Of a stretch of 64,000 nt of DNA, positions 1 to 64,000 are shown in pieces (positions within the stretch are counted from its first letter, which is position 1; the number at the start of each line of letters is the position of its first letter). Location of the stretch: assembly GCA_036227345.1 (NCBI GenBank), contig CP109468.1, positions 2,852,001 to 2,916,000 on the forward strand. The letters run 5' to 3'. The DNA comes from Streptomyces sp. NBC_01463 (GTDB taxonomy: Bacteria > Actinomycetota > Actinomycetes > Streptomycetales > Streptomycetaceae). A program made the translations under genes and the position numbers. The notes beneath the pieces are model-generated. The model did not search any database, had not been told where the DNA came from, and saw nothing but the letters and a program-made list of their open reading frames with translations.

Positions 1-1206
<1,206 letters not shown>

Positions 1207-1249
1207 CGGTCCCCACCGCTTCGGCAAGCATCGCGTAACCCCGAAAAGC

Positions 1250-1287
1250 ACCGGGGAGACAGGTCCGCCCCCTGTCTCCCCGGTTTT
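1250..1287. terminator. Bidirectional rho-independent terminator
   Basis: A perfect 14-bp inverted repeat (ACCGGGGAGACAGG / CCTGTCTCCCCGGT) with a 7-nt loop is followed by TTTT on the plus strand. On the minus strand it is followed by GCTTTTC. It lies between the convergent chitinase and DUF2550 genes and can serve both. Confidence 0.9.
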
Positions 1288-1308
1288 CGTCTGTAAGGGG
1301 CCCGGGCC

Positions 1309-1755
1309 TCAGGCCACGTTGACCCGCTGGCCGGGAGGCGCCGCCTCCAGCCAGGCGAGGAATCCGGTGAGGGCGTCCTCGCTCATCGCCAGCTCCAGGC
1401 GGGTCTCCCGGTGGAGACAGCCGAGCACGATGGCGTCGGACAGGAGCGCGAGCTCCTCCTCGCCCTCGGGCAGCCGGCGGGTGACGACCTCGATCGCGGA
1501 GCGCTCCAGCACCCGGCGCGGACGCGGGGAGTAGCTGAAGACCCGGAACCAGTTCACCTTGTCGCCGCTGTACCGGGCGACGCCGTACACCCAGCCCTTG
1601 CCCGACAGATCGGGCTCCACGGGCACATTCCATCGCAGGCTGCAGTCGAAGGTCCCGCCGGAGCGCTGAATCAGCCGCCGGCGAAGACCGAAGACGAAGA
1701 GACCCACCGCGACCAGTGCGACGACCAGCCCGCCCACCCACAGCGCGAGGAACAT
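1309..1755 (-). CDS. DUF2550 membrane-anchored protein
   Basis: 148 residues. A single N-terminal membrane helix (about residues 3-24, FLALWVGGLVVALVAVGLFVF) is followed by a soluble domain of the DUF2550 type found downstream of atpC in actinobacteria. The domain has a conserved first strand (GGTFDCSLRWN) and an Arg/Glu-rich C-terminal part. The ATG at 1755 is chosen because AGGAGG lies 8 nt upstream; the longer frame extending to 1836 has a Cys/Arg-rich start unlike the family. The function is unknown. It is probably co-transcribed with, or just downstream of, the ATP synthase operon. Confidence 0.85.
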   Translation of the reverse strand: MFLALWVGGLVVALVAVGLFVFGLRRRLIQRSGGTFDCSLRWNVPVEPDLSGKGWVYGVARYSGDKVNWFRVFSYSPRPRRVLERSAIEVVTRRLPEGEEELALLSDAIVLGCLHRETRLELAMSEDALTGFLAWLEAAPPGQRVNVA

Positions 1756-1895
1756 CTCCACCGACCTCCTCGCATCGTCGAGTAAACGGATACCGCCACA
1801 CACGCATCTGCACCTGCATCGCCTCAGCCGCGACACGGTCTGGAGGGGTCTCCAGCACGGGCCGCGGCTGAGGGTAAAGACATCGCGCGGGGTGG

Positions 1896-2270
1896 CTAGT
1901 GCACCGCCACCGCACGCAGTCGCACATCGGCGCGACGCTCGGCGGCGCCGTCCGTGTCCGACTTCGCACGCTCGAGCGCACGCTCTGCGCGCTCGACATC
2001 GATCTCGTCCGCCAGCTCGGCAATCTCCGCCAGCAGCGAGAGCTTGTCGTCGGCGAACGAGATGAAACCGCCGTGCACAGCGGCTACGACGGTCGCACCG
2101 TCGCTCGTACGGATCGTCACCGGGCCCGATTCCAGCACACCCAGAAGCGGCTGGTGACCGGGCATGACGCCGATGTCGCCGGACGTGGTGCGCGCGACGA
2201 CCAGGGTGGCCTCGCCGGACCAGACACTGCGGTCCGCGGCGACCAGCTCGACGTGCAGCTCAGCAGCCAA
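1896..2270 (-). CDS. atpC: F1 ATP synthase epsilon subunit
   Basis: 124 residues, normal for the actinobacterial short form. The N-terminal beta-barrel shows the family pattern (ELVAADRSVWSGEA, then GDIGVMPGHQPLLGVLESG) and is followed by a helical C-terminal tail (ERAERALERAKSDTDGA). It forms part of the central rotor stalk and restrains ATP hydrolysis. It is the last gene of the atp operon, separated from atpD by 109 bp that contain a hairpin. Confidence 0.96.
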   Translation of the reverse strand: MAAELHVELVAADRSVWSGEATLVVARTTSGDIGVMPGHQPLLGVLESGPVTIRTSDGATVVAAVHGGFISFADDKLSLLAEIAELADEIDVERAERALERAKSDTDGAAERRADVRLRAVAVH

Positions 2271-2289
2271 GGGTGGCTCCTCGGGTCAC

Positions 2290-2311
2290 CACCCGGCGGT
2301 CATGCCGGGTG
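2290..2311 (-). other. Intercistronic hairpin between atpD and atpC
   Basis: A perfect 8-bp stem (CACCCGGC / GCCGGGTG) with a 6-nt loop lies in the atpD-atpC gap. No T-run follows, so RNA processing or stabilisation is more likely than termination; this is inference only. Confidence 0.6.
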
Positions 2312-2379
2312 TTGGGTCAATTCTACGGGGCGTGGTGAGGGGGACGGGACGCACCCGCCCCCCTCGGTGAGCCGGAGGC

Positions 2380-4736
<2,357 letters not shown>

Positions 4737-4739
4737 CGA

Positions 4740-6311
4740 TCAGCCCTCGCCCAGAAGCTTGCCGTCCGAGGTCTCGAACTGCTGCTTGAACGCGGCGATC
4801 GCGTCGGCGATCGACTGCAGCGTGTCGTCGGACATCTTGCCGCCCTCGACGATGCTGGTCAGGAGGTCCTTGCGCTCGCGGCGCATGTACTCCAGCAGCT
4901 CGCTCTCGAAGCGACGGATGTCCTCGACCGGGACGTCGTCCATCTTGCCGGTGGTGCCGGCCCAGACGGAGACGACCTGCTCCTCGACGGGGATCGGCTG
5001 GTACTGGGGCTGCTTCAGCAGCTCGACCATGCGCTTGCCGCGCTCCAGCGACGCCTTGGAGGCCGCGTCCAGGTCGGAACCGAAGGCGGCGAACGCCTCC
5101 AGCTCGCGGTACTGGGCGAGGTCCACGCGGAGCCGGCCGGAAACCTGCTTCATGGCCTTGTGCTGGGCGGAGCCACCGACGCGGGAGACCGAGATACCGA
5201 CGTTCAGGGCCGGACGCTGACCGGCGTTGAACAGGTCGGACTCCAGGAAGCACTGACCGTCGGTGATGGAGATGACGTTGGTCGGGATGAACGCCGACAC
5301 GTCGTTCGCCTTGGTCTCGACGATCGGGAGGCCCGTCATCGAACCGGCACCCATGTCGTCGGAGAGCTTGGCGCAGCGCTCCAGCAGACGCGAGTGGAGG
5401 TAGAAGACGTCGCCCGGGTAGGCCTCACGGCCCGGCGGACGGCGCAGCAGAAGCGACACGGCGCGGTAGGCGTCGGCCTGCTTCGAGAGGTCGTCGAAGA
5501 TGATGAGGACGTGCTTGCCCGCGTACATCCAGTGCTGGCCGATGGCCGAACCGGTGTACGGCGCGAGGTACTTGAAGCCGGCCGGGTCGGACGCCGGGGC
5601 GGCGACGATGGTCGTGTACTCCAGCGCACCGGCCTCTTCGAGCGCACCACGCACGGAGGCGATGGTGGAGCCCTTCTGACCGATGGCGACGTAGATGCAG
5701 CGCACCTGCTTGTTCACGTCGCCCGAGCGCCAGTTGTCGCGCTGGTTGATGATCGTGTCGACGGCCAGAGCGGTCTTGCCCGTCTGACGGTCACCGATGA
5801 TCAGCTGACGCTGGCCGCGGCCGATCGGCACCATGGCGTCGACGGCCTTGTAGCCGGTCTGCATCGGCTCGTGCACCGACTTGCGGACCATGACGCCAGG
5901 GGCCTGCAGCTCGAGGGCGCGGCGGCCGTCGGTCGCGATCTCGCCGAGACCGTCGATCGGGTTGCCGAGCGGGTCGACGACGCGGCCGAGGTAACCCTCG
6001 CCGACGCCGACGGAGAGCACCTCACCGGTGCGCTGCACCGGCTGGCCCTCCTCGATACCGCTGAACTCGCCGAGGACGATCGCACCGATCTCGCGCTCCT
6101 CGAGGTTGAGGGCGAGACCGAGGGTGCCGTCCTCGAACTTCAGCAGCTCGTTCGCCATGGCGGAGGGCAGGCCCTCCACCTTTGCGATGCCGTCGCCGGC
6201 AACGCTGACCGTACCGACCTCCTCGCGCGAGGCCGCGTCCGGCTTGTACGACTGGACAAAGTTCTCCAGCGCGTCCCGGATCTCCTCCGGCCGGATCGTG
6301 AGCTCCGCCAT
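4740..6311 (-). CDS. atpA: F1 ATP synthase alpha subunit
   Basis: 523 residues from the ATG at 6311, which begins [18 protein letters not shown]. The upstream in-frame extension to 6398 is rejected because it reads through a stable hairpin and is not family-like. Walker A is GDRQTGKT and the nucleotide-binding segment [17 protein letters not shown] follows. This is the non-catalytic nucleotide-binding subunit of the hexamer. An AAGGAGAG ribosome-binding sequence lies upstream. The 140-bp gap to atpH is the longest inside the operon and contains two hairpins. Confidence 0.97.
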
Positions 6312-6358
6312 CTGGGTTCCCTGCTCTCCTTGTTGGGCCCGAAGTTTCTTAAGGGGGT

Positions 6359-6413
6359 CTGGGGGCCGACCCCCAGGAATCTTCTGCAATTTCTGCACGG
6401 CCCAACCGGGCCG
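6359..6413 (-). other. Two hairpins in the atpH-atpA gap
   Basis: CTGGGGG-ccga-CCCCCAG (6359-6376) and CGGCCC-aacc-GGGCCG (6398-6413) lie in the gap upstream of atpA. They could act in RNA processing or set the alpha/beta to delta stoichiometry. The first belongs to a dispersed G5-N4-C5 hairpin type seen elsewhere in this window. Confidence 0.55.
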
Positions 6414-6451
6414 CTGGTCTTGCTATGTTCTGTTTCTGCGCCGCGCGGCTG

Positions 6452-7267
6452 TCAGCCGGCCATGCGACGGGTCGCCTCGTCGAGGCGCTCCGCGATGGTG
6501 CCGTTGATGACCTCGTCGCCGACCCGCACCGCGATCCCGCCGAGGACCTCGGGGTCCACGTCCAGGTTCAGGTGCATCTGCCGGCCGTAGATCTTCGCCA
6601 GGGCGGCGCCGAGGCGCTGCTTCTGCCGGTCGCTGAGCGGCACCGCCGAGGTGACGATGGCGACCGTACGGTCACGACGCTCCGCGGCGAGCTTGGAGAG
6701 GGCATCGAGTCCCGCTTCCAGGCTACGTCCCCGGGGCTGGGTGACAAGCCGCACGATGACGCGCTCAGTGGTCGGCCGCGCCTTTCCGCCGAGCAGGCTG
6801 CGCAGCAGCTCGCCCTTGGCGGCGGGGGTCGCGGTCCGGCTGGTGAGCGCGGCGCGCAGACCGGTGTCCGATGCCACGATCCGGCCGAACCGGAACAGCT
6901 CGTCCTCGACGTCGTCGAGGTCTCCGCTGCGCTGCGCGGCGGTGAGGTCGGCGGTGTTCGCCAGCTCCTCGACCGAGTCGACCAGGTCACGCGACTGCGA
7001 CCAGCGCGAGCGGACCATGCCGGAGACCAGGTCGACGGCTTCGCCGCCCACCTGACCGCTCAGCAGCCGTCCGGCCAGCTCGGCCCTGGCCTCGCCGGCC
7101 TGCGCCGGGTCGGTCAGGACCCGGCGCAGCGACACCTCGCGGTGCAGCAGCGCCGTGACGCCGGCCAGGTCCTCGGCGAGCTTCGCCGCGTCGACCGACG
7201 TGGAGTCGGTCAGTGCGTCGAGGCGCTCGCGTGCGGCAGCCAGTGCCTCGCGGCTCGCGCTGTTCAT
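6452..7267 (-). CDS. atpH: F1Fo ATP synthase delta subunit
   Basis: 271 residues, about 90 more than the E. coli delta subunit but usual for Streptomyces. The C-terminal signature (DRQKQRLGAALAKIYGRQMHLNLDVDPEVLGGIAVRVGDEVINGT) is clear. It joins the stator stalk to the top of F1. Its start overlaps the end of atpF by 4 bp. Confidence 0.95.
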   Translation of the reverse strand: MNSASREALAAARERLDALTDSTSVDAAKLAEDLAGVTALLHREVSLRRVLTDPAQAGEARAELAGRLLSGQVGGEAVDLVSGMVRSRWSQSRDLVDSVEELANTADLTAAQRSGDLDDVEDELFRFGRIVASDTGLRAALTSRTATPAAKGELLRSLLGGKARPTTERVIVRLVTQPRGRSLEAGLDALSKLAAERRDRTVAIVTSAVPLSDRQKQRLGAALAKIYGRQMHLNLDVDPEVLGGIAVRVGDEVINGTIAERLDEATRRMAG

Positions 7268-7809
7268 CGGACGGCCTCGGCCTTCGCCTCGAGGTCGTCG
7301 AGGAAGCGGTCGACGGTGCCGCTCTGCCGGGCGTGGTCCTCGAGGGACTCGCCGACGAGCTTGCCGGCCAGGTCGGTGGCGAGCTTGCCCACGTCCTGGC
7401 GCAGCGCGGACGCCGCGGCCTTGCGGTCGGTCTCGATCTGCGCGTGGCCGGCGGCGACGATCTCGTCGCGCTGGCGCTGGCCTTCGGCCCGCATTTCCTG
7501 CAGGATCACGGCGCCCTGCTCCTGCGCCTCCTGGCGCATACGAGCGGCTTCGTGGCGGGCCTCGGCGAGCTGAGCCTTGTACTGCTCAAGAACGCTCTGG
7601 GCCTCGGTCCGGGCCGCATCGGCTTCGTCGATCCCGCCTTGGATGGCCTCGTGACGCTCGTCCAGAACCTTGTTGATGTTCGGGAGGAGCTTCTTGGCGA
7701 GGAAGCCGAAGACGATGACGAAAGCGATGAGGCCAATGACGAGCTCAGGGATCGGCGGAATGAGCGGGTTTTCCGCTTCCTCCGCCGCGAGCTGAACCAG
7801 GGGGTTCAC
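7264..7809 (-). CDS. atpF: Fo ATP synthase b subunit
   Basis: 181 residues. One N-terminal membrane helix (about residues 22-43, ELVIGLIAFVIVFGFLAKKLLP) is followed by a long charged coiled-coil (DERHEAIQGGIDEADAARTEAQ onward). It is the peripheral stator stalk. It overlaps atpH by 4 bp and follows atpE by 37 bp. Confidence 0.96.
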   Translation of the reverse strand: MNPLVQLAAEEAENPLIPPIPELVIGLIAFVIVFGFLAKKLLPNINKVLDERHEAIQGGIDEADAARTEAQSVLEQYKAQLAEARHEAARMRQEAQEQGAVILQEMRAEGQRQRDEIVAAGHAQIETDRKAAASALRQDVGKLATDLAGKLVGESLEDHARQSGTVDRFLDDLEAKAEAVR

Positions 7810-7846
7810 GTCAGTGCCTTCCGTCGAATGGGCTGTTCGCGACCGG

Positions 7847-8987
<1,141 letters not shown>

Positions 8988-9213
8988 CGCGGGCTCCTTC
9001 AGCGTGGCGCATAGGTACGGCAACCTCGTTGTGTCGGCGCGGCGCGCAGCCGCGGTTCGGCACTGGACTGGTGTTTCGGATGTGTGAGCGGCAGTCAGGC
9101 ATTTGAGCCTCGCGATCGTGCAGGCGTCAGCTCACATGCCCGCGCCCGCAGTGCCGCAGTTGGAACCGGACGATAGCAGGGTCGTGAACCTGCACTTATT
9201 CCGCCCCTACCCT

Positions 9214-9651
9214 TCACGCTGCGGACCCCGGCTTCTTGGGCTTTTCGCCCTTGTCCGACTCGGGTTCCACGTAAAGGATCTTGGCCTTCATGTGCGCACG
9301 CGCCTGTGCGCCGATCCACACGAGTGTCGTCACGACCAGAGTGATCGCGAAGGCCTTCGGGTTGAACAGCGAGGTGTTCTTGAATACGGCGACGAAGATG
9401 AACAGGAGCAGGAGCTGCGCCGTGTAGAGCGCGAGCCCCATCGCCTGGAAGAGGTGAGGCATGGACCGGGCGGTCCGTTGCAGGACCACCAGTCCGATCC
9501 CCATGAAGAGGATGACCACGATCGTCGCAACGATCGCGCCCAGGGCTCCCTTGCCACCGGCGACGCCTCCGCTGATCGCGGCGGCGACTGCGCCGGCGAC
9601 AGCGGTGGGTACGGCGGTCTGGAGGAGAGTCCGGACGTCGTTGGACGGCAT
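9214..9651 (-). CDS. atpI: AtpI-like membrane protein of the ATP synthase operon
   Basis: 145 residues from the ATG at 9651 (MPSNDVRTLLQ), with GGAG 8 nt upstream. Four hydrophobic segments are visible (about residues 12-30, 37-57, 75-95 and 103-122), with a Lys-rich tail (SDKGEKPKKPGSAA). It is the first gene of the atp operon. AtpI proteins elsewhere help c-ring assembly or Mg2+ handling, but this short actinobacterial type is poorly characterised, so the role is inferred from position. The longer in-frame start at 9735 has no good ribosome-binding site. Confidence 0.85.
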   Translation of the reverse strand: MPSNDVRTLLQTAVPTAVAGAVAAAISGGVAGGKGALGAIVATIVVILFMGIGLVVLQRTARSMPHLFQAMGLALYTAQLLLLFIFVAVFKNTSLFNPKAFAITLVVTTLVWIGAQARAHMKAKILYVEPESDKGEKPKKPGSAA

Positions 9652-9826
9652 GGCGGCAGCTCCGCTTGCTGGGGGTGGGCAGTGTGTCGTCATGGACGAG
9701 CGTAGGCCCGGTGCGAGTCGATGCCTCGGGCCCAAGGGACCGTGCTACTCAGGTCCTTCGGCTCTGCCACCGGGTTCGTGAACGGTATCACAAACTATTT
9801 GATGAGGTCTTTACCTAGAAAGTGTG
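9652..9826 (-). promoter_or_regulatory. Promoter region of the ATP synthase operon with a Crp-type site
   Basis: This is the start-proximal gap before atpI. At 9777-9792 it holds CGTGA-ACGGTA-TCACA, on the minus strand TGTGA-N6-TCACG, which fits the Crp/Fnr-family pattern GTG-N8-CAC. An AT-rich stretch at 9788-9825 stands out from the local G+C. Crp control of the operon is an inference from this single site; no -10/-35 pair is certain. Confidence 0.5.
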
Positions 9827-9868
9827 CTTGCTGTCACACGTGAGAGCTAATCCGCGCGTGTGAGCAAG
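9827..9868 (-). terminator. Terminator of the GlcNAc-1-P transferase gene
   Basis: The stem CTTGC + TCACACG pairs with CGTGTGA + GCAAG (12 bp with a 2-nt bulge) around a 16-nt loop. On the minus strand it is followed by ACACTTTCT. It lies just past the stop at 9911 and before the atp promoter. Confidence 0.65.
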
Positions 9869-9910
9869 ACAACTCAACGACTTGTCTGGTAATGCCCCTT
9901 GGTGCCCGAA

Positions 9911-11377
9911 TCATCGACGCGTCGAACCGGCCTTCCGCCGGTCCGCGAAACGCGAACGAGGGCCGATCGCGGTCGCGCCGTTGACGCCGGACACCCCCGC
10001 CGCGATCGGGGCCTGCGGCGCCGGTTCCGGCCCCTCCTGCCCCATCTGGGCATCCAGGGCCCCCTGTTGGCTCTCCTCGCCGGTGATCTGCTCCGCCCCG
10101 GAGGGCTCGGCCCCACGGCGGCGCCGGCGGCGGTAGCGGGGCGGCACGAAGCGTTCCGCCCAGCGCGGGGCGCGCGGCGTGAAGCGGGGCATCAGGAGCA
10201 GGATCAGCCCCAGCGCGCTCAGCCCCACGATCACCAGGACGATCCACATGGACGCCGAGTGCACCGAGTATCCGACCGCGCCGAACGCGATCAGGGCCGA
10301 CCAGAAGTACATGATCAGCACCGACCGGCTGTGCGAATGGCCGATCTCCAGCAGCCGGTGGTGCAGATGGCCGCGGTCCGCCGCGAACGGCGACTGCCCG
10401 TTCCAGGTACGCCGCACGATCGCCAGCACCAGGTCGGCCGCCGGGATCGCGATGATGGTCAGCGGCAGCAGCAGCGGGATGAAGACGGGCAGCATCGCGT
10501 GGGTCGCCTGGCGCTCACTGCCCTCGAAGATCTTCATCGTGTCCGGGTCCACCTGGCCGGTCACCGAGATCGCGCCCGCCGCCAGGACGAGGCCGATCAG
10601 CATCGAGCCGGAGTCCCCCATGAAGATCCGGGCCGGGTGCATGTTGTGCGGCAGGAAGCCGAGGCACATGCCCATCAGGATCGCCGTGAACAGCGTCGCG
10701 GGGGCCGCCGCCTCGATCATGTGCCCGTACCAGAGCCGGTACGTGTAGAGGAAGAAGGCGGCCGACGCGATGAGGACCATGCCCGCCGCCAGACCGTCCA
10801 GTCCGTCGACGAAGTTGACCGCGTTGATCGTGATGACGACCAGCGCGACCGTGAGCAGCGTGCCCTGCCAGGGGGTGAGCGCGACGGTGCCGACGCCGGG
10901 GATCGGCAGCCACAGGATCGTGAGGCCCTGGAGGACCATGACCGCCGCGGCGATCATCTGCCCGCCCAGTTTGATCAGGGCGTCGATCTCGAACTTGTCG
11001 TCCAGGACGCCGATCAGCCAGATCAGCGCCGCTCCGGAGAGCAGCGCCCGCGGCTCGCTGGAGAGCTCGAAGACCCCGTCCAGGTTGGCCAGGTGATTGG
11101 CGACGATCAGTCCCGCGCACAGCCCGCCGAACATGGCGATGCCGCCGAGCCTCGGTGTCGGTTCGCGGTGGACGTCCCGCGCACGGATCGCGGGCATCGC
11201 CCCGACCGCGATGGCGAACTTACGCACCGGGCCGGTGAGCAGGTAGGTCACCGCGGCCGTGACACAGAGCGTCAGCAGGTAATCACGCACGGGCTGCCCC
11301 ACAGGAAGTTGCCGGTCGGTCCCGGACACTCTATTCGCATCGGGAGGGGCCGAGGACGGGACGGTGGCCACGGGCAC
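9911..11377 (-). CDS. Undecaprenyl-phosphate GlcNAc-1-phosphate transferase (WecA/TagO/MraY family)
   Basis: 488 residues with about eleven membrane helices. Family motifs include PRLGGIAMF, DDKFEID, NFVDGLDGLAAG, the catalytic MGDSGSMLIG and the His-rich HLHHRLLEIGHSHSRS that separates WecA/TagO-like enzymes from MraY. It loads a sugar-1-phosphate onto the polyprenyl carrier, the first step of wall teichoic or other glycopolymer synthesis. The last ~90 residues are a Pro/Ala/Gly-rich cytoplasmic tail not needed for catalysis. The GTG at 11377 has GAGG 5 nt upstream; a GTG at 11302 just before the first helix is the alternative. The LCP ligase at 17659 would act at the end of the same kind of pathway. 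Confidence 0.87.
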   Translation of the reverse strand: MPVATVPSSAPPDANRVSGTDRQLPVGQPVRDYLLTLCVTAAVTYLLTGPVRKFAIAVGAMPAIRARDVHREPTPRLGGIAMFGGLCAGLIVANHLANLDGVFELSSEPRALLSGAALIWLIGVLDDKFEIDALIKLGGQMIAAAVMVLQGLTILWLPIPGVGTVALTPWQGTLLTVALVVITINAVNFVDGLDGLAAGMVLIASAAFFLYTYRLWYGHMIEAAAPATLFTAILMGMCLGFLPHNMHPARIFMGDSGSMLIGLVLAAGAISVTGQVDPDTMKIFEGSERQATHAMLPVFIPLLLPLTIIAIPAADLVLAIVRRTWNGQSPFAADRGHLHHRLLEIGHSHSRSVLIMYFWSALIAFGAVGYSVHSASMWIVLVIVGLSALGLILLLMPRFTPRAPRWAERFVPPRYRRRRRRGAEPSGAEQITGEESQQGALDAQMGQEGPEPAPQAPIAAGVSGVNGATAIGPRSRFADRRKAGSTRR

Positions 11378-11491
11378 CGCATCCTCACCGTGCGCCGGTC
11401 CCTCCGGAGCGGTCCGGCCTGCTCCGGAGGGGCCCGCCGGGATGCGTCCGCTGTGTGCGGGCTCACCCCGCCCGGGCCGCTCCGGCCGGGC

Positions 11492-11764
11492 TCAGGACAC
11501 GCCCTCGCGGTGACGCAGGGCCAGCAGGGCGGCCTCGATACGGGATCCGATGCCCAGTTTTCTGGTCAGACTGGTGATGTGCGCTCGCAAAGTCCGTTCG
11601 GCGATACCCAGTCTGCGGGCCAGGATCCGGTTCGGCTGTCCGTCGGCCAGCAGGAGCCACACCTCGGCCTCCCGCTCGGTCAGCCGTGACAGATCGAGGT
11701 CACGTTCCGGTAATCCCGTGACCGACTTTTCCGGCATAACAGGTATATCGGAGTTCCTCAACAA
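11492..11764 (-). CDS. Minimal LuxR-type DNA-binding protein
   Basis: About 80-90 residues. After a short leader, the protein is only a LuxR/GerE helix-turn-helix (LSRLTEREAEVWLLLADGQPNR.., then RLGIAERTLRAHITSLTRKLGI). No receiver, PAS or ligand domain is present. The start is uncertain: tandem TTG codons at 11764/11761 follow GAGGGGG closely, and an ATG at 11737 has no clear ribosome-binding site. An inverted repeat (GACCCGG / CCGGGTC, 11780-11805) lies just upstream and could be its own operator. Stand-alone LuxR domains are common in Streptomyces; the target is unknown. Confidence 0.72.
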   Translation of the reverse strand: MLRNSDIPVMPEKSVTGLPERDLDLSRLTEREAEVWLLLADGQPNRILARRLGIAERTLRAHITSLTRKLGIGSRIEAALLALRHREGVS

Positions 11765-11881
11765 TCCCCCTCGGCAAAGGACCCGGCTTGGTCAGAGACC
11801 GGGTCAGTGGTCCGTGTAGCTGATTTCCGGCCGTCAGCCTACGTGAGGGGTCCGACATTGCGCTGTTGCATTATCCGAACC

Positions 11882-11920
11882 GCAAAGGAGCGCCGACGGA
11901 TTGCCTCCGTCGGCGCTCCT
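11882..11920 (-). terminator. Terminator after the small secreted protein gene
   Basis: A perfect 15-bp inverted repeat (AGGAGCGCCGACGGA / TCCGTCGGCGCTCCT, 5-nt loop) at 11886-11920 is followed on the minus strand by TTTGCGG. Confidence 0.88.
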
Positions 11921-11935
11921 CGTGCGGGGCGGGTG

Positions 11936-12304
11936 TCAGCAGCCCTTGGTGATCTTCTTCAGGTGGTAGCGGGTGACGCTGAACTTCTTCTTGCCCTTGG
12001 TGCCACCGTTCGTCGTCAGACAGCGGGTGGTCTTCTGGCCGCCGCCGGCCTCGAAGTGGAGCTTGGCTCCGACCTTGTGGCTGCAGTGGTTGTTGAAGTA
12101 GACCGTGACCGAGTCGTAGCTCCCGTCGCCCCAGGAGTAGTTGGTGACCTTTCCTGCGGGCTTGGTGCACTTGATGCTCGCCCTCTTGACCGCCTGGGTG
12201 CTCGCCCCGGCGTCCTGGGGCACGGCCTGCGCGCCGCTCGCCAGCAGCACGGAGAACATGGTGGTGGAAATCGCCACCGCGGACAGGTTCTTCCAGCGAC
12301 TCAT
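11936..12304 (-). CDS. Small secreted protein with four cysteines
   Basis: 122 residues from the ATG at 12304, preceded by AGGGGG about 5 nt upstream. It has a Sec signal peptide (MSRWKNLSAVAISTTMFSVL.., probable cleavage after AQA near residue 27). The ~95-residue mature domain is rich in Lys, Gly and Thr and contains four Cys (in IKCTK, NNHCSH, TTRCLT and the C-terminal KGC), likely two disulfides. No family is recognised. The small basic Cys-paired extracellular form resembles secreted Streptomyces inhibitors or lectin-like proteins, but that is only a shape resemblance. Two palindromes lie directly upstream. Confidence 0.8.
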   Translation of the reverse strand: MSRWKNLSAVAISTTMFSVLLASGAQAVPQDAGASTQAVKRASIKCTKPAGKVTNYSWGDGSYDSVTVYFNNHCSHKVGAKLHFEAGGGQKTTRCLTTNGGTKGKKKFSVTRYHLKKITKGC

Positions 12305-12317
12305 CGTTCCCCCTGTT

Positions 12318-12362
12318 GTGCCCATGCCATGGGCACATGTCGTTTTCGAACAGTTCGAAAAC
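12318..12362 (-). promoter_or_regulatory. Two perfect palindromes upstream of the small secreted protein gene
   Basis: GTTTTCGAA-CAG-TTCGAAAAC (9-bp arms, 12342-12362) and GTGCCCAT-gcc-ATGGGCAC (8-bp arms, 12318-12336) lie 14-58 nt upstream of the start codon. The first is AT-rich and operator-like. The second would form a hairpin in the 5' leader next to the ribosome-binding site. They could also stop transcripts from the upstream glyA. Confidence 0.6.
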
Positions 12363-12427
12363 ATCCTCTGTGAGAGGCGCAGGAACGACAATTGCCACTT
12401 CAGGCGATGCCCGATGCGGCTACGACT

Positions 12428-13693
<1,266 letters not shown>

Positions 13694-13737
13694 CGGGGGC
13701 TCCGGGCCTGGGGAGGGGTGGCGTCAGCTCCAATGTA

Positions 13738-13773
13738 GGCCCGCGAGGGGTCCGCTGCCCGCTGTCGCGGGCC
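13738..13773 (-). terminator. Terminator between the phosphatase-like gene and glyA
   Basis: A perfect 9-bp inverted repeat GGCCCGCGA / TCGCGGGCC with an 18-nt loop lies in the 119-bp gap. No T-run follows, as is common for high-G+C actinobacterial terminators. Confidence 0.6.
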
Positions 13774-13812
13774 GTCGTGCGCCCGTACGGGGCGGCGGGG
13801 GCGGCCAGGTCC

Positions 13813-14454
13813 TCAGCGCGGCGCCGAAACGCCCGTCAGTGCGGTGACGACCGGGTCCAGCGCCTGGTTGATCTCGTCGCCGACGGACCGGAAGAACGTG
13901 ATGGGCGCGCCGTACGGGTCGTAGACCTCGTCGGCCTCGGCGGTCGGGGCCAGCAGCCAGCCGCGCAGCGCGGCGGCGGCGCGGACCAGCGCGCGGGCGC
14001 GTTCGACGACGCCCTCGTCGCGCGCGTCGGGCAGCGTCGCGGGGTCTATCGCCCGGACCAGCCGGGTGAACTCCTTGAGCGTGAAGGTCCGCAGTCCCGC
14101 GGAGTGGCCCATCGAGATCACCTGGGCCCGGTGGTCGCGGGTGGCGGTGAGCACCAGGTCGGCACGGATCACGTGCTCGTCCAGCAGCTCCCGGCCGACG
14201 AACCCGGTGGCGTCGGCGCCGAAGTCGGCGAGCACCACCTCGGCGTTGGCCTCCATCGGGGCGCCCTCGTGCCCCCAGGTGCCCGCGCTCTCCACGATCA
14301 GTCCGCCCTGCAGCGGGTCGCCGAGGCGGTCCACGAGGGCATGGCGGGTCAGCCGCTCGGTGATGGGCGAGCGGCAGACGTTGCCGGTGCTGACGTGGAG
14401 GATGCGGAAGGTGTCGGTCTGCCCCGCTATGCCACGCCCCTCAGGGGCGGTCAA
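13813..14454 (-). CDS. Low-molecular-weight protein-tyrosine-phosphatase-like protein, catalytic Cys replaced by Ser
   Basis: 213 residues. The P-loop reads HVSTGNVCRSPITER. Active enzymes of this family have V-C-x-G-N-x-C-R-S, with the first Cys as nucleophile. Here that position is Ser (AGC on the coding strand), while the second Cys, the Arg and the downstream acid loop (YDPYGAP) are retained. The DNA reads this without ambiguity. The protein may bind phospho-ligands without hydrolysing them, or act on another substrate. Translation starts at a TTG that overlaps the Sua5 stop (TTGA), so it is translationally coupled. Family membership is clear; activity is not. Confidence 0.85.
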   Translation of the reverse strand: MTAPEGRGIAGQTDTFRILHVSTGNVCRSPITERLTRHALVDRLGDPLQGGLIVESAGTWGHEGAPMEANAEVVLADFGADATGFVGRELLDEHVIRADLVLTATRDHRAQVISMGHSAGLRTFTLKEFTRLVRAIDPATLPDARDEGVVERARALVRAAAALRGWLLAPTAEADEVYDPYGAPITFFRSVGDEINQALDPVVTALTGVSAPR

Positions 14455-15098
14455 TTGGCCACCTCGAGGTCGGGTACCACCTTGCGCAGCTCCTCCGCGG
14501 AGAGCGCGCCGGCGCGCAGCAGGACCGGCACCTTGCCGGTGACGTCGACGATCGAGGACGGGACGATGCCCGGCGTCGGGCCGCCGTCGAGGTAGACGGA
14601 GACGGAGTCCCCGAGCATCTCCTGGGCAGCGTCGCAGTCCTCGGGAGACGGGTGTCCGGTGAGGTTGGCGCTGGAGACGGCCATCGGGCCGACCTCCGTG
14701 AGCAGTTCGATGGCGACCGGGTGCAGCGGCATCCGGATCGCGACGGTGCCGCGGGTGTCACCGAGGTCCCACTGGAGCGACGGCTGGTGCTTGGCCACGA
14801 GCGTCAGCGCGCCCGGCCAGAAGGCGTCCACCAGCTCCCACGCCTGCTCCGAGAAGTCGGTGACCAGGCCGTGCAGGGTGTTCGGCGAGCCGATGAGGAC
14901 GGGCGTGGGCATGTTGCGGCCGCGGCCCTTGGCGGCCAGGAGGTCGACGACGCCCTCGGAACTGAAGGCGTCCGCACCGATCCCGTACACGGTGTCGGTG
15001 GGCAGCACGACCAGTTCGCCGCGGCGGACGGCGGACGCGGCCTCGCGCAGACCCGTCGTACGGTCCGTGGCGTCGTTGCAGTCGTATCGCCGTGCCAT
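14451..15098 (-). CDS. L-threonylcarbamoyladenylate synthase (Sua5/YrdC/YciO family)
   Basis: 215 residues. The dsRNA-binding-like fold is shown by GELVVLPTDTVYGIGADAF, the KGR.. segment (AAKGRGRNMPTPVLIGS) and the PMAVSSANLTGHPS loop. It makes threonylcarbamoyl-AMP from threonine, bicarbonate and ATP for the t6A37 modification of ANN-decoding tRNAs. No C-terminal Sua5 domain is present, so it is the short TsaC-like type. It lies between prmC and the phosphatase-like gene, coupled to the latter. Confidence 0.93.
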   Translation of the reverse strand: MARRYDCNDATDRTTGLREAASAVRRGELVVLPTDTVYGIGADAFSSEGVVDLLAAKGRGRNMPTPVLIGSPNTLHGLVTDFSEQAWELVDAFWPGALTLVAKHQPSLQWDLGDTRGTVAIRMPLHPVAIELLTEVGPMAVSSANLTGHPSPEDCDAAQEMLGDSVSVYLDGGPTPGIVPSSIVDVTGKVPVLLRAGALSAEELRKVVPDLEVAN

Positions 15099-15144
15099 CA
15101 GCCGGCCTCCTCAAGCATGTACGGGTAGGGGTGGTCTGCACCGG

Positions 15145-15990
15145 TCACGGCATGGCCTTGCGGGCCGTGGCGAACCGGGGACGCCTGTTGAGGTCGGGGT
15201 GGTCGGCCGCGTCGGCCCAGCCACGCTCCTCGGTGAAGATCCACGGAACCTGGCCGCCCTGCGTGTCGGCGTGCTCGATGACGACGAGGCCGCCGGGGCG
15301 CAGCAGACGGTGGGCGGTGCGCTCGATGCCACGGATGGTGTCGAGGCCGTCCTCGCCGGAGAAGAGGGCCATCTCCGGGTCGTGGTCACGGGCCTCGGGT
15401 GCCACGTACTCCCACTCGGTGAGCGGGATGTACGGCGGGTTGGAGATGACCAGGTCGACCTGGCCGTCGAGCTCGGGAAGGGCCGTCAGGGCGTCGCCGC
15501 GGTGCACGGTGACCCTGGAGTCCTCGGCGTTCTTCCTGGTCCATTTGAGGGCGTCCTCGGACAGCTCCACGGCGTGCACGCGCGAGCGCGGCACCTCCTG
15601 GGCCATGGCGAGGGCGATGGCGCCCGATCCGGTGCAGAGATCGACGATCAGCGGCTCGACGACGTCCATCGCGCGGACGGCGTCTATCGCCCAGCCGACG
15701 ACCGACTCGGTCTCCGGCCTGGGCACGAAGACACCGGGTCCGACCTGGAGCTCCAGATAGCGGAAGAAGGCGCGTCCGGTGATGTGCTGGAGCGGTTCGC
15801 GGGCCTCGCGCCGGGCGATGGTCTCCCAGTAGCGGGCGTCGAAGTCGGTGTCCGGCACGTTGTGGAGTTCGCCCCGCTTGACGCCGTGCACGAACGCGGC
15901 GAGTTCCTCCGCGTCGAATCGCGGCGAAGGGACACCGGCGTCGGCCAGCCGCTGGGTGGCCTGGGCCACCTCGGCGAGCAGCAGGTTCAT
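15145..15990 (-). CDS. prmC: Release factor glutamine methyltransferase
   Basis: 281 residues. An N-terminal helical bundle is followed by a Rossmann methyltransferase fold: SAM-binding IVDLCTGSGAIALAMA, the acidic residue in VHAVELS, and the catalytic NPPYIP that binds the target glutamine. It methylates the GGQ glutamine of class I release factors. It lies immediately downstream of prfA, its substrate gene, as in many bacteria. Confidence 0.96.
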   Translation of the reverse strand: MNLLLAEVAQATQRLADAGVPSPRFDAEELAAFVHGVKRGELHNVPDTDFDARYWETIARREAREPLQHITGRAFFRYLELQVGPGVFVPRPETESVVGWAIDAVRAMDVVEPLIVDLCTGSGAIALAMAQEVPRSRVHAVELSEDALKWTRKNAEDSRVTVHRGDALTALPELDGQVDLVISNPPYIPLTEWEYVAPEARDHDPEMALFSGEDGLDTIRGIERTAHRLLRPGGLVVIEHADTQGGQVPWIFTEERGWADAADHPDLNRRPRFATARKAMP

Positions 15991-16041
15991 CGCGGTTCTC
16001 CGTACGGGTTCACGAGCGGTGCGGGGCTGTGGGGCTCAGGC

Positions 16042-17118
16042 TTATGCGGCGGCGAGCTTGGCTGCGGAGTCGGCGTCGACACAGGCCTGGATGACCGCGT
16101 CCAGATCCCCGTCGAGCACCTGGTCCAAGTTGTACGCCTTGAAGCCGACGCGGTGGTCCGAGATCCGGTTTTCCGGGAAGTTGTACGTACGGATCTTCTC
16201 GGACCGGTCGACCGTTCGCACCTGGCTGCGGCGTACGTCGGACGCTTCCTGCTCGGCGGCTTCCTGGGCCGCGGCGAGAAGCCTCGACCGCAGGATACGC
16301 ATGGCCTGCTCCTTGTTCTGGAGCTGGCTCTTCTCGTTCTGGCAGGAGGCGACGACACCGGTGGGCAGGTGCGTGATGCGGACCGCGGAGTCGGTGGTGT
16401 TGACGGACTGGCCGCCGGGGCCGGACGAGCGGTAGACGTCGATCCGCAGGTCGTTGGCGTGGATCTCCACGTCGACCTCCTCGGCCTCGGGCGTGACCAG
16501 CACACCGGCGGCCGAGGTGTGGATGCGGCCCTGGGACTCGGTGGAGGGCACGCGCTGCACGCGGTGCACGCCGCCCTCGTACTTCATCCGGGCCCAGACG
16601 CCCTGGCCGGGCTCGGTGGCCCCGTTGCCGCCCTTGGTCTTGACGGCGACCTGGACGTCCTTGTAGCCGCCGAGCTCGGACTCGGTGGAGTCGATGATCT
16701 CGGTCTTCCAGCCGACGCGCTCGGCGTAGCGCAGGTACATGCGCAGCAGATCGCCGGCGAACAGGGCGGACTCGTCGCCGCCCGCGCCCGCCTTGATCTC
16801 CAGGAGCACGTCCTTGTCGTCGCTGGGGTCGCGGGGAACGAGCAGGAGGCGGAGCTTCTCGGTGAGCTCCTCGCGCTCCTTCTCCAGTTCCTTGACCTCG
16901 GCCGCGAAGTCGGGGTCGTCGGCGGCGAACTCGCGGGCGGTCTCGATGTCGTCGCCGGTCTGCTTCCAGGAGCGGTAGGTCGCGACGATCGGAGTCAGCT
17001 CGGCGTAGCGCTTGTTGAGCTTGCGCGCGTTCGCCTGGTCGGCGTGGACCGCGGGGTCCGCGAGCTTCTTCTCGAGATCGGACTGTTCGCCGATCAGTTC
17101 CTCGACCGCCTCGAACAT
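16042..17118 (-). CDS. prfA: Peptide chain release factor 1
   Basis: 358 residues from the ATG at 17118 ([19 protein letters not shown]), the normal RF1 length; a longer in-frame extension upstream reads through the rpmE terminator and is rejected. The GGQ motif is in [15 protein letters not shown]. The stop-codon discriminator reads PST ([17 protein letters not shown]), whereas the textbook RF1 tripeptide is PAT or PVT. It should read UAA/UAG. It is followed by prmC. Confidence 0.96.
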
Positions 17119-17207
17119 CTTCGGGCTCCTGGTTTCTTCGCTCGTCGTGCCTGCCGGCAGGCGGATGCCTGACCGGGCGGGATACGGGGTGTCCGTACCC
17201 CGGCCGG

Positions 17208-17256
17208 AAAAAACGCCGGCCTCGGCGCCCCCGGAAAGAGGGCGCCAAGGACCGGC
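17208..17256 (-). terminator. Rho-independent terminator of rpmE
   Basis: The extended stem has GCCGG plus GGCGCCC pairing with GGGCGCC plus GCCGGC across a short internal loop. It is followed on the minus strand by T6 (AAAAAA at 17208-17213). It is the most classical terminator in the window and separates rpmE from prfA. Confidence 0.92.
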
Positions 17257-17267
17257 GCAGTGGCTCG

Positions 17268-17492
17268 CTACTTGCTGGCGGAGCCGGCGGCCTTGCCGAA
17301 GCGGGCCTCGAAGCGGGCCACACGGCCACCGGTGTCGAGGATCTTCTGCTTGCCCGTGTAGAACGGGTGGCACTCGGAGCAGACGTCCGCACGGATGGCG
17401 CCGCTGTCCAGGGTGGACCGGGTGGTGAACGACGCGCCACAGGTGCAGCTGACCTGGGTCTCGACGTACTGGGGGTGGATCTCGCGCTTCAA
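17268..17492 (-). CDS. rpmE: Ribosomal protein bL31 (zinc-ribbon form)
   Basis: 74 residues ([22 protein letters not shown]...). The four zinc ligands are present as CTC and CSEC, so this is the C+ paralogue. Streptomyces usually also carry a zinc-free paralogue under Zur control elsewhere; none is in this window. It has its own terminator. Confidence 0.97.
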
Positions 17493-17658
17493 GGGTTTCT
17501 CCTAGGTTCGGGAGGGCGCCGGGTCGTACGCGCGGATTGCGCGTCCGTGAACCGGGGCCGACGTACCAGTCTGCCAGGACTGGCCGTATCTCCCAAAACG
17601 GGGGTCGGCCGCCCAGTATTCCCGGGCGTCCGGGATCACCGTGCGGTCCGGTCCGGGA

Positions 17659-18759
17659 TCACTGGACGATCTGGCCCGCGTCGCCCTTGTCGCCCGCCGA
17701 CTTCTCGGTGGCGGAGGCGGGGATCGGCCGGTCGTTCAGGAGCGCCGTCCACACCTGCTTGCCGGCCTTCTCCTGCGGAATGACACGGTTCGGGTCGGCC
17801 GGGTCGTACTCGACGGGCAGGGTCACCATGTGGACGTCGTTCGAGCCGAGCCCCTTGAGCCCGCTCGCGAAGGACGCGAGCTCCTTGACCGAGCCGAGGT
17901 CGGAGTCGGTGGTGATGGCCTTGGTCGCGGTGTCCGCGATGCCGTAGAGCTTGGTGCCGTTCAGGATGCCCACGCTCTTGGCCTGTTCCATCAGCGCCTT
18001 GATGAAGGCCTGCTGGAGCTGGATGCGGCCGAGGTCGCTGCCGTCGCCGACGCTCTTGCGGGTACGGACCAGGCCGAGCGACTGCTCGCCGTTCAGTGTG
18101 TGGGTGCCGGGTTCGAGGTTCAGATGGCTCTTGGGGTCGTTGATCGCCTGCTTGGTGGTGATCTCGACACCGCCGAGCTTGTCGACCAGCTTCTTGAACC
18201 CGGTGAAGTCGACCTCGATGTAGTGGTCCATCCGGATCCCCGACATCGACTCGACGGTCTTGACCGCGCAGGCCGGTCCGCCGACCTCGTACGCGGTGTT
18301 GAACATCGCGCGCTGCTCCCCGGCGACGGGCTGTCCGCTCTCGTCGCCCGTGCACTCGGGCCGGGTGACGAGGGTGTCGCGCGGGATGGAGACGACGCTC
18401 GCCGTCTTGTGGCCCTTGTTGACGTGCACGACCATCGCGGTGTCGGAGCGCGCGCCGCCCTGGTCCTCGCCGTACTGGGAGTTGGCACCGGAACGGGAGT
18501 CGGAGCCGAGGACGAGGATGTCCTCGGAGCCGTTGTCGACGTTGTCGGGGCGGTCCTTGCCCAGCGCGTTGTTGATGTCGACGGCCTTGAGATTGCCGTT
18601 GAGGTGGACGTACGCGTAGCCGAGCCCCGCTCCGCCCACGACGACCACGCCGGCCAGGCTCCAGGCGGCTATGACGGTCGCCCTGCGGCGACCGGACGGC
18701 TTCCTCCGGCGCTTGCCGGTGGCCCGTATTCGGCTGGCGCTCCCGCTCTGCTCGGTCAT
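17659..18759 (-). CDS. LytR-CpsA-Psr (LCP) family glycopolymer ligase
   Basis: 366 residues. A basic cytoplasmic N-terminus (RRRKPSGRRR) and one membrane helix (about residues 29-50) precede the extracellular LCP domain. That domain has the conserved LVLGSDSRSGA, arginine-containing ARSDTAMVVHVN and VVSIPRDTLV motifs that bind polyprenyl pyrophosphate. LCP proteins transfer lipid-linked glycopolymers to peptidoglycan. Its 5' gap to rho is 335 bp. Confidence 0.92.
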   Translation of the reverse strand: MTEQSGSASRIRATGKRRRKPSGRRRATVIAAWSLAGVVVVGGAGLGYAYVHLNGNLKAVDINNALGKDRPDNVDNGSEDILVLGSDSRSGANSQYGEDQGGARSDTAMVVHVNKGHKTASVVSIPRDTLVTRPECTGDESGQPVAGEQRAMFNTAYEVGGPACAVKTVESMSGIRMDHYIEVDFTGFKKLVDKLGGVEITTKQAINDPKSHLNLEPGTHTLNGEQSLGLVRTRKSVGDGSDLGRIQLQQAFIKALMEQAKSVGILNGTKLYGIADTATKAITTDSDLGSVKELASFASGLKGLGSNDVHMVTLPVEYDPADPNRVIPQEKAGKQVWTALLNDRPIPASATEKSAGDKGDAGQIVQ

Positions 18760-19033
18760 CCGTCTCCCTCGTTCCTCGGCTGCTCCCGGCTACCCCCTGC
18801 TGTGGTGTGCGGGTCTGAGTGCCGCTGTGTCGCTCTTGGGTTACGACGCGGCGGCGACAAGAAGGGTTGCACAGGGACCCGTGGCCTCCGGGTAAGCGGC
18901 GGGCCGGTGCGCGGGGTGCGGGAACAGCCGGTGATCCGGCGCTCACCTGCGGTTTCTTGCCGGATACAGGCAACCGGCCGGCGTCGCACGGCCCGCCGCC
19001 CGTGTGGCGAAGGTCTCGGACCGGCAACGGCAC
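18760..19033 (-). promoter_or_regulatory. Upstream region of the LCP gene
   Basis: This gap between the rho terminator and the LCP start should carry the LCP promoter. No -10/-35 pair, operator repeat or small reading frame convincing enough to report was found in it. Confidence 0.3.
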
Positions 19034-19071
19034 AGGGCCGCCCCCGGCACCGAAGTGGCGGGGGCGGCCCT
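19034..19071 (-). terminator. Hairpin terminator of rho
   Basis: A perfect 13-bp repeat AGGGCCGCCCCCG / CGGGGGCGGCCCT with a 12-nt loop lies 24 nt past the rho stop. No T-tract follows. Confidence 0.8.
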
Positions 19072-19094
19072 GGGTACGGCTGCGGGGGCTTCGA

Positions 19095-21152
19095 CTAGTC
19101 GTTGTTGCCCGGGGCCGGTGTCGTCTTCTGGATCTGGAGCAGGAACTCCGCGTTGGACTGGGTCTTCTTCATCCGGTCCAGGAGGAGCTCGATCGCCTGC
19201 TGCTGGTCGAGTGCGTGGAGCACCCGGCGCAGCTTCCAGGTAATCGCCAACTCGTCGCTGCCGAGCAGGATTTCTTCCTTACGGGTGCTGGACGCGTCGA
19301 CGTCCACCGCGGGGAAGATGCGCTTGTCGGAGAGCTTGCGGTCGAGCTTGAGCTCCATGTTGCCGGTGCCCTTGAACTCCTCGAAGATCACCTCGTCCAT
19401 GCGCGAGCCGGTCTCGACGAGCGCGGTGGCCAGGATGGTCAGCGAGCCGCCGTCCTCGATGTTGCGCGCCGCACCGAAGAAGCGCTTCGGCGGGTAGAGC
19501 GCGGTCGAGTCGACACCACCGGACAGGATGCGGCCGGAGGCCGGGGCGGCGAGGTTGTACGCGCGTCCCAGACGGGTGATCGAGTCCAGCAGGACGACCA
19601 CGTCGTGACCCAGCTCGACGAGACGCTTGGCGCGCTCGATGGCCAGCTCGGCGACGGTGGTGTGGTCCTCGGCGGGACGGTCGAAGGTCGAGGAGATGAC
19701 CTCGCCCTTCACCGACCGCTGCATGTCGGTGACCTCTTCCGGACGCTCGTCGACCAGGACGACCATCAGGTGGCACTCGGGGCTGTTGACCGTGATCGCG
19801 TTGGCGATCGCCTGCAGGATCATGGTCTTACCGGTCTTCGGCGGGGCCACGATCAGGCCTCGCTGGCCCTTGCCGATGGGGGCGACCAGGTCGATGATCC
19901 GCGTCGTCAGGACGTTGGAGTCGGTCTCCAGGCGGAGCCGGTCCTGCGGGTAGAGCGGCGTCAGCTTCTGGAACTCCGGGCGGCCGCGGCCGGTTTCGGG
20001 CGCCATGCCGTTGACCGAGTCGAGGCGGACCAGCGCGTTGAACTTCTCGCGGCGCTCGCCGTCCTTGGGCTGGCGCACCGCGCCGGTGACGTGGTCACCC
20101 TTGCGCAGGCCGTTCTTGCGGACCTGGGCGAGCGAGACGTACACGTCGTTCGGGCCCGGCAGGTAGCCGGAGGTCCGGATGAACGCGTAGTTGTCGAGGA
20201 TGTCCAGGATGCCCGCGACGGGGATCAGGACGTCGTCGTCGGTGACCGGCGGTGCGTCGCTCGCGAAGTCGTCACGCCCGCGACGGCCACGGCGGTCGCG
20301 GTAGCGGCCGCGGCGGCCACGGCGACCGCCCTCGTCGTCGAAGCCGTCGTCCTGCGGTCCGCCGCCGCCCTGCTGCCCCTGGTTGCCCTGGTTGCCCTGG
20401 TTCTGGCCACCCTGGCCACCGCCCTGACCGCCCTGGCGCTGGCGCTGGCCGCCCTGGCCACCGCCCTGCTCGTCGCCCTTGCCGCGGCGGTCGCGCTGAC
20501 GCTCGCGGCGGTCACCGCGCTCGCCCCGCTGTCCGCGGTCCTGACGGTCGCCACGACGGCCCTCGGCGTTGTCCGCGGCGGCTTCGGCCTTGGACTCGGA
20601 ACGGTCCTCGGCAGCGGCCTCGTGCTTCGGCTCGTCCTGCGAGCGGTCCTTGGCCTGCGCCTTGGTGTCCGCCTTGGTGTCCGGGCTGCCCGCCTGCGCG
20701 GTCGCACGGCGGCGACGGCGCTCGCCCGTGGGCGGCTCGTCGCTGGCCGGCTGACCGGGGATGTCGATCTGCTGCTGGGCCGCGGCCTTCTCGGCGGGAG
20801 CGGCGGCCGGGGTGTCGTCCCCGGCGCCGGTGCGCGCCTTGGAGGTGGCCCGGCGCTTCGGCTTGGTCTCCGCCTCTTCGGCGGGGGCCGCGGCGGCCTT
20901 GGCCTTGGGGGCGGAGGAGCCGGCCTGGGCCTCCTTGATGACCTCGATCAGCTGGCTCTTGCGCATCCGCGCAGTGCCCTTGATGCCGAGGCCGGACGCG
21001 ACCTGCTGCAGCTCGGCCAGGACCATGCCGTCAAGGCCGGTGCCGGAGCGGCGGCGCCGTGCGGTGGTGCCAGTGGCAGCACCTTCGGCGGGCGCGGCGC
21101 TGTCGACGCTCTTGTCGGCAGTCACGCCCATCAGATCGGTGGTGTCGCTCAC
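19095..21152 (-). CDS. rho: Transcription termination factor Rho with Arg/Gly-rich insertion
   Basis: 685 residues from the GTG at 21152, which has AAGGA 6 nt upstream; the frame stays open to 21518 but that part lacks family features. An N-terminal Rho_N helix-extended domain (LAELQQVASGLGIKGTARMRKSQLIEVI) is followed by a ~230-residue Arg/Gly/Gln/Asp-rich insertion, the cold-shock-like RNA-binding domain (LDNYAFIRTSGYLPGPNDVYVS) and the RecA-type motor (Walker A APPKTGKT; LLDSITRLGRAYN). The insertion is typical of high-G+C actinobacterial Rho and adds RNA affinity. Confidence 0.97.
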   Translation of the reverse strand: MSDTTDLMGVTADKSVDSAAPAEGAATGTTARRRRSGTGLDGMVLAELQQVASGLGIKGTARMRKSQLIEVIKEAQAGSSAPKAKAAAAPAEEAETKPKRRATSKARTGAGDDTPAAAPAEKAAAQQQIDIPGQPASDEPPTGERRRRRATAQAGSPDTKADTKAQAKDRSQDEPKHEAAAEDRSESKAEAAADNAEGRRGDRQDRGQRGERGDRRERQRDRRGKGDEQGGGQGGQRQRQGGQGGGQGGQNQGNQGNQGQQGGGGPQDDGFDDEGGRRGRRGRYRDRRGRRGRDDFASDAPPVTDDDVLIPVAGILDILDNYAFIRTSGYLPGPNDVYVSLAQVRKNGLRKGDHVTGAVRQPKDGERREKFNALVRLDSVNGMAPETGRGRPEFQKLTPLYPQDRLRLETDSNVLTTRIIDLVAPIGKGQRGLIVAPPKTGKTMILQAIANAITVNSPECHLMVVLVDERPEEVTDMQRSVKGEVISSTFDRPAEDHTTVAELAIERAKRLVELGHDVVVLLDSITRLGRAYNLAAPASGRILSGGVDSTALYPPKRFFGAARNIEDGGSLTILATALVETGSRMDEVIFEEFKGTGNMELKLDRKLSDKRIFPAVDVDASSTRKEEILLGSDELAITWKLRRVLHALDQQQAIELLLDRMKKTQSNAEFLLQIQKTTPAPGNND

Positions 21153-21539
21153 GAAGGGTCCTTCCCTGGAGCGGACGTCGGCCTTCTGGCTCGGCGACCG
21201 GTTGTGCTGTCCGACTGCGGTCTTCGGTGCGGACCGTGCCGGGGCGGTGGTCCGCCGGGTAGGTACGGCGGAGAGATGAACGTGTGCATGGGCCCGGCGC
21301 GAGCATCCCCCTGCTCGGCCCACTCCTGGACAAGCGAGGGGTGTCGTGCCGGTTCCGGAGCGTGCTCGCAACTGCTCAGGCAGGCTGCTCAGGCAGTTGG
21401 GGAGGCTCCCGGAAGAAATGGTGGTCCCGGAAAGGGACACGAAGCAACGCGCCACATAGACGTCGGTTGCAGACTTGAGGTTAACACTACCGGCTCCAAC
21501 AAACATTCCCCCTCTCATTCACCGGCAATCACTTCTCGC
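21153..21539 (-). promoter_or_regulatory. Long leader/promoter region of rho
   Basis: 387 bp separate the thrB stop from the rho start. The part at 21465-21535 is relatively AT-rich and is the likeliest promoter position, which would leave a rho leader of roughly 300 nt. Rho autoregulation through its own leader is known in other bacteria; here it is only suggested by leader length. A small hairpin (CTCGCC / GGCGAG) overlaps the thrB stop. Confidence 0.45.
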
Positions 21540-22457
21540 CTAAGGGGCGAGCGGCAGCACACTCGCGCCCTGGGCGTCGAGAGTGAGCCGGTTGGCCGCC
21601 CAGCCCTCGCCCGCCAGGCGTGCGACCTTGTCGGCCGCACCCGCCTCGGCCAGTGCCAGCACGGTCGGACCGGCACCGGAGATGACCGCGGGGACGCCGT
21701 CGGCGCGCAGCCGGTTCACGAGTTCCACGCTCTGCGGCATCGCCGGGGCGCGGTATTCCTGGTGGAGCCGGTCCTCGGTGGCCGTGAGCAGCAGTTCGGG
21801 GCGCCTGGTCAGGGCCTCGACGAGCAGCGCGGCGCGGCCGGCGTTGAAGGCCGCGTCGACGTGCGGGACGCTGCGCGGCAGCAGTCCGCGCGCCGTTTCG
21901 GTGAGTACCGGCTTGCCGGGGACGAAAACCACCGGAACGATGGAATCCGAGGGATCCATCCTGATGGCGCGGGCAGATCCGCCGTCCATCCAGGCGAGTG
22001 TGAATCCGCCGAGGAGACAGGCCGCGACATTGTCCGGGTGCCCCTCGATCTCGGTGGCGAGTTCCAGCAGGGCCGCGTCGTCGAGGCGGGCGTCACCGCC
22101 GGTCGTCACGGCGCGGGCGGCGACGATGCCGGCGCAGATGGCGGCGGAGGAGGAGCCGAGGCCGCGCCCGTGCGGGATGCGGTTGGCGCAGACGATCTCC
22201 AGGCCGCGGGGCTGTCCGCCGAGCAGGTCGAAGGCCGTGCGCAGGGAGCGTACGAGCAGGTGGCTCTCGTCGCGGGGCAGCGTGTCCGCGCCCTCGCCGG
22301 CGATGTCGATGTGCAGTCCGGAGTCGGCGACGCGGACGACGACGTCGTCGTACAGGCCCAGCGACAGGCCGAGGGCGTCGAAACCCGGGCCCAGGTTGGC
22401 ACTGGTTGCGGGGACGCGCACCCGGACGGCGGCGGCTCGGAAGGCGGGACCGGCCAT
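21540..22457 (-). CDS. thrB: Homoserine kinase
   Basis: 305 residues, GHMP kinase family. The ATP loop is HGRGLGSSSAAICAG, the N-terminal motif is VPATSANLGPGFDALG, and the C-terminal glycine-rich loop is GVPAVISGAGPTVLAL. It phosphorylates homoserine for threonine synthase. It is separated from thrC by 426 bp with a strong terminator, so it may have its own promoter, unlike the tight hom-thrC pair. Confidence 0.96.
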   Translation of the reverse strand: MAGPAFRAAAVRVRVPATSANLGPGFDALGLSLGLYDDVVVRVADSGLHIDIAGEGADTLPRDESHLLVRSLRTAFDLLGGQPRGLEIVCANRIPHGRGLGSSSAAICAGIVAARAVTTGGDARLDDAALLELATEIEGHPDNVAACLLGGFTLAWMDGGSARAIRMDPSDSIVPVVFVPGKPVLTETARGLLPRSVPHVDAAFNAGRAALLVEALTRRPELLLTATEDRLHQEYRAPAMPQSVELVNRLRADGVPAVISGAGPTVLALAEAGAADKVARLAGEGWAANRLTLDAQGASVLPLAP

Positions 22458-22821
22458 CGCTCTGACGACTCTCCTTGTGAGGCGGCGGGGAATTCGAGGA
22501 GCTGCGAGGTATTCGGGGCTCTGTGCGGCTCTTCGGGTTCTGCTGGGACTGCGGTTTCCGGGGGTCTGCGGTCGTTTGGGGATTCTTGGGGATTCTTCGG
22601 GGTGATTGCGGCGGCGGGTATTGCCTGACCCCGGGAATGAGCCGACGGCCGCAACGACCCTGACACCCCGGCATATGAGGCGGGGCGGGTTGGGTACAGC
22701 TTATCGAAGGAAGGTTCTCCTCCGACATAGGGCGCACAGGAGGCGCACGATGCGTGTCGCACGCCTCCGATGCGCTCTCCGCCCCGAAAAGGGGCGTTTG
22801 AGCTCTTTCCGACGAACCGTC
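22458..22821 (-). promoter_or_regulatory. thrC-thrB intergenic region (leader of thrB)
   Basis: No gene is seen. It holds a hairpin CGCCCC-GAAAA-GGGGCG (22780-22796) and a near-tandem repeat of GGGGATTCTT around 22578-22600. A region this long with a terminator at its 5' side points to an independent thrB promoter. No Thr-rich leader peptide was found. Confidence 0.4.
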
Positions 22822-22868
22822 CGCGGCCGCGCCCGGGGACGGTGGTCCGGTCCGGGGGCGCGGCCGCG
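22822..22868 (-). terminator. Terminator after thrC
   Basis: A perfect 13-bp repeat CGCGGCCGCGCCC / GGGCGCGGCCGCG (22822-22834, 22856-22868) lies 15 nt past the thrC stop. There is no T-tract. Confidence 0.75.
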
Positions 22869-22883
22869 CTGCGGCGGGTGTCG

Positions 22884-23954
22884 CTACGCGAGGCCCAGCT
22901 TCTCCGCGGCGGCGACCGCGTCGACCGGGACGGTGACCGGCTGGGGGGCGCCGGCGACGGCCCAGTCCGGGTCCTTGAGGCCGTTGCCCGTGACCGTGCA
23001 GACGATCCGCTGGCCGCGGTCGACCTTGCCCTCTTCGGCGGCCTTGAGCAGACCGGCGACGGACGCGGCCGACGCGGGCTCCACGAAGACGCCCTCCTGG
23101 GAGGCCAACAGGCGGTAGGCGGACAGGATCTGCCGGTCCGTCACCTCGTCGATGAAGCCGCCCGACTCGTCGCGCGCGTTGAGCGCGAACTGCCAGGAGG
23201 CCGGGTTGCCGATCCGGATGGCGGTGGCGATCGTCGAGGGGTCCTTGACGATCTCGCCGCGCACGATGGGGGCGGAGCCGGAGGCCTGGAAGCCCCACAT
23301 CCGCGGCTTGTGCGTGGACAGGCCGTCGACCGCGTACTCCGTGTACCCCTTCCAGTACGCGGTGATGTTGCCCGCGTTGCCGACCGGGAGGACGTGGATG
23401 TCCGGGGCGTCGCCGAGCGCGTCGACGATCTCGAAGGCGGCGGTCTTCTGGCCCTCGATGCGGACCGGGTTGACCGAATTGACCAGCGCCACCGGGTAGT
23501 TGTCCGAGAGCGAGCGGGCCAGCGTCAGACAGTCGTCGAAGTTGCCGTCGACCTGGAGGATCTTGGCGCCGTGGACGAGCGCCTGGCCCATCTTGCCGAG
23601 CGCGATCTTGCCCTGCGGCACGAGCACGGCACAGACCATTCCGGCCCGCACCGCGTACGCGGCGGCGGAGGCGGAGGTGTTGCCGGTGGAGGCGCAGATG
23701 ACGGCCTGCGCGCCCTCCTCCTTGGCCCGGGTGATGGCCATCGTCATGCCGCGGTCCTTGAAGGACCCGGTGGGGTTGGCGCCCTCGACCTTGAGGTGCA
23801 CCTCGCAGCCCGTGCGCTCGGAGAGGACCTGAGCGGGTACGAGCGGCGTACCGCCCTCACGGAGCGTGACGACAGGCGTTGTGCTCGTGACCGGCAGACG
23901 GTCCCGGTACTCCTCGATGATGCCGCGCCACTGGTGGGTGCCCTTGGTGGTCAT
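22884..23954 (-). CDS. thrC: Threonine synthase
   Basis: 356 residues, the short PLP-dependent type. The PLP lysine is in TGSFKDRGM; the phosphate-binding loop is [11 protein letters not shown]. It converts O-phosphohomoserine to threonine. It lies 6 nt downstream of hom and is almost certainly co-transcribed with it. Confidence 0.96.
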
Positions 23955-23960
23955 GGGTCC

Positions 23961-25262
23961 TTACTCCCCTTCAACACGCATGATGCTGGCGACACCGCGC
24001 ACGGTGTCGAGCTTGCGCAGCGCCTCGACGGTCCCGGAAAGGGCTGCGTCGGGCGCGCGGTGGGTGACGACGACGAGCGAAGCCTCGCCGCGTGCGTCCT
24101 GTCGGCCTTGCTGGCGGACCGTATCGATCGATACGCCCTGTTCGGCGAAGACCGTCGCGACCTGGGCGAGTACGCCAGGCTTGTCGGCCACGTCGAGGCT
24201 GATGTGGTACCGCGTGACGACGTCGCCCATGGGGCTCACCGGCAGACGCGTGTACGCGGACTCACCGGGGCCGGGGGCCTCGTTGAGTTTGTTGCGGCAG
24301 ACCGCGACGAGGTCGCCGAGGACCGCGGAAGCGGTCGGTGCGCCACCGGCGCCGGGGCCGTAGAACATCAGCTGCCCGGCGGCCTCGGCCTCGACGAACA
24401 CCGCGTTGTACGCCTCGCGGACGGAGGCCAGCGGGTGGCTGAGCGGGATCATCGCGGGGTGCACGCGGGCCGTGACCGACTGCCCGTCGGCGGCGCGCTC
24501 GCAGATGGCGAGGAGCTTGACGGTGCAGCCCATGCGGCGGGCGGAGGCGATGTCGGCGGCGGTGACCTCGGTGATGCCCTCGCGGTGCACGTCGCCGATC
24601 CTCACCCGGGTGTGGAAGGCGATTCCGGCGAGGATGGCGGCCTTGGCGGCGGCGTCGAAGCCCTCGACGTCGGCGGTCGGGTCGGCCTCCGCGTAGCCGA
24701 GGGCGGTGGCCTCGTCGAGCGCCTCGGAGTAACCGGCGCCGCTCGTGTCCATCTTGTCGAGGATGAAGTTCGTGGTGCCGTTGACGATGCCGAGGACCCG
24801 GTTGACCTTGTCGCCCGCGAGGGACTCGCGCAGCGGCCGGACGAGCGGGATGGCGCCGGCGACGGCGGCCTCGTAGTAGAGGTCCCGGCCGTGCTGCTCG
24901 GCGGCGGCGTGCAGGGCCGCGCCGTCCTCGGCGAGCAGCGCCTTGTTGGCGGAGACGACGCTCGCGCCGTGCTCGAAGGCGGTGGTGATCAGGGTGCGGG
25001 CGGGCTCGATGCCGCCGATGACCTCGATGACGACGTCGATGTCGCCCCGTTTGACCAGGGCGGTCGCATCGGTGGTGACCAGTGCGGGGTCGATGCCCTC
25101 ACGCACTTTGGAGGGCCGGCGCACGGCGACTCCGGCGAGCTCCACCGGTGCGCCGATGCGCGCGGCGAGGTCGTCGGCGTGCGTCGTCATGATGCGGGCC
25201 ACCTCTGAGCCGACCACTCCACAGCCCAGCAGCGCCACCTTCAGCGGACGCGTACGCATCAT
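23961..25262 (-). CDS. hom: Homoserine dehydrogenase
   Basis: 433 residues. A Rossmann NAD(P) motif (LLGCGVVGSEVARIM), a catalytic domain (VNGTTNFIL, GYAEADPTADVEGFDAAAK) and a C-terminal ACT domain (YHISLDVADKPGVLAQVATVF) that normally mediates threonine feedback inhibition are present. Two ATG codons are in tandem at 25262/25259; GAGG sits 4 or 7 nt upstream, so the second is equally possible. It is the branch enzyme to threonine and methionine. Confidence 0.96.
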   Translation of the reverse strand: MMRTRPLKVALLGCGVVGSEVARIMTTHADDLAARIGAPVELAGVAVRRPSKVREGIDPALVTTDATALVKRGDIDVVIEVIGGIEPARTLITTAFEHGASVVSANKALLAEDGAALHAAAEQHGRDLYYEAAVAGAIPLVRPLRESLAGDKVNRVLGIVNGTTNFILDKMDTSGAGYSEALDEATALGYAEADPTADVEGFDAAAKAAILAGIAFHTRVRIGDVHREGITEVTAADIASARRMGCTVKLLAICERAADGQSVTARVHPAMIPLSHPLASVREAYNAVFVEAEAAGQLMFYGPGAGGAPTASAVLGDLVAVCRNKLNEAPGPGESAYTRLPVSPMGDVVTRYHISLDVADKPGVLAQVATVFAEQGVSIDTVRQQGRQDARGEASLVVVTHRAPDAALSGTVEALRKLDTVRGVASIMRVEGE

Positions 25263-25308
25263 CCGACCTCGTTTCCTTTACATCTGATGTGTGAACCAGT
25301 CTCACTCA

Positions 25309-25378
25309 CCGGACGGGCGATTCTGTCACCCGTCCGGATCCTGAGATGTTTACGGGAGTCCGGGGGTGTCCCCCCGGA
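25309..25378 (-). terminator. Hairpins after lysA
   Basis: CCGGACGGG / CCCGTCCGG (25309-25337) and TCCGGGGG-tgtc-CCCCCGGA (25359-25378) lie in the 125-bp lysA-hom gap. Either may terminate lysA transcripts. The hom promoter would have to lie downstream of them, at about 25270-25305. Confidence 0.6.
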
Positions 25379-25387
25379 AATAAGTCA

Positions 25388-26779
25388 TCAGCCGACGTCG
25401 AGACGCAGGAGATCTTCCTCCGTCTCGCGCCGGACGATGACCTTCGCCCGGCCGTCACGCACGGCGACGACGGGCGGTCGCAGGGCGTGGTTGTAGTTGC
25501 TCGCCATGGAGCGGCAGTACGCGCCGGTGGCGGGGACGGCGATCAGGTCGCCGGGGGCCAGGTCGGACGGCAGGAACGCGTCCTTGACCACGATGTCGCC
25601 GCTCTCGCAGTGCTTGCCGACGACCCGGACGAGCATCGGTTCGGCGTCCGAGGTGCGCGAGACGAGCGCGACGCTGTACTCGGCGTCGTACAGCGCGGTG
25701 CGGATGTTGTCCGACATGCCGCCGTCGACGCTGACGTAGGTGCGCAGCCCCTCCAGGGGCTTGATGGTGCCGACCTCGTACAGCGTGAAGGCGGTCGGTC
25801 CGACGATGGCGCGGCCCGGCTCGACGGAGATCCGCGGGGTGGCCAGTCCGGCGCCCTCGCACTCGCGGGTCACGATGTCGCCGAGCGCCTTGGCGATCTC
25901 GTACGGCTCGCGCGGGTCGTCGTCGGAGGTGTACGCGATGCCGAGGCCGCCGCCGAGGTCGATCTCGGGCAGCTCGATGCCGTGCTCGTCGCGCACCTCG
26001 GCCAGCAGCTGCACCACGCGCCGGGCGGAGACCTCGAAGCCGGCCATGTCGAAGATCTGCGAGCCGATGTGCGAGTGGATGCCGATGAGCTCGAGCCCGT
26101 CGAGGGTGAGCGCCCGGCGAACGGCTTCGGCGGCCTGTCCGCCGGCCAGCGCGATGCCGAACTTCTGGTCCTCGTGCGCGGTGGCGATGAACTCGTGGGT
26201 GTGGGCCTCGACGCCGACGGTCACCCGGATCTGCACGGGCTGGCGCCGGCCGAGCCGCTGCGCGATGTGGGCGACGCGGACGATCTCCTGGAAGGAGTCG
26301 AGGACGATCCGGCCGACACCGGCGGTGATGGCCCGCTCGATCTCGTCGACCGTCTTGTTGTTGCCGTGGAAGGCGATGCGCTCGGCGGGCATCCCGGCGT
26401 CCAGGGCGGTGGTCAGCTCACCGCCGGAGCAGACGTCGAGGTTGAGCCCCTCCTCCTGGAGCCAGCGCACGACCGCGCGGGAGAGGAAGGCCTTGCCCGC
26501 GTAGAAGACGTCGGCACCGGGGCCGAACGCGTCGGCCCAGGCGCGGCAGCGGGCCCGGAAGTCGGCCTCGTCGAGGAAGTAGGCCGGGGTGCCGAACTCC
26601 TCGGCCAGCCGGGCCACTTCGATACCGCCGACGGTCAGGGCGCCGTGCTCGTCGCGGGTGACGGTGCGGGACCAGACCTTCTCGTCGAGGACGTTGAGGT
26701 CCTCGGCGGGGGCGGAGTAGTGGCCCTCCGACATGACGTCGGCGTGACGGGGCCCGGCGGGGTGTGCGGATCGGCTCAT
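25388..26779 (-). CDS. lysA: Diaminopimelate decarboxylase
   Basis: 463 residues, fold-type III (alanine-racemase-like barrel). The PLP lysine is in DVFYAGKAFLSRAVV; the glycine-rich phosphate site is EIDLGGGLGIAY; the substrate-facing Cys/Glu set includes CSGGELTTALDAG and GKHCESGDIV. It decarboxylates meso-DAP to lysine. It starts 26 nt after the ArgS-like gene and is probably in one unit with it. Confidence 0.96.
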   Translation of the reverse strand: MSRSAHPAGPRHADVMSEGHYSAPAEDLNVLDEKVWSRTVTRDEHGALTVGGIEVARLAEEFGTPAYFLDEADFRARCRAWADAFGPGADVFYAGKAFLSRAVVRWLQEEGLNLDVCSGGELTTALDAGMPAERIAFHGNNKTVDEIERAITAGVGRIVLDSFQEIVRVAHIAQRLGRRQPVQIRVTVGVEAHTHEFIATAHEDQKFGIALAGGQAAEAVRRALTLDGLELIGIHSHIGSQIFDMAGFEVSARRVVQLLAEVRDEHGIELPEIDLGGGLGIAYTSDDDPREPYEIAKALGDIVTRECEGAGLATPRISVEPGRAIVGPTAFTLYEVGTIKPLEGLRTYVSVDGGMSDNIRTALYDAEYSVALVSRTSDAEPMLVRVVGKHCESGDIVVKDAFLPSDLAPGDLIAVPATGAYCRSMASNYNHALRPPVVAVRDGRAKVIVRRETEEDLLRLDVG

Positions 26780-26805
26780 CGTGTTGCTCTGCTCTCTCGG
26801 GTCTC

Positions 26806-27906
26806 TCAGAGGTATGGGGGCGCGTCGATGCCGAGCAGGGACAGGCCGCCTGCCAGCACCGTCCCGGTCGCTTCGGCAAGGGCGAGCCGGGTGCGGTGGG
26901 CGGCCGAGGGTTTCTCGTCCCCGACGGGGAGCGGGGACGCGGCGTCGTGGAAGTCGAAGAACGCCTGCGCGACCGCTTCGAGGTGCCGGGCCAGCCGGTC
27001 GGGGGCACGGTGGTGTGCGGCGGCGGCGAGCACGGCGGGGTGGTCGGCGAGGAGAGCGAGAAGCGCGAGCGCCTCGGCGCCGGGGGTTTCGGCAGCGCTG
27101 GTTTCGGCGGTCTCCTCGCCGGGCGCGCTCGTGAAGCCGAGGAGCGCCGCGCCGCGGGTGAGCGCGTGGGTACGGGCGTGTGCGTAGCGGACAAGGAACA
27201 GCGGGTTGTCCTCGCCCTGGACGAGGAGGCCGTCCCCGAGGGGGGCGCGGTCGTGGCCGGCGGGGCGGAGCAGCCCCCAGCGCGTCGCGTCGGGACCGAA
27301 CCGGCCGAGCAGCTCACCGGCGGTGGCGCCGGCGGGGACGGGCCGTATCCCGGCGGCCTCGGCGATCTCCTTGGCGGACGGTGCCCCGGCCTCGTAGCTG
27401 ATGCCCAGCCGCACCCAGTCCGGATCGGGCGCCTCGTCACAGGCGACGTGCACGAGCGCACCCTGTGACCGTACGAGCGCCCCCACCGCATGAGCGGTGA
27501 CGGCGGCCCGGACCTCACGGGCGTGGCGCAATCGCACCGGTTCCCCGGCGCGGGCGTCGCCGTGCCCGTACCGCAGGCCCTGTGCGCGCACCCGGGCCAC
27601 CAGCGCGCCGTGCACGTCGGCGGTGGCGTCGAGGGTGAAGTTCAGGAATCCGGGGCCGGTGATCTCGACCCGCCCGATCCCGGGCTCACCGGCCACCCGG
27701 TCCCGGAGGATCTCGGCCACTTCCCGCGCGGTCAGTGCGGCGGGTCCGGCCAGCTGAAGGGCGACGGCGCTGGCGTAGTCGCCGCGGCCGCCGGGCCGGG
27801 TCCTCTCCACTCGCACGCGCGCGGGCACGGGCGCGCGCAGGACGTGCTCGTCCACGGCGCGGCGCACGGCGTGCAGCACGGTCGCGGAGAGATCGGCGGG
27901 GGTCAC
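26806..27906 (-). CDS. nrtL: ArgS-related anticodon-binding protein lacking the synthetase core
   Basis: About 366 residues. An N-terminal arginyl-tRNA-synthetase additional domain (REVAEILRDRVAG..GRVEITGPGFLNFTL) and a C-terminal DALR-type helical anticodon-binding domain (LVRYAHARTHALTRGAALL ... LEAVAQAFFDFHDAASPLPV ... TVLAGGLSLLGIDAPPYL) are joined without the Rossmann catalytic core: no HIGH or KMSKS signature is visible. The protein therefore should not charge tRNA. In many actinobacteria argS precedes lysA, and this gene occupies that position. The GTG at 27906 is chosen because MTPADLSATV is family-like; no ribosome-binding site is evident. The symbol follows remembered database naming. 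Confidence 0.8.
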   Translation of the reverse strand: MTPADLSATVLHAVRRAVDEHVLRAPVPARVRVERTRPGGRGDYASAVALQLAGPAALTAREVAEILRDRVAGEPGIGRVEITGPGFLNFTLDATADVHGALVARVRAQGLRYGHGDARAGEPVRLRHAREVRAAVTAHAVGALVRSQGALVHVACDEAPDPDWVRLGISYEAGAPSAKEIAEAAGIRPVPAGATAGELLGRFGPDATRWGLLRPAGHDRAPLGDGLLVQGEDNPLFLVRYAHARTHALTRGAALLGFTSAPGEETAETSAAETPGAEALALLALLADHPAVLAAAAHHRAPDRLARHLEAVAQAFFDFHDAASPLPVGDEKPSAAHRTRLALAEATGTVLAGGLSLLGIDAPPYL

Positions 27907-27961
27907 GGGACAAGCGTAGGCGAGGGAGGGGGGCCTTTCGCGAACGCGTTTCGCCATCCGG

Positions 27962-28396
27962 TCAGCCGGCGGCACTCTCCGCCCGCCCGGCCCCCTGCCG
28001 CCCGTCGAGCACCGACGGCCGCCCGCACTCCATCAACTGCCGGACGAGCCGCACCAGCTCGCTGGGCTCGAAGGGCTTCGCCAGGAACGCGTCGACGCCG
28101 GCCGCCACGCCGTTGTCCACCTCGTACGGCGTGCAGGCGCTGATGACCGCCAGGGGCAGATGCTTGGTCCGTGGATCGGAGCGCAGCCGGGTGGCCGTCT
28201 GCAGCCCGTCCAGCCGGGGCATGACGACATCGAGTGTGATCACGTCGGGACGGACCCGATGCACCAGATCCAGACACTCGACACCATCGGCCGCGGTCAC
28301 GACCTCGAAGCCCTCAAGCTCGAGATTGACCCTGATCAACTGCCGGATGACCTTGTTGTCGTCGACAACAAGCACGCGGCCGCACGCCCCTGACAC
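27962..28396 (-). CDS. Stand-alone response-regulator receiver protein
   Basis: About 144 residues from the GTG at 28396 (a GTG at 28444 is the alternative). It is a single CheY-like domain: the acid pair in VLVVDDNKVIR, the phospho-acceptor Asp in VITLDVVMPRLDG, Thr/Ser in LAVISACTP, and Lys in AFLAKPFEPSEL. There is no output domain. A neighbouring kinase is absent, so its partner is unknown. It lies upstream of the ArgS-like gene on the same strand with a 55-bp gap. Confidence 0.88.
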   Translation of the reverse strand: MSGACGRVLVVDDNKVIRQLIRVNLELEGFEVVTAADGVECLDLVHRVRPDVITLDVVMPRLDGLQTATRLRSDPRTKHLPLAVISACTPYEVDNGVAAGVDAFLAKPFEPSELVRLVRQLMECGRPSVLDGRQGAGRAESAAG

Positions 28397-28603
28397 CCTT
28401 CGAGAGTAGGCGGGGCGGAGGGGCTGCGTCCGGGTTTTGCCCACTTCCGCCCCCGGACGGATGGCGCGACGCGTGGCCGGATGTGTGTACGAGCAGCTGG
28501 ACGGCGTCGCCGCCGCCCCGGCGGGCGGCGCGGAAATACCTGTTCACGGGCACCGGGCGGAAGCTGGTAGTGTTTCACCCGTCGCAGAGCAACACAGCGA
28601 TAC

Positions 28604-28675
28604 GCCCCCGTAGCTCAGGGGATAGAGCATCGGCCTCCGGAGCCGGGTGCGCAGGTTCGAATCCTGCCGGGGGCA
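28604..28675 (+). tRNA. tRNA-Arg (anticodon CCG)
   Basis: The cloverleaf was folded by hand: acceptor GCCCCCG/CGGGGGC, D-arm GCTC/GAGC, anticodon stem TCGGC/GCCGG with loop CTCCGGA (anticodon CCG at 28637-28639), T-arm GCAGG/CCTGC with TTCGAAT. Discriminator A. The CCA end is not encoded. It decodes CGG. The accessory nuclease/relic cluster lies on its 3' side, a common insertion position for islands. Confidence 0.96.
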
Positions 28676-28695
28676 CTTCGCAGGAAGTGCCTGAC

Positions 28696-28764
28696 AGACC
28701 CCGCGATCAGCGTAAATGCTGAAGCGGGGTCTTGGCGTTTGTGGCCGCACTCCGCCACAAACGC
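28696..28764. terminator. tRNA terminator and second 11-bp inverted repeat
   Basis: The first hairpin has a 9-bp outer stem AGACCCCGC / GCGGGGTCT (28696-28732) with an inner TCAGC / GCTGA stem, ending in TT. The second is a perfect GCGTTTGTGGC / GCCACAAACGC (28735-28764, 8-nt loop). They lie between the tRNA and the convergent nuclease gene and can terminate both. Confidence 0.75.
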
Positions 28765-28827
28765 TGCCCCGTGTGACAGGCCGGCGAGGTGCGCTCTCTC
28801 CGGCTTCCACACTCAGCAGGTTCTGCG

Positions 28828-30279
28828 TCAGATCCGACCGCACAGTCCGCGGTGGTAGCGGAGGTGTTCCGGCTTGATCTCATGGTCGGCCTGCCTCTTG
28901 AGCTGGTAGGCGAAGTCACCGGTCGAGTTCCGTCTCACCGCCCAGTCCTCGTCGATGTAGATGGCGAGCCTGTCGAATTCGACGTGGTGGTTGGGGCAGA
29001 GGCACAACAAGTTGGACAGCTCGTCGGGACCGTTATGGGGCCCACCGATGCCTCTGATGTGCGCAGCCTCGCTGTAGTGGCTATACCTCGTCTCCACGCG
29101 AGCCCCGCACACCTGGCATTCGTGCCCGTACATCACCTTGATGTCTTCGACGAGCTGCTGATCCCGGTCGGGTCGTGACGAGGTGACCGAACGGCGGGGC
29201 ACTGGGTCATTACCGCCCCCGCTGTCGGGGAGCTTCCCACTGGCCGTCGCATACCCGGCAAGGCCCACCCGTTCCAGGAGTTCCTCGCGGTCGACGTCGC
29301 CGAGATACGTGGAACAGAGTAGGCCGATGGCGTCGGCACGGGCCAGTGAGCGGCGAAGCACCTTTGCCGCGTCGCTGTTGAATCCAGCGGCCGCGCGCAC
29401 CGCTGTCAGCTGGGACGGCGTGGCGTCCGGGCCCTCGATCCCCTCGACGTCCCACAGGCCGCTGCTGCGCAGGCGGCAGAAGGGGTACTCGGGCGTGACG
29501 TTTGAATCCGGGAGACCGAAGTCCTTCAGCAGGGGTCCGACCTCATCCCTGAAGGTCTCCCACCCCACCATGCGGTCCCGTTCCGCAGCCAGACGGCCGA
29601 TGGCCCACAGGAGGGTGATGGGTTTGTGACGCGAGGGGCGGTGCCCCCTCATGTGGGTCCTCAAGCCGGAGAGCGCCCGGAAAACGTCATCCCTTCCCAG
29701 CTTCGCCCCTTGACGCGGAAAGGCGATGCCAGGCCTCGGGAAGCCGCCTCCTGAGGGGGCCGAGGCGTCGACCATGCCCAGGAATCGTCGCCGTCCTTCA
29801 GCACCCACCAGCGTCAGCGAGCGCAACGGCACGGGCACGTCAAGCCCTCTGAGAATGGGTTCCGCCGGCACATCGAGCTCCACGATGTCGCCCAGAGCCA
29901 TGATGTGTTCCCAAGTCTTCTCCTTGTCGTCCACACCCCAGACGGCCTTGGCGAGCGGCTGGTTGTGGAAGAGTCCGAGGATCCTCGCTTTGGCGACGAA
30001 TTTCTTGGCTGCGTAGAAGAGCACCTCGTCGCCGGCCCGGCGTCCCTCCAGCGCGGTCACTTTCTCGGACTTTTCACGCACGGGGGGCGTCGATCCCCAG
30101 AGCCGTGCCACACCCGTCGGGAAGAGATTCCGCAACGCTTGGGCATCCGCGCCGAGAACGTGCTCGTACTGTGCGAGGCGGACGCCCTCGCGCACGGAGT
30201 GCCTGAAGTGCTGCGGCCCCCGGACGCGCGCCGTGCCCCTCGGCTGGAGCACCCACTGAACCCCTGCCGGAGCCTCCAT
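28828..30279 (-). CDS. Putative type IV restriction endonuclease: PUA/EVE-like, sulfur-binding and HNH domains
   Basis: 483 residues from the ATG at 30279; ATGs at 30339/30345 would add 20-22 residues but read through a G5/C5 hairpin. Residues ~40-170 look like a PUA/EVE-type modified-base reader (GDEVLFYAAKKFVAKARILG). Residues ~195-300 match the ScoMcrA-type sulfur-binding domain (SRHKPITLLWAIGR, then EYPFCRLRSSGLWDV with the Tyr-Pro of the sulfur pocket at 265-266). Residues 388-436 are an HNH nuclease (CQVC, EAAHIRG, LCLCPNHHVEFD). Such proteins cut phosphorothioated or methylated DNA. No SRA signature is seen. G+C appears lower than in flanking genes. It is divergent from a NERD-kinase relic and may be acquired. 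Confidence 0.8.
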   Translation of the reverse strand: MEAPAGVQWVLQPRGTARVRGPQHFRHSVREGVRLAQYEHVLGADAQALRNLFPTGVARLWGSTPPVREKSEKVTALEGRRAGDEVLFYAAKKFVAKARILGLFHNQPLAKAVWGVDDKEKTWEHIMALGDIVELDVPAEPILRGLDVPVPLRSLTLVGAEGRRRFLGMVDASAPSGGGFPRPGIAFPRQGAKLGRDDVFRALSGLRTHMRGHRPSRHKPITLLWAIGRLAAERDRMVGWETFRDEVGPLLKDFGLPDSNVTPEYPFCRLRSSGLWDVEGIEGPDATPSQLTAVRAAAGFNSDAAKVLRRSLARADAIGLLCSTYLGDVDREELLERVGLAGYATASGKLPDSGGGNDPVPRRSVTSSRPDRDQQLVEDIKVMYGHECQVCGARVETRYSHYSEAAHIRGIGGPHNGPDELSNLLCLCPNHHVEFDRLAIYIDEDWAVRRNSTGDFAYQLKRQADHEIKPEHLRYHRGLCGRI

Positions 30280-30345
30280 GACGCGCCCGCCCTCTGCCTC
30301 TTCAGCCCCCGTGTAGGGGGTCTGCCCCCCGCTCTCCATCTTCAT

Positions 30346-30569
30346 GATTGACAGGTTAACTAAAGCCACTGACAAGACGTCTACAGCCGCATGCGTGCCA
30401 GGACTTCCGCACCGGCGGCGGCACCCGACCTTCGGCGTTCGGAGGACACGCGTCACCATCGCAGCCGCTATGTCCACGCAGACTGGCACGCTGGTGCCAG
30501 CCGTTATGTTGACTGCACAGAGACTGGCCAAATCGGGCACATGGGAATGAAGCACGGCGGGGACGTCGC
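30346..30569. promoter_or_regulatory. Divergent control region between the nuclease gene and the PglW-like relic
   Basis: It is less G+C-rich than its surroundings. A perfect inverted repeat CTGGCAC-gctg-GTGCCAG (30483-30500) is followed by TTGACT (30509-30514), which could be the -35 of the plus-strand gene. On the other side, TAGTTA close to 30345 is a -10 candidate for the nuclease gene. The assignment of both promoters is inference. Confidence 0.5.
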
Positions 30570-30737
30570 ATGAAGGAAGGCCGCTGGGAAACGGTCACGG
30601 ATTCCGAGTTCCCGCATGAGCGTCGTGGCCTCGAAGCCATCCGCTCGGAGCTTCCGGACAACGATCCGTGGCGTGCCTGGTCGAACTTCACATTCACCGC
30701 GAACTCCGGTCACGTCCGCGGAATGCGCCCGTCCTGA
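30570..30737 (+). pseudogene. Truncated PglW-type NERD-kinase N-terminus (defence gene relic)
   Basis: A 55-codon frame begins MKEGRWETVTDSEFPHERRG and continues LEAIRSELPDNDPWRAWSNF then TFTANSGHVR, after which it ends GMRPS-stop. The first ~50 residues match, from memory, the start of PglW/MAD6-type kinases, which carry an N-terminal NERD domain and normally continue VREVDLLVV. Here the match stops abruptly at 30719 and nothing beyond resembles the rest of the >1000-residue protein, so a deletion has fused the 5' end to the flank of glyA. GGGGA lies 6 nt before the ATG. Divergent to the restriction-like gene. Confidence 0.7.
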
Positions 30738-30784
30738 CGGCCCCTTGGGGGCGCAAGTCCAGGCCGTGCGGACGGTCTTCACCA

Positions 30785-32128
30785 TCAGGCGACCGGCAGC
30801 CCCGGTGCCGGATAGCCGTCCATCAGGTCCTTCACCTCGGCGCGGACCGCGGTCACCACGGCTTCGTCGCCGGTGCGGGCCGCCCCGACCACGCGGTCGA
30901 TCCACCCCGCGACCGCGGCCATCTCCGATGCGGGGATGCCCCGTGACGTCAGGGCGGGGGTCCCGATCCGGATGCCCGAGGGGTCGAACGGCTTGCGGGG
31001 GTCGTACGGAACGGTGTTGTAGTTCACGACGATGCCGGCCCGGTCCAGCGCCTTGGCCGCCGTCTTGCCGGGGACGTCCTTGCCGGTGAGGTCGATGAGC
31101 AGCAGGTGGTTGTCGGTGCCGCCGGAGACGAGGTCGAAGCCGCGGGCCGCCAGCTCCTCGCCCAGGGTGCGGGCGTTGGTCACCACGTCGTGTGCGTAGC
31201 CGCGGAACTCCGGTGTGGCGGCTTCGTTCAGCGCCACGCCGATGGCCGCGGTGGTCTGGTTGTGCGGGCCGCCCTGGAGGCCGGGGAAGACGGCGCGGTC
31301 GAGGGCGCGGGCGTGTTCGGCCCGGCTGAGCAGCATCGCGCCGCGCGGGCCGCGGAGTGTCTTGTGGGTGGTGGTGGAGACGACGTCCACGTGCGGGGCG
31401 GGCGAGGGGTGGGCGCCGCCGGCGATCAGGCCCGCGATGTGGGCGATGTCCGCGACGAGGACCGCGCCCACCTCGCGGGCGATCTCGGCGAACCCCGCGA
31501 AGTCGATCTCGCGGGGGACGGCCGTGCCGCCGCAGAAGATCAGCTTGGGCCGCTCGGCGAGGGCCAGGTCCCGCACCTCGTCCAGGTCGACGCGTCCGGT
31601 GTCGCGCCGCACCCCGTACTGGACCCCGTTGAACCAGGTCCCGGTGGCGGAGACACCCCACCCGTGGGTGAGGTGGCCGCCCATGGGGAGCGACATGCCC
31701 AGCACGGTGTCGCCGGGCTTGAGGAAGGCCAGGTAGACGGCGAGGTTGGCCGGGGAGCCCGAGTAGGGCTGCACATTGGCGTGCTCCATGCCGAAGAGCG
31801 CCTTGGCCCGTTCGACGGTGAGCGTCTCGACCTGGTCGATGATCTGCTGGCCCTCGTAGTACCGCTTGCCCGGGTAGCCCTCGGAGTACTTGTTCTGGAG
31901 GACGGTGCCGGATGCCTGGAGCACGGCGGCGGAGACGTAGTTCTCGCTGGGGATCAGGCGGAGGGTGTCGGCCTGGAGCTGCTCCTCGGCGGCCACCAGC
32001 GCGGCGAGTTCCGGATCGGCGGCCGCCAGCGCGGGGTGGCGGGGGCGCGAGGACGCGGGGGACGCGGGGGACGCGGGGGACGCGGAGGGTGAAGGTACGG
32101 AAGAAGGCGAAGGTACGGATGTGGTCAC
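30785..32128 (-). CDS. glyA: Serine hydroxymethyltransferase (riboswitch-controlled copy)
   Basis: 447 residues from the GTG at 32128, which has GGGAGG 6 nt upstream. An Ala/Ser/Pro-rich N-terminal tail of ~30 residues precedes the enzyme. SHMT motifs are RLIPSENYVS, NKYSEGYPGKRYY, the Asp/His pair in VADIAHIAGLIAGG, the PLP lysine in TTTHKTLRGPRG, and IRIGTPALTSRG. After the paired tyrosines it reads EGQQIID instead of the usual GGCEYVD. It makes glycine and methylene-THF from serine. A ZTP riboswitch in its leader ties it to 10-formyl-THF shortage. Confidence 0.93.
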   Translation of the reverse strand: MTTSVPSPSSVPSPSASPASPASPASSRPRHPALAAADPELAALVAAEEQLQADTLRLIPSENYVSAAVLQASGTVLQNKYSEGYPGKRYYEGQQIIDQVETLTVERAKALFGMEHANVQPYSGSPANLAVYLAFLKPGDTVLGMSLPMGGHLTHGWGVSATGTWFNGVQYGVRRDTGRVDLDEVRDLALAERPKLIFCGGTAVPREIDFAGFAEIAREVGAVLVADIAHIAGLIAGGAHPSPAPHVDVVSTTTHKTLRGPRGAMLLSRAEHARALDRAVFPGLQGGPHNQTTAAIGVALNEAATPEFRGYAHDVVTNARTLGEELAARGFDLVSGGTDNHLLLIDLTGKDVPGKTAAKALDRAGIVVNYNTVPYDPRKPFDPSGIRIGTPALTSRGIPASEMAAVAGWIDRVVGAARTGDEAVVTAVRAEVKDLMDGYPAPGLPVA

Positions 32129-32300
32129 GGGGATCCTCCCGGGTCGGTCGCATTGCTGCGGCGTGGACCCGGATGCCCAGGCGGACGGCTCTCCGGCGAT
32201 GATGCCCCCGGGCAGGCCCGGGGTGTGCCGCTCCCTCGTGGTCGATTCCACTGAGCACCCCCTGCGGGGGACGCGCGCCAGTCGCGGCAGTCCGCAGCCT
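32129..32300 (-). promoter_or_regulatory. ZTP (pfl) riboswitch and expression platform of glyA
   Basis: Read on the minus strand, the leader holds the pfl-RNA landmarks in order: TGCCGC-G-ACTGGCG (about 32290-32276), a GTGG/CCAC hairpin, CCACGAGGGAGCGGCA whose GCGGCA pairs with TGCCGC as P1, a G+C-rich linker hairpin, and CCGCCTGGGCA (32184-32174). ZTP riboswitches bind the AICAR derivative that builds up when 10-formyl-THF is low. Downstream, CCGGGTC (32166-32172) can pair with GACCCGG (32139-32145), which touches the GGAGG ribosome-binding site, so translational control is likely. Confidence 0.87.
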
Positions 32301-32465
32301 ACCGGGCGGCGGTGCCCAGCGGCCGTAGACATCCCTCTCCGACAGGCAAAGTGGCTGGGGCGTCAACATCCGTCCTGATTGATCCCCCTTCACGGGCGAG
32401 TGGGCGGGGTGGGATACGGGCAGATTCACCGGGACAGAAATGTGGCTCGACGGTTGGGGGACCGT

Positions 32466-34274
32466 GTGGAGTCGGGGGATCAGGGTCAGCGGTCGTGGAA
32501 TCAGCGGCCGCGGAATCAGCAGTCACCGGACCAGCAGCCGTGGGATCGGCTGCCGCCGGATCAGCAGCGGGGGGATTCGCAGGGGCGCGAGGGACCGTCG
32601 GTGTGGCCGGACGGGTTGCCGGCCAGGCCGGTCCAACCACCGTCACCACCAGCCGGACAGGCACCGCCACCACCCGGACAGCCACCGCCACCGCCGGGTC
32701 CGCCGTTGCCGCCGGGCGGTCCGGGGTCCGCGCGGGGACCGGGGCAGGTGCTGCCGGGTGCGGCGCTGCGTGCGGTGGCTGCCGCCCTGCTCAACCTCAG
32801 TGGTCTCGGGCTCGGTTATGTCCTGCTGGGGCGGTGGTTCCGGGCCCTTCTGTGCTGGGTCGCCACGGGCTGGCTGCTGTTCGCGGCGCTGCCCGCCGAT
32901 CCCGGCGGAGTGTCCGGGGGCCTGGTCACCGGCTATCTCCTCGTCCTGGCCCTCGCCGCGGCCGACGGGGCGTGGACGGCGAGGCGCACGGCGGTGGGCG
33001 GGTCGTGGCGGCCGGTGGTGGCTGCGGTTGCGGGCCTGGCGCTGCTGGCCGTCCCCGCCGGCAGTGCTGTCTGGTACGGCTCCGCGCAGGACGAGGCGGT
33101 CGAGCGGATGCTCCTCGACCGGCTGGAGGAGGGCGGCCGGACGGTCGAGGCCGCATCGGGCAAGGCCTTCGGTGCGGCCCGGGAGGACTACCGTTCGGCG
33201 CTCGCCGTCTACCGCGAGCTGGGTGAGGACCATGCCGGGTCCCGGGCCGGAAAGCTCGTGCCCGCGCGGCTGGACGCGTACTACAAGGCCATAGCGGCTC
33301 CGTACCGGCAGAAGAAGCACTGCGAGGCCATCGAGCCGCTGACCTATCTGCGGACGGTGCCCGAGGCGATCGATCCCGCGCTGCTCGGCGCCCTGGTCCG
33401 GTATCCCGACGAGCCGCTGGCCGAATCGATGTACGCGTGCGGGGTCACGCAGTTGCACGACGGAGCGGCGGGGGTGAACGGCGGAGCGCTCGGCGATCTG
33501 CTGCGGACGTTCCCGGGCTCCCCGCAGGCCGGACGGGTCGGGCCCGCTGTCTCGAAGGAGATAGCGGCGCAGAAGACGGCGGTGGGCGACAGCGGCAGTC
33601 CCTGCGCGGCCACGGAGAAGCTGCGAGGGCTCCGCGCGGCGACGGCGTCATTGCCGGACAAGGCGGTCGCGAAGCTGGCCGCGCAGGCCGACGGCGGGAT
33701 CAGGGACGGTGTCTACGCCTGCGGGCTCGACGAGTTCAAGGAGAAGCGGTTCGGGGAGGCCCGCAAGACGCTGACCGGGTTCGCCGACACCTACGGAAAG
33801 GACGGACGCCGTGCGCGGGCGCGGGACATCGCCATCGCCGCGGAGATAGCCGACACCCGGGCGGCGGCCGGCAGCCGGCTCCCTCCGACGGGCACGCCCG
33901 GCGGCGCCCGGATGGAGCTCGTCCTCTCCAATGACGCCCCGGACGGGGTGGAGGTGCTGTACACCGGGCCGGTCACGGGCCGGGTGACCATCGGAGGCTG
34001 CGGAAGCTGCACGCCGTACACATGGTCGTCCGGTGCGCTGAGGGCCTGCAAGGACACGGGGAAGAACTACCCGCACGCGACGCTCCGGCTTCCCGCGGGC
34101 GAGTACCACTTCCTGTACAAGCACCGGGTGGACGCGGGAGGTTCCGGTGCCCTCGTCAGCAGCTACGCGGACGGATCGAGGATCCAGCCCGGCTACCGGT
34201 ACACCGGCTGCACCTACGTGACCACGTCGACGTCCTTCGGCGGCGGCCTGACGGACACGGTCTCCTTCAGGTGA
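32466..34274 (+). CDS. Proline-rich multi-pass membrane protein with repeat-like C-terminal domain
   Basis: 602 residues from the GTG at 32466 (GGGGA just upstream); an in-frame start at 32379 is less likely. Residues ~1-95 are Gln/Arg then Pro/Gly-rich (PPPPGQPPPPPGPPLPPGG), followed by three or four membrane helices (about 100-215). The long external part has helical segments spaced like tetratricopeptide units (EDYRSALAVYRELGEDHAGS, FKEKRFGEARKTLTGFADTYG) and ends in a Cys-containing beta domain (TIGGCGSCTPYTW, ACKDTG, YTGCTYV). No named family was recognised. It diverges from the glyA riboswitch leader. Confidence 0.78.
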   Translation: MESGDQGQRSWNQRPRNQQSPDQQPWDRLPPDQQRGDSQGREGPSVWPDGLPARPVQPPSPPAGQAPPPPGQPPPPPGPPLPPGGPGSARGPGQVLPGAALRAVAAALLNLSGLGLGYVLLGRWFRALLCWVATGWLLFAALPADPGGVSGGLVTGYLLVLALAAADGAWTARRTAVGGSWRPVVAAVAGLALLAVPAGSAVWYGSAQDEAVERMLLDRLEEGGRTVEAASGKAFGAAREDYRSALAVYRELGEDHAGSRAGKLVPARLDAYYKAIAAPYRQKKHCEAIEPLTYLRTVPEAIDPALLGALVRYPDEPLAESMYACGVTQLHDGAAGVNGGALGDLLRTFPGSPQAGRVGPAVSKEIAAQKTAVGDSGSPCAATEKLRGLRAATASLPDKAVAKLAAQADGGIRDGVYACGLDEFKEKRFGEARKTLTGFADTYGKDGRRARARDIAIAAEIADTRAAAGSRLPPTGTPGGARMELVLSNDAPDGVEVLYTGPVTGRVTIGGCGSCTPYTWSSGALRACKDTGKNYPHATLRLPAGEYHFLYKHRVDAGGSGALVSSYADGSRIQPGYRYTGCTYVTTSTSFGGGLTDTVSFR

Positions 34275-34488
34275 CCGGCCAGACGCATACGGAGATAGAG
34301 GAGGTAGCGGGCAAGGAGGCGGATCTTCGGCGGTTCGGTGACAACTGACGCCGACGCGGCTGCCCTTGGCCGATTCTTGGCGAATGCATGCCCCATGCAT
34401 GAGGTGATCCTCGCCAGAGTGGCGCATTACATGTGCACATCATCCGGCACATGCTCCACACGCGAGACCCACATCGCAGGGGGTTACG
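34275..34488 (+). promoter_or_regulatory. Upstream region of the sedolisin gene
   Basis: It contains the palindromes ATGCATG-ccc-CATGCAT (34384-34400) and ATGTGCACAT (34431-34440) within a relatively AT-rich stretch 50-105 nt before the TTG start. These are candidate operator sites; no regulator gene is adjacent. Confidence 0.45.
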
Positions 34489-36438
34489 TTGAGAATCAGC
34501 CGCGCCGGACGACGCGCCGGGCTGAGCATGGCAGTGACACTGCCACTGCTCGCCGGTGCGCTCGCCCTCGGGATACCCAACGCCAGCGCGGACTCCGCGC
34601 CGGGCGGCCGGGACGCGCTGCAGGGCACCAAGCCGGCCTGGGCGACCGCCACGGCCGACCAGGGGGCCACGGCCGACAGCGGAAAGGTCGCGGTCCGGGT
34701 CCATCTGGCCGGGCGTGACGCGAAGGGGCTGGCCGCGTATGCCGCCGCCGTTTCCGACCCGCGGTCGCCGTCGTACGGGAAGTATCTGAGCGCCGCGCAG
34801 GCACAGGAGCGGTTCGGGGCCACGCAGGAGCAGGTCGCCCGGGTGAGCCAGTGGCTGAAGTCCAGTGGACTGACGGTCACCGGCAGCAGCCTGCACTACG
34901 TCTCCGCCACCGGTGACGTGGCCGCCGCCGAGAAGGCGTTCGGCACCCAGCTGCGCAACTACCGCAAGGGCGGCCGGACCTTCCGGGCCCCGGCCGGCAC
35001 CGCCTCCGTGCCCGCCGCGCTGAGCGATGCCGTGCTCGCCGTCTCCGGTCTGGACAACGCACCGCACAAGTCGAGCCATGACGAGGTGCTGCCGCCGCCG
35101 GACGCCGTGTTCCGCAACGCGGGGCCGTTCTCCTCGTACTTCGGGTCGAAGACCGCCTCCACCCTGCCGAGCGCGTACGGGTCCAAGGTGCCGTACGCGG
35201 TCAAGGGGTACACCGGAAAGCAGCTGCGTGCCGCGTACGGGGCCGGAGGCTACACCGGCAAGGGGGTGACCGTCGCGATCACCGACGCGTACGCCTCCCC
35301 CACCATCGCGAAGGACGCCGCCGAGTACGCCGGGCGCAACGGCGACGCACCGTACCGGCGCGGGCAGCTCAGCCAGGTGCTGCCGGACGACTACACGAAG
35401 ACCGAGGAGTGCGGGGCCTCCGGCTGGTACGGCGAGGAGACGCTCGACGTCGAGGCCGTGCACGCGGTCGCGCCCGCTGCCGACATCGTCTACGTGGGCG
35501 GCGCGTCCTGCTACGACAACGACCTGCTGGACTCGCTGAACAAGGTCGTCGACTCCCGCCTCGCGGACATCGTCTCCAACTCCTGGGGCGACATCGAGGC
35601 CAACCAGACCCCTGACCTGGCGCTCGCCTACGACCAGGTGTTCAAGATGGGTGCGGTCGAGGGAATCGGCTTCTACTTCTCCTCGGGCGACGACGGCGAC
35701 AATGTCGCGTCCACCGGCACCAAGCAGATCGACGTCCCGTCCAACTCCGCGTGGGTGACCTCGGTCGGCGGCACGTCACTGGCCGTCGGCAAGCACGACA
35801 CCTACCAGTGGGAGACCGGCTGGGGAACGACGAACGCGCTCCTGTCGGAGGACGGCCGGAGCTGGACCGACTTCCCCGGGGCGTACACCTCGGGCGCGGG
35901 CGGCGGCACCAGTTCCACCGTGAAGCAGCCGTTCTACCAGCGCGGCATCGTGCCGGACTCGCTGGCGAAGGCGAACGGGAAGACCCGGATGCGCACCGCT
36001 CCGGACATCGCGGCCGTCGCGGACCCCAACACCGGCTTCCTGGTGGGCCAGACGCAGACGCTGCCCGACGGTTCGCTGGGCTACGACGAGTACCGCATCG
36101 GCGGCACGTCCCTGGCGGCCCCGGTCATCGCCGGTGTCCAGGCCCTGGCACAGCAGGCGCAGCGCGGCCGGCCGATCGGCTTCGCCAACCCGGCGATCTA
36201 CGCCCGCTACCGCTCCGGGGCGTACCACGACGTGACGGACCACCCGCTGGGGTCCCGGCGTGACCTGGCCGTCGCCCGGGTGGACTTCGTCAACGGGTTC
36301 GACGCGGCCGACGGCCTGCGGACCTCGGTGCGGAGCCTGGGCAAGGACGCCTCGCTGTCGGCGGTGCGTGGGTACGACGACGTGACGGGTGTCGGCACGC
36401 CGGCGTCCGGCTACGTGAGCTCCTACCGCCGGCGCTGA
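34489..36438 (+). CDS. Secreted sedolisin (S53) serine-carboxyl peptidase
   Basis: 649 residues from the TTG at 34489 (AGGGGG 6-7 nt upstream). A signal peptide (about residues 1-32, ending NASA) is followed by a pro-kumamolisin activation domain (~50-200) and the S53 catalytic domain. The Glu/Asp pair is in YGEETLDVEAVHAVAP, the oxyanion Asp in VSNSWGDIE, and the nucleophile Ser in GGTSLAAPVIAG; a C-terminal Asp-rich segment (FVNGFDAADG) fits the Ca2+ site. These are secreted acid-active endopeptidases or tripeptidyl peptidases. It ends before an 18-bp terminator hairpin. Confidence 0.93.
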   Translation: MRISRAGRRAGLSMAVTLPLLAGALALGIPNASADSAPGGRDALQGTKPAWATATADQGATADSGKVAVRVHLAGRDAKGLAAYAAAVSDPRSPSYGKYLSAAQAQERFGATQEQVARVSQWLKSSGLTVTGSSLHYVSATGDVAAAEKAFGTQLRNYRKGGRTFRAPAGTASVPAALSDAVLAVSGLDNAPHKSSHDEVLPPPDAVFRNAGPFSSYFGSKTASTLPSAYGSKVPYAVKGYTGKQLRAAYGAGGYTGKGVTVAITDAYASPTIAKDAAEYAGRNGDAPYRRGQLSQVLPDDYTKTEECGASGWYGEETLDVEAVHAVAPAADIVYVGGASCYDNDLLDSLNKVVDSRLADIVSNSWGDIEANQTPDLALAYDQVFKMGAVEGIGFYFSSGDDGDNVASTGTKQIDVPSNSAWVTSVGGTSLAVGKHDTYQWETGWGTTNALLSEDGRSWTDFPGAYTSGAGGGTSSTVKQPFYQRGIVPDSLAKANGKTRMRTAPDIAAVADPNTGFLVGQTQTLPDGSLGYDEYRIGGTSLAAPVIAGVQALAQQAQRGRPIGFANPAIYARYRSGAYHDVTDHPLGSRRDLAVARVDFVNGFDAADGLRTSVRSLGKDASLSAVRGYDDVTGVGTPASGYVSSYRRR

Positions 36439-36466
36439 GCCGCGCGCCAGGGGCGCATCGTCACGA

Positions 36467-36529
36467 GGACGGACCGAACGGCCGTCGCGGGGTCTGCATC
36501 GGGCCCCGTGGCGGCCGTTCGGTCCGTCC
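36467..36529. terminator. Long bidirectional terminator hairpin
   Basis: An 18-bp perfect inverted repeat (arms 36467-36484 and 36512-36529; core ACGGACCGAACGGCCG / CGGCCGTTCGGTCCGT) lies between the convergent sedolisin and TetR genes. The loop holds a further GCGGGG / CCCCGT pairing. Confidence 0.88.
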
Positions 36530-36569
36530 GTGGTACGGCGGTGGCGGGGACGAGGGCGTCGCGGCCGCC

Positions 36570-37292
36570 TCAGTGGCCGGTCCGTGCGGTGAGGTAGCGG
36601 TCCAGCCCGCCGATCAGGATCTCCAGACCGGCGGTGAAGGTGTCCTGCCGCACACCGGAGTTCCACTCCGCCACCCAGGCGCCCAGGTGCGGGAACGGTC
36701 CGAAGTCGGGCGCCTGCGAAGCGGGTCCGGACGCGACGGTGGCGACACCGGCGGGGGAAGCGGGCTCCGAGGGGGCGGGTTCCTGACCGGCGGACTCGCC
36801 GCGGGCCGGTTTCCGGCGGACGGATTCCTCACCGGTGGGGGTGTCCGACTCGCCCTGTTCCTGGAGTGCGAAGCCCGTCACATAGCTCAGCACCGTGTCG
36901 CAGCCGTAGGCGACCGCCGCGATGGGCGCGCCCGTTCCGCGCAGTACGCCCATCAGTCCGTCGGCGAAGCCGAGCCGGTTCGGGCCGAGCCAGGCGGACC
37001 CGGCCACGAGCCGGGCGGCGTCCCGGTGGGCGAGCAGCACCTGACGCAGGTTCACGGCCATGGCGCGGACCGTCTCCCGCCAGTCGCCCCCGTCGGCCGG
37101 TGGTGAGAGTTCGCCGAGGATCTTCTCCGCGAGGGCGTCCAGCAGGTCCTGCTTGTTCTTGACGTGCCAGTACAGGGCTCCGGGCCTCACGCCGAGTTCC
37201 GTGGCGAGCCTGCGGGTGGACAGGGCGTCGAGCCCGATGTCATCGAGCAGTGTCAGCGCCGCGTCCACCACTTCCGACCGCTGCAGGGGCAT
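36570..37292 (-). CDS. TetR-family repressor of the adjacent MFS pump
   Basis: 240 residues from the ATG at 37292, chosen because GGAGG lies 6 nt upstream. The TetR helix-turn-helix (LSTRRLATELGVRPGALYWHVKNKQDLLDALAEKIL) is of the class-TetR type with a TetR_C-like effector domain. An unusual Glu/Pro/Ala-rich loop (about residues 143-178) interrupts the C-terminal domain. It overlaps the 3' end of the MFS gene by 53 bp and is co-transcribed with it; the 34-bp palindrome before the pump gene is the obvious operator. Confidence 0.9.
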   Translation of the reverse strand: MPLQRSEVVDAALTLLDDIGLDALSTRRLATELGVRPGALYWHVKNKQDLLDALAEKILGELSPPADGGDWRETVRAMAVNLRQVLLAHRDAARLVAGSAWLGPNRLGFADGLMGVLRGTGAPIAAVAYGCDTVLSYVTGFALQEQGESDTPTGEESVRRKPARGESAGQEPAPSEPASPAGVATVASGPASQAPDFGPFPHLGAWVAEWNSGVRQDTFTAGLEILIGGLDRYLTARTGH

Positions 37293-38991
37293 CGCGCCCC
37301 TCCGTTCCTTCATCACGGACCCCAGCTGCTCCCGAGCCCTGCGCCCCACCATCATCGGCTCCCGCCGCGGCACCGTCCGACAGCCCCCGGTCGCCGATCT
37401 CACTGGCGACGGCGTCGATGTCGTCGATCTCCCGCAGTCTCATCTCCTTGAGGAGGAAGGAGACGAGGAAGGCCACCAGCATGATCGCCGCAGCGCTGAC
37501 GAAGACCACGCCGAGGGCGGCGGTGAAGGCGTCGAGCCCCGCCGCGCGTGCGGGCTCCGGCAGGCCGGCCAGCGTCTCGGGGGTGATGTCCCTGCCGGCC
37601 AGTCCGGGCGCCCTGCTCTCGGCCACACGGGCGGCGAACTGATTGGTGAGCACGGCCCCGAAGACCGCTGCCCCGAAGGACTGGCCCATCGTCCGGAAGA
37701 ACGTCGCGGTGGTCGTGGCCGCACCGAGATCGCGATCGGGCACCGCGTTCTGGACCGCCTGGACGAGCACCTGCATCAGCAGGCCGAGACCGAGGCCGAG
37801 CAGCAGCAGTCCGGTCGCGAGCACCCCGTACGAGCTGTCCGCACGCAGCGTGCCCAGCACGCCGAGCCCGCCGGCGGCGACCGCCGTACCGATCACCGGG
37901 AAGATCTTGTACCGGCCGTCGCGGGCGGAGATGACGATGCCCGAGCCGATGGAGGCGACCAGAATGCCGACGATCATCGGCATGAGCCGGAGGCCGGTCG
38001 CGGTGGGGGTCATGCCCTTGACCAGTTGGAGGTAGAGCGCGGCGTAGGTGATCGCGCCCATCAGGGCGAAGCCGGTGACGAAGAGCATCGGGGCGGCCAC
38101 GGCCACGGTGCGCTCGCGGAAGATCGGCGGGGGCATCAGGGGTTCGGCCGCCCTCGTCTGCCACCGGGCGAACAGGCCGAGCAGGATCGCACCGGCAGCG
38201 GCGAGACCGAGGACGGCCGGGTCGGACCAGGCGTACGTCACGCCGCCCCAGGTGGTCATCAGGAGCAGCGAGCAGGTGGCGGCGACGACGAGCAGCGCAC
38301 CGGCGAAGTCGATCCGGTGGCCGCCCCGCCCGGTGGCCGGTGGCAGCTTCAGCAGGGTCGCGACCATGGCGATGCCGACGAGCCCGATCGGCAGGTTGAC
38401 GTAGAAGACCCAGCGCCAGGAGGTGTGGATGCCGAACAGCGCGTGGTCGCCGGTGAGGAATCCGCCGGCGAGCGGCCCGCCGACGGTCGCCAGCGCGATC
38501 ACCAGACCGGCGACGCCCTGGAACTTCGCCCGGTCGCGGGCCGGTACGGCCCGGGCCAGGAGGATCAGCGAGACGCTGTAGAGACCGCCGGCCCCGATGC
38601 CCTGGACCGCCCGGAACGCGATGAGCTGCCCCACCGAACCGGCGAGGCCGCACAGCGCGGACGCGGCGAGGAAGATCCCGGCGGCGACGAGGAACACCTT
38701 CTTCGCCCCGTACAGGTCGGAGATCTTGCCGTAGAGCGGCTGGGTGGCGGTCGAGCCCAGCATGTAGGCGGTGATCAGCCAGGGCATGAGCCGGACCCCG
38801 TCGGCCGGGTCGAGGGCCGTGGCGATCGGGAAGGCCGAGACGGACACGATCGTCTGGTCGAGCGCGCTGAGGAAGGAAGTCAGCAGCACTCCGACCAGCG
38901 CCCAGATCACCCGGCGGCCGGGCCCGCTCCGCGCCGCTTCGGGCACTGCCCGTACCGCCCCCACCACACCGTCGGCTGCCATCGAACCCAC
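37240..38991 (-). CDS. MFS efflux transporter, DHA2 (EmrB/QacA, 14-helix) family
   Basis: 583 residues (or 580 from the ATG at 38982). Fourteen membrane helices are evident. The DHA2 motif-C region (VIALATVGGPLAGGFLT), motif A (LYGKISDLYGAKKVFLVAAGIF) and the first-helix acid motif (SALDQTIVSVSAFPIA) are clear. It likely exports drugs or small toxic compounds by proton antiport. The last ~60 residues are a Gly/Ala/Asp-rich tail that overlaps the start of the TetR gene. Expression is probably controlled by the operator at 39004-39037. Confidence 0.93.
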   Translation of the reverse strand: MGSMAADGVVGAVRAVPEAARSGPGRRVIWALVGVLLTSFLSALDQTIVSVSAFPIATALDPADGVRLMPWLITAYMLGSTATQPLYGKISDLYGAKKVFLVAAGIFLAASALCGLAGSVGQLIAFRAVQGIGAGGLYSVSLILLARAVPARDRAKFQGVAGLVIALATVGGPLAGGFLTGDHALFGIHTSWRWVFYVNLPIGLVGIAMVATLLKLPPATGRGGHRIDFAGALLVVAATCSLLLMTTWGGVTYAWSDPAVLGLAAAGAILLGLFARWQTRAAEPLMPPPIFRERTVAVAAPMLFVTGFALMGAITYAALYLQLVKGMTPTATGLRLMPMIVGILVASIGSGIVISARDGRYKIFPVIGTAVAAGGLGVLGTLRADSSYGVLATGLLLLGLGLGLLMQVLVQAVQNAVPDRDLGAATTTATFFRTMGQSFGAAVFGAVLTNQFAARVAESRAPGLAGRDITPETLAGLPEPARAAGLDAFTAALGVVFVSAAAIMLVAFLVSFLLKEMRLREIDDIDAVASEIGDRGLSDGAAAGADDGGAQGSGAAGVRDEGTEGRDAPAAVGSGGRGADTAR

Positions 38992-39003
38992 CCCTGGACA
39001 CGG

Positions 39004-39037
39004 AATTGAACACTGACCAATTGGTCAGTGTTCAATT
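39004..39037. promoter_or_regulatory. 34-bp perfect palindrome, TetR operator
   Basis: The half-site AATTGAACACTGACCAA is followed directly by its exact reverse complement. The core TGACCAATTGGTCA resembles known TetR-family operators. It lies 12-45 nt upstream of the MFS start and overlaps likely promoter elements (TTGAAC). The strong AT bias against a G+C-rich background adds weight. Confidence 0.9.
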
Positions 39038-39105
39038 TAGGGACGCCGACGGCTCCGCGCAAGCCTTCGAGGGGCCGCGCGAAGGCGGAATGCTGACCCG
39101 AGGGG

Positions 39106-40266
39106 TCAGGCCGAGGCGCGCTTGCGCGGGGTGTGCTGCGCGGCCGTCTGCTTCTTGGCCGCCGTCTTCTTGGAGGCGGCCCCCTTGGCGGCGGTCTTCT
39201 TCGCACCGGTCCCGCCGCTCGACGCGCTCTTCTTGGCCGCCGGCTTCCGCGCCCCCGCCGTGGACTTCTTCGCCCCGGAGGACTTGCCGGAACCGGAGCC
39301 GGAACCGGCCGACGCGCGCGACACCGACTTGCCCGTCGGGGTCCTGCGCGTACCGCCCGAGGCCTTGGAGGTCGATGCCTTGCCGGCCGACGCCTTGCCG
39401 CCCGAGGACGCGCGGTCCGAGAGCGAGGTGACCTTCGCGACCGGGGTCTCGTCGTCGTCCGCCCCCTTCCCCCGCGCCCCGGACTCCTCCCCGCGGGCCT
39501 CCTTGGCCGCCCGCACGCTGCCCTCCAGCGCGGCGATGAGGTCGATGACCTTTCCGCCGGACTCGTCGGCCGCGGCCGGCTCCAGGGTCTCGCCGGAGGC
39601 CTTGGCGGCGATGAGTTCCTCGACCGCCTCGCGGTAGTCGTCGTGCAGCGAGTCCATGTCGACCTCGCCGAGCGTGTCCATCAGGGCGTCCGCGAGGTCG
39701 AGCTCGGCGTCGCGGACCGTCACGTCACTCTCCGGGGCGACGCCTTCCGGAGCCCGGATCTCGTCCGGCCAGAGCAGACCGTGCATCGCGATCACGTCGT
39801 CGACGACCCGCAGCATGCCCAGCCGTTCACGGCCGCGCAGCGCGTACTTGGCGAGGGCGACCTTCTGGCTCCGCTTCAGCGCCTCGCGCAGCAGGGTGTA
39901 CGGCTTGGCGGCCGGTACCCCGTTGGCGGAGAGGTAGTACGCCGCGTCCATCTGGAGCGGGTCGATGGAGTCGGCGGGCACGAAGGCGACGATCTCGATC
40001 GTCTTGGCGGTGGGCAGCGGCAGCGAGCCGAGGTCCTCGTCGGTGATCGGGATCATCGAGCCGTCGGCGTCCTCGTACGCCTTGCCGATGTCGGCGGCGG
40101 TCACCTCCTCGCCGTCCAGCTCGCACACCTTCCGGTAGCGGACCCGGCCACCGTCGGCGACGTGGATCTGGCGGAAGGAGATCGAGTGGTTCTCGGTGGC
40201 GTTGACCAGCTTGATCGGGATGCTGACCAGCCCGAAGGAGATGGCGCCGTTCCATATGGACCTCAC
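39106..40266 (-). CDS. ku: Ku protein (non-homologous end joining)
   Basis: 386 residues from a GTG with AAGGGG 7 nt upstream. The core (residues ~1-255: MRSIWNGAISFGLVSIPIKL, then GRVRYRKVCELDGEEV, ALAKYALRGRERLGMLRV) is the bacterial Ku ring-forming domain. The last ~110 residues are a Lys/Ala/Ser/Gly-rich tail (AKKTAAKGAASKKTAAKKQ type), as in some actinobacterial Ku that bind DNA internally and recruit the ligase. It is divergent from the LigD-type polymerase with a 60-bp gap. Confidence 0.96.
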   Translation of the reverse strand: MRSIWNGAISFGLVSIPIKLVNATENHSISFRQIHVADGGRVRYRKVCELDGEEVTAADIGKAYEDADGSMIPITDEDLGSLPLPTAKTIEIVAFVPADSIDPLQMDAAYYLSANGVPAAKPYTLLREALKRSQKVALAKYALRGRERLGMLRVVDDVIAMHGLLWPDEIRAPEGVAPESDVTVRDAELDLADALMDTLGEVDMDSLHDDYREAVEELIAAKASGETLEPAAADESGGKVIDLIAALEGSVRAAKEARGEESGARGKGADDDETPVAKVTSLSDRASSGGKASAGKASTSKASGGTRRTPTGKSVSRASAGSGSGSGKSSGAKKSTAGARKPAAKKSASSGGTGAKKTAAKGAASKKTAAKKQTAAQHTPRKRASA

Positions 40267-40326
40267 CGGTCACCCCTTAAATGCGTTACGCCCGTATAGA
40301 TCCAGTTTTCGTGTGATTCTTATCGT
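40267..40326. promoter_or_regulatory. ku / LigD-polymerase divergent promoter
   Basis: A 60-bp AT-richer gap. On the plus strand GATTCT (40315-40320) sits 6 nt before the ATG at 40327, the spacing of a -10 box for a leaderless transcript. The other direction has the AAGGGG ribosome site of ku. Confidence 0.5.
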
Positions 40327-41223
40327 ATGACGCCGATCACAGTGGTGGAGGGGCGGCGGCTGTCGCTCAGCAACCTGGACAAGGTGCTGTATCCGGCCAC
40401 CGGCACCACCAAGGGCGAGGTGCTGCACTATTACGCGGCCACGGCGGCCGCGCCTCTGCTGGCGCACCTGCGGGACCGGCCGCTGTCCTTCCTGCGCTAT
40501 CCGGACGGGCCTGACGGGCAGCTGTTCTTCACCAAGAACCCGCCGCCCGGTACGCCGTCCTGGGTACACACCGCCCCGGTGCCGCATCACGACAACGAAC
40601 AGGCGCGACAGGTCGTCGTCCAGGACCTCGCCTCACTGATGTGGGCGGCCAATCTGGTGGTGGAGTTCCATACCCCGCAGTGGCGGGCCGGGGCGCCCGG
40701 GCTGGCCGACCGGCTGGTGTTCGACCTGGACCCCGGGGCGCCCGCGACGGTCGTGGAGTGCTGCCGGGTCGCGCTCTGGCTGCGCGAGCGGCTGGCGGCC
40801 GACGGGCTGGAGGCGTACGGCAAGACCTCCGGGTCGAAGGGGCTGCATCTGCTCGTCCCGCTGGAGCCCACCGCGTCCGAGCGGGTGTCGGCGTACGCGA
40901 AGACGCTCGCCGTCGAGGCGGAGGGCGAGCTTCCGGATCTTGTGGTGCACCGGATGAGACGGGCGCTGCGGCCCGGCAAGGTGTTCGTCGATTTCAGCCA
41001 GAACGCCGCCGCGAAGACGACCGCCACCCCCTACACCCTGCGCGCGCGGACCGAGCCGTCCGTCTCCGCGCCGGTCACCTGGGCGGAGATCGAGACATGC
41101 CGCGGGCCAGCGGAGCTGACCTTCCTGGCGGGCGACATGGCGGAACGGCTGGAGCGGTACGGCGACCTGCTGGCACCGCTCACCGAGCCGGAGCGGGGAC
41201 GGCCGGTTCCGGACACACCGTAG
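40327..41223 (+). CDS. LigD-type polymerase/primase domain protein (NHEJ)
   Basis: 298 residues, a stand-alone polymerase domain of the archaeo-eukaryotic primase class without ligase or phosphoesterase modules. The metal-binding DLD is in RLVFDLDPGAP; the downstream GKTSGSKGLHLLVPL and KVFVDFSQNAAAKTTATPYTLRA motifs are typical. It fills gaps with ribonucleotides at Ku-held ends. The matching ATP-dependent ligase must be encoded elsewhere. A small hairpin AGGGGG-ctgc-CCCCCT (41222-41237) follows the stop. Confidence 0.94.
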   Translation: MTPITVVEGRRLSLSNLDKVLYPATGTTKGEVLHYYAATAAAPLLAHLRDRPLSFLRYPDGPDGQLFFTKNPPPGTPSWVHTAPVPHHDNEQARQVVVQDLASLMWAANLVVEFHTPQWRAGAPGLADRLVFDLDPGAPATVVECCRVALWLRERLAADGLEAYGKTSGSKGLHLLVPLEPTASERVSAYAKTLAVEAEGELPDLVVHRMRRALRPGKVFVDFSQNAAAKTTATPYTLRARTEPSVSAPVTWAEIETCRGPAELTFLAGDMAERLERYGDLLAPLTEPERGRPVPDTP

Positions 41224-41237
41224 GGGGCTGCCCCCCT
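41222..41237 (+). terminator. Small hairpin after the LigD-polymerase gene
   Basis: AGGGGG-ctgc-CCCCCT starts inside the stop codon. It is one of four G5-N4-C5 hairpins in the window and is placed like a weak terminator. Confidence 0.45.
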
Positions 41238-41382
41238 GGCGCTCCCGGTGCGGGCATACCGCACCACCGCAGGCGTTGTCATGTTCAAGGGCAAAAGACG
41301 CTGTGCGGCAGGTGGATTGTCCGAGCGGTGGTGCACACTCTGCGCAGACGCTGCATCGTGAAAGCCGTGGGGAGGCGATGGC

Positions 41383-43575
41383 GTGTTCGCGGGGATCGAC
41401 GAGGTCGACTGGGCCTCGATGGAGCATGCCTACGGGCCTGCCGATGATGTGCCGGGCCTGCTTCAGGGCCTCGCGTCCGCCGATCCGGCGGAGCGCGAGG
41501 GCGCGCTGGACGGTATGTACGGGGCCGTGCACCACCAGGGGGACGTCTACGCCTGCACGCTCGCCTGCATCCCCTTCCTCTTCGAGCTGGTCGTCGATCC
41601 GGCCGTCCCGGACCGCGGCAGCGTCGTCGAGCTGCTGACCAGCATCGGCGGCATCGACCTCGACGAGGACGAGATCGACGAGGACGAGGCCGAGGGCGCG
41701 GCGAACTACGCGATGGCGGCGGCTGCCGTGAGCGCGGGCGCCGGCGTCTTCTTCGCGCTGATGGCCGACGACGACCCGGGGGTGCGGGTCTCCGCCCCGC
41801 TGGCCCTGGCCACGCTGCACGGCGATCCGGCGCGGGTCCTGACCCTGCTGTGCGAGCGGCTGGCGGTGGAACGGGACGAGGAGGTGCGCCTCGCCCTGGT
41901 CGAGGCGGCGGGGCGGCTCGGGCTGCGCCACCGTTCGCTGACCGGCCCCATCGCCGACTGGCTGAGCCGGCTGGCCGCGGAGGCGAACCCGCCGGGGCTG
42001 CGGCTGGCGGCCCTGGCCCAGCTGGCCAGGTGCGCGCCCCGGTCGCTTCCGGGCGATGTGGTGACGGTGGTGTCGGGCCTGCTGCGGCAGCTGCGCTCCG
42101 CACCGGGAGAGCCCGGAGCCGGCGAAGTGCCCGAGGTCCGCGAGGACCCTGACGGCCTCGCCGACCCCGATGACTGCGAGACCTCCGAGACCTCGTCGTG
42201 CACCGCGGCCGCGGCGCACGGCGAGCCCGAGCCCGCCGCTGCCGATGCCGCGCCGGTGACCCTGGTGGGGCAGGTGCGGGCGCCGGCAGCCGAGGAGCGG
42301 ACCGGGCGGACGGCGCCCTGGGCCGCCGACCTGCTGCGCACCCTGCACGTCGGCCTGGACGACCGCGTCGCCGAGCGCACGGCGCTGCTGACCGATCAGC
42401 TCCGCAGCCCCGACTCCGGACAGCGCATCGACGCCGTCCGGATGAGCAGCGGGCTGATCCGGGCCTGGCGCGGTTCCTACGGGGAGCTCGTCCGGCTCGT
42501 GGGCGAGCAGCTCGCCTCGCACGAGCCGAAGCTCGCCGATGCCGCCTCGCACGTCCTGGAGGAGCTCTTCTGCCTGGCCGCACCCGCCGCTGACGCGCTG
42601 GCGGCCCGGGTCTCGGCGGATCCGGGCGCCTGGGTGAAGGAGTGGGCCAGCGGGCCGCCGGGGCTGGGCAGTGCGGTGAAGGCCCTGGCCCGGCTCGGCG
42701 ACGCCCGCGCGCTGCCCGCGCTGGAGGCGGCCCTGGAGCGGCCCGAGGTGCCGCACGACGTGGGGTTCGCCATCGGTTATCTGGGCGCGGCCGCCGAGCC
42801 GCTGGCCGGACTGCTGCGCCGCAGGCTGAGCGAGGTCGGGCTCGACGAGGGGGCGTACGACCGGGCCAGCCCGCTGCTCGCCGGGCTGACCGCGCTCCGG
42901 GCGGGCGAGGCGGCGCCCGAGGTGCTGCGGGTGCTGCGCGGGGCTCCGGAGTACCGGGGCGAGTGGCTGCGTACGGCGGCGCTGCGGGCGCTCGGCTCGT
43001 TCGGGCCCGCGGCGCACTGCGCGGTCCCCGAGCTGCGGGCGATGATCCGCCGCCCCGGCACGGCGGCGGCCACGGAGGCGGCCGAGGCGCTGTGGGCCGT
43101 CGACGGGGACGCCGGGGCCGTGCTGCCGGTCCTGATCGAGGGGCTCCAGGCGGAGCACGCGCGCGAGCGGCGGTCGGCGGCGAGCGCGCTGGGCCGGCTC
43201 GGCCCGCTCGCGGCGGTGACCGCGCCCCGGCTGCGGGCGCTGCTGCTCCACGAGGAGCTGTGGCTGCGGGTGGACGCGGCGATCGCACTGTGGGAGGTTT
43301 CCGGTCGGGCCGAGGAGTCCGTTCCGGTACTCCTCGCGGCCTGGGAGAAGAACCGTCATGTCAGGGTTCGGGTGGCCGAATGCCTGGCGCGGACGGGGGC
43401 TGCTGGGGCAGGGTCGGACGCGGTACACGTGCTGCACGCCGAACTCGCCTCCGTACGCCGTCACAACGCGATGGACGGCGGATACGGCAGCCACGACACA
43501 CACGAGGACGAAAAGCTGCTGGCGCTCTGCCGCCGGGCGCTCCTGGGGAATACGGGGAAGGGACCCACGACATGA
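41383..43575 (+). CDS. HEAT-repeat protein
   Basis: 730 residues from a GTG with GGGGAGG 7 nt upstream. Tandem helical repeats of ~30-35 residues run through most of the length, for example DDPGVRVSAPLALATLHGDP, DEEVRLALVEAAGRLGLRH, GEWLRTAALRALGSFGPAA, ARERRSAASALGRLGPLA and EELWLRVDAAIALWEVSG. They form a superhelical scaffold for protein-protein contacts. An acidic segment (DLDEDEIDEDEAEGA, near residue 90) and an acidic linker near residues 250-280 interrupt them. No enzymatic domain is visible. The stop overlaps the next start (ATGA). Confidence 0.87.
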   Translation: MFAGIDEVDWASMEHAYGPADDVPGLLQGLASADPAEREGALDGMYGAVHHQGDVYACTLACIPFLFELVVDPAVPDRGSVVELLTSIGGIDLDEDEIDEDEAEGAANYAMAAAAVSAGAGVFFALMADDDPGVRVSAPLALATLHGDPARVLTLLCERLAVERDEEVRLALVEAAGRLGLRHRSLTGPIADWLSRLAAEANPPGLRLAALAQLARCAPRSLPGDVVTVVSGLLRQLRSAPGEPGAGEVPEVREDPDGLADPDDCETSETSSCTAAAAHGEPEPAAADAAPVTLVGQVRAPAAEERTGRTAPWAADLLRTLHVGLDDRVAERTALLTDQLRSPDSGQRIDAVRMSSGLIRAWRGSYGELVRLVGEQLASHEPKLADAASHVLEELFCLAAPAADALAARVSADPGAWVKEWASGPPGLGSAVKALARLGDARALPALEAALERPEVPHDVGFAIGYLGAAAEPLAGLLRRRLSEVGLDEGAYDRASPLLAGLTALRAGEAAPEVLRVLRGAPEYRGEWLRTAALRALGSFGPAAHCAVPELRAMIRRPGTAAATEAAEALWAVDGDAGAVLPVLIEGLQAEHARERRSAASALGRLGPLAAVTAPRLRALLLHEELWLRVDAAIALWEVSGRAEESVPVLLAAWEKNRHVRVRVAECLARTGAAGAGSDAVHVLHAELASVRRHNAMDGGYGSHDTHEDEKLLALCRRALLGNTGKGPTT

Positions 43576-43901
43576 TCATTTTCGGTACGCGAGGCTATCT
43601 CTACCAACTGGCCGTCCTGACGCTGGTCTGCGGCTGGTGCGGGAATCCGGCCGCGCACACCCTGCGCAAGCGGGTGACGAAGTTCACGCTGTTCTTCGTG
43701 CCGCTGTTCCCCTTCTCGACGAAGTACGCCACCCAGTGCACCTTCTGCGGCGGTGAGCAGAAGATCCCCAAGGAGCAGGCCGATCAGCTGCTCGCCCAGC
43801 ACGTGGCGGCCGGTGACGGGAATCCGTTCGGCCAGGGCCAGCAGCAGCCGGGGCACGCACCGGGCGCGCAGGGGCAGGGCCAGAACCCGTACCAGCACTG
43901 A
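43572..43901 (+). CDS. Zinc-ribbon protein coupled to the HEAT-repeat gene
   Basis: 109 residues. Paired CxxC motifs (VCGWCGNP near residue 20 and CTFCGG near 58) form a zinc ribbon around a hydrophobic stretch (KFTLFFVPLFPF). The last ~35 residues are Gln/Gly/Pro-rich and disordered. The ATG overlaps the HEAT-gene stop by 4 bp, so the two are co-translated. Function unknown. A 14-bp tandem duplication spans the stop codon. Confidence 0.85.
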   Translation: MIIFGTRGYLYQLAVLTLVCGWCGNPAAHTLRKRVTKFTLFFVPLFPFSTKYATQCTFCGGEQKIPKEQADQLLAQHVAAGDGNPFGQGQQQPGHAPGAQGQGQNPYQH

Positions 43902-44040
43902 ACCGGCATCACTGAACCGGCATCCGCACCGACTCCCTGCCGGAACTAAATACACATAAGAGACTTCCCTCCGAATAAGGTCTACGGAGCCGGGGCCGTG
44001 CGCGCACGCACCGCCCGGGCCGTCGGAGAGGGAGGAAGAC
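43902..44040 (+). promoter_or_regulatory. Promoter region of the lipoprotein/sensor-kinase operon
   Basis: An AT-rich island (about 43943-43983, with GGAACTAAATACACATAAG) is unlike its surroundings and is the likely promoter. GGAAC could be an ECF-type -35, but a fitting -10 is not certain. AGGGAGGA lies upstream of the ATG at 44041 as ribosome-binding site. Confidence 0.45.
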
Positions 44041-44859
44041 ATGCGTCCGCAGCACCGGAGCGGGCACCGGGCGGAGCGCCGCACGGCGGTGGCCCTCGCG
44101 GCCGTCGCCGGCGCCGCACTGCTGGCCGGCTGCGGCACCGGGGGCGAACTGCGGAGCGCCGGGCAGGTCCCTACGGCGATCGGTCCGGCCCGCCTCTGGC
44201 CGGAGCTGCCGCCCGCCTCCGCCGCCCCGTACGACTACGGCGAGGGCGAGACCGCCCATATCCCCGGCATCACGGTGCCGGGCGGCGATGTGCACCGGCT
44301 GGACCCCGTGGCGGTGGTGCAGGCAGGGCTCAACGCCCGTGCGGACCGCTCCAGCGGCACGGCCGAGCTGCCGGCCGAGGCCGTCCGGCGGATCCGCGCC
44401 TGCCGGACCGCGCCGAAGTCCTGCCCGGTACTGCCGCCGTACTTCCGCGATCTGACGGGCGACGGCCGGGACGAGATGGTCCTGGCCATCCAGCTGGCCG
44501 ACCGCCAGCTCTCCGTACGCGTCTACATGCCGGAGCCGAGCGGGCTCACCCGGATCATGTCCACGTCCGACGCCGTGATCAGCGTGGAGCTGGCGGGCCG
44601 GGACCTGATCATGCGGGCACCCTCGGCCATCACGGGCTACCAGTACCGCACGGCCTGGTCCTGGGACGACCAGCAGCGCGCCATGCTGCCCACGCAGGAC
44701 GAGATCCTGCGGACGGCCCCGCGCGCCGAGCCCGGCCGGCGGCCCGCCGCGACCGAGCGGCCGAGCCCCGCGGCGACGGCATCCACGCCGCCGGCCGCCA
44801 CCCCGTCGGCCCTGCCCACCGAGGCGCCCTCGGCGGCCGTGTCGGCGGAGCGCCGGTGA
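44041..44859 (+). CDS. Lipoprotein coupled to a sensor kinase
   Basis: 272 residues. The signal peptide ends in a lipobox (LLAGC, Cys near residue 32). The middle domain contains YFRDLTGDGRDEMVLAIQ, like an FG-GAP or calcium-loop unit, and the C-terminus is Ala/Pro/Thr-rich. Its stop overlaps the GTG of the kinase by 4 bp. The arrangement recalls CseA, the lipoprotein that tunes the CseB/CseC envelope-stress system, but no response regulator is present here. It probably modulates the kinase at the outer face of the membrane. Confidence 0.83.
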   Translation: MRPQHRSGHRAERRTAVALAAVAGAALLAGCGTGGELRSAGQVPTAIGPARLWPELPPASAAPYDYGEGETAHIPGITVPGGDVHRLDPVAVVQAGLNARADRSSGTAELPAEAVRRIRACRTAPKSCPVLPPYFRDLTGDGRDEMVLAIQLADRQLSVRVYMPEPSGLTRIMSTSDAVISVELAGRDLIMRAPSAITGYQYRTAWSWDDQQRAMLPTQDEILRTAPRAEPGRRPAATERPSPAATASTPPAATPSALPTEAPSAAVSAERR

Positions 44860-46181
44860 GCCGCCGCCGGGCGGACGAGCCCCCGGTCCGCGCCTCCCGG
44901 CGGCGGCTGCGGCTGCCCGCCTGGACCGCGACGCTCACCTGGAGGTCCGCGGTCTTCATCACCGTCATGTGCTGCGTGCTCGCCGCCCTGCTGGGCGTCC
45001 TGGTGCACACCGCCGTCACCCGGCAGACCGTCGGTCACGCCCGCGAGAAGGCACTGTTCAGGCTGACGGACGTGACCGCCGCCTACGAGGCGGGCGAGGC
45101 GCTGCCGCCGCGTTCCGGGCTCGATCCGCCGGGGCTGCCCGCGTCGCTGCGCGCCCTGGCGGTGGGCGGGAAGCGGGGCACGATGGTGGCCGACCACCTC
45201 GGCCGCCCCACGATGTGGGCCGCCGCCCCGGCCGACGGGCACGCGCTGGCGACGCAGATCGACTACAGCCAGAGCGCCCGCACGATCAACGGCCTGGACG
45301 GGGCGATCGTCGGCTCCTCGCTGCTGGCGATCGGCGCCACGCTGCTCGTCGGCGCGTTCTCCGTCACCCGGGTCACCCGGCGGCTGCACCAGACCGCGCG
45401 GGTGGCCCGCCGGATCGGGGCGGGCGATCTGGACGCCCGCGTCAACGACCCCCGCACGGCCGACCCCGCGCGCCGGCAGGATGAGGTGGCGATCGTCGCG
45501 GGGGCACTGGACACGATGGCCTCGACGCTCCAGCGCAAACTCGTGTCCGAGCAGCGCTTCACCGCGGATGTGGCGCACGAGCTGCGCACCCCGCTGACCG
45601 GTCTGTCGGCCGCCGCCGAACTGCTGCCGCCGGGCCGCCCGTCGGAGCTGGTGCAGGACCGGGTCCGGGCGATGCGCGCGCTGACGGAGGACCTGCTGGA
45701 GGTCTCCCGGCTCGACGCCCGTACCGAGCGGGTCGATCTCGCCGTGCACGAACTGGCGCCGCTCACCGAGCGGGTGGCGCGGACCTTCGGGCCCGGCACC
45801 GAGGTCAGGTACGCGGCGGACGGGCCGCCCGTGCGTGTCGAGACGGACAGGCGTCGGCTGGAGCGGGTGCTCGGCAATCTGATCGGCAACGCGCACCGGC
45901 ACGGCCGCCCGCCGGTGGTGGTGACGGTCGACGGGCCGGTGGTGACCGTACGCGACCACGGCGACGGCTTCCCGGAGTATCTGACCGCGGGCGGTCCGCA
46001 GCGTTTCCGCACGGAGGGCGGCGGCAAGGGGCACGGCCTCGGGCTGACCATCGCCACCGGGCAGGCCGGTGTGATGGGCGCCGGGCTGGTCTTCGAGAAC
46101 GCGCCGGACGGCGGGGCGGTGGCCCGGCTGACGCTGCCGGAGTACGTACGCCTGGACCATGACGACGAGCCACCCGCATAG
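44856..46181 (+). CDS. Orphan membrane sensor histidine kinase
   Basis: 441 residues from the GTG at 44856. Two membrane helices (about 29-51 and 149-170) flank a ~95-residue extracellular sensor. A HAMP domain follows, then HisKA with the phospho-acceptor in FTADVAHELRTPLTGL and a HATPase with N box (LIGNAHRHG), G1 (DHGDGFPEY) and G2 (GKGHGLGLTIA). No response regulator lies on either side, so its partner is encoded elsewhere. It is translationally coupled to the lipoprotein. Confidence 0.92.
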   Translation: MSRRRADEPPVRASRRRLRLPAWTATLTWRSAVFITVMCCVLAALLGVLVHTAVTRQTVGHAREKALFRLTDVTAAYEAGEALPPRSGLDPPGLPASLRALAVGGKRGTMVADHLGRPTMWAAAPADGHALATQIDYSQSARTINGLDGAIVGSSLLAIGATLLVGAFSVTRVTRRLHQTARVARRIGAGDLDARVNDPRTADPARRQDEVAIVAGALDTMASTLQRKLVSEQRFTADVAHELRTPLTGLSAAAELLPPGRPSELVQDRVRAMRALTEDLLEVSRLDARTERVDLAVHELAPLTERVARTFGPGTEVRYAADGPPVRVETDRRRLERVLGNLIGNAHRHGRPPVVVTVDGPVVTVRDHGDGFPEYLTAGGPQRFRTEGGGKGHGLGLTIATGQAGVMGAGLVFENAPDGGAVARLTLPEYVRLDHDDEPPA

Positions 46182-46282
46182 GACCCACGGGCATCCGACC
46201 GCAGGACGGCACCCGGAACCCCGCGAACCTCCGCACTATGACATAAGGGAAATAACCCCCACGTCTTGCTACGTTGCGTGGC

Positions 46283-47662
46283 ATGACCGCAACGACGGCG
46301 GACGCACCCCCGCCCGAGCTGCGCCTGCCCAAGCGGCGCGGCGTAGAACTCTCGCTCCTCATCGGGGCCGTCCTGATCTCCGTCTACGGCTACGCCGCTG
46401 TCGGCCTGGCCCACGACGACGCGGTCCCGCCCGATGTCGCCGGATACGGCGGCGGCCTCGGGCTGCTCGCCCTGCTCGCCCATCTCGCCGTCCGCTTCCG
46501 CGCCCCGTACGCCGATCCGCTGCTGCTGCCCATCGCCGTCCTGCTCAACGGCCTGGGCCTGGTGCTGATCTACCGGCTCGACCTGGAGACCCCGAAGGAC
46601 CAGGCGGCCCCCACCCAGCTGATCTGGTCCACGCTCGGCGTCGCGTTCTTCATCGCCGTGGTGGTGTTCCTGCGCGACCACCGGGTGCTCCAGCGCTATG
46701 CGTATCTGTCCGTCGCCGCCGCCCTCGTCCTGATGATCGTGCCGATCTTCTTCCCCGCGGTGAACGGCGCCAAGATCTGGATCCGGGTCGGCGGATTCTC
46801 CTTCCAGCCCGGCGAGTTCGCCAAGATCCTGCTCGCCGTGTTCTTCGCCGCCTACCTCGCGGCGAACCACAACGCCCTGGCGTACACCGGCCGCAGGATC
46901 TGGAAGCTCCAGCTCCCCACCGGGCGGGTGCTCGGGCCGATCGTCGCGATCTGGCTGTTCAGCGTCGGTGTCCTGGTCCTGGAACGTGACCTGGGGACCT
47001 CGCTGCTGTTCTTCGGCCTCTTCGTGATCCTGCTGTACGTGGCGACCGGCAGGACCGGCTGGATCGCCGTCGGCCTGCTGCTGGCCGCTGTCGGCGCGTT
47101 CGTCGTCGGCTCCTTCGAACCGCATGTGCACAGCCGGGTGCAGGACTGGCTCGACCCGTTCGCGTCCATCGACGCCGGCCGGGGCCCCGGGCAGCTCGCC
47201 CAGTCGCTGTTCGCCTTCGCCGCGGGCGGGATGCTCGGCACCGGGCTGGGGCTCGGCCACTCCATCCTCATCGGCTTCGCCGCCAAGTCCGACTTCATCC
47301 TGGCGACGGCCGGCGAGGAGCTCGGCCTGACCGGGCTGACCGCCGTCTTCCTGCTGTACGCCCTGCTGGTGGCCCGGGGATACCGGGCCGGGCTCGCCCT
47401 GCGCGACGCGTTCGGACGGCTGCTGTCGATCGGGCTCGCCTCGATCCTGGCGCTCCAGGTGTTCGTGATCGCGGGCGGGGTGATGGGGCTGATCCCCCTG
47501 ACGGGCATGGCGATGCCGTTCCTCGCGCAGGGCGGCTCATCCGTGGTCACCAACTGGATCATCGTGGCGCTGCTGATCCGGGTCAGCGACGTGGCCCGCA
47601 GACCCCACCCCGACGAGGTGGAGACCGGCGTCGTCGCACCGGCCCTGGAGGACGAGCAGTGA
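46283..47662 (+). CDS. FtsW/RodA/SpoVE-family peptidoglycan polymerase
   Basis: 459 residues from the ATG at 46283 (a TTG at 46274 is possible). Ten to twelve membrane helices are evident. SEDS motifs include VNGAKIWIRVGGFSFQPGEFAKILLAV, DLGTSLLFFGLF and the C-terminal GMAMPFLAQGGSSVV. SEDS proteins polymerise lipid II with a partner class B PBP, which is the next gene. TACGTT lies 7 nt before the ATG, so the mRNA may be leaderless. This pair is separate from the dcw-cluster ftsW/ftsI and fits the actinobacterial RodA-PbpA type. Confidence 0.93.
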   Translation: MTATTADAPPPELRLPKRRGVELSLLIGAVLISVYGYAAVGLAHDDAVPPDVAGYGGGLGLLALLAHLAVRFRAPYADPLLLPIAVLLNGLGLVLIYRLDLETPKDQAAPTQLIWSTLGVAFFIAVVVFLRDHRVLQRYAYLSVAAALVLMIVPIFFPAVNGAKIWIRVGGFSFQPGEFAKILLAVFFAAYLAANHNALAYTGRRIWKLQLPTGRVLGPIVAIWLFSVGVLVLERDLGTSLLFFGLFVILLYVATGRTGWIAVGLLLAAVGAFVVGSFEPHVHSRVQDWLDPFASIDAGRGPGQLAQSLFAFAAGGMLGTGLGLGHSILIGFAAKSDFILATAGEELGLTGLTAVFLLYALLVARGYRAGLALRDAFGRLLSIGLASILALQVFVIAGGVMGLIPLTGMAMPFLAQGGSSVVTNWIIVALLIRVSDVARRPHPDEVETGVVAPALEDEQ

Positions 47663-47696
47663 ACCCGTACCCGTCGACCGCGCAGGAGGCCCGGCC

Positions 47697-49154
47697 GTGA
47701 TCCGCTACATCCGGCGCGCCGCCGCGTTCTGTCTGCTGCTCCTCGTGGCCCTGCTGGTGAACGCCGCCCGCGTCCAGGTCTTCGACGCCGACGAGCTCGA
47801 CGACAACTCCGCCAACCGCCGCTCCACGATCGACCGTTACGACCGGCCGCGCGGCAGCATCCTGGTCGGCGGCCGGTCCGTCACCGGCTCGAAGGACACC
47901 GGCGAGCAGCTCGCGTACGAACGCACCTACCGCAACGGCCCGCTGTACGCGCCGGTGACGGGGTACGCCTCGCAGACGTACGGCACCACCCTGATCGAGA
48001 ACGCCGAGGACGGGATCCTCTCCGGCACCGACTCCATGCTCGCCCCGCTCCCCTTCTGGAACGAGATCACCCGCAGCCGGCAGCCGGGCGGCGATGTCGT
48101 CACCACCATCAAGGACTCGATGCAACGGGCCGCCTACGAGGGGCTCGGCGGACGGAAGGGCGCGGTCGCGGCCATCGAGCCGACGACCGGCAAGATCCTG
48201 GCCCTGGTCTCGACACCCTCGTACGACCCCGGGCGGCTGTCCGGAACCGGTTCGTCCGTCACCGACGCCTGGCGCGAGCTCAACGCGTCCACGAGGCAGC
48301 CGATGCTCAACCGGGCGATCCGGCAGACGTATCCGCCCGGCTCCACGTTCAAGATCGTGACGGCCGCGGCGGCGCTGGACGCCGAGGTCGTCACCGATCC
48401 GGACGACGCGACCGACACCCCCTCCCCCTACGTCCTGCCGGGCACCACGACCACGCTGCCCAACGAGGCGAGCGGCTGCGAGAAGGCCTCCCTGGCCGAG
48501 GCGATCCGGGTCTCCTGCAACACCGTGATGGCGCACCTCGGGGTGGAGGTCGGTCTGGACGGCATGGTGGACGCTGTCGAGAAGTTCGGTTTCAACGACA
48601 CCGGGCTCAAGATCCCGTCCGGGGTGGCCAAGAGCAACTTCGACACGGAGATGAGCGACGACCAGCTCGCCCAGTCCGCGATCGGCCAGTTCGACACGAC
48701 GGCGACGCCGCTCCAGATGGCGATGGTGGCCGCGGCCGTGGCCAACGGCGGCGACCTCATGTACCCGCACCTGGTGGACCGGACGACCACCCACAGCGGC
48801 TCCACCGTCCGCACCACCGGCTCGCGTTCGTACCACCGGGCGATGAACCCGATGACGGCGATGCAACTGCGCCGGATGATGATCGACGTGGTGCAGGACG
48901 GCACCGGCACCAATGCGGCGATCGACGGGGCGACGGTCGGCGGCAAGACCGGCACGGCGCAGCACGGGATCGACAACTCCGGCATGCCGTATGCCTGGTT
49001 CATCTCATGGGCGCAGGCCGAGGGCTCCGCGAGGCCGGCCGTCGCGGTCGCCGTGGTCGTCGAGGACGCCGCCGCCGACCGGGCCGACATCAGCGGCGGC
49101 GGCAGCGCGGCCCCGATCGCCCGTTCCGTGATGGAGGAGGCGCTGGAAGACTGA
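47697..49154 (+). CDS. Class B penicillin-binding protein (PbpA-like)
   Basis: 485 residues. One N-terminal membrane anchor (about 7-24) is followed by a short dimerisation region and the transpeptidase. Its active-site motifs are SxxK ([15 protein letters not shown]), SxN ([10 protein letters not shown]) and KTG ([11 protein letters not shown]). It crosslinks peptidoglycan made by the SEDS protein encoded 34 nt upstream. No PASTA repeats are present. Confidence 0.95.
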
Positions 49155-49158
49155 TCCG

Positions 49159-50226
49159 GTGACGGATCCCAGGAGTGTCGCGGAGGCGCTGGACGCGGTG
49201 GAGCGGGAGGACCCGCGGCTCCGTGCCTTCATCGATGTGTGGCGCGACGAGGCGCTCGCCCGGGTGCCCGGGGCGGCCCGGCTCCCCCTGGCGGGGCTGC
49301 CGTTCGCGGTGAAGGGACCGGCCGGGATCCGCTCGTACGCCGCCCGCCGGCTGATCGCGGCCGGCGGCGTACCGGTCGGCGCGACCTCCGTGCCCGGCCC
49401 CGGCACGCACTGGAAGACCTGGGGTCTCGGCGCCCACGGCCGCACGGTCAACCCGTGGCGTCCCGACCGGACGCCGGGCGGTTCGTCGGCGGGCTCCGCG
49501 GTGGCGGTCGCGGCGGATCTGGTGGGGCTGGCGACCGGCAGCGACGGGGCGGGTTCGGTGCGGATCCCGGCCGCGTGGTGCGGGGTGTTCGGGCTGAAGA
49601 CGACCAACGGGCTGCTGCCCTCCCCCGACCGTTCGGGGCTCGCGTCCGCCGGGGTCCTCGCCCGGTCGGCCGCGGAGGCGGAGACGTATCTGCGCTGCGT
49701 CCTGGACGGCTACGCCCCGGCCCCGGCCGGGCTGCCCCTGCGCGCCGCCCACAGCCCCGGCCTCGGGTACGCGGACGTCGACCCGGAGGTCGCGGCGGTG
49801 GTGCGGGGCGCGGTACGGCGGCTGACCGCGGCGGGGGTGGTCCGGCTCGTGGACGGCGGCTGCGAGCTGCTGGACCCGGGGGCGGCCTGGCAGGCCGTAC
49901 GGAGCGGAGAGGTGCCGCGGTCCCTGGCGGAGCTCCGGCGCGAGAACGACCGCCGACTCGACGCCTTCTTCGCGGACACGCCGCTGCTCCTCACGCCCGT
50001 CACCCCCAACCGCCCGCACGGCCACGACGGTCCGGGCGGGCTCTACTCCACCGCGCTGACCTGGGCGTTCAACCTGAGCGGTCATCCGGCGGCGAGCGTG
50101 CCCGCCGGATTCACCCCGGACGGCTGCCCGGTCGGGCTCCAACTGGTGGCGCGCCGCGGCGCGGACGCCGCGCTGCTCGCCATGGCCCGTGCGGTGGAGG
50201 ACGCGCTGGGCCCCCTACGACCGTGA
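49159..50226 (+). CDS. Amidase-signature family hydrolase (short form)
   Basis: 355 residues against ~450-490 for GatA-like enzymes. The amidase signature is intact: Lys in FAVKGPAG, the cis-Ser loop in [17 protein letters not shown], and the nucleophile Ser in [16 protein letters not shown]. The [10 protein letters not shown] and C-terminal [15 protein letters not shown] segments are normal. The shortening is in the middle, where substrate loops lie. It hydrolyses an amide of unknown identity; it is not a GatCAB subunit by context. It starts 4 nt after the PBP gene and converges on the next gene. Confidence 0.9.
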
Positions 50227-50253
50227 CGGGCGGTCCCGGCGGGCGGCGCCCGG

Positions 50254-51147
50254 TCAGCCGGCCTCGGTCGCGGCTATCGGCTTGCGCGACTCGGCCCTGA
50301 CCTTGGCAGTGTCCAGCGCGGCCTTCTCCAGGTCGACCTCCTCCGGGTCCTGGAGCGCGGTCTCGGCGGTGACGACGGCGACGAAGGACGCGGTGTTGCC
50401 GTCGCCCCAGGCGCACATCGGGAGGGTGCTGCTGACGGCCCCCTCCTTCGACCGCACGACCTGGCAGGACACGGTGATCCCGTACCCGTCGGGGGTGAAC
50501 TCCCGGGCGGGGACGGCGATGGTCATGCCGTCGTTCTCGGCCGCGCCCTCCAGGATCTTGTCGCGGGTGAACTCCGGTCCCTTGATGCGGCCCCACAGGC
50601 CGGAGATGACCAGGGTGCCGCCGCTGTCGGAGGTGTACTGGGTGACGACGGCCTTCGCGTCACGGATGCTCGGGTCGTAGGTCTTCTCGATCTCCCGTCC
50701 CTCGGTCGACGAGAGGTCCTTCGCCAGCGTGTACTCGTCGTCGAGCAGCGTCCTGGGCACGGTCAGCCGGTACTCGGCCGCCGGGAAGCCCCCGGCCACC
50801 GGGAGTCCGCCGTCGTCCGCCGCGTCCACCAGCCGGGCGACGCCGAACGCGATGCCGCCGGCCACCACCAGGGCGCCGACGACGATCCCGGCGATCAGTC
50901 CGGCCCGGCTCCGCTTCGGCGGCGGCATGCCGGGGAACCCCGGACCGCCGAACGCGGGCCCGCCCCAGGGCTGGGGCGGCGGCGCCTGCGGATAGCCGTA
51001 GGGCGGCTGCCCCGGCACCGGCTGCCCGCCGTACGGGTTCTGCGGGGGCTGCTGCGGCGGGACGTACGGGCCTTGTCGCGGAGGGCCGTACGGACCCTGC
51101 TGCGGGTCGTACGGGCCCTGCGGCGGCTGGGGCGGCGGCGTGGTCAT
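50254..51147 (-). CDS. Proline-rich single-pass membrane protein
   Basis: 297 residues from the ATG at 51147. Residues 1-75 are a Pro/Gly/Gln/Tyr-rich cytoplasmic tail (QQGPYGPPRQGPYVPPQQ-type). One membrane helix follows (about 83-106), then a ~190-residue extracellular domain of mixed alpha/beta type with two Cys (SCQVV, PMCAWG). Such proteins are abundant in Streptomyces and unnamed. No enzymatic motif is seen. Confidence 0.8.
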   Translation of the reverse strand: MTTPPPQPPQGPYDPQQGPYGPPRQGPYVPPQQPPQNPYGGQPVPGQPPYGYPQAPPPQPWGGPAFGGPGFPGMPPPKRSRAGLIAGIVVGALVVAGGIAFGVARLVDAADDGGLPVAGGFPAAEYRLTVPRTLLDDEYTLAKDLSSTEGREIEKTYDPSIRDAKAVVTQYTSDSGGTLVISGLWGRIKGPEFTRDKILEGAAENDGMTIAVPAREFTPDGYGITVSCQVVRSKEGAVSSTLPMCAWGDGNTASFVAVVTAETALQDPEEVDLEKAALDTAKVRAESRKPIAATEAG

Positions 51148-51213
51148 GGCGCCCAAGTTACGTCATGCGGGCGAACGCCCTTTCGAGCCCCAGGTGCGGG
51201 CCGCGCGCCCGCC

Positions 51214-52104
51214 TCAACTCAGCGCCTCGCGGCGGCGCAGCCACTCGGCCGGCACCCCCTCGACCCCCGTGACCGCACCGACGACCCCGCCGGTGATGGC
51301 ACACGTCGTGTCGACGTCCCCCAGCCCCTCGGCCGTGGCCCACAGCGCCGCCTCCAGATCGTCCGGGTGCCGGGCCGCGGTCCACAGCGCGAACGGCACG
51401 GTGTCGTCGGAGCGGATGCGCTGCCCGTTGCCGAGCAGGTCGGCGGCCTTCCACGGCTCGGTGCCGAAGGGGACGTCCACGGCCCGCAGCAGTCCCTCCC
51501 GCACCGCCCCCGCCGGGGTCCGGCCGGCGACTCGGGCGAGCGTGAACTCGCCGCGCACCGCCAGCGCCGCGGCCACCGCGACCGCCACCGCCCCGGCGAT
51601 CCCCTCGGGGTGGGCGTGGGTGACCTCCGCCTGCAAGGCGGCCTGCGCGGCCGCGAAGCCGACGTCGCGGTGGAAGCGCGCGCCGAGCGGGGCGACCCGC
51701 ATCGCGGCGCCGTTGCCGAGGCTGCCGCCCTCGAAGAGTTCGGGGGCCAGCGTCCGCCAGTCCGCAGGGGAGGTCAGCAGTGCGGGCAGCAGGAGGTGCA
51801 TGCCGTGGCCGTAACCACGGCCCGGATCGACCTCGAAGGCGAGGGCGAAGAGCAGCGCGAGACGGTCCTGTTCGACCTGCCCGTGCTCGTCGAGCACGCG
51901 CTGGAGGGCGCGGGCCAGCGCGGTGTCGTCGGTCCAGTTCCAGACCGGCTCGGGCGGGGTGCGGCGTGCCCTGATCTCGTTGTACGCCTGCCTGGGCTCC
52001 CGGAAGAGGGGGAACCACCGCTCCCCGAACGCGTCCCCGAGCGCGAGCCCTTCGAGACTGCGGCGGGCTGCGGCGAGGTCCGGGGCGACAGTGGTGGAGG
52101 TCAT
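51214..52104 (-). CDS. ADP-ribosylglycohydrolase (DraG/ARH) family protein
   Basis: 296 residues from the ATG at 52104 with GGGAGG ~8 nt upstream. Metal-binding motifs are GLALGDAFGE, WTDDTALARAL (the Thr-Asp-Asp of the family), and the C-terminal GDVDTTCAITGGVVGA matching the usual GGDTDTxAAIxGA. It should remove ADP-ribose from a protein or nucleic acid, or act on a related N-glycoside. A partner ADP-ribosyltransferase is not in the window. Confidence 0.9.
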   Translation of the reverse strand: MTSTTVAPDLAAARRSLEGLALGDAFGERWFPLFREPRQAYNEIRARRTPPEPVWNWTDDTALARALQRVLDEHGQVEQDRLALLFALAFEVDPGRGYGHGMHLLLPALLTSPADWRTLAPELFEGGSLGNGAAMRVAPLGARFHRDVGFAAAQAALQAEVTHAHPEGIAGAVAVAVAAALAVRGEFTLARVAGRTPAGAVREGLLRAVDVPFGTEPWKAADLLGNGQRIRSDDTVPFALWTAARHPDDLEAALWATAEGLGDVDTTCAITGGVVGAVTGVEGVPAEWLRRREALS

Positions 52105-52211
52105 GGGGCCATCCTCCCGCCGCCGGCCCCGGACCGTACACGGGATTTCGGCCATGCCGCCTGCCCACCGCGCGGCCCCGGCCCGCCGCGGCCCCATGTG
52201 ATCCTGGTGCC

Positions 52212-52769
52212 ATGAACGATCGACGTGGTCCCGCCGTCGTCCGGGCTCCGGCCGGCGCCCTCTCCACCGTGGACGGGCTGTCCGCGATGCTCACCGGCTA
52301 CCTCCTGCAGACGGAGGCGGAGAAGGGCCGGCCCGTCGCGGACGCGGCCGCGCTGCCCGAGCGCTACCGGGCGGAGGCCGAGGACCCCGACAGGGCGTTC
52401 GCCGACGCCACCGTGTTCGTCGCGCGGGACGGGGAGACCGCCACCGGCTGTGTCGTGGTCACCGCATCCGTGGACGGCCGGGTGGAGATCAAGCGGCTGT
52501 GGACGGACCCCGCGCACCGCGGCCGGGGCGTCGCCTCCGCGCTGCTGGACGCCGCGCTCGCGCACGCGGCGCGGGAGGGGGTGCGCACCGTGCGGCTGTC
52601 GGTGTGGCAGTGGCGCACCGGTGCCCTCGCCCTGTACGAGCGGTTGGGCTTCACCGTCGTCCCGCCGTGGGACGAGCGTCCGGACCTGATCTGCATGGAG
52701 CGGCCGGCGGACCTCCGCCGCACCGCCGCGGACGCCGCCGCCCCCTGTACAGGACAGGAACGTTCGTAG
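52212..52769 (+). CDS. GNAT-family N-acetyltransferase
   Basis: 185 residues. The acetyl-CoA loop is WTDPAHRGRGVASALLDAALAHA, followed by the C-terminal WQWRTGALALYERLGF motif. It transfers an acetyl group to an unknown amine. It diverges from the ADP-ribosylglycohydrolase gene. Confidence 0.88.
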   Translation: MNDRRGPAVVRAPAGALSTVDGLSAMLTGYLLQTEAEKGRPVADAAALPERYRAEAEDPDRAFADATVFVARDGETATGCVVVTASVDGRVEIKRLWTDPAHRGRGVASALLDAALAHAAREGVRTVRLSVWQWRTGALALYERLGFTVVPPWDERPDLICMERPADLRRTAADAAAPCTGQERS

Positions 52770-52781
52770 ATCGTTGCAACC

Positions 52782-52946
52782 GTGACAGAGACCAACGGCA
52801 CGACGGACCGGCCCGGCAGCATCAGCCGCGAGGTGCCGGCCGGCCGCGGAGCGACCCTGCCGAACAGCCCGGCGGACCGGACGCGGGGCAGCCGGACCGC
52901 GGGTTTCCGGGATCCGGGCGGCCACGTCCGGGAGATCGCGCGATGA
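52782..52946 (+). CDS. Candidate small protein coupled to the DUF664 gene
   Basis: A 54-codon frame from a GTG at 52782, beginning MTETNGTTDRPGSISREV and ending GGHVREIAR. Third positions are about 90% G/C, in line with coding DNA, and its TGA overlaps the next ATG (ATGA). It is Arg/Gly-rich, likely disordered, with no family recognised. It could equally be the leader of the DUF664 gene; only the length and coupling support it. Confidence 0.42.
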   Translation: MTETNGTTDRPGSISREVPAGRGATLPNSPADRTRGSRTAGFRDPGGHVREIAR

Positions 52947-53491
52947 CCGCCGCACCCGGACCCGCGACAGCGGCCGCGACCGTCGCACCCGGTCCCACGG
53001 ACGCCGAGATCCGCGCGCTCCTGTCGTCCCTGGACGGCCAGCGCCGCCACGTCCTCGGCATCCTCGAAGGGCTCGACGAGGAGGCGCTGCGGCTGCCCGT
53101 GCTGCCGTCCGGGTGGACCTGTCTCGGCCTCGTCCAGCATCTGGCGCTCGATGTCGAACGGTTCTGGTTCCGTGCCGTGTTCACGGGCGACACGACCGTG
53201 ATCGCCGCCCTGGACGAGATCGACGACGCCTGGCAGGTGGACCCCGGCGTCACGGTCGCCGAGGTCCTCGACCGGTACCGCGCGGAGATCGCTCTCGCGG
53301 ACGCCGTCGTCACCGCGGCGGCGGCCGGTGCGCCCCTGGCCTGGTGGCCCCACGACCAGTTCGGCGCACCGCACCTGCACACCCTGCGGGACGTCCTGCT
53401 GCACGTCATCACCGAGACCGCGTGCCACGCCGGTCATCTCGACGCGGCACGCGAACTCCTCGACGGCCGGCGCTGGCTGGTCCTGACGTAG
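52943..53491 (+). CDS. DinB-like DUF664 protein
   Basis: 182 residues from the ATG at 52943 (GGGAG about 9 nt upstream). A four-helix bundle with the metal-ligand histidines of the DinB superfamily: SGWTCLGLVQHLALDVERFWF and VLLHVITETACHAGHLDAARELLDG (HxxxH-type). Members are thiol- or metal-dependent enzymes, mostly uncharacterised. Confidence 0.86.
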   Translation: MTAAPGPATAAATVAPGPTDAEIRALLSSLDGQRRHVLGILEGLDEEALRLPVLPSGWTCLGLVQHLALDVERFWFRAVFTGDTTVIAALDEIDDAWQVDPGVTVAEVLDRYRAEIALADAVVTAAAAGAPLAWWPHDQFGAPHLHTLRDVLLHVITETACHAGHLDAARELLDGRRWLVLT

Positions 53492-53516
53492 GGCCGCCGT
53501 TCGGACCGCTCCGGGC

Positions 53517-54626
53517 CTACCGGCCCTCCCCGCCGTCCGCGATGGCCTCGGCGACCTCCGCCACCCGCTCCTGCTCCTCCACCGCGAACCGCTCCCGGTC
53601 CAGCTGTTCGGCTATCTCCTCGTCCTGCGCCATGAGGAGGTCCAGGCTGGAGTCGCCCAGCTCCAGGACGCCCATGTCGACGTACGCCTTCTGGAGCCGT
53701 TCGCCCCACAGGCCGATGTCCTTCACGCACGGGACGATGCGGCTGAACAGCAGCTTGCGGAAGAGCTGGAGGAACTCCGAGTGCTCGGAGAGCTCCTTCG
53801 CCTCCTGCTTGCCGATGCCGAAGTTCTCCAGCACCTCCACACCGCTGAGCCGGTCGCGCATGAGGTAGCAGCCCTCGATGACGAACTCCTCGCGCTCGCG
53901 CAGTTCGGCGTCGCTCAGCTGCTTGTAGTAGTCGCGCAGCGCCATCCGGCCGAAGGCGACATGGCGGGCCTCGTCCTGCATGACGTACGCGAGGATCTGC
54001 TTCGGCAGCGGCTTGGTGGTGGTGTCGCGGATCATGCCGAATGCGGCCAGGGCCAGGCCCTCGATGAGGACCTGCATGCCGAGGTAGGGCATGTCCCAGC
54101 GCGAGTCGCGGAGGGTGTCGCCGAGCAGCCCCTGGAGGTTGTCGTTGACCGGGTAGAGCATCCCGATCTTCTCGTGCAGGAACCGGCCGTAGATCTCCGC
54201 GTGCCGCGCCTCGTCCATGGTCTGGGTCGCGGAGTAGAACTTGGCGTCCAGGTCGGGGACGGACTCGACGATGCGGGCCGCGCAGACCATGGCGCCCTGT
54301 TCACCGTGGAGGAACTGGCTGAACTGCCAGGAGGTGTAGTGCTTGCGCAGCTCTCCCCGGTCCTTCTCGGTCATCTTCGCCCAGTGCGGGGTGCCGTACA
54401 GGGTGAGGGCCTCGTCGGGGGTGCCGAGCGGGTCGGTGGGGTCGACCTCCAGGCTCCAGTCGATGCGCTTGTTGCCGTCCCACTGCTTGTCCTTGCCCTT
54501 CTGGTACAGGGCGAGGAGCCGCTCACGGCCGTCGTCGTAGTCCCAGCTGAACCGGGCGGCACCCGAGGCGGGCACCGTCCACAGCGGCTGCTCGGGGGCG
54601 GTGGTGTAGAGGTCGTGTGTCGACAC
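53517..54626 (-). CDS. Ferritin-like di-iron protein (R2/oxygenase type)
   Basis: 369 residues. Complete carboxylate-bridged di-iron ligand set: Glu in FLHGEQGAM, ExxH in QTMDEARHAEIYGRF, Glu in LIEGLALAAFG, and ExxH in VMQDEARHVAFGRMAL. The R2 radical tyrosine is not evident by eye. It resembles ribonucleotide-reductase-R2-like hydroxylases or oxidases of unknown substrate. It diverges from a second di-iron gene (AurF type) across a shared 179-bp promoter region, with a TetR regulator after that gene. Confidence 0.85.
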   Translation of the reverse strand: MSTHDLYTTAPEQPLWTVPASGAARFSWDYDDGRERLLALYQKGKDKQWDGNKRIDWSLEVDPTDPLGTPDEALTLYGTPHWAKMTEKDRGELRKHYTSWQFSQFLHGEQGAMVCAARIVESVPDLDAKFYSATQTMDEARHAEIYGRFLHEKIGMLYPVNDNLQGLLGDTLRDSRWDMPYLGMQVLIEGLALAAFGMIRDTTTKPLPKQILAYVMQDEARHVAFGRMALRDYYKQLSDAELREREEFVIEGCYLMRDRLSGVEVLENFGIGKQEAKELSEHSEFLQLFRKLLFSRIVPCVKDIGLWGERLQKAYVDMGVLELGDSSLDLLMAQDEEIAEQLDRERFAVEEQERVAEVAEAIADGGEGR

Positions 54627-54805
54627 GGACGGCTCCTTCGCCTCGCGGTCTTGCGGTAAGTCCCCCAGGACCTTTCTCAGTTGGCAGGTTCACACGCTGG
54701 TAGACGCCGGGTCAACAAGTCGCGCACAAGGGATTGACGGCCTTGCTGACAGGCAGTCTCATAGTGGGTGACCGTCGGTAACCCTTGGGAGAGGTACGTC
54801 CAGCC
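54627..54805. promoter_or_regulatory. Divergent promoter region of the two di-iron genes
   Basis: It contains TTGACG (about 54735) and CATAGT downstream, spaced ~20 nt apart, and GAGAGG 11 nt before the AurF-like ATG. No perfect operator palindrome was found for the nearby TetR protein. Confidence 0.35.
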
Positions 54806-55741
54806 ATGACGACCGTGACCGAACGCGATGTGCAGTTGCTCCGCGACGCACTCGGCCCGCTCCGCGACCGCGAGCAGATCGCCGAACGGCTGCTGGAGGC
54901 CTCGGCCAAGCACTCCTTCGACCCGGACAAGGAGCTCGACTGGGACGCGGCGGCCGAGGACGGCAAGTGGTTCTGGCCGCCCGAGCTGCTCTCCCTCTAC
55001 GACACCCCGATGTGGAAGCGGATGTCGCAGGAGCAGCGGCAGGAGCTGGCCCGCCACGAGGCCGCCTCGCTGGCCTCGCTCGGCATCTGGTTCGAGATCA
55101 TCCTGATGCAGCTGCTGGTCCGGCACATCTACGACAAGCCGGTGGTCAGCAACCACGTCCGCTACGCGCTCACCGAGATCGCCGACGAGTGCCGGCACTC
55201 GATGATGTTCGGCCGCATGATCACCTGGGGCGGCGCGCCCTGCTACCCGGTGCCGCGCCGCTACCACAATCTGGCGCGCGTCCTGAAGACCGTGTCCACG
55301 ACGCCCGGTTCGTTCGCGGCGACGCTGCTCGGCGAGGAGATCCTCGACTGGATGCAGCGGCTGACCTTCCCCGACGAGCGCGTCCAGACCCTGGTGCGCG
55401 GCGTGACCCGCATCCATGTCGTCGAGGAGGCGCGGCATGTCCGTTACGCCCGCGAGGAGTTGCGCCGCCAGATGGTGACCGCCCCGCGCTGGGAGCGCGA
55501 GCTCACCCGGGTGAGCTGCGGGGAGGCGGCGCGCGTCTTCTCCGTCTGCTTCGTCAATCCGCAGGTGTACGAGAACGTCGGCCTGGACCGCCGGGAGGCC
55601 GTGGCCCAGGTGAAGGCCAGCGGCCACCGGGCGGAGGTCATGCAGTCCGGGGCCAAGCGGCTGACGGACTTCTTCGACGACATCGGGGTCCTCAACGGGC
55701 CGGGACGCAGGCTGTGGAAGAGCTCGGGCCTGCTGGCCTGA
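54806..55741 (+). CDS. AurF-type di-iron N-oxygenase family protein
   Basis: 311 residues from the ATG at 54806. The di-iron ligand set is visible: Glu in ARHEAASLASLGIWFE, ExxH in EIADECRHSMMFGRM, Glu in LLGEEILDWMQRL, and ExxH in HVVEEARHVRYAREEL. AurF oxidises aryl amines to nitro groups, but this family includes many untested members and no aminobenzoate biosynthesis genes are nearby. Its divergent neighbour is another di-iron protein; a TetR regulator follows after 26 bp. Confidence 0.87.
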   Translation: MTTVTERDVQLLRDALGPLRDREQIAERLLEASAKHSFDPDKELDWDAAAEDGKWFWPPELLSLYDTPMWKRMSQEQRQELARHEAASLASLGIWFEIILMQLLVRHIYDKPVVSNHVRYALTEIADECRHSMMFGRMITWGGAPCYPVPRRYHNLARVLKTVSTTPGSFAATLLGEEILDWMQRLTFPDERVQTLVRGVTRIHVVEEARHVRYAREELRRQMVTAPRWERELTRVSCGEAARVFSVCFVNPQVYENVGLDRREAVAQVKASGHRAEVMQSGAKRLTDFFDDIGVLNGPGRRLWKSSGLLA

Positions 55742-55767
55742 CGGCGCCGGCGATTAGGCTGGCCGGT

Positions 55768-56520
55768 ATGACCCCTGCCGCAGCCGCGCCGCCCAGCCGT
55801 GCGTACCGAAGGCTCAGCGTCGAGGAACGCCGCACCCAGCTCCTGGGCGCGGCGCTCACCCTCTTCGCGCACCGGGCCCCCGACGAGGTCTCGCTCGACG
55901 AGGTCGCGACGGTCGCCGGGGTGTCCCGCCCCCTGGTCTACCGCTACTTCCCCGGCGGGCGGCAGCAGTTGTACGAGGCCGCGCTGAGGTCTGCCGCCGA
56001 GGAGCTGAAACTCTGCTTCGCCGAACCGGCCGTGGGCCCGCCCACGGAACGGGTGACACGGGTCCTGGACCGCTACCTCGCCTTCGTCGACCAGCACGAC
56101 GCAGGTTTCAGCGCCCTGCTGCGCGGCGGCAGTGTCGCCGAGACGTCCCGGACGAGCACGATCGTCGACGAGGTCCGGCGGGCGGCGGCCGAGCAGATCC
56201 TGCTGCATCTGGGCCGGGGCGCGGGCAGCGAACCCGCGCCGCGGCTGCGGATGATGGTGCGGACCTGGATCGCCGCGGTCGAGGCGGCCTCGCTGATCTG
56301 GCTGGACGAGGGGAAGCAGCCGGCCGCCTCCGAGCTGCGGGACTGGCTCGTCGACCAGTTCATCGGCCTGCTCGCCGTCACCGCGGCCACCGACCCGGAG
56401 ACCGCGGCCGCGGTGACCGAACTGCTGCCGCTGGAGACCGCGGCGGGCCCGGCCGGCCGGCTGGCGGACCGGCTGGTGCCCCTGATCGGCGCGGCGGCGC
56501 ATCTGCTGCCGGCGGACTGA
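55768..56520 (+). CDS. TetR-family regulator near the di-iron genes
   Basis: 250 residues. The N-terminal helix-turn-helix is [33 protein letters not shown]. The C-terminal ligand domain is unassigned. TAGGCT lies 7 nt before the ATG, suggesting a leaderless mRNA with its own promoter. From position it probably regulates the AurF-like/ferritin-like pair. Confidence 0.88.
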
Positions 56521-56581
56521 CCGGCAGGACCGGCAGGACCGGCAGACCGAGCCGCCCGGACCGATCGGTCAGACTGGGACG

Positions 56582-56848
56582 GTGAGAAGCGAGAACACCC
56601 CCTTCACAGGCGGGCCGCTGGACGGACGGGTCCTGCCCGTCCTCGTCGGCGCGACCGGCCACCCACCCAAGTGGTACGAGGTCCCGGTCCCGGACGCCGA
56701 CGGCGGCCCGGCCACCGTGCACGCGTACCGGAGGGTCCCGGCCGGGTACTCCAAGCGGCTGGGGATCCAGCGCGGCTGGGTGTACGAGTACGCCCCGGAG
56801 GGCCGCGAACGCCACCGCCCCAAGTGGCCCTGGTCGAAGCCCGGCTGA
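56582..56848 (+). CDS. Small conserved-type hypothetical protein
   Basis: 88 residues from a GTG that lies 6 nt after CAGACT (a -10-like hexamer, leaderless arrangement). The sequence [25 protein letters not shown]...[24 protein letters not shown] looks like a compact beta fold. No function recognised. The pseudokinase gene starts 86 nt downstream. Confidence 0.72.
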
Positions 56849-56934
56849 TGTCCCCGGCCGGAATGGGGGTGGGCGCGGCACCTCGGTCTAAGATCGACGG
56901 TCTGGTCCGAAGGACGGTCACAAGGGGGTGCGCC

Positions 56935-59619
56935 ATGGAGGCGCTGCGTCAGGACGATCCACGCCGCTTCGGCCCGTACACCGTGCTGGTGCGGTTCCGT
57001 GAGACGGCCGCCGCGGTCCAGTACCTCGCCCGCGGCGCGGATCCGGACGATCTCGTCGTGGTCACCGCGGCCCGGCCGGCGCTGGCCGCTGTGCCCGCGT
57101 TCCGGCGCCGCTTCCAGTCCGAGGCCCGCACCGCCGACCGGCTGGCCGGCGGCTGGGTGGCGGCCCGGCTCGACTCCCGTACGGACGGCTCCGGCGACGA
57201 CGACCCGCTGTGGACGGCCTCGGCGTACGTACCGTCGCTGACGCTCGCCGAGGCCGTCGACATCGCGGGGCCGCTGCCCGAGCGTGCCGTACGGATACTG
57301 GGCGCGGGCATCGCCGAAACGCTCTCCCGGGTCCACGCGACGGGAGCCGTGCTCCAGGGACTGGCCCCCAGGACCGTGCTGGTGGCCGAGGACGGGCCCC
57401 GGCTCACCGCCTTCGGGCCGCTGGGTGCGGCGGCCGACGCCGAGGCACGGCCGGGCGGACAGCTCTCCGTGCGGCTCGGCTACCTGACCCCGGAGCAGGT
57501 GGCGGGCAAGGAGGCAGGACCGGCGTCGGACCTCTTCGTGCTGGGCCTGCTGCTCGCGTACGCGGCGACGGGAAGCACCCCGCTGGCGGACGGCCCGGCG
57601 GACGAGGCGGCCGAACGGATCGCACACACCGACCCCCGGCTCGACGACGTCCCGGAGGCGTTGCGCGAGCTGGTCGCCCGCTGCCTGGCGAAGGACCCGG
57701 CCGAGCGGCCCGCCGCGGGTGCGGTGGCGGCGGAGCTGGCCCTCGAAGGCGCGGCCGGGCTGGCCAAGGGCGGCTGGCTGCCGGCGCCGCTGGCGTCCGC
57801 CGTGGCCCAGCAGGACGCCCGGGCCCGGATGCTGGCCTCCGCCCCGCCCGCCGACCTGGCGGAGCCGGCCGACGTCCAGGACGCCGCCCCGCCCGTCGCC
57901 GTGACGGAATCCGATGGCACCCAGGACAGTCAGGACATCCAGGACACCCCGCCGGCCGCCGTCGACGCTCCCGCGGCCTCCCTGGTGAAGGCGCCCCCGG
58001 CGGACGCGTTCAGCGACAACGCGCCCGAGCCGTCGGCGACGCACGGTCCCGACGAGGCGCCGGCTCCTCCCGCTCCCGCCGCTCCCGCCCGCGACACCCG
58101 GACCGCGCAGCTGGGGATCGTCGATCCGCACGCGCCCCGGCCCGACCGCGTGACGGCCCAGCTCGCCATGCCGCAGCAGCTGCCGGGCTCCGGTCCGGGC
58201 ATCCCCGCCGCACCCCAGACCCCGCACGCACTGCCGTCCGCCGGGCCCGCGGCACCCCTGCCGTCCGCCACTCCCCCTCCCCCGGCGGCCGCGAGGACCG
58301 CCCGGGTGGACCGCCGGGCGCTCCTGATCGGGGCCGCCGCCGGTGTCGCCGGGCTGCTGGTCGGGGGCGGCGGGGTGGCCGCGCTAGGTGGCGACGACGC
58401 GCCCGTGGAGGACCCCAAGCCCGCGCCGGAGCCCAGCCGGCCGACGGTCGCCGGGCTCCCTCCGCAGCCGCGCTGGATCTACACCCAGCCCGACACCGAA
58501 CCGGCCCCGCTCACCGCCGCCCTGTGGAACGAACGGCTGCTGGTGCTGACCGGCGAGACCCAGGCGTCCGCCGTCGACCTGAACACCGGGCGCAGGCTCT
58601 GGGAGAGCCCGGACGCCGCCAAGGGGCAGGCCGCCCTGCCGGCCGGCAAGGAGTTCTGCTTCGTCGCCGGCCCGTCCGAGTTCCTGTGGCTGTCGGCGAA
58701 GGACGGGCGGGTGGCCCACCGGGTCGCGTACGCCGACGGGTTCGAAGGCGCTCCGCACCTGACGTTGCGCACCCTCGTCGGATCATCCGGTGCGCACATC
58801 TGGTTCACCGGATCGCACCAGGTCACCGTGAAGGCACCCAAGCCGAAGAAGGGCAAGAAGCCCGGCAAGGACCGGCAGGTCGTCAAGTCGTACCTGTTCG
58901 GGTACGACATCGAGCAGCGCAAGGAGCTGTGGCGCACGCCCGTGCCCAGCGGCCGGGGCCCGATCGCGCCCGTGTACCGGCTGGTGGCGATCCGGCAGGA
59001 CGCCTTCGTCGTGCGGCAGGAACCGCTGACGCTCACCCCCGCCGACGTGAAGGCCGCCAAGGGCAAGGCCCTCTTCCGCAGCTTCGACCGGACGACCGGG
59101 AAGCAGCAGTGGATCAAGGCGTTCGGCACGGTCACGCCGGACGGGGCGGCCTCGGGGGACGCCGAAGGCGTGCTGTACGCGGCGGTCGGCGACGACCTCC
59201 GGGCCTTCGAGTCGCCCGGCGGCAAGCCGAAGTGGACGCTGAACGGCACCCCGGGCTCGGTCTTCGGGCCCTCCGTCGAGGCCGACGACATCCTGCACAC
59301 CAGCAACCGCAACCAGGAGGTGGGCGCCGTCGACCGGGCGACCGGACGGCTCGTCTGGCGGCGGTCGACGGAGGCCGCTGCCAACGGCTCCGCCCCGCGG
59401 GTCACGCTCAGCGGCTCGGGCGGCACGCTGCTCGCGGCGGGCCCGGCGCAGGTCACCGCCTTCGCGGCGGCCGACGGGCGGCGGCTGTGGAAGTTCCAGG
59501 ACATCGGGGCGCAGGACCCGAAGGGGGCGACGGTCACCGCCTCGTACCAGGTACTGGCCTACGGGAAGACCGCGATCGTCCGGCGCGGGCGCGTGGTCTA
59601 CGCGTTCCCGGTGGCCTGA
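56935..59619 (+). CDS. Membrane pseudokinase fused to a PQQ-type beta-propeller
   Basis: 894 residues from the ATG at 56935 (AAGGGGG 6-8 nt upstream). Residues ~1-270 are a Ser/Thr-kinase fold whose catalytic residues are lost: the strand-3 Lys is absent (VVVTAARPALA), the HRD region reads LQGLAPRTVLV and the DFG region reads LTAFGPL. An Ala/Pro-rich linker, one membrane helix (about 462-484) and an outer propeller with PQQ-type blades (LWNERLLVLTGETQASAVDLNTGRRLWES, ATGRLVWRRSTEAAANG) follow. It probably senses outside and scaffolds inside. It is not a quinoprotein dehydrogenase. Confidence 0.85.
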   Translation: MEALRQDDPRRFGPYTVLVRFRETAAAVQYLARGADPDDLVVVTAARPALAAVPAFRRRFQSEARTADRLAGGWVAARLDSRTDGSGDDDPLWTASAYVPSLTLAEAVDIAGPLPERAVRILGAGIAETLSRVHATGAVLQGLAPRTVLVAEDGPRLTAFGPLGAAADAEARPGGQLSVRLGYLTPEQVAGKEAGPASDLFVLGLLLAYAATGSTPLADGPADEAAERIAHTDPRLDDVPEALRELVARCLAKDPAERPAAGAVAAELALEGAAGLAKGGWLPAPLASAVAQQDARARMLASAPPADLAEPADVQDAAPPVAVTESDGTQDSQDIQDTPPAAVDAPAASLVKAPPADAFSDNAPEPSATHGPDEAPAPPAPAAPARDTRTAQLGIVDPHAPRPDRVTAQLAMPQQLPGSGPGIPAAPQTPHALPSAGPAAPLPSATPPPPAAARTARVDRRALLIGAAAGVAGLLVGGGGVAALGGDDAPVEDPKPAPEPSRPTVAGLPPQPRWIYTQPDTEPAPLTAALWNERLLVLTGETQASAVDLNTGRRLWESPDAAKGQAALPAGKEFCFVAGPSEFLWLSAKDGRVAHRVAYADGFEGAPHLTLRTLVGSSGAHIWFTGSHQVTVKAPKPKKGKKPGKDRQVVKSYLFGYDIEQRKELWRTPVPSGRGPIAPVYRLVAIRQDAFVVRQEPLTLTPADVKAAKGKALFRSFDRTTGKQQWIKAFGTVTPDGAASGDAEGVLYAAVGDDLRAFESPGGKPKWTLNGTPGSVFGPSVEADDILHTSNRNQEVGAVDRATGRLVWRRSTEAAANGSAPRVTLSGSGGTLLAAGPAQVTAFAAADGRRLWKFQDIGAQDPKGATVTASYQVLAYGKTAIVRRGRVVYAFPVA

Positions 59620-59796
59620 CCGGAGCGCCGCCCGCGGGGACCCCCTCCGCGGGCCCGTTCCGCCGCCTTCCGGGGGAATCGGACCGCCGCCACGCCCGCA
59701 GGTTCTTGCATCGCCCCGCGACGGGTGAGCGTATGGACGGATTGCGCTCACTCATGGGGTAGTCACACGATTCGCCCCGTTCCCGGAGGTGGTGTC

Positions 59797-60981
59797 GTGG
59801 CGGGCAGGCTCCTGCGCTCCTTCGGCACGGCGGCGCTCGCCGCCGTCGTCGTGGCCTCACCGGCCGCCGCCGTCGCGGCCCCCTCGCCGGGCCCCTCGGA
59901 CCCCGCCGCCCCGGCGGCCGGACCCGAGGCGGCTCCCGAGGCCGCGCCCGGTACCGTCGCCGGGCTGCTGACCCGGCTCCAGGGGCTCTACCAGCAGGCC
60001 GAGGAGGCCACCGAGACGTACAACGGGACGGCGGCCGAGCTGAAGAAGCGGACCGCCCAGGCGAAGAAGCTGGACGCCTCGCTCGTCGCCGCCCGACTCT
60101 CGCTGGCCCGCAGCCACGACGCCGCCGGCCGGCTGGCCCGTGAGCAGTACCAGGGCCGGTCCGACTTCTCCGCGTACCTCCAGCTGCTGCTGATCCGCGA
60201 CCCCGAGCACGCCCTGGACCAGGGGCAGGTCATCCAGCGGCTGGCCGCCGGGCGGGCCGCGACGGTGAAGCGGCTCACCGGCGCCGAGAAGCGGGCCGAC
60301 GAGCTGGCGAAGGAATCCCGCAAGGTGCTCGACAGGCAACAGGTGCTGGCCGCCCGGCAGAAGAAGGAACGCGACGCCGTCCGGACGAAGCTGAGGGACG
60401 TCGAGACCCTGCTCGCCACGCTCTCCGCCGACCGGCTCGCCGAGGTCTCCCGCCTCGAACAGGAGGGCACGGACCAGGCCCAGAAGGCTTTGGTCGCCTC
60501 CGGTGCGCTGTCCTCGGCCCGGCCGGCGACGGCGGAGGGCGGCGAGGCCGTCCGGTACGCGATCGAACAGATCGGCAAGCCGTACGTGTGGGGCGCGGAG
60601 GGCCCCGACTCGTTCGACTGCTCGGGGCTCACCTCGCAGGCCTGGGCGAGCGCCGGGCGCACCATCCCCCGGACCTCGCAGGAGCAGTGGCGGCAGCTGC
60701 GGAAGGTGGAGCTGAGCGCGCTTCGCCCGGGAGACCTGGTGATCTACTTCCCGAAGGCGACCCATGTGGCGCTCTACATCGGCAACGGCCTGGTGGTGCA
60801 GGCCCCGCGGCCCGGGGCGCGGGTGAAGGTCTCACCGCTGGCGGCGAATCCGCTGCTGGGCGCGGTGCGGCCGGATCCGGAGAGCACTCCGCTGACCACG
60901 TACACGCCACCGGAACTCCCCGAGGGGGCATCCGAGGGCGCGGACGAGGGGTACGGGGAGTCCTCCGTGCCCGACGCGTAG
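59797..60981 (+). CDS. Secreted NlpC/P60 peptidoglycan hydrolase with coiled-coil
   Basis: 394 residues from the GTG at 59797 with GGAGG 7 nt upstream. A signal peptide (about 1-34) is followed by an Ala/Pro linker, a long coiled-coil (~65-235) and a C-terminal NlpC/P60 domain. The catalytic Cys is in GPDSFDCSGLTSQAW and the His in KATHVALYIGNG. It cleaves the D-Glu-mDAP or related stem-peptide bond, as in RipA-like cell-separation enzymes; the coiled-coil may inhibit or recruit it. Confidence 0.93.
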   Translation: MAGRLLRSFGTAALAAVVVASPAAAVAAPSPGPSDPAAPAAGPEAAPEAAPGTVAGLLTRLQGLYQQAEEATETYNGTAAELKKRTAQAKKLDASLVAARLSLARSHDAAGRLAREQYQGRSDFSAYLQLLLIRDPEHALDQGQVIQRLAAGRAATVKRLTGAEKRADELAKESRKVLDRQQVLAARQKKERDAVRTKLRDVETLLATLSADRLAEVSRLEQEGTDQAQKALVASGALSSARPATAEGGEAVRYAIEQIGKPYVWGAEGPDSFDCSGLTSQAWASAGRTIPRTSQEQWRQLRKVELSALRPGDLVIYFPKATHVALYIGNGLVVQAPRPGARVKVSPLAANPLLGAVRPDPESTPLTTYTPPELPEGASEGADEGYGESSVPDA

Positions 60982-60995
60982 GTCCACGGACCGAA

Positions 60996-61056
60996 ACGCA
61001 CCGGCCGGGCCGGGCGCCGCCGGATGGTCCGACGGGCCCCGGCCCGGCCGGTGCGT
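60996..61056. terminator. 19-bp bidirectional terminator hairpin
   Basis: Perfect 19-bp arms (60996-61014 and 61038-61056, ACGCACCGGCCGGGCCGGG and its complement) lie between the convergent NlpC/P60 and monooxygenase genes. Confidence 0.88.
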
Positions 61057-61073
61057 CTCTGGGTGCGGGTGGC

Positions 61074-62315
61074 TCAGGAAGCCGGGCCCGCGACCGAGGC
61101 GAGGTACGCGTTCGTCTTCTCCGGCTCGTAGAAGAAGTTCTCGAAGTCCGCCGGGTTGTTGAACCCGTTCGCGAAGCGGTCGGCGACGGGCTGGAGCTGG
61201 CCGGCGGCGCCGATCAGGTTCAGCACGTGCTCCGGCGGGGCGCCGAGCATCGCGTTCGTCCACTTCGTGACGTGCTGGGCGGTGTCCCAGTAGCGGTCGA
61301 ACGTGGACTGCATCCACGTCTCGTCGAAGGCGCGGTCGCCGTGCTCGATGATCGAGTCCAGGTAGGCGTTCGCACACTTGGAGGCCGAGTTGGAGCCCTG
61401 GCCGGTGATCGGGTCGTTGGCGACGACCACGTCCGCCACGCCGAGCACCAGGCCGCCGCCGGGCAGCCGGCCGATCGGCTTGCGGACGGTCGGGGCGTAA
61501 CGGCCCGCCAGGGTGCCGTTGGCGTCGGTCAGCTCGACCTTGGTGGCGCGCGCGTACTCCCACGGGGTGAACCGCTCCATGAGCTCCAGCGTCTTGGCGA
61601 GGTGCTCCGACGGGTCCTTGATGCCCTGGAAGGCGTCGAGCGGTCCGCCCGGGACGCCCTCCCAGAACAGGATGTCGGCGCGGCCCGAGGTGGTCAGGGT
61701 CGGCATCACGAAGAGCTCGCCGACGCCCGGGACCAGGTTGCAGCGGACCGCGTCGAACTCGGGGTGCTCCGGACGCGGGCCCATGCCGTGGACGTACGCC
61801 ACGGCCAGCGCGCGCTGCGGGGCGTCGTACGGCGAACGGGAGGCGTCCCGGCCGAACATGGAGACGAGCTCGCCCTTGCCGGCCGAGACCATCACCAGGT
61901 CGTAGGTGCGGGAGAAGTAGTCCAGGTCGGACACGGCCGCGCCGTGGATGACGAGCTGTCCGCCGCGCTGGGCGAACGTCTCCATCCAGCCGGCCATCTT
62001 GACGCGCTGGTCCACGGACTGGGCGAAGCCGTCCAGCTTGCCGACCCAGTCGATGGCGCGCGAGGAGTCGGGCGCGGCGACCGAGACGCCGAGGCCCTCG
62101 ATGCGCGGGGCCTGGGACTCCCAGAAGTTGAGCTGGTAGTCCCGCTCGTGCTGGAGCGCCGTGTGGAACATGCACTGCGTGGACATGACCCGGCCGGAGC
62201 GGATCTCGTCCGCCGTGCGGTTGGACATGAGGGTGACTTCGTAGCCTCTGGACTGCAGTCCGAGGGCGAGCTGGAGACCGGACTGGCCGGCTCCGACTAT
62301 GAGTATCTTCCGCAT
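61074..62315 (-). CDS. Styrene/indole monooxygenase-type FAD protein, fifth gene of the conservon
   Basis: 413 residues from the ATG at 62315 (GGAGA 6-8 nt upstream). The FAD-binding motif is ILIVGAGQSGLQLALGL; the second nucleotide motif is VLGVADVVVANDPITGQGSNSA. The GRVMSTQCMFHTALQHERDYQLNFW segment matches StyA-type oxygenase components, which take FADH2 from a separate reductase. No reductase is in the window. It lies 22 nt after cvnD. Several conservons carry an oxidoreductase, often P450, in this position. Confidence 0.87.
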   Translation of the reverse strand: MRKILIVGAGQSGLQLALGLQSRGYEVTLMSNRTADEIRSGRVMSTQCMFHTALQHERDYQLNFWESQAPRIEGLGVSVAAPDSSRAIDWVGKLDGFAQSVDQRVKMAGWMETFAQRGGQLVIHGAAVSDLDYFSRTYDLVMVSAGKGELVSMFGRDASRSPYDAPQRALAVAYVHGMGPRPEHPEFDAVRCNLVPGVGELFVMPTLTTSGRADILFWEGVPGGPLDAFQGIKDPSEHLAKTLELMERFTPWEYARATKVELTDANGTLAGRYAPTVRKPIGRLPGGGLVLGVADVVVANDPITGQGSNSASKCANAYLDSIIEHGDRAFDETWMQSTFDRYWDTAQHVTKWTNAMLGAPPEHVLNLIGAAGQLQPVADRFANGFNNPADFENFFYEPEKTNAYLASVAGPAS

Positions 62316-62337
62316 CGCGGTTCTCCGTTGTGTGTGG

Positions 62338-62988
62338 CTATGCCGGGGTGGCGTCGAGTGCATGGCCCACCAGGGCCAGCAGCGACTCGACGACGGTGAT
62401 CCTGTTACGCGCGTCCATGATCACAACAGGCACGTGCGGAGGGACCGTCAGGGCCTCCCGGACGTCATCGGCCTCGAACCCGGGCGTTCCCTCGAAGTGG
62501 TTGACGGCCACGATGTACGGCAGGCCGCAGCTCTCGAAGTAGTCGAGGGCGGGGAAGCAGTCGGCGAGCCGGCGGGTGTCGGCCATCACGACCGCGCCGA
62601 TCGCGCCGCGCACCAGGTCGTCCCACATGAACCAGAAGCGCTGCTGGCCGGGTGTGCCGAAGACGTACAGCACCAGGTCGTCGTCGAGGGTCAGCCGGCC
62701 GAAGTCCATGGCTACGGTCGTGGTGACCTTGTCGGGCGTCGCGGTGAGGTCGTCGGTCTCCTCGCTCGCCTGGGTCATCATCGCTTCGGTCTTCAGCGGG
62801 GTGATCTCGGAGACCGAGCCCACGAAGGTGGTCTTGCCCACGCCGAAGCCGCCCGCGACGACTATCTTCGTGGCGATCGGCGCCCGGGTGTGGTCGAGCT
62901 GCCAGGCCTGCAGCGCTTCGTCGGCCTGGTCCTTGGGGCCCGGCTGGCGAGGGGCGAACAGCGCCGACTCAGAGACGACGGAGTCCAT
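62338..62988 (-). CDS. cvnD: CvnD-type small GTPase-like ATP/GTP-binding protein
   Basis: 216 residues. P-loop GGFGVGKTTFVGSVSEI, switch region VTTTVAMDFGRL, G3-like GTPGQQRFWFMWDDL, and a VNHFEG segment in the NKxD position. CvnD proteins work with CvnA-C as a membrane-associated, G-protein-like signalling module. It overlaps cvnC by 20 bp. Confidence 0.94.
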   Translation of the reverse strand: MDSVVSESALFAPRQPGPKDQADEALQAWQLDHTRAPIATKIVVAGGFGVGKTTFVGSVSEITPLKTEAMMTQASEETDDLTATPDKVTTTVAMDFGRLTLDDDLVLYVFGTPGQQRFWFMWDDLVRGAIGAVVMADTRRLADCFPALDYFESCGLPYIVAVNHFEGTPGFEADDVREALTVPPHVPVVIMDARNRITVVESLLALVGHALDATPA

Positions 62989-63385
62989 TGAGCACCCTTT
63001 CGAGCAGCGCGCGGTCGGGCTGGCCGGTGCCGTGACCGGTTCCGTACACGCGGATCTTTCCCTGGTCGGCCAAGTCGCTGAGCAGCACCCTGACCACGCC
63101 GAGCGGCATCTTCAGGAGTGCGGAGATCTCCGCGACGGTACGCATCCGCCGGCAGAGCTCGACGATGGCCTGGAGCTCCGGCATCACACGCGAGGCCAGG
63201 TTTCCGTTGGTCAGTTCGCGTCGCTCGTCCGGGGCTTCGAGCGCGGCCACGAACGTCTCGACGAGCAGCACGTGCCCGAAGCGGGTGCGGCCGCCGGTGA
63301 GCGAGTACGGGCGGACGCGTGCGGGCCGTTTGTCGGCGCCGCGCACGGGGAGCCTGCGGGCGGGTTCGGCGGCGGCGTGGGTCAC
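62969..63385 (-). CDS. cvnC: CvnC-type DUF742 protein
   Basis: 138 residues. DUF742 winged-helix-like domain: ARVRPYSLTGGRTRFG, VMPELQAIVELCRRMRTVAEISALLKMPLGVVRVLLSDLADQGKIRVY. It overlaps cvnB by 4 bp and cvnD by 20 bp. Confidence 0.93.
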   Translation of the reverse strand: MTHAAAEPARRLPVRGADKRPARVRPYSLTGGRTRFGHVLLVETFVAALEAPDERRELTNGNLASRVMPELQAIVELCRRMRTVAEISALLKMPLGVVRVLLSDLADQGKIRVYGTGHGTGQPDRALLERVLNGLRRL

Positions 63386-63861
63386 TGGGCGCTCTCCATC
63401 GATTTGCGCAGCTCACTGCGGAGTTCGGGGGTGAGTACGTGTCCGGCACGGCCGACGAAGAGCGCCATGTGGTAGGCGATGACGCTCATGTCGCAGTCGG
63501 GGGTGGCGTGCACCCCGAGCAGCGAGCCGTCGCTGATCGACATGACGAAGACGCTGCCCTCGTCCATGGCGACCATGGTCTGCTTGACGCCGCCGCCGTC
63601 CATCAGCTTCGCGGCGCCGACGGTGAGGCTGCCGATGCCGGAGACGATGGTCGCCAGGTCGGCGCTGGAGCCACGGGGGCCGTCCTGCCTGCCGGTCACC
63701 GGGGCGCTCTGGTGGCCGGGGTCGGAGGAGAGCAGCATGAGCCCGTCGGACGAGACGACGGTGACCGAGTGGACCCCTGGCACCTCCTCCACCAGATTGC
63801 TCAGCAACCAGTGAAGGTTCCGGGCCTCGGTACTCAGCCCGAATGTGCTGGGCGCAGTCAA
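63382..63861 (-). CDS. cvnB: CvnB-type roadblock/LC7 protein
   Basis: 159 residues from a TTG at 63861 that overlaps the cvnA stop (TTGA). Roadblock/LC7 features: LHWLLSNLVEEVPGVHSVTVVSSDGLMLLSS, ADLATIVSGIGSLTVGAAKLMDGG, and VMSISDGSLLGVHA. Such proteins regulate small GTPase-like partners, here CvnD. Confidence 0.93.
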   Translation of the reverse strand: MTAPSTFGLSTEARNLHWLLSNLVEEVPGVHSVTVVSSDGLMLLSSDPGHQSAPVTGRQDGPRGSSADLATIVSGIGSLTVGAAKLMDGGGVKQTMVAMDEGSVFVMSISDGSLLGVHATPDCDMSVIAYHMALFVGRAGHVLTPELRSELRKSMESAQ

Positions 63862-64000
63862 CTGCGTGCCTCCTCGACTGTGTCCCCCGTCTCCCCGGTA
63901 CGGCCATCGGTACGGCCGGCCGGCTCAGTGTGCTCGGTACGTGTGGTGCCGGTGGCCGGGGCGGTGGCCTCGGCGATCTCCGCCTCGACGTCCCTGCGGC
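63858..64000 (-). CDS. cvnA: CvnA-type sensor kinase, C-terminal end only
   Basis: The minus strand is open from the window edge (codons in frame from 63998) to a TGA at 63860-63858. The visible ~46 residues read RRDVEAEIAEATAPATGTTR and onward, an Ala/Thr/Glu/Gly-rich hydrophilic tail. Identification rests on its place before cvnB and the 4-bp overlap; the kinase domain is off the window. Confidence 0.72.
   Translation of the reverse strand, partial: RRDVEAEIAEATAPATGTTRTEHTEPAGRTDGRTGETGDTVEEARS

Follow-up and report, generated by a model that had tools for sequence, protein, structure and literature searches.

The window analysed here is a stretch of 64,000 nucleotides from Streptomyces sp. 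NBC_01463, whose genome comprises 9.07 Mb on two contigs. A tRNA-Arg (CCG) gene, located by ARAGORN at 28604..28676 on the plus strand, forms the left boundary of an island, and its right flank is formed by a minus-strand gene of glyA type (30785..32332, longest ORF); the names glyA, lysA and hom for the island-flanking genes are presumed. Two features were found in this interval: a minus-strand gene encoding a 505-residue nuclease (28828..30345), whose named relatives are mostly from Streptomyces, and a plus-strand frame of 55 codons. They diverge from an intergenic region that occupies 30346..30569 of the sequence, within which alignment resumes at 30561 against the related Streptomyces TSRI0281 and at 30550 against S. 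atratus. The tRNA-Arg (CCG) and its flank are also present in TSRI0281, S. atratus and other Streptomyces.

The earlier note had described the minus-strand product as a PUA/EVE-like domain joined to a ScoMcrA-like sulfur-binding domain (SBD) and an HNH nuclease, and all three parts of this description were borne out. Residues 27-194 (29764..30267, minus strand) have a YTH/EVE fold of the PUA superfamily and constitute a putative modified-base reader. Residues 212-366 (29248..29712, minus strand) match the structures of sulfur-binding domains, as had been anticipated for this segment, with the fold found in SBD-HNH phosphorothioate-dependent restriction enzymes. The HNH domain covers residues 393-505 (28831..29169, minus strand); its C410, H429 and N445 are invariant (186/186), as is H454 in all 185 sequences aligned. 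Ranking of the structure matches for the N-terminal domain placed the McrB of Thermococcus gammatolerans (TgMcrB) and the YTH m6A readers above VcaM4I, with YTHDF2 ahead by only 1 Z unit. An SRA identity was set aside for this domain; no SRA structure is among the matches listed, an absence that is not proof.

The candidate tryptophan cage of the reader domain (W83, W136 and W145) is invariant in 152/152 relatives and follows the YTH order. The three residues align with W432, W486 and W491 of YTHDF2 in 6 of 9 settings. Since Trp also filled all three columns in 9 of 100 YTHDF2 shuffles, this alignment is weak by itself. When the reader domain was compared with YTHDF2 by profile, no match reached significance, and homology to YTH at the sequence level was not obtained, profile searches of PDB sequences returning chance matches or none.

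In the SBD, the sulfur pocket residues H116, R/K117, Y164 and P165 are matched by H240, K241, Y287 and P288 of the window nuclease. The enzyme might be chiefly a ScoMcrA/SprMcrA-like nuclease that depends on phosphorothioate, with an N-terminal domain that only helps in DNA binding or dimerisation. We consider this unlikely, since a pocket of the H/Y-K/R/Q-Y/H/F-P type is kept in only 80/152 relatives, against 152/152 for the Trp cage, since the pocket residue A168 is R291 in the window nuclease and H in 121/152 relatives, and since the score against the curated family NCBIfam NF045808, 102.6 bits, falls short of its cut-off of 180 bits. A reader of modified cytosine (5mC/5hmC), directed like the EVE domain of VcaM4I against cytosine-modified phage DNA, seems less probable still. 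VcaM4I and other EVE-HNH nucleases do share a PUA-superfamily reader and an HNH domain with the window enzyme (passages of PMC7897488), but TgMcrB is a closer match to the window reader than the EVE that reads 5mC, the enzyme has an extra SBD, and both the structure ranking, with its small YTHDF2 lead, and the YTH order of the three conserved cage tryptophans argue against this assignment.

The plus-strand frame (30570..30737) consists of codons 1-50 of pglW followed by five unrelated codons and a stop. Both PADLOC and NCBIfam assign it to PglW, as the earlier note had proposed for its start, and 48 of the 50 residues are identical to PglW of TSRI0281; MAD6, another identity considered for the stub, was set aside on the strength of these two calls. 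By blastn, similarity to the TSRI0281 pglW stops at 30718 and similarity to the TSRI0281 glyA region begins at 30785, and with the junction sequences this places the deletion junction at 30719..30784. The window has no counterpart of TSRI0281 493961-519600, a segment of about 25.6 kb that runs from pglW codon 51 up to the glyA edge.

The intact neighbour that had been sought for the tRNA-Arg/glyA interval in related Streptomyces was found in TSRI0281, where a full BREX type 2 (BREX2, or Pgl) island of about 31 kb extends from tRNA to glyA. Its order is tRNA-Arg, a nuclease orthologue (74.6% identical to the window nuclease), a 1013-residue helicase-PLD protein, PglW, PglX, an interval in which no gene was called, a PIN protein, PglY/BrxC, PglZ, a CBS-domain protein, a GmrSD_N protein, BrxD and the glyA-type gene (C35:519607-521076); the gene calls here and at the other pglW loci come from a custom codon-usage caller, with genes missed or shortened. 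The island thus holds the system's PglW, PglX, PglY/BrxC, PglZ and BrxD, among which the nuclease is not a core gene, whereas in the window all but 50 pglW codons are gone. This supports the proposal that a deletion near tRNA-Arg left the nuclease and a stub of a methylation-based system. Elsewhere in the host genome, no full-length PglW scored over the cut-off (residues 1-50 being the only match), the PglX and PglZ queries from TSRI0281 had no match, both of them matching loci of other species, and neither an Eco57I-type methyltransferase nor DndC was matched. The dS values relative to TSRI0281 differ: the nuclease has 0.94, glyA 0.48 and the pglW stub 0.18, the last from only 50 codons. On these sequence distances, recombination after the split from TSRI0281 may have brought in the pglW end, which would have been lost later still.

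Several related loci deserve mention here. The TSRI0281 helicase (AAA_11/AAA_12, with PLD and DUF5710; L138 12403-15444) lies between nuclease and pglW, and proteins 57% identical to it lie upstream of pglW at L145 and L148. In S. atratus, the nuclease and pglW matches are about 250 bp apart and about 5 kb from the same tRNA; a second, imperfect copy of the tRNA-Arg 3' end (L141 161546-161581, 6/36 mismatches), about 0.9 kb from the tRNA, can be seen as resembling the leftover of an integration event. Islands recur in Streptomyces at the tRNA-Arg(CCG)/lysA/hom site, with a nuclease-family member nearby in seven genomes: that of the window (28604-30785) and those of L039, L053, L055, L061 (same genome as L045), L072 (as L046) and L073 (as L047). 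Four of the seven have no BREX2 genes beside that member.

Relatives of the nuclease were collected with one genome per species, and the best 80 of the 183 found, representing 78 distinct loci, were kept. In 28 loci (L053-L080) the match extends into the N-terminal domain, with the exception of L072, whose nuclease frame has lost it. BREX2 genes lie in the flank (up to 10 kb) of 17/28, or of 17/27 on the stricter count that omits L072. PglW is present at 16 of these 17 loci, in 14 divergent from the nuclease and in two co-directional (Micromonospora, L077; Rhodococcus, L076); in Micromonospora wenchangensis (L077) the nuclease match begins on the same strand as the pglX match, 50 bp beyond it. 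Among comparison loci, BREX2 flanks were found for 0/16 SBD-HNH genes without the reader domain (14 of them from other genera), for 1/4 in which the reader domain belongs to a different fusion, and for 2/30 HNH-only genes.

A full-length nuclease was present in 10 of 295 sampled Streptomyces genomes, and PglW in seven of these ten, compared with 57 of the other 285 (p 0.0012). PglW adjoins the nuclease in five of the ten, and a sixth (G139) has other BREX2 genes on the nuclease contig. For the SBD-HNH-only copies (G056, G281, G193 and G132), PglW was adjacent in 0/4 and located elsewhere in 2/4. The two association counts are not independent, because the genome and locus sets share species (G212/L056, G206/L061, G056/L072 and G231/L073), and all p-values are guides only, as species are not independent. 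The nuclease family is a recurrent accessory of BREX type 2 islands in Streptomyces, usually divergent from pglW. DndC was detected in 14/295 Streptomyces and 0/10 nuclease genomes, numbers too small to carry meaning, and S. coelicolor is absent among the nuclease matches listed (120 of 219 and 120 of 655). The nuclease frames of L074 and L078 are interrupted, with a near full-length pglW beside both.

Alternatively, the nuclease might be a type IV enzyme in its own right that happens to occupy the same defence islands as BREX2 in a functionless pairing, which would be compatible with 6mA reading. Eleven of the 28 loci have no BREX2 gene in the flank (up to 10 kb, shorter at some contig ends), and four other Streptomyces (G232, G206, G231 and G056, the last with a copy that has no reader domain) carry a member at the same tRNA site with no PglW beside it. 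The 4 kb upstream of pglW contained no YTH, SBD or HNH match at any of 20 other pglW loci sampled, so the idea of a nuclease position conserved ahead of all pglW genes was rejected, and the very unlike dS values of nuclease and stub point the same way. Against this stand the repeated divergent pairing with pglW at 14 loci, the co-directional pairing in Micromonospora and Rhodococcus, and the lack of BREX2 pairing at all 16 SBD-HNH loci without the reader domain. We regard a functionless pairing as a substantial possibility, held with less than even confidence.

Strong N6_Mtase genes (E at most 1e-50) were found in 2/10 nuclease genomes and in 151/285 without the nuclease (p = 0.053). In both positive genomes, G212 and G228, the gene is HsdM-like and sits between the nuclease and pglW (L040 10950-11894 in G212; C1:7654596-7655528 in G228), so that 0/10 nuclease genomes have one elsewhere (p 6.5e-4, after an after-the-fact exclusion). 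Such scarcity would be expected if the enzyme made stray m6A harmful to its host. Two points count against this argument. The depletion may at least partly track PglW, because nuclease-free genomes with PglW are also poor in such genes (21/57, against 130/228 without PglW and 2/7 with both PglW and nuclease). And the methyltransferases adjoining the nuclease would be either regulated writers like PglX or writers of a motif that the reader does not cut. The host genome itself has a weaker N6_Mtase relative (C1:5352021-5352674, E about 1e-27) near a kinase-like match at 5354385; matches as weak as this occur in many sampled Streptomyces genomes.

The domains and folds, the conservation of the candidate cage, the association with BREX2 and the truncation relative to TSRI0281, all of them shown by the sequence analysis, are best explained by a type IV, probably 6mA-dependent nuclease that is a recurrent BREX2 accessory and was orphaned in the window by deletion; we give this reading a probability of about 0.52. 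The YTH-like EVE domain would most likely flip out and read N6-methyladenine in DNA, the SBD would add recognition of the backbone, whether phosphorothioate or sequence, and the HNH domain would cut the marked DNA. After the loss of about 25.6 kb, the nuclease, presumably still working, would stand alone as a barrier to DNA marked with m6A and perhaps phosphorothioate. In strains with BREX2 it could either clear foreign DNA that carries m6A and is tolerated by BREX, or serve Pgl as its restriction arm; in the window only stand-alone type IV restriction is left, because PglX is gone.

The second of these roles would have PglX write N6-methyladenine on phage DNA during a first infection, host DNA staying unmarked, and the YTH-SBD-HNH enzyme recognise and cut the marked phage in the next cell, so that the window would have kept the cutter and lost the writer. 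Such mark-then-cut immunity would follow a logic opposite to restriction-modification. There is room for it in passages of PMC4365076, where PglX is described as a toxic DNA methyltransferase, antibody did not detect methylation of the host, and methyl-specific nucleases of the host are listed as candidates for the Pgl restriction step. The same passages report that methylated DNA was also undetected in progeny phage or infected cells, which is a caution against it, and we think a restriction arm of Pgl improbable.

Elements of the preferred reading, a 6mA-dependent accessory of BREX2, have precedents: SBD-HNH and EVE-HNH enzymes are known, as are HNH auxiliaries of BREX and McrB proteins with a YTH-like domain that reads 6mA. 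ScoMcrA and SprMcrA are SBD-containing HNH type IV enzymes, ScoMcrA being SBD-SRA-HNH according to the abstract of PMC7461809; the extra domain of the window nuclease matches YTH/EVE structures, with no SRA among the matches listed, and stands before the SBD. The words EVE, ASCH, PUA, BREX and pgl are absent as whole words from that paper, a screen of SRA/SBD-HNH enzymes. The TgMcrB N-terminal domain is likewise YTH-like and targets 6mA, but the window reader is fused to SBD-HNH and only 17% identical to it. BrxU/GmrSD and other HNH auxiliaries similarly place a modification-dependent nuclease beside BREX; the forms surveyed in sections of PMC12839542 include ParB-HNH and wHTH/SAD(SRA)-HNH, compared with YTH-SBD-HNH here, and the main text of that survey contains no mention of YTH. 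YTH-HNH fusions are named as targets for future study in a passage of PMC11037411. In the excerpts of literature covering YTH-HNH/6mA, SBD-BREX, PglW-type IV and Pgl/BREX-6mA nucleases, no YTH-SBD-HNH enzyme beside pglW is described.

In many Streptomyces the predicted m6A-reading nuclease lies next to pglW. For these strains it offers a specific candidate open to experiment and, if the prediction holds, relatives with both nuclease and BREX2 could help explain how BREX2 stops phages. Two readers on one nuclease, for a base mark and a backbone mark, might also find use in mapping DNA modifications.

Related domain combinations were seen at other loci. In L020 (619-2379, G281) an AspBHI_N reader stands ahead of SBD-HNH, and L021 (G193) is similar by eye; here the reader is swapped while SBD-HNH is kept. 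In L100, the same reader domain as in the window precedes a Pfam EVE domain, and a restriction-endonuclease fold is weakly matched as well; BREX2 genes adjoin this locus, and L094, L097 and L099 resemble it by eye.
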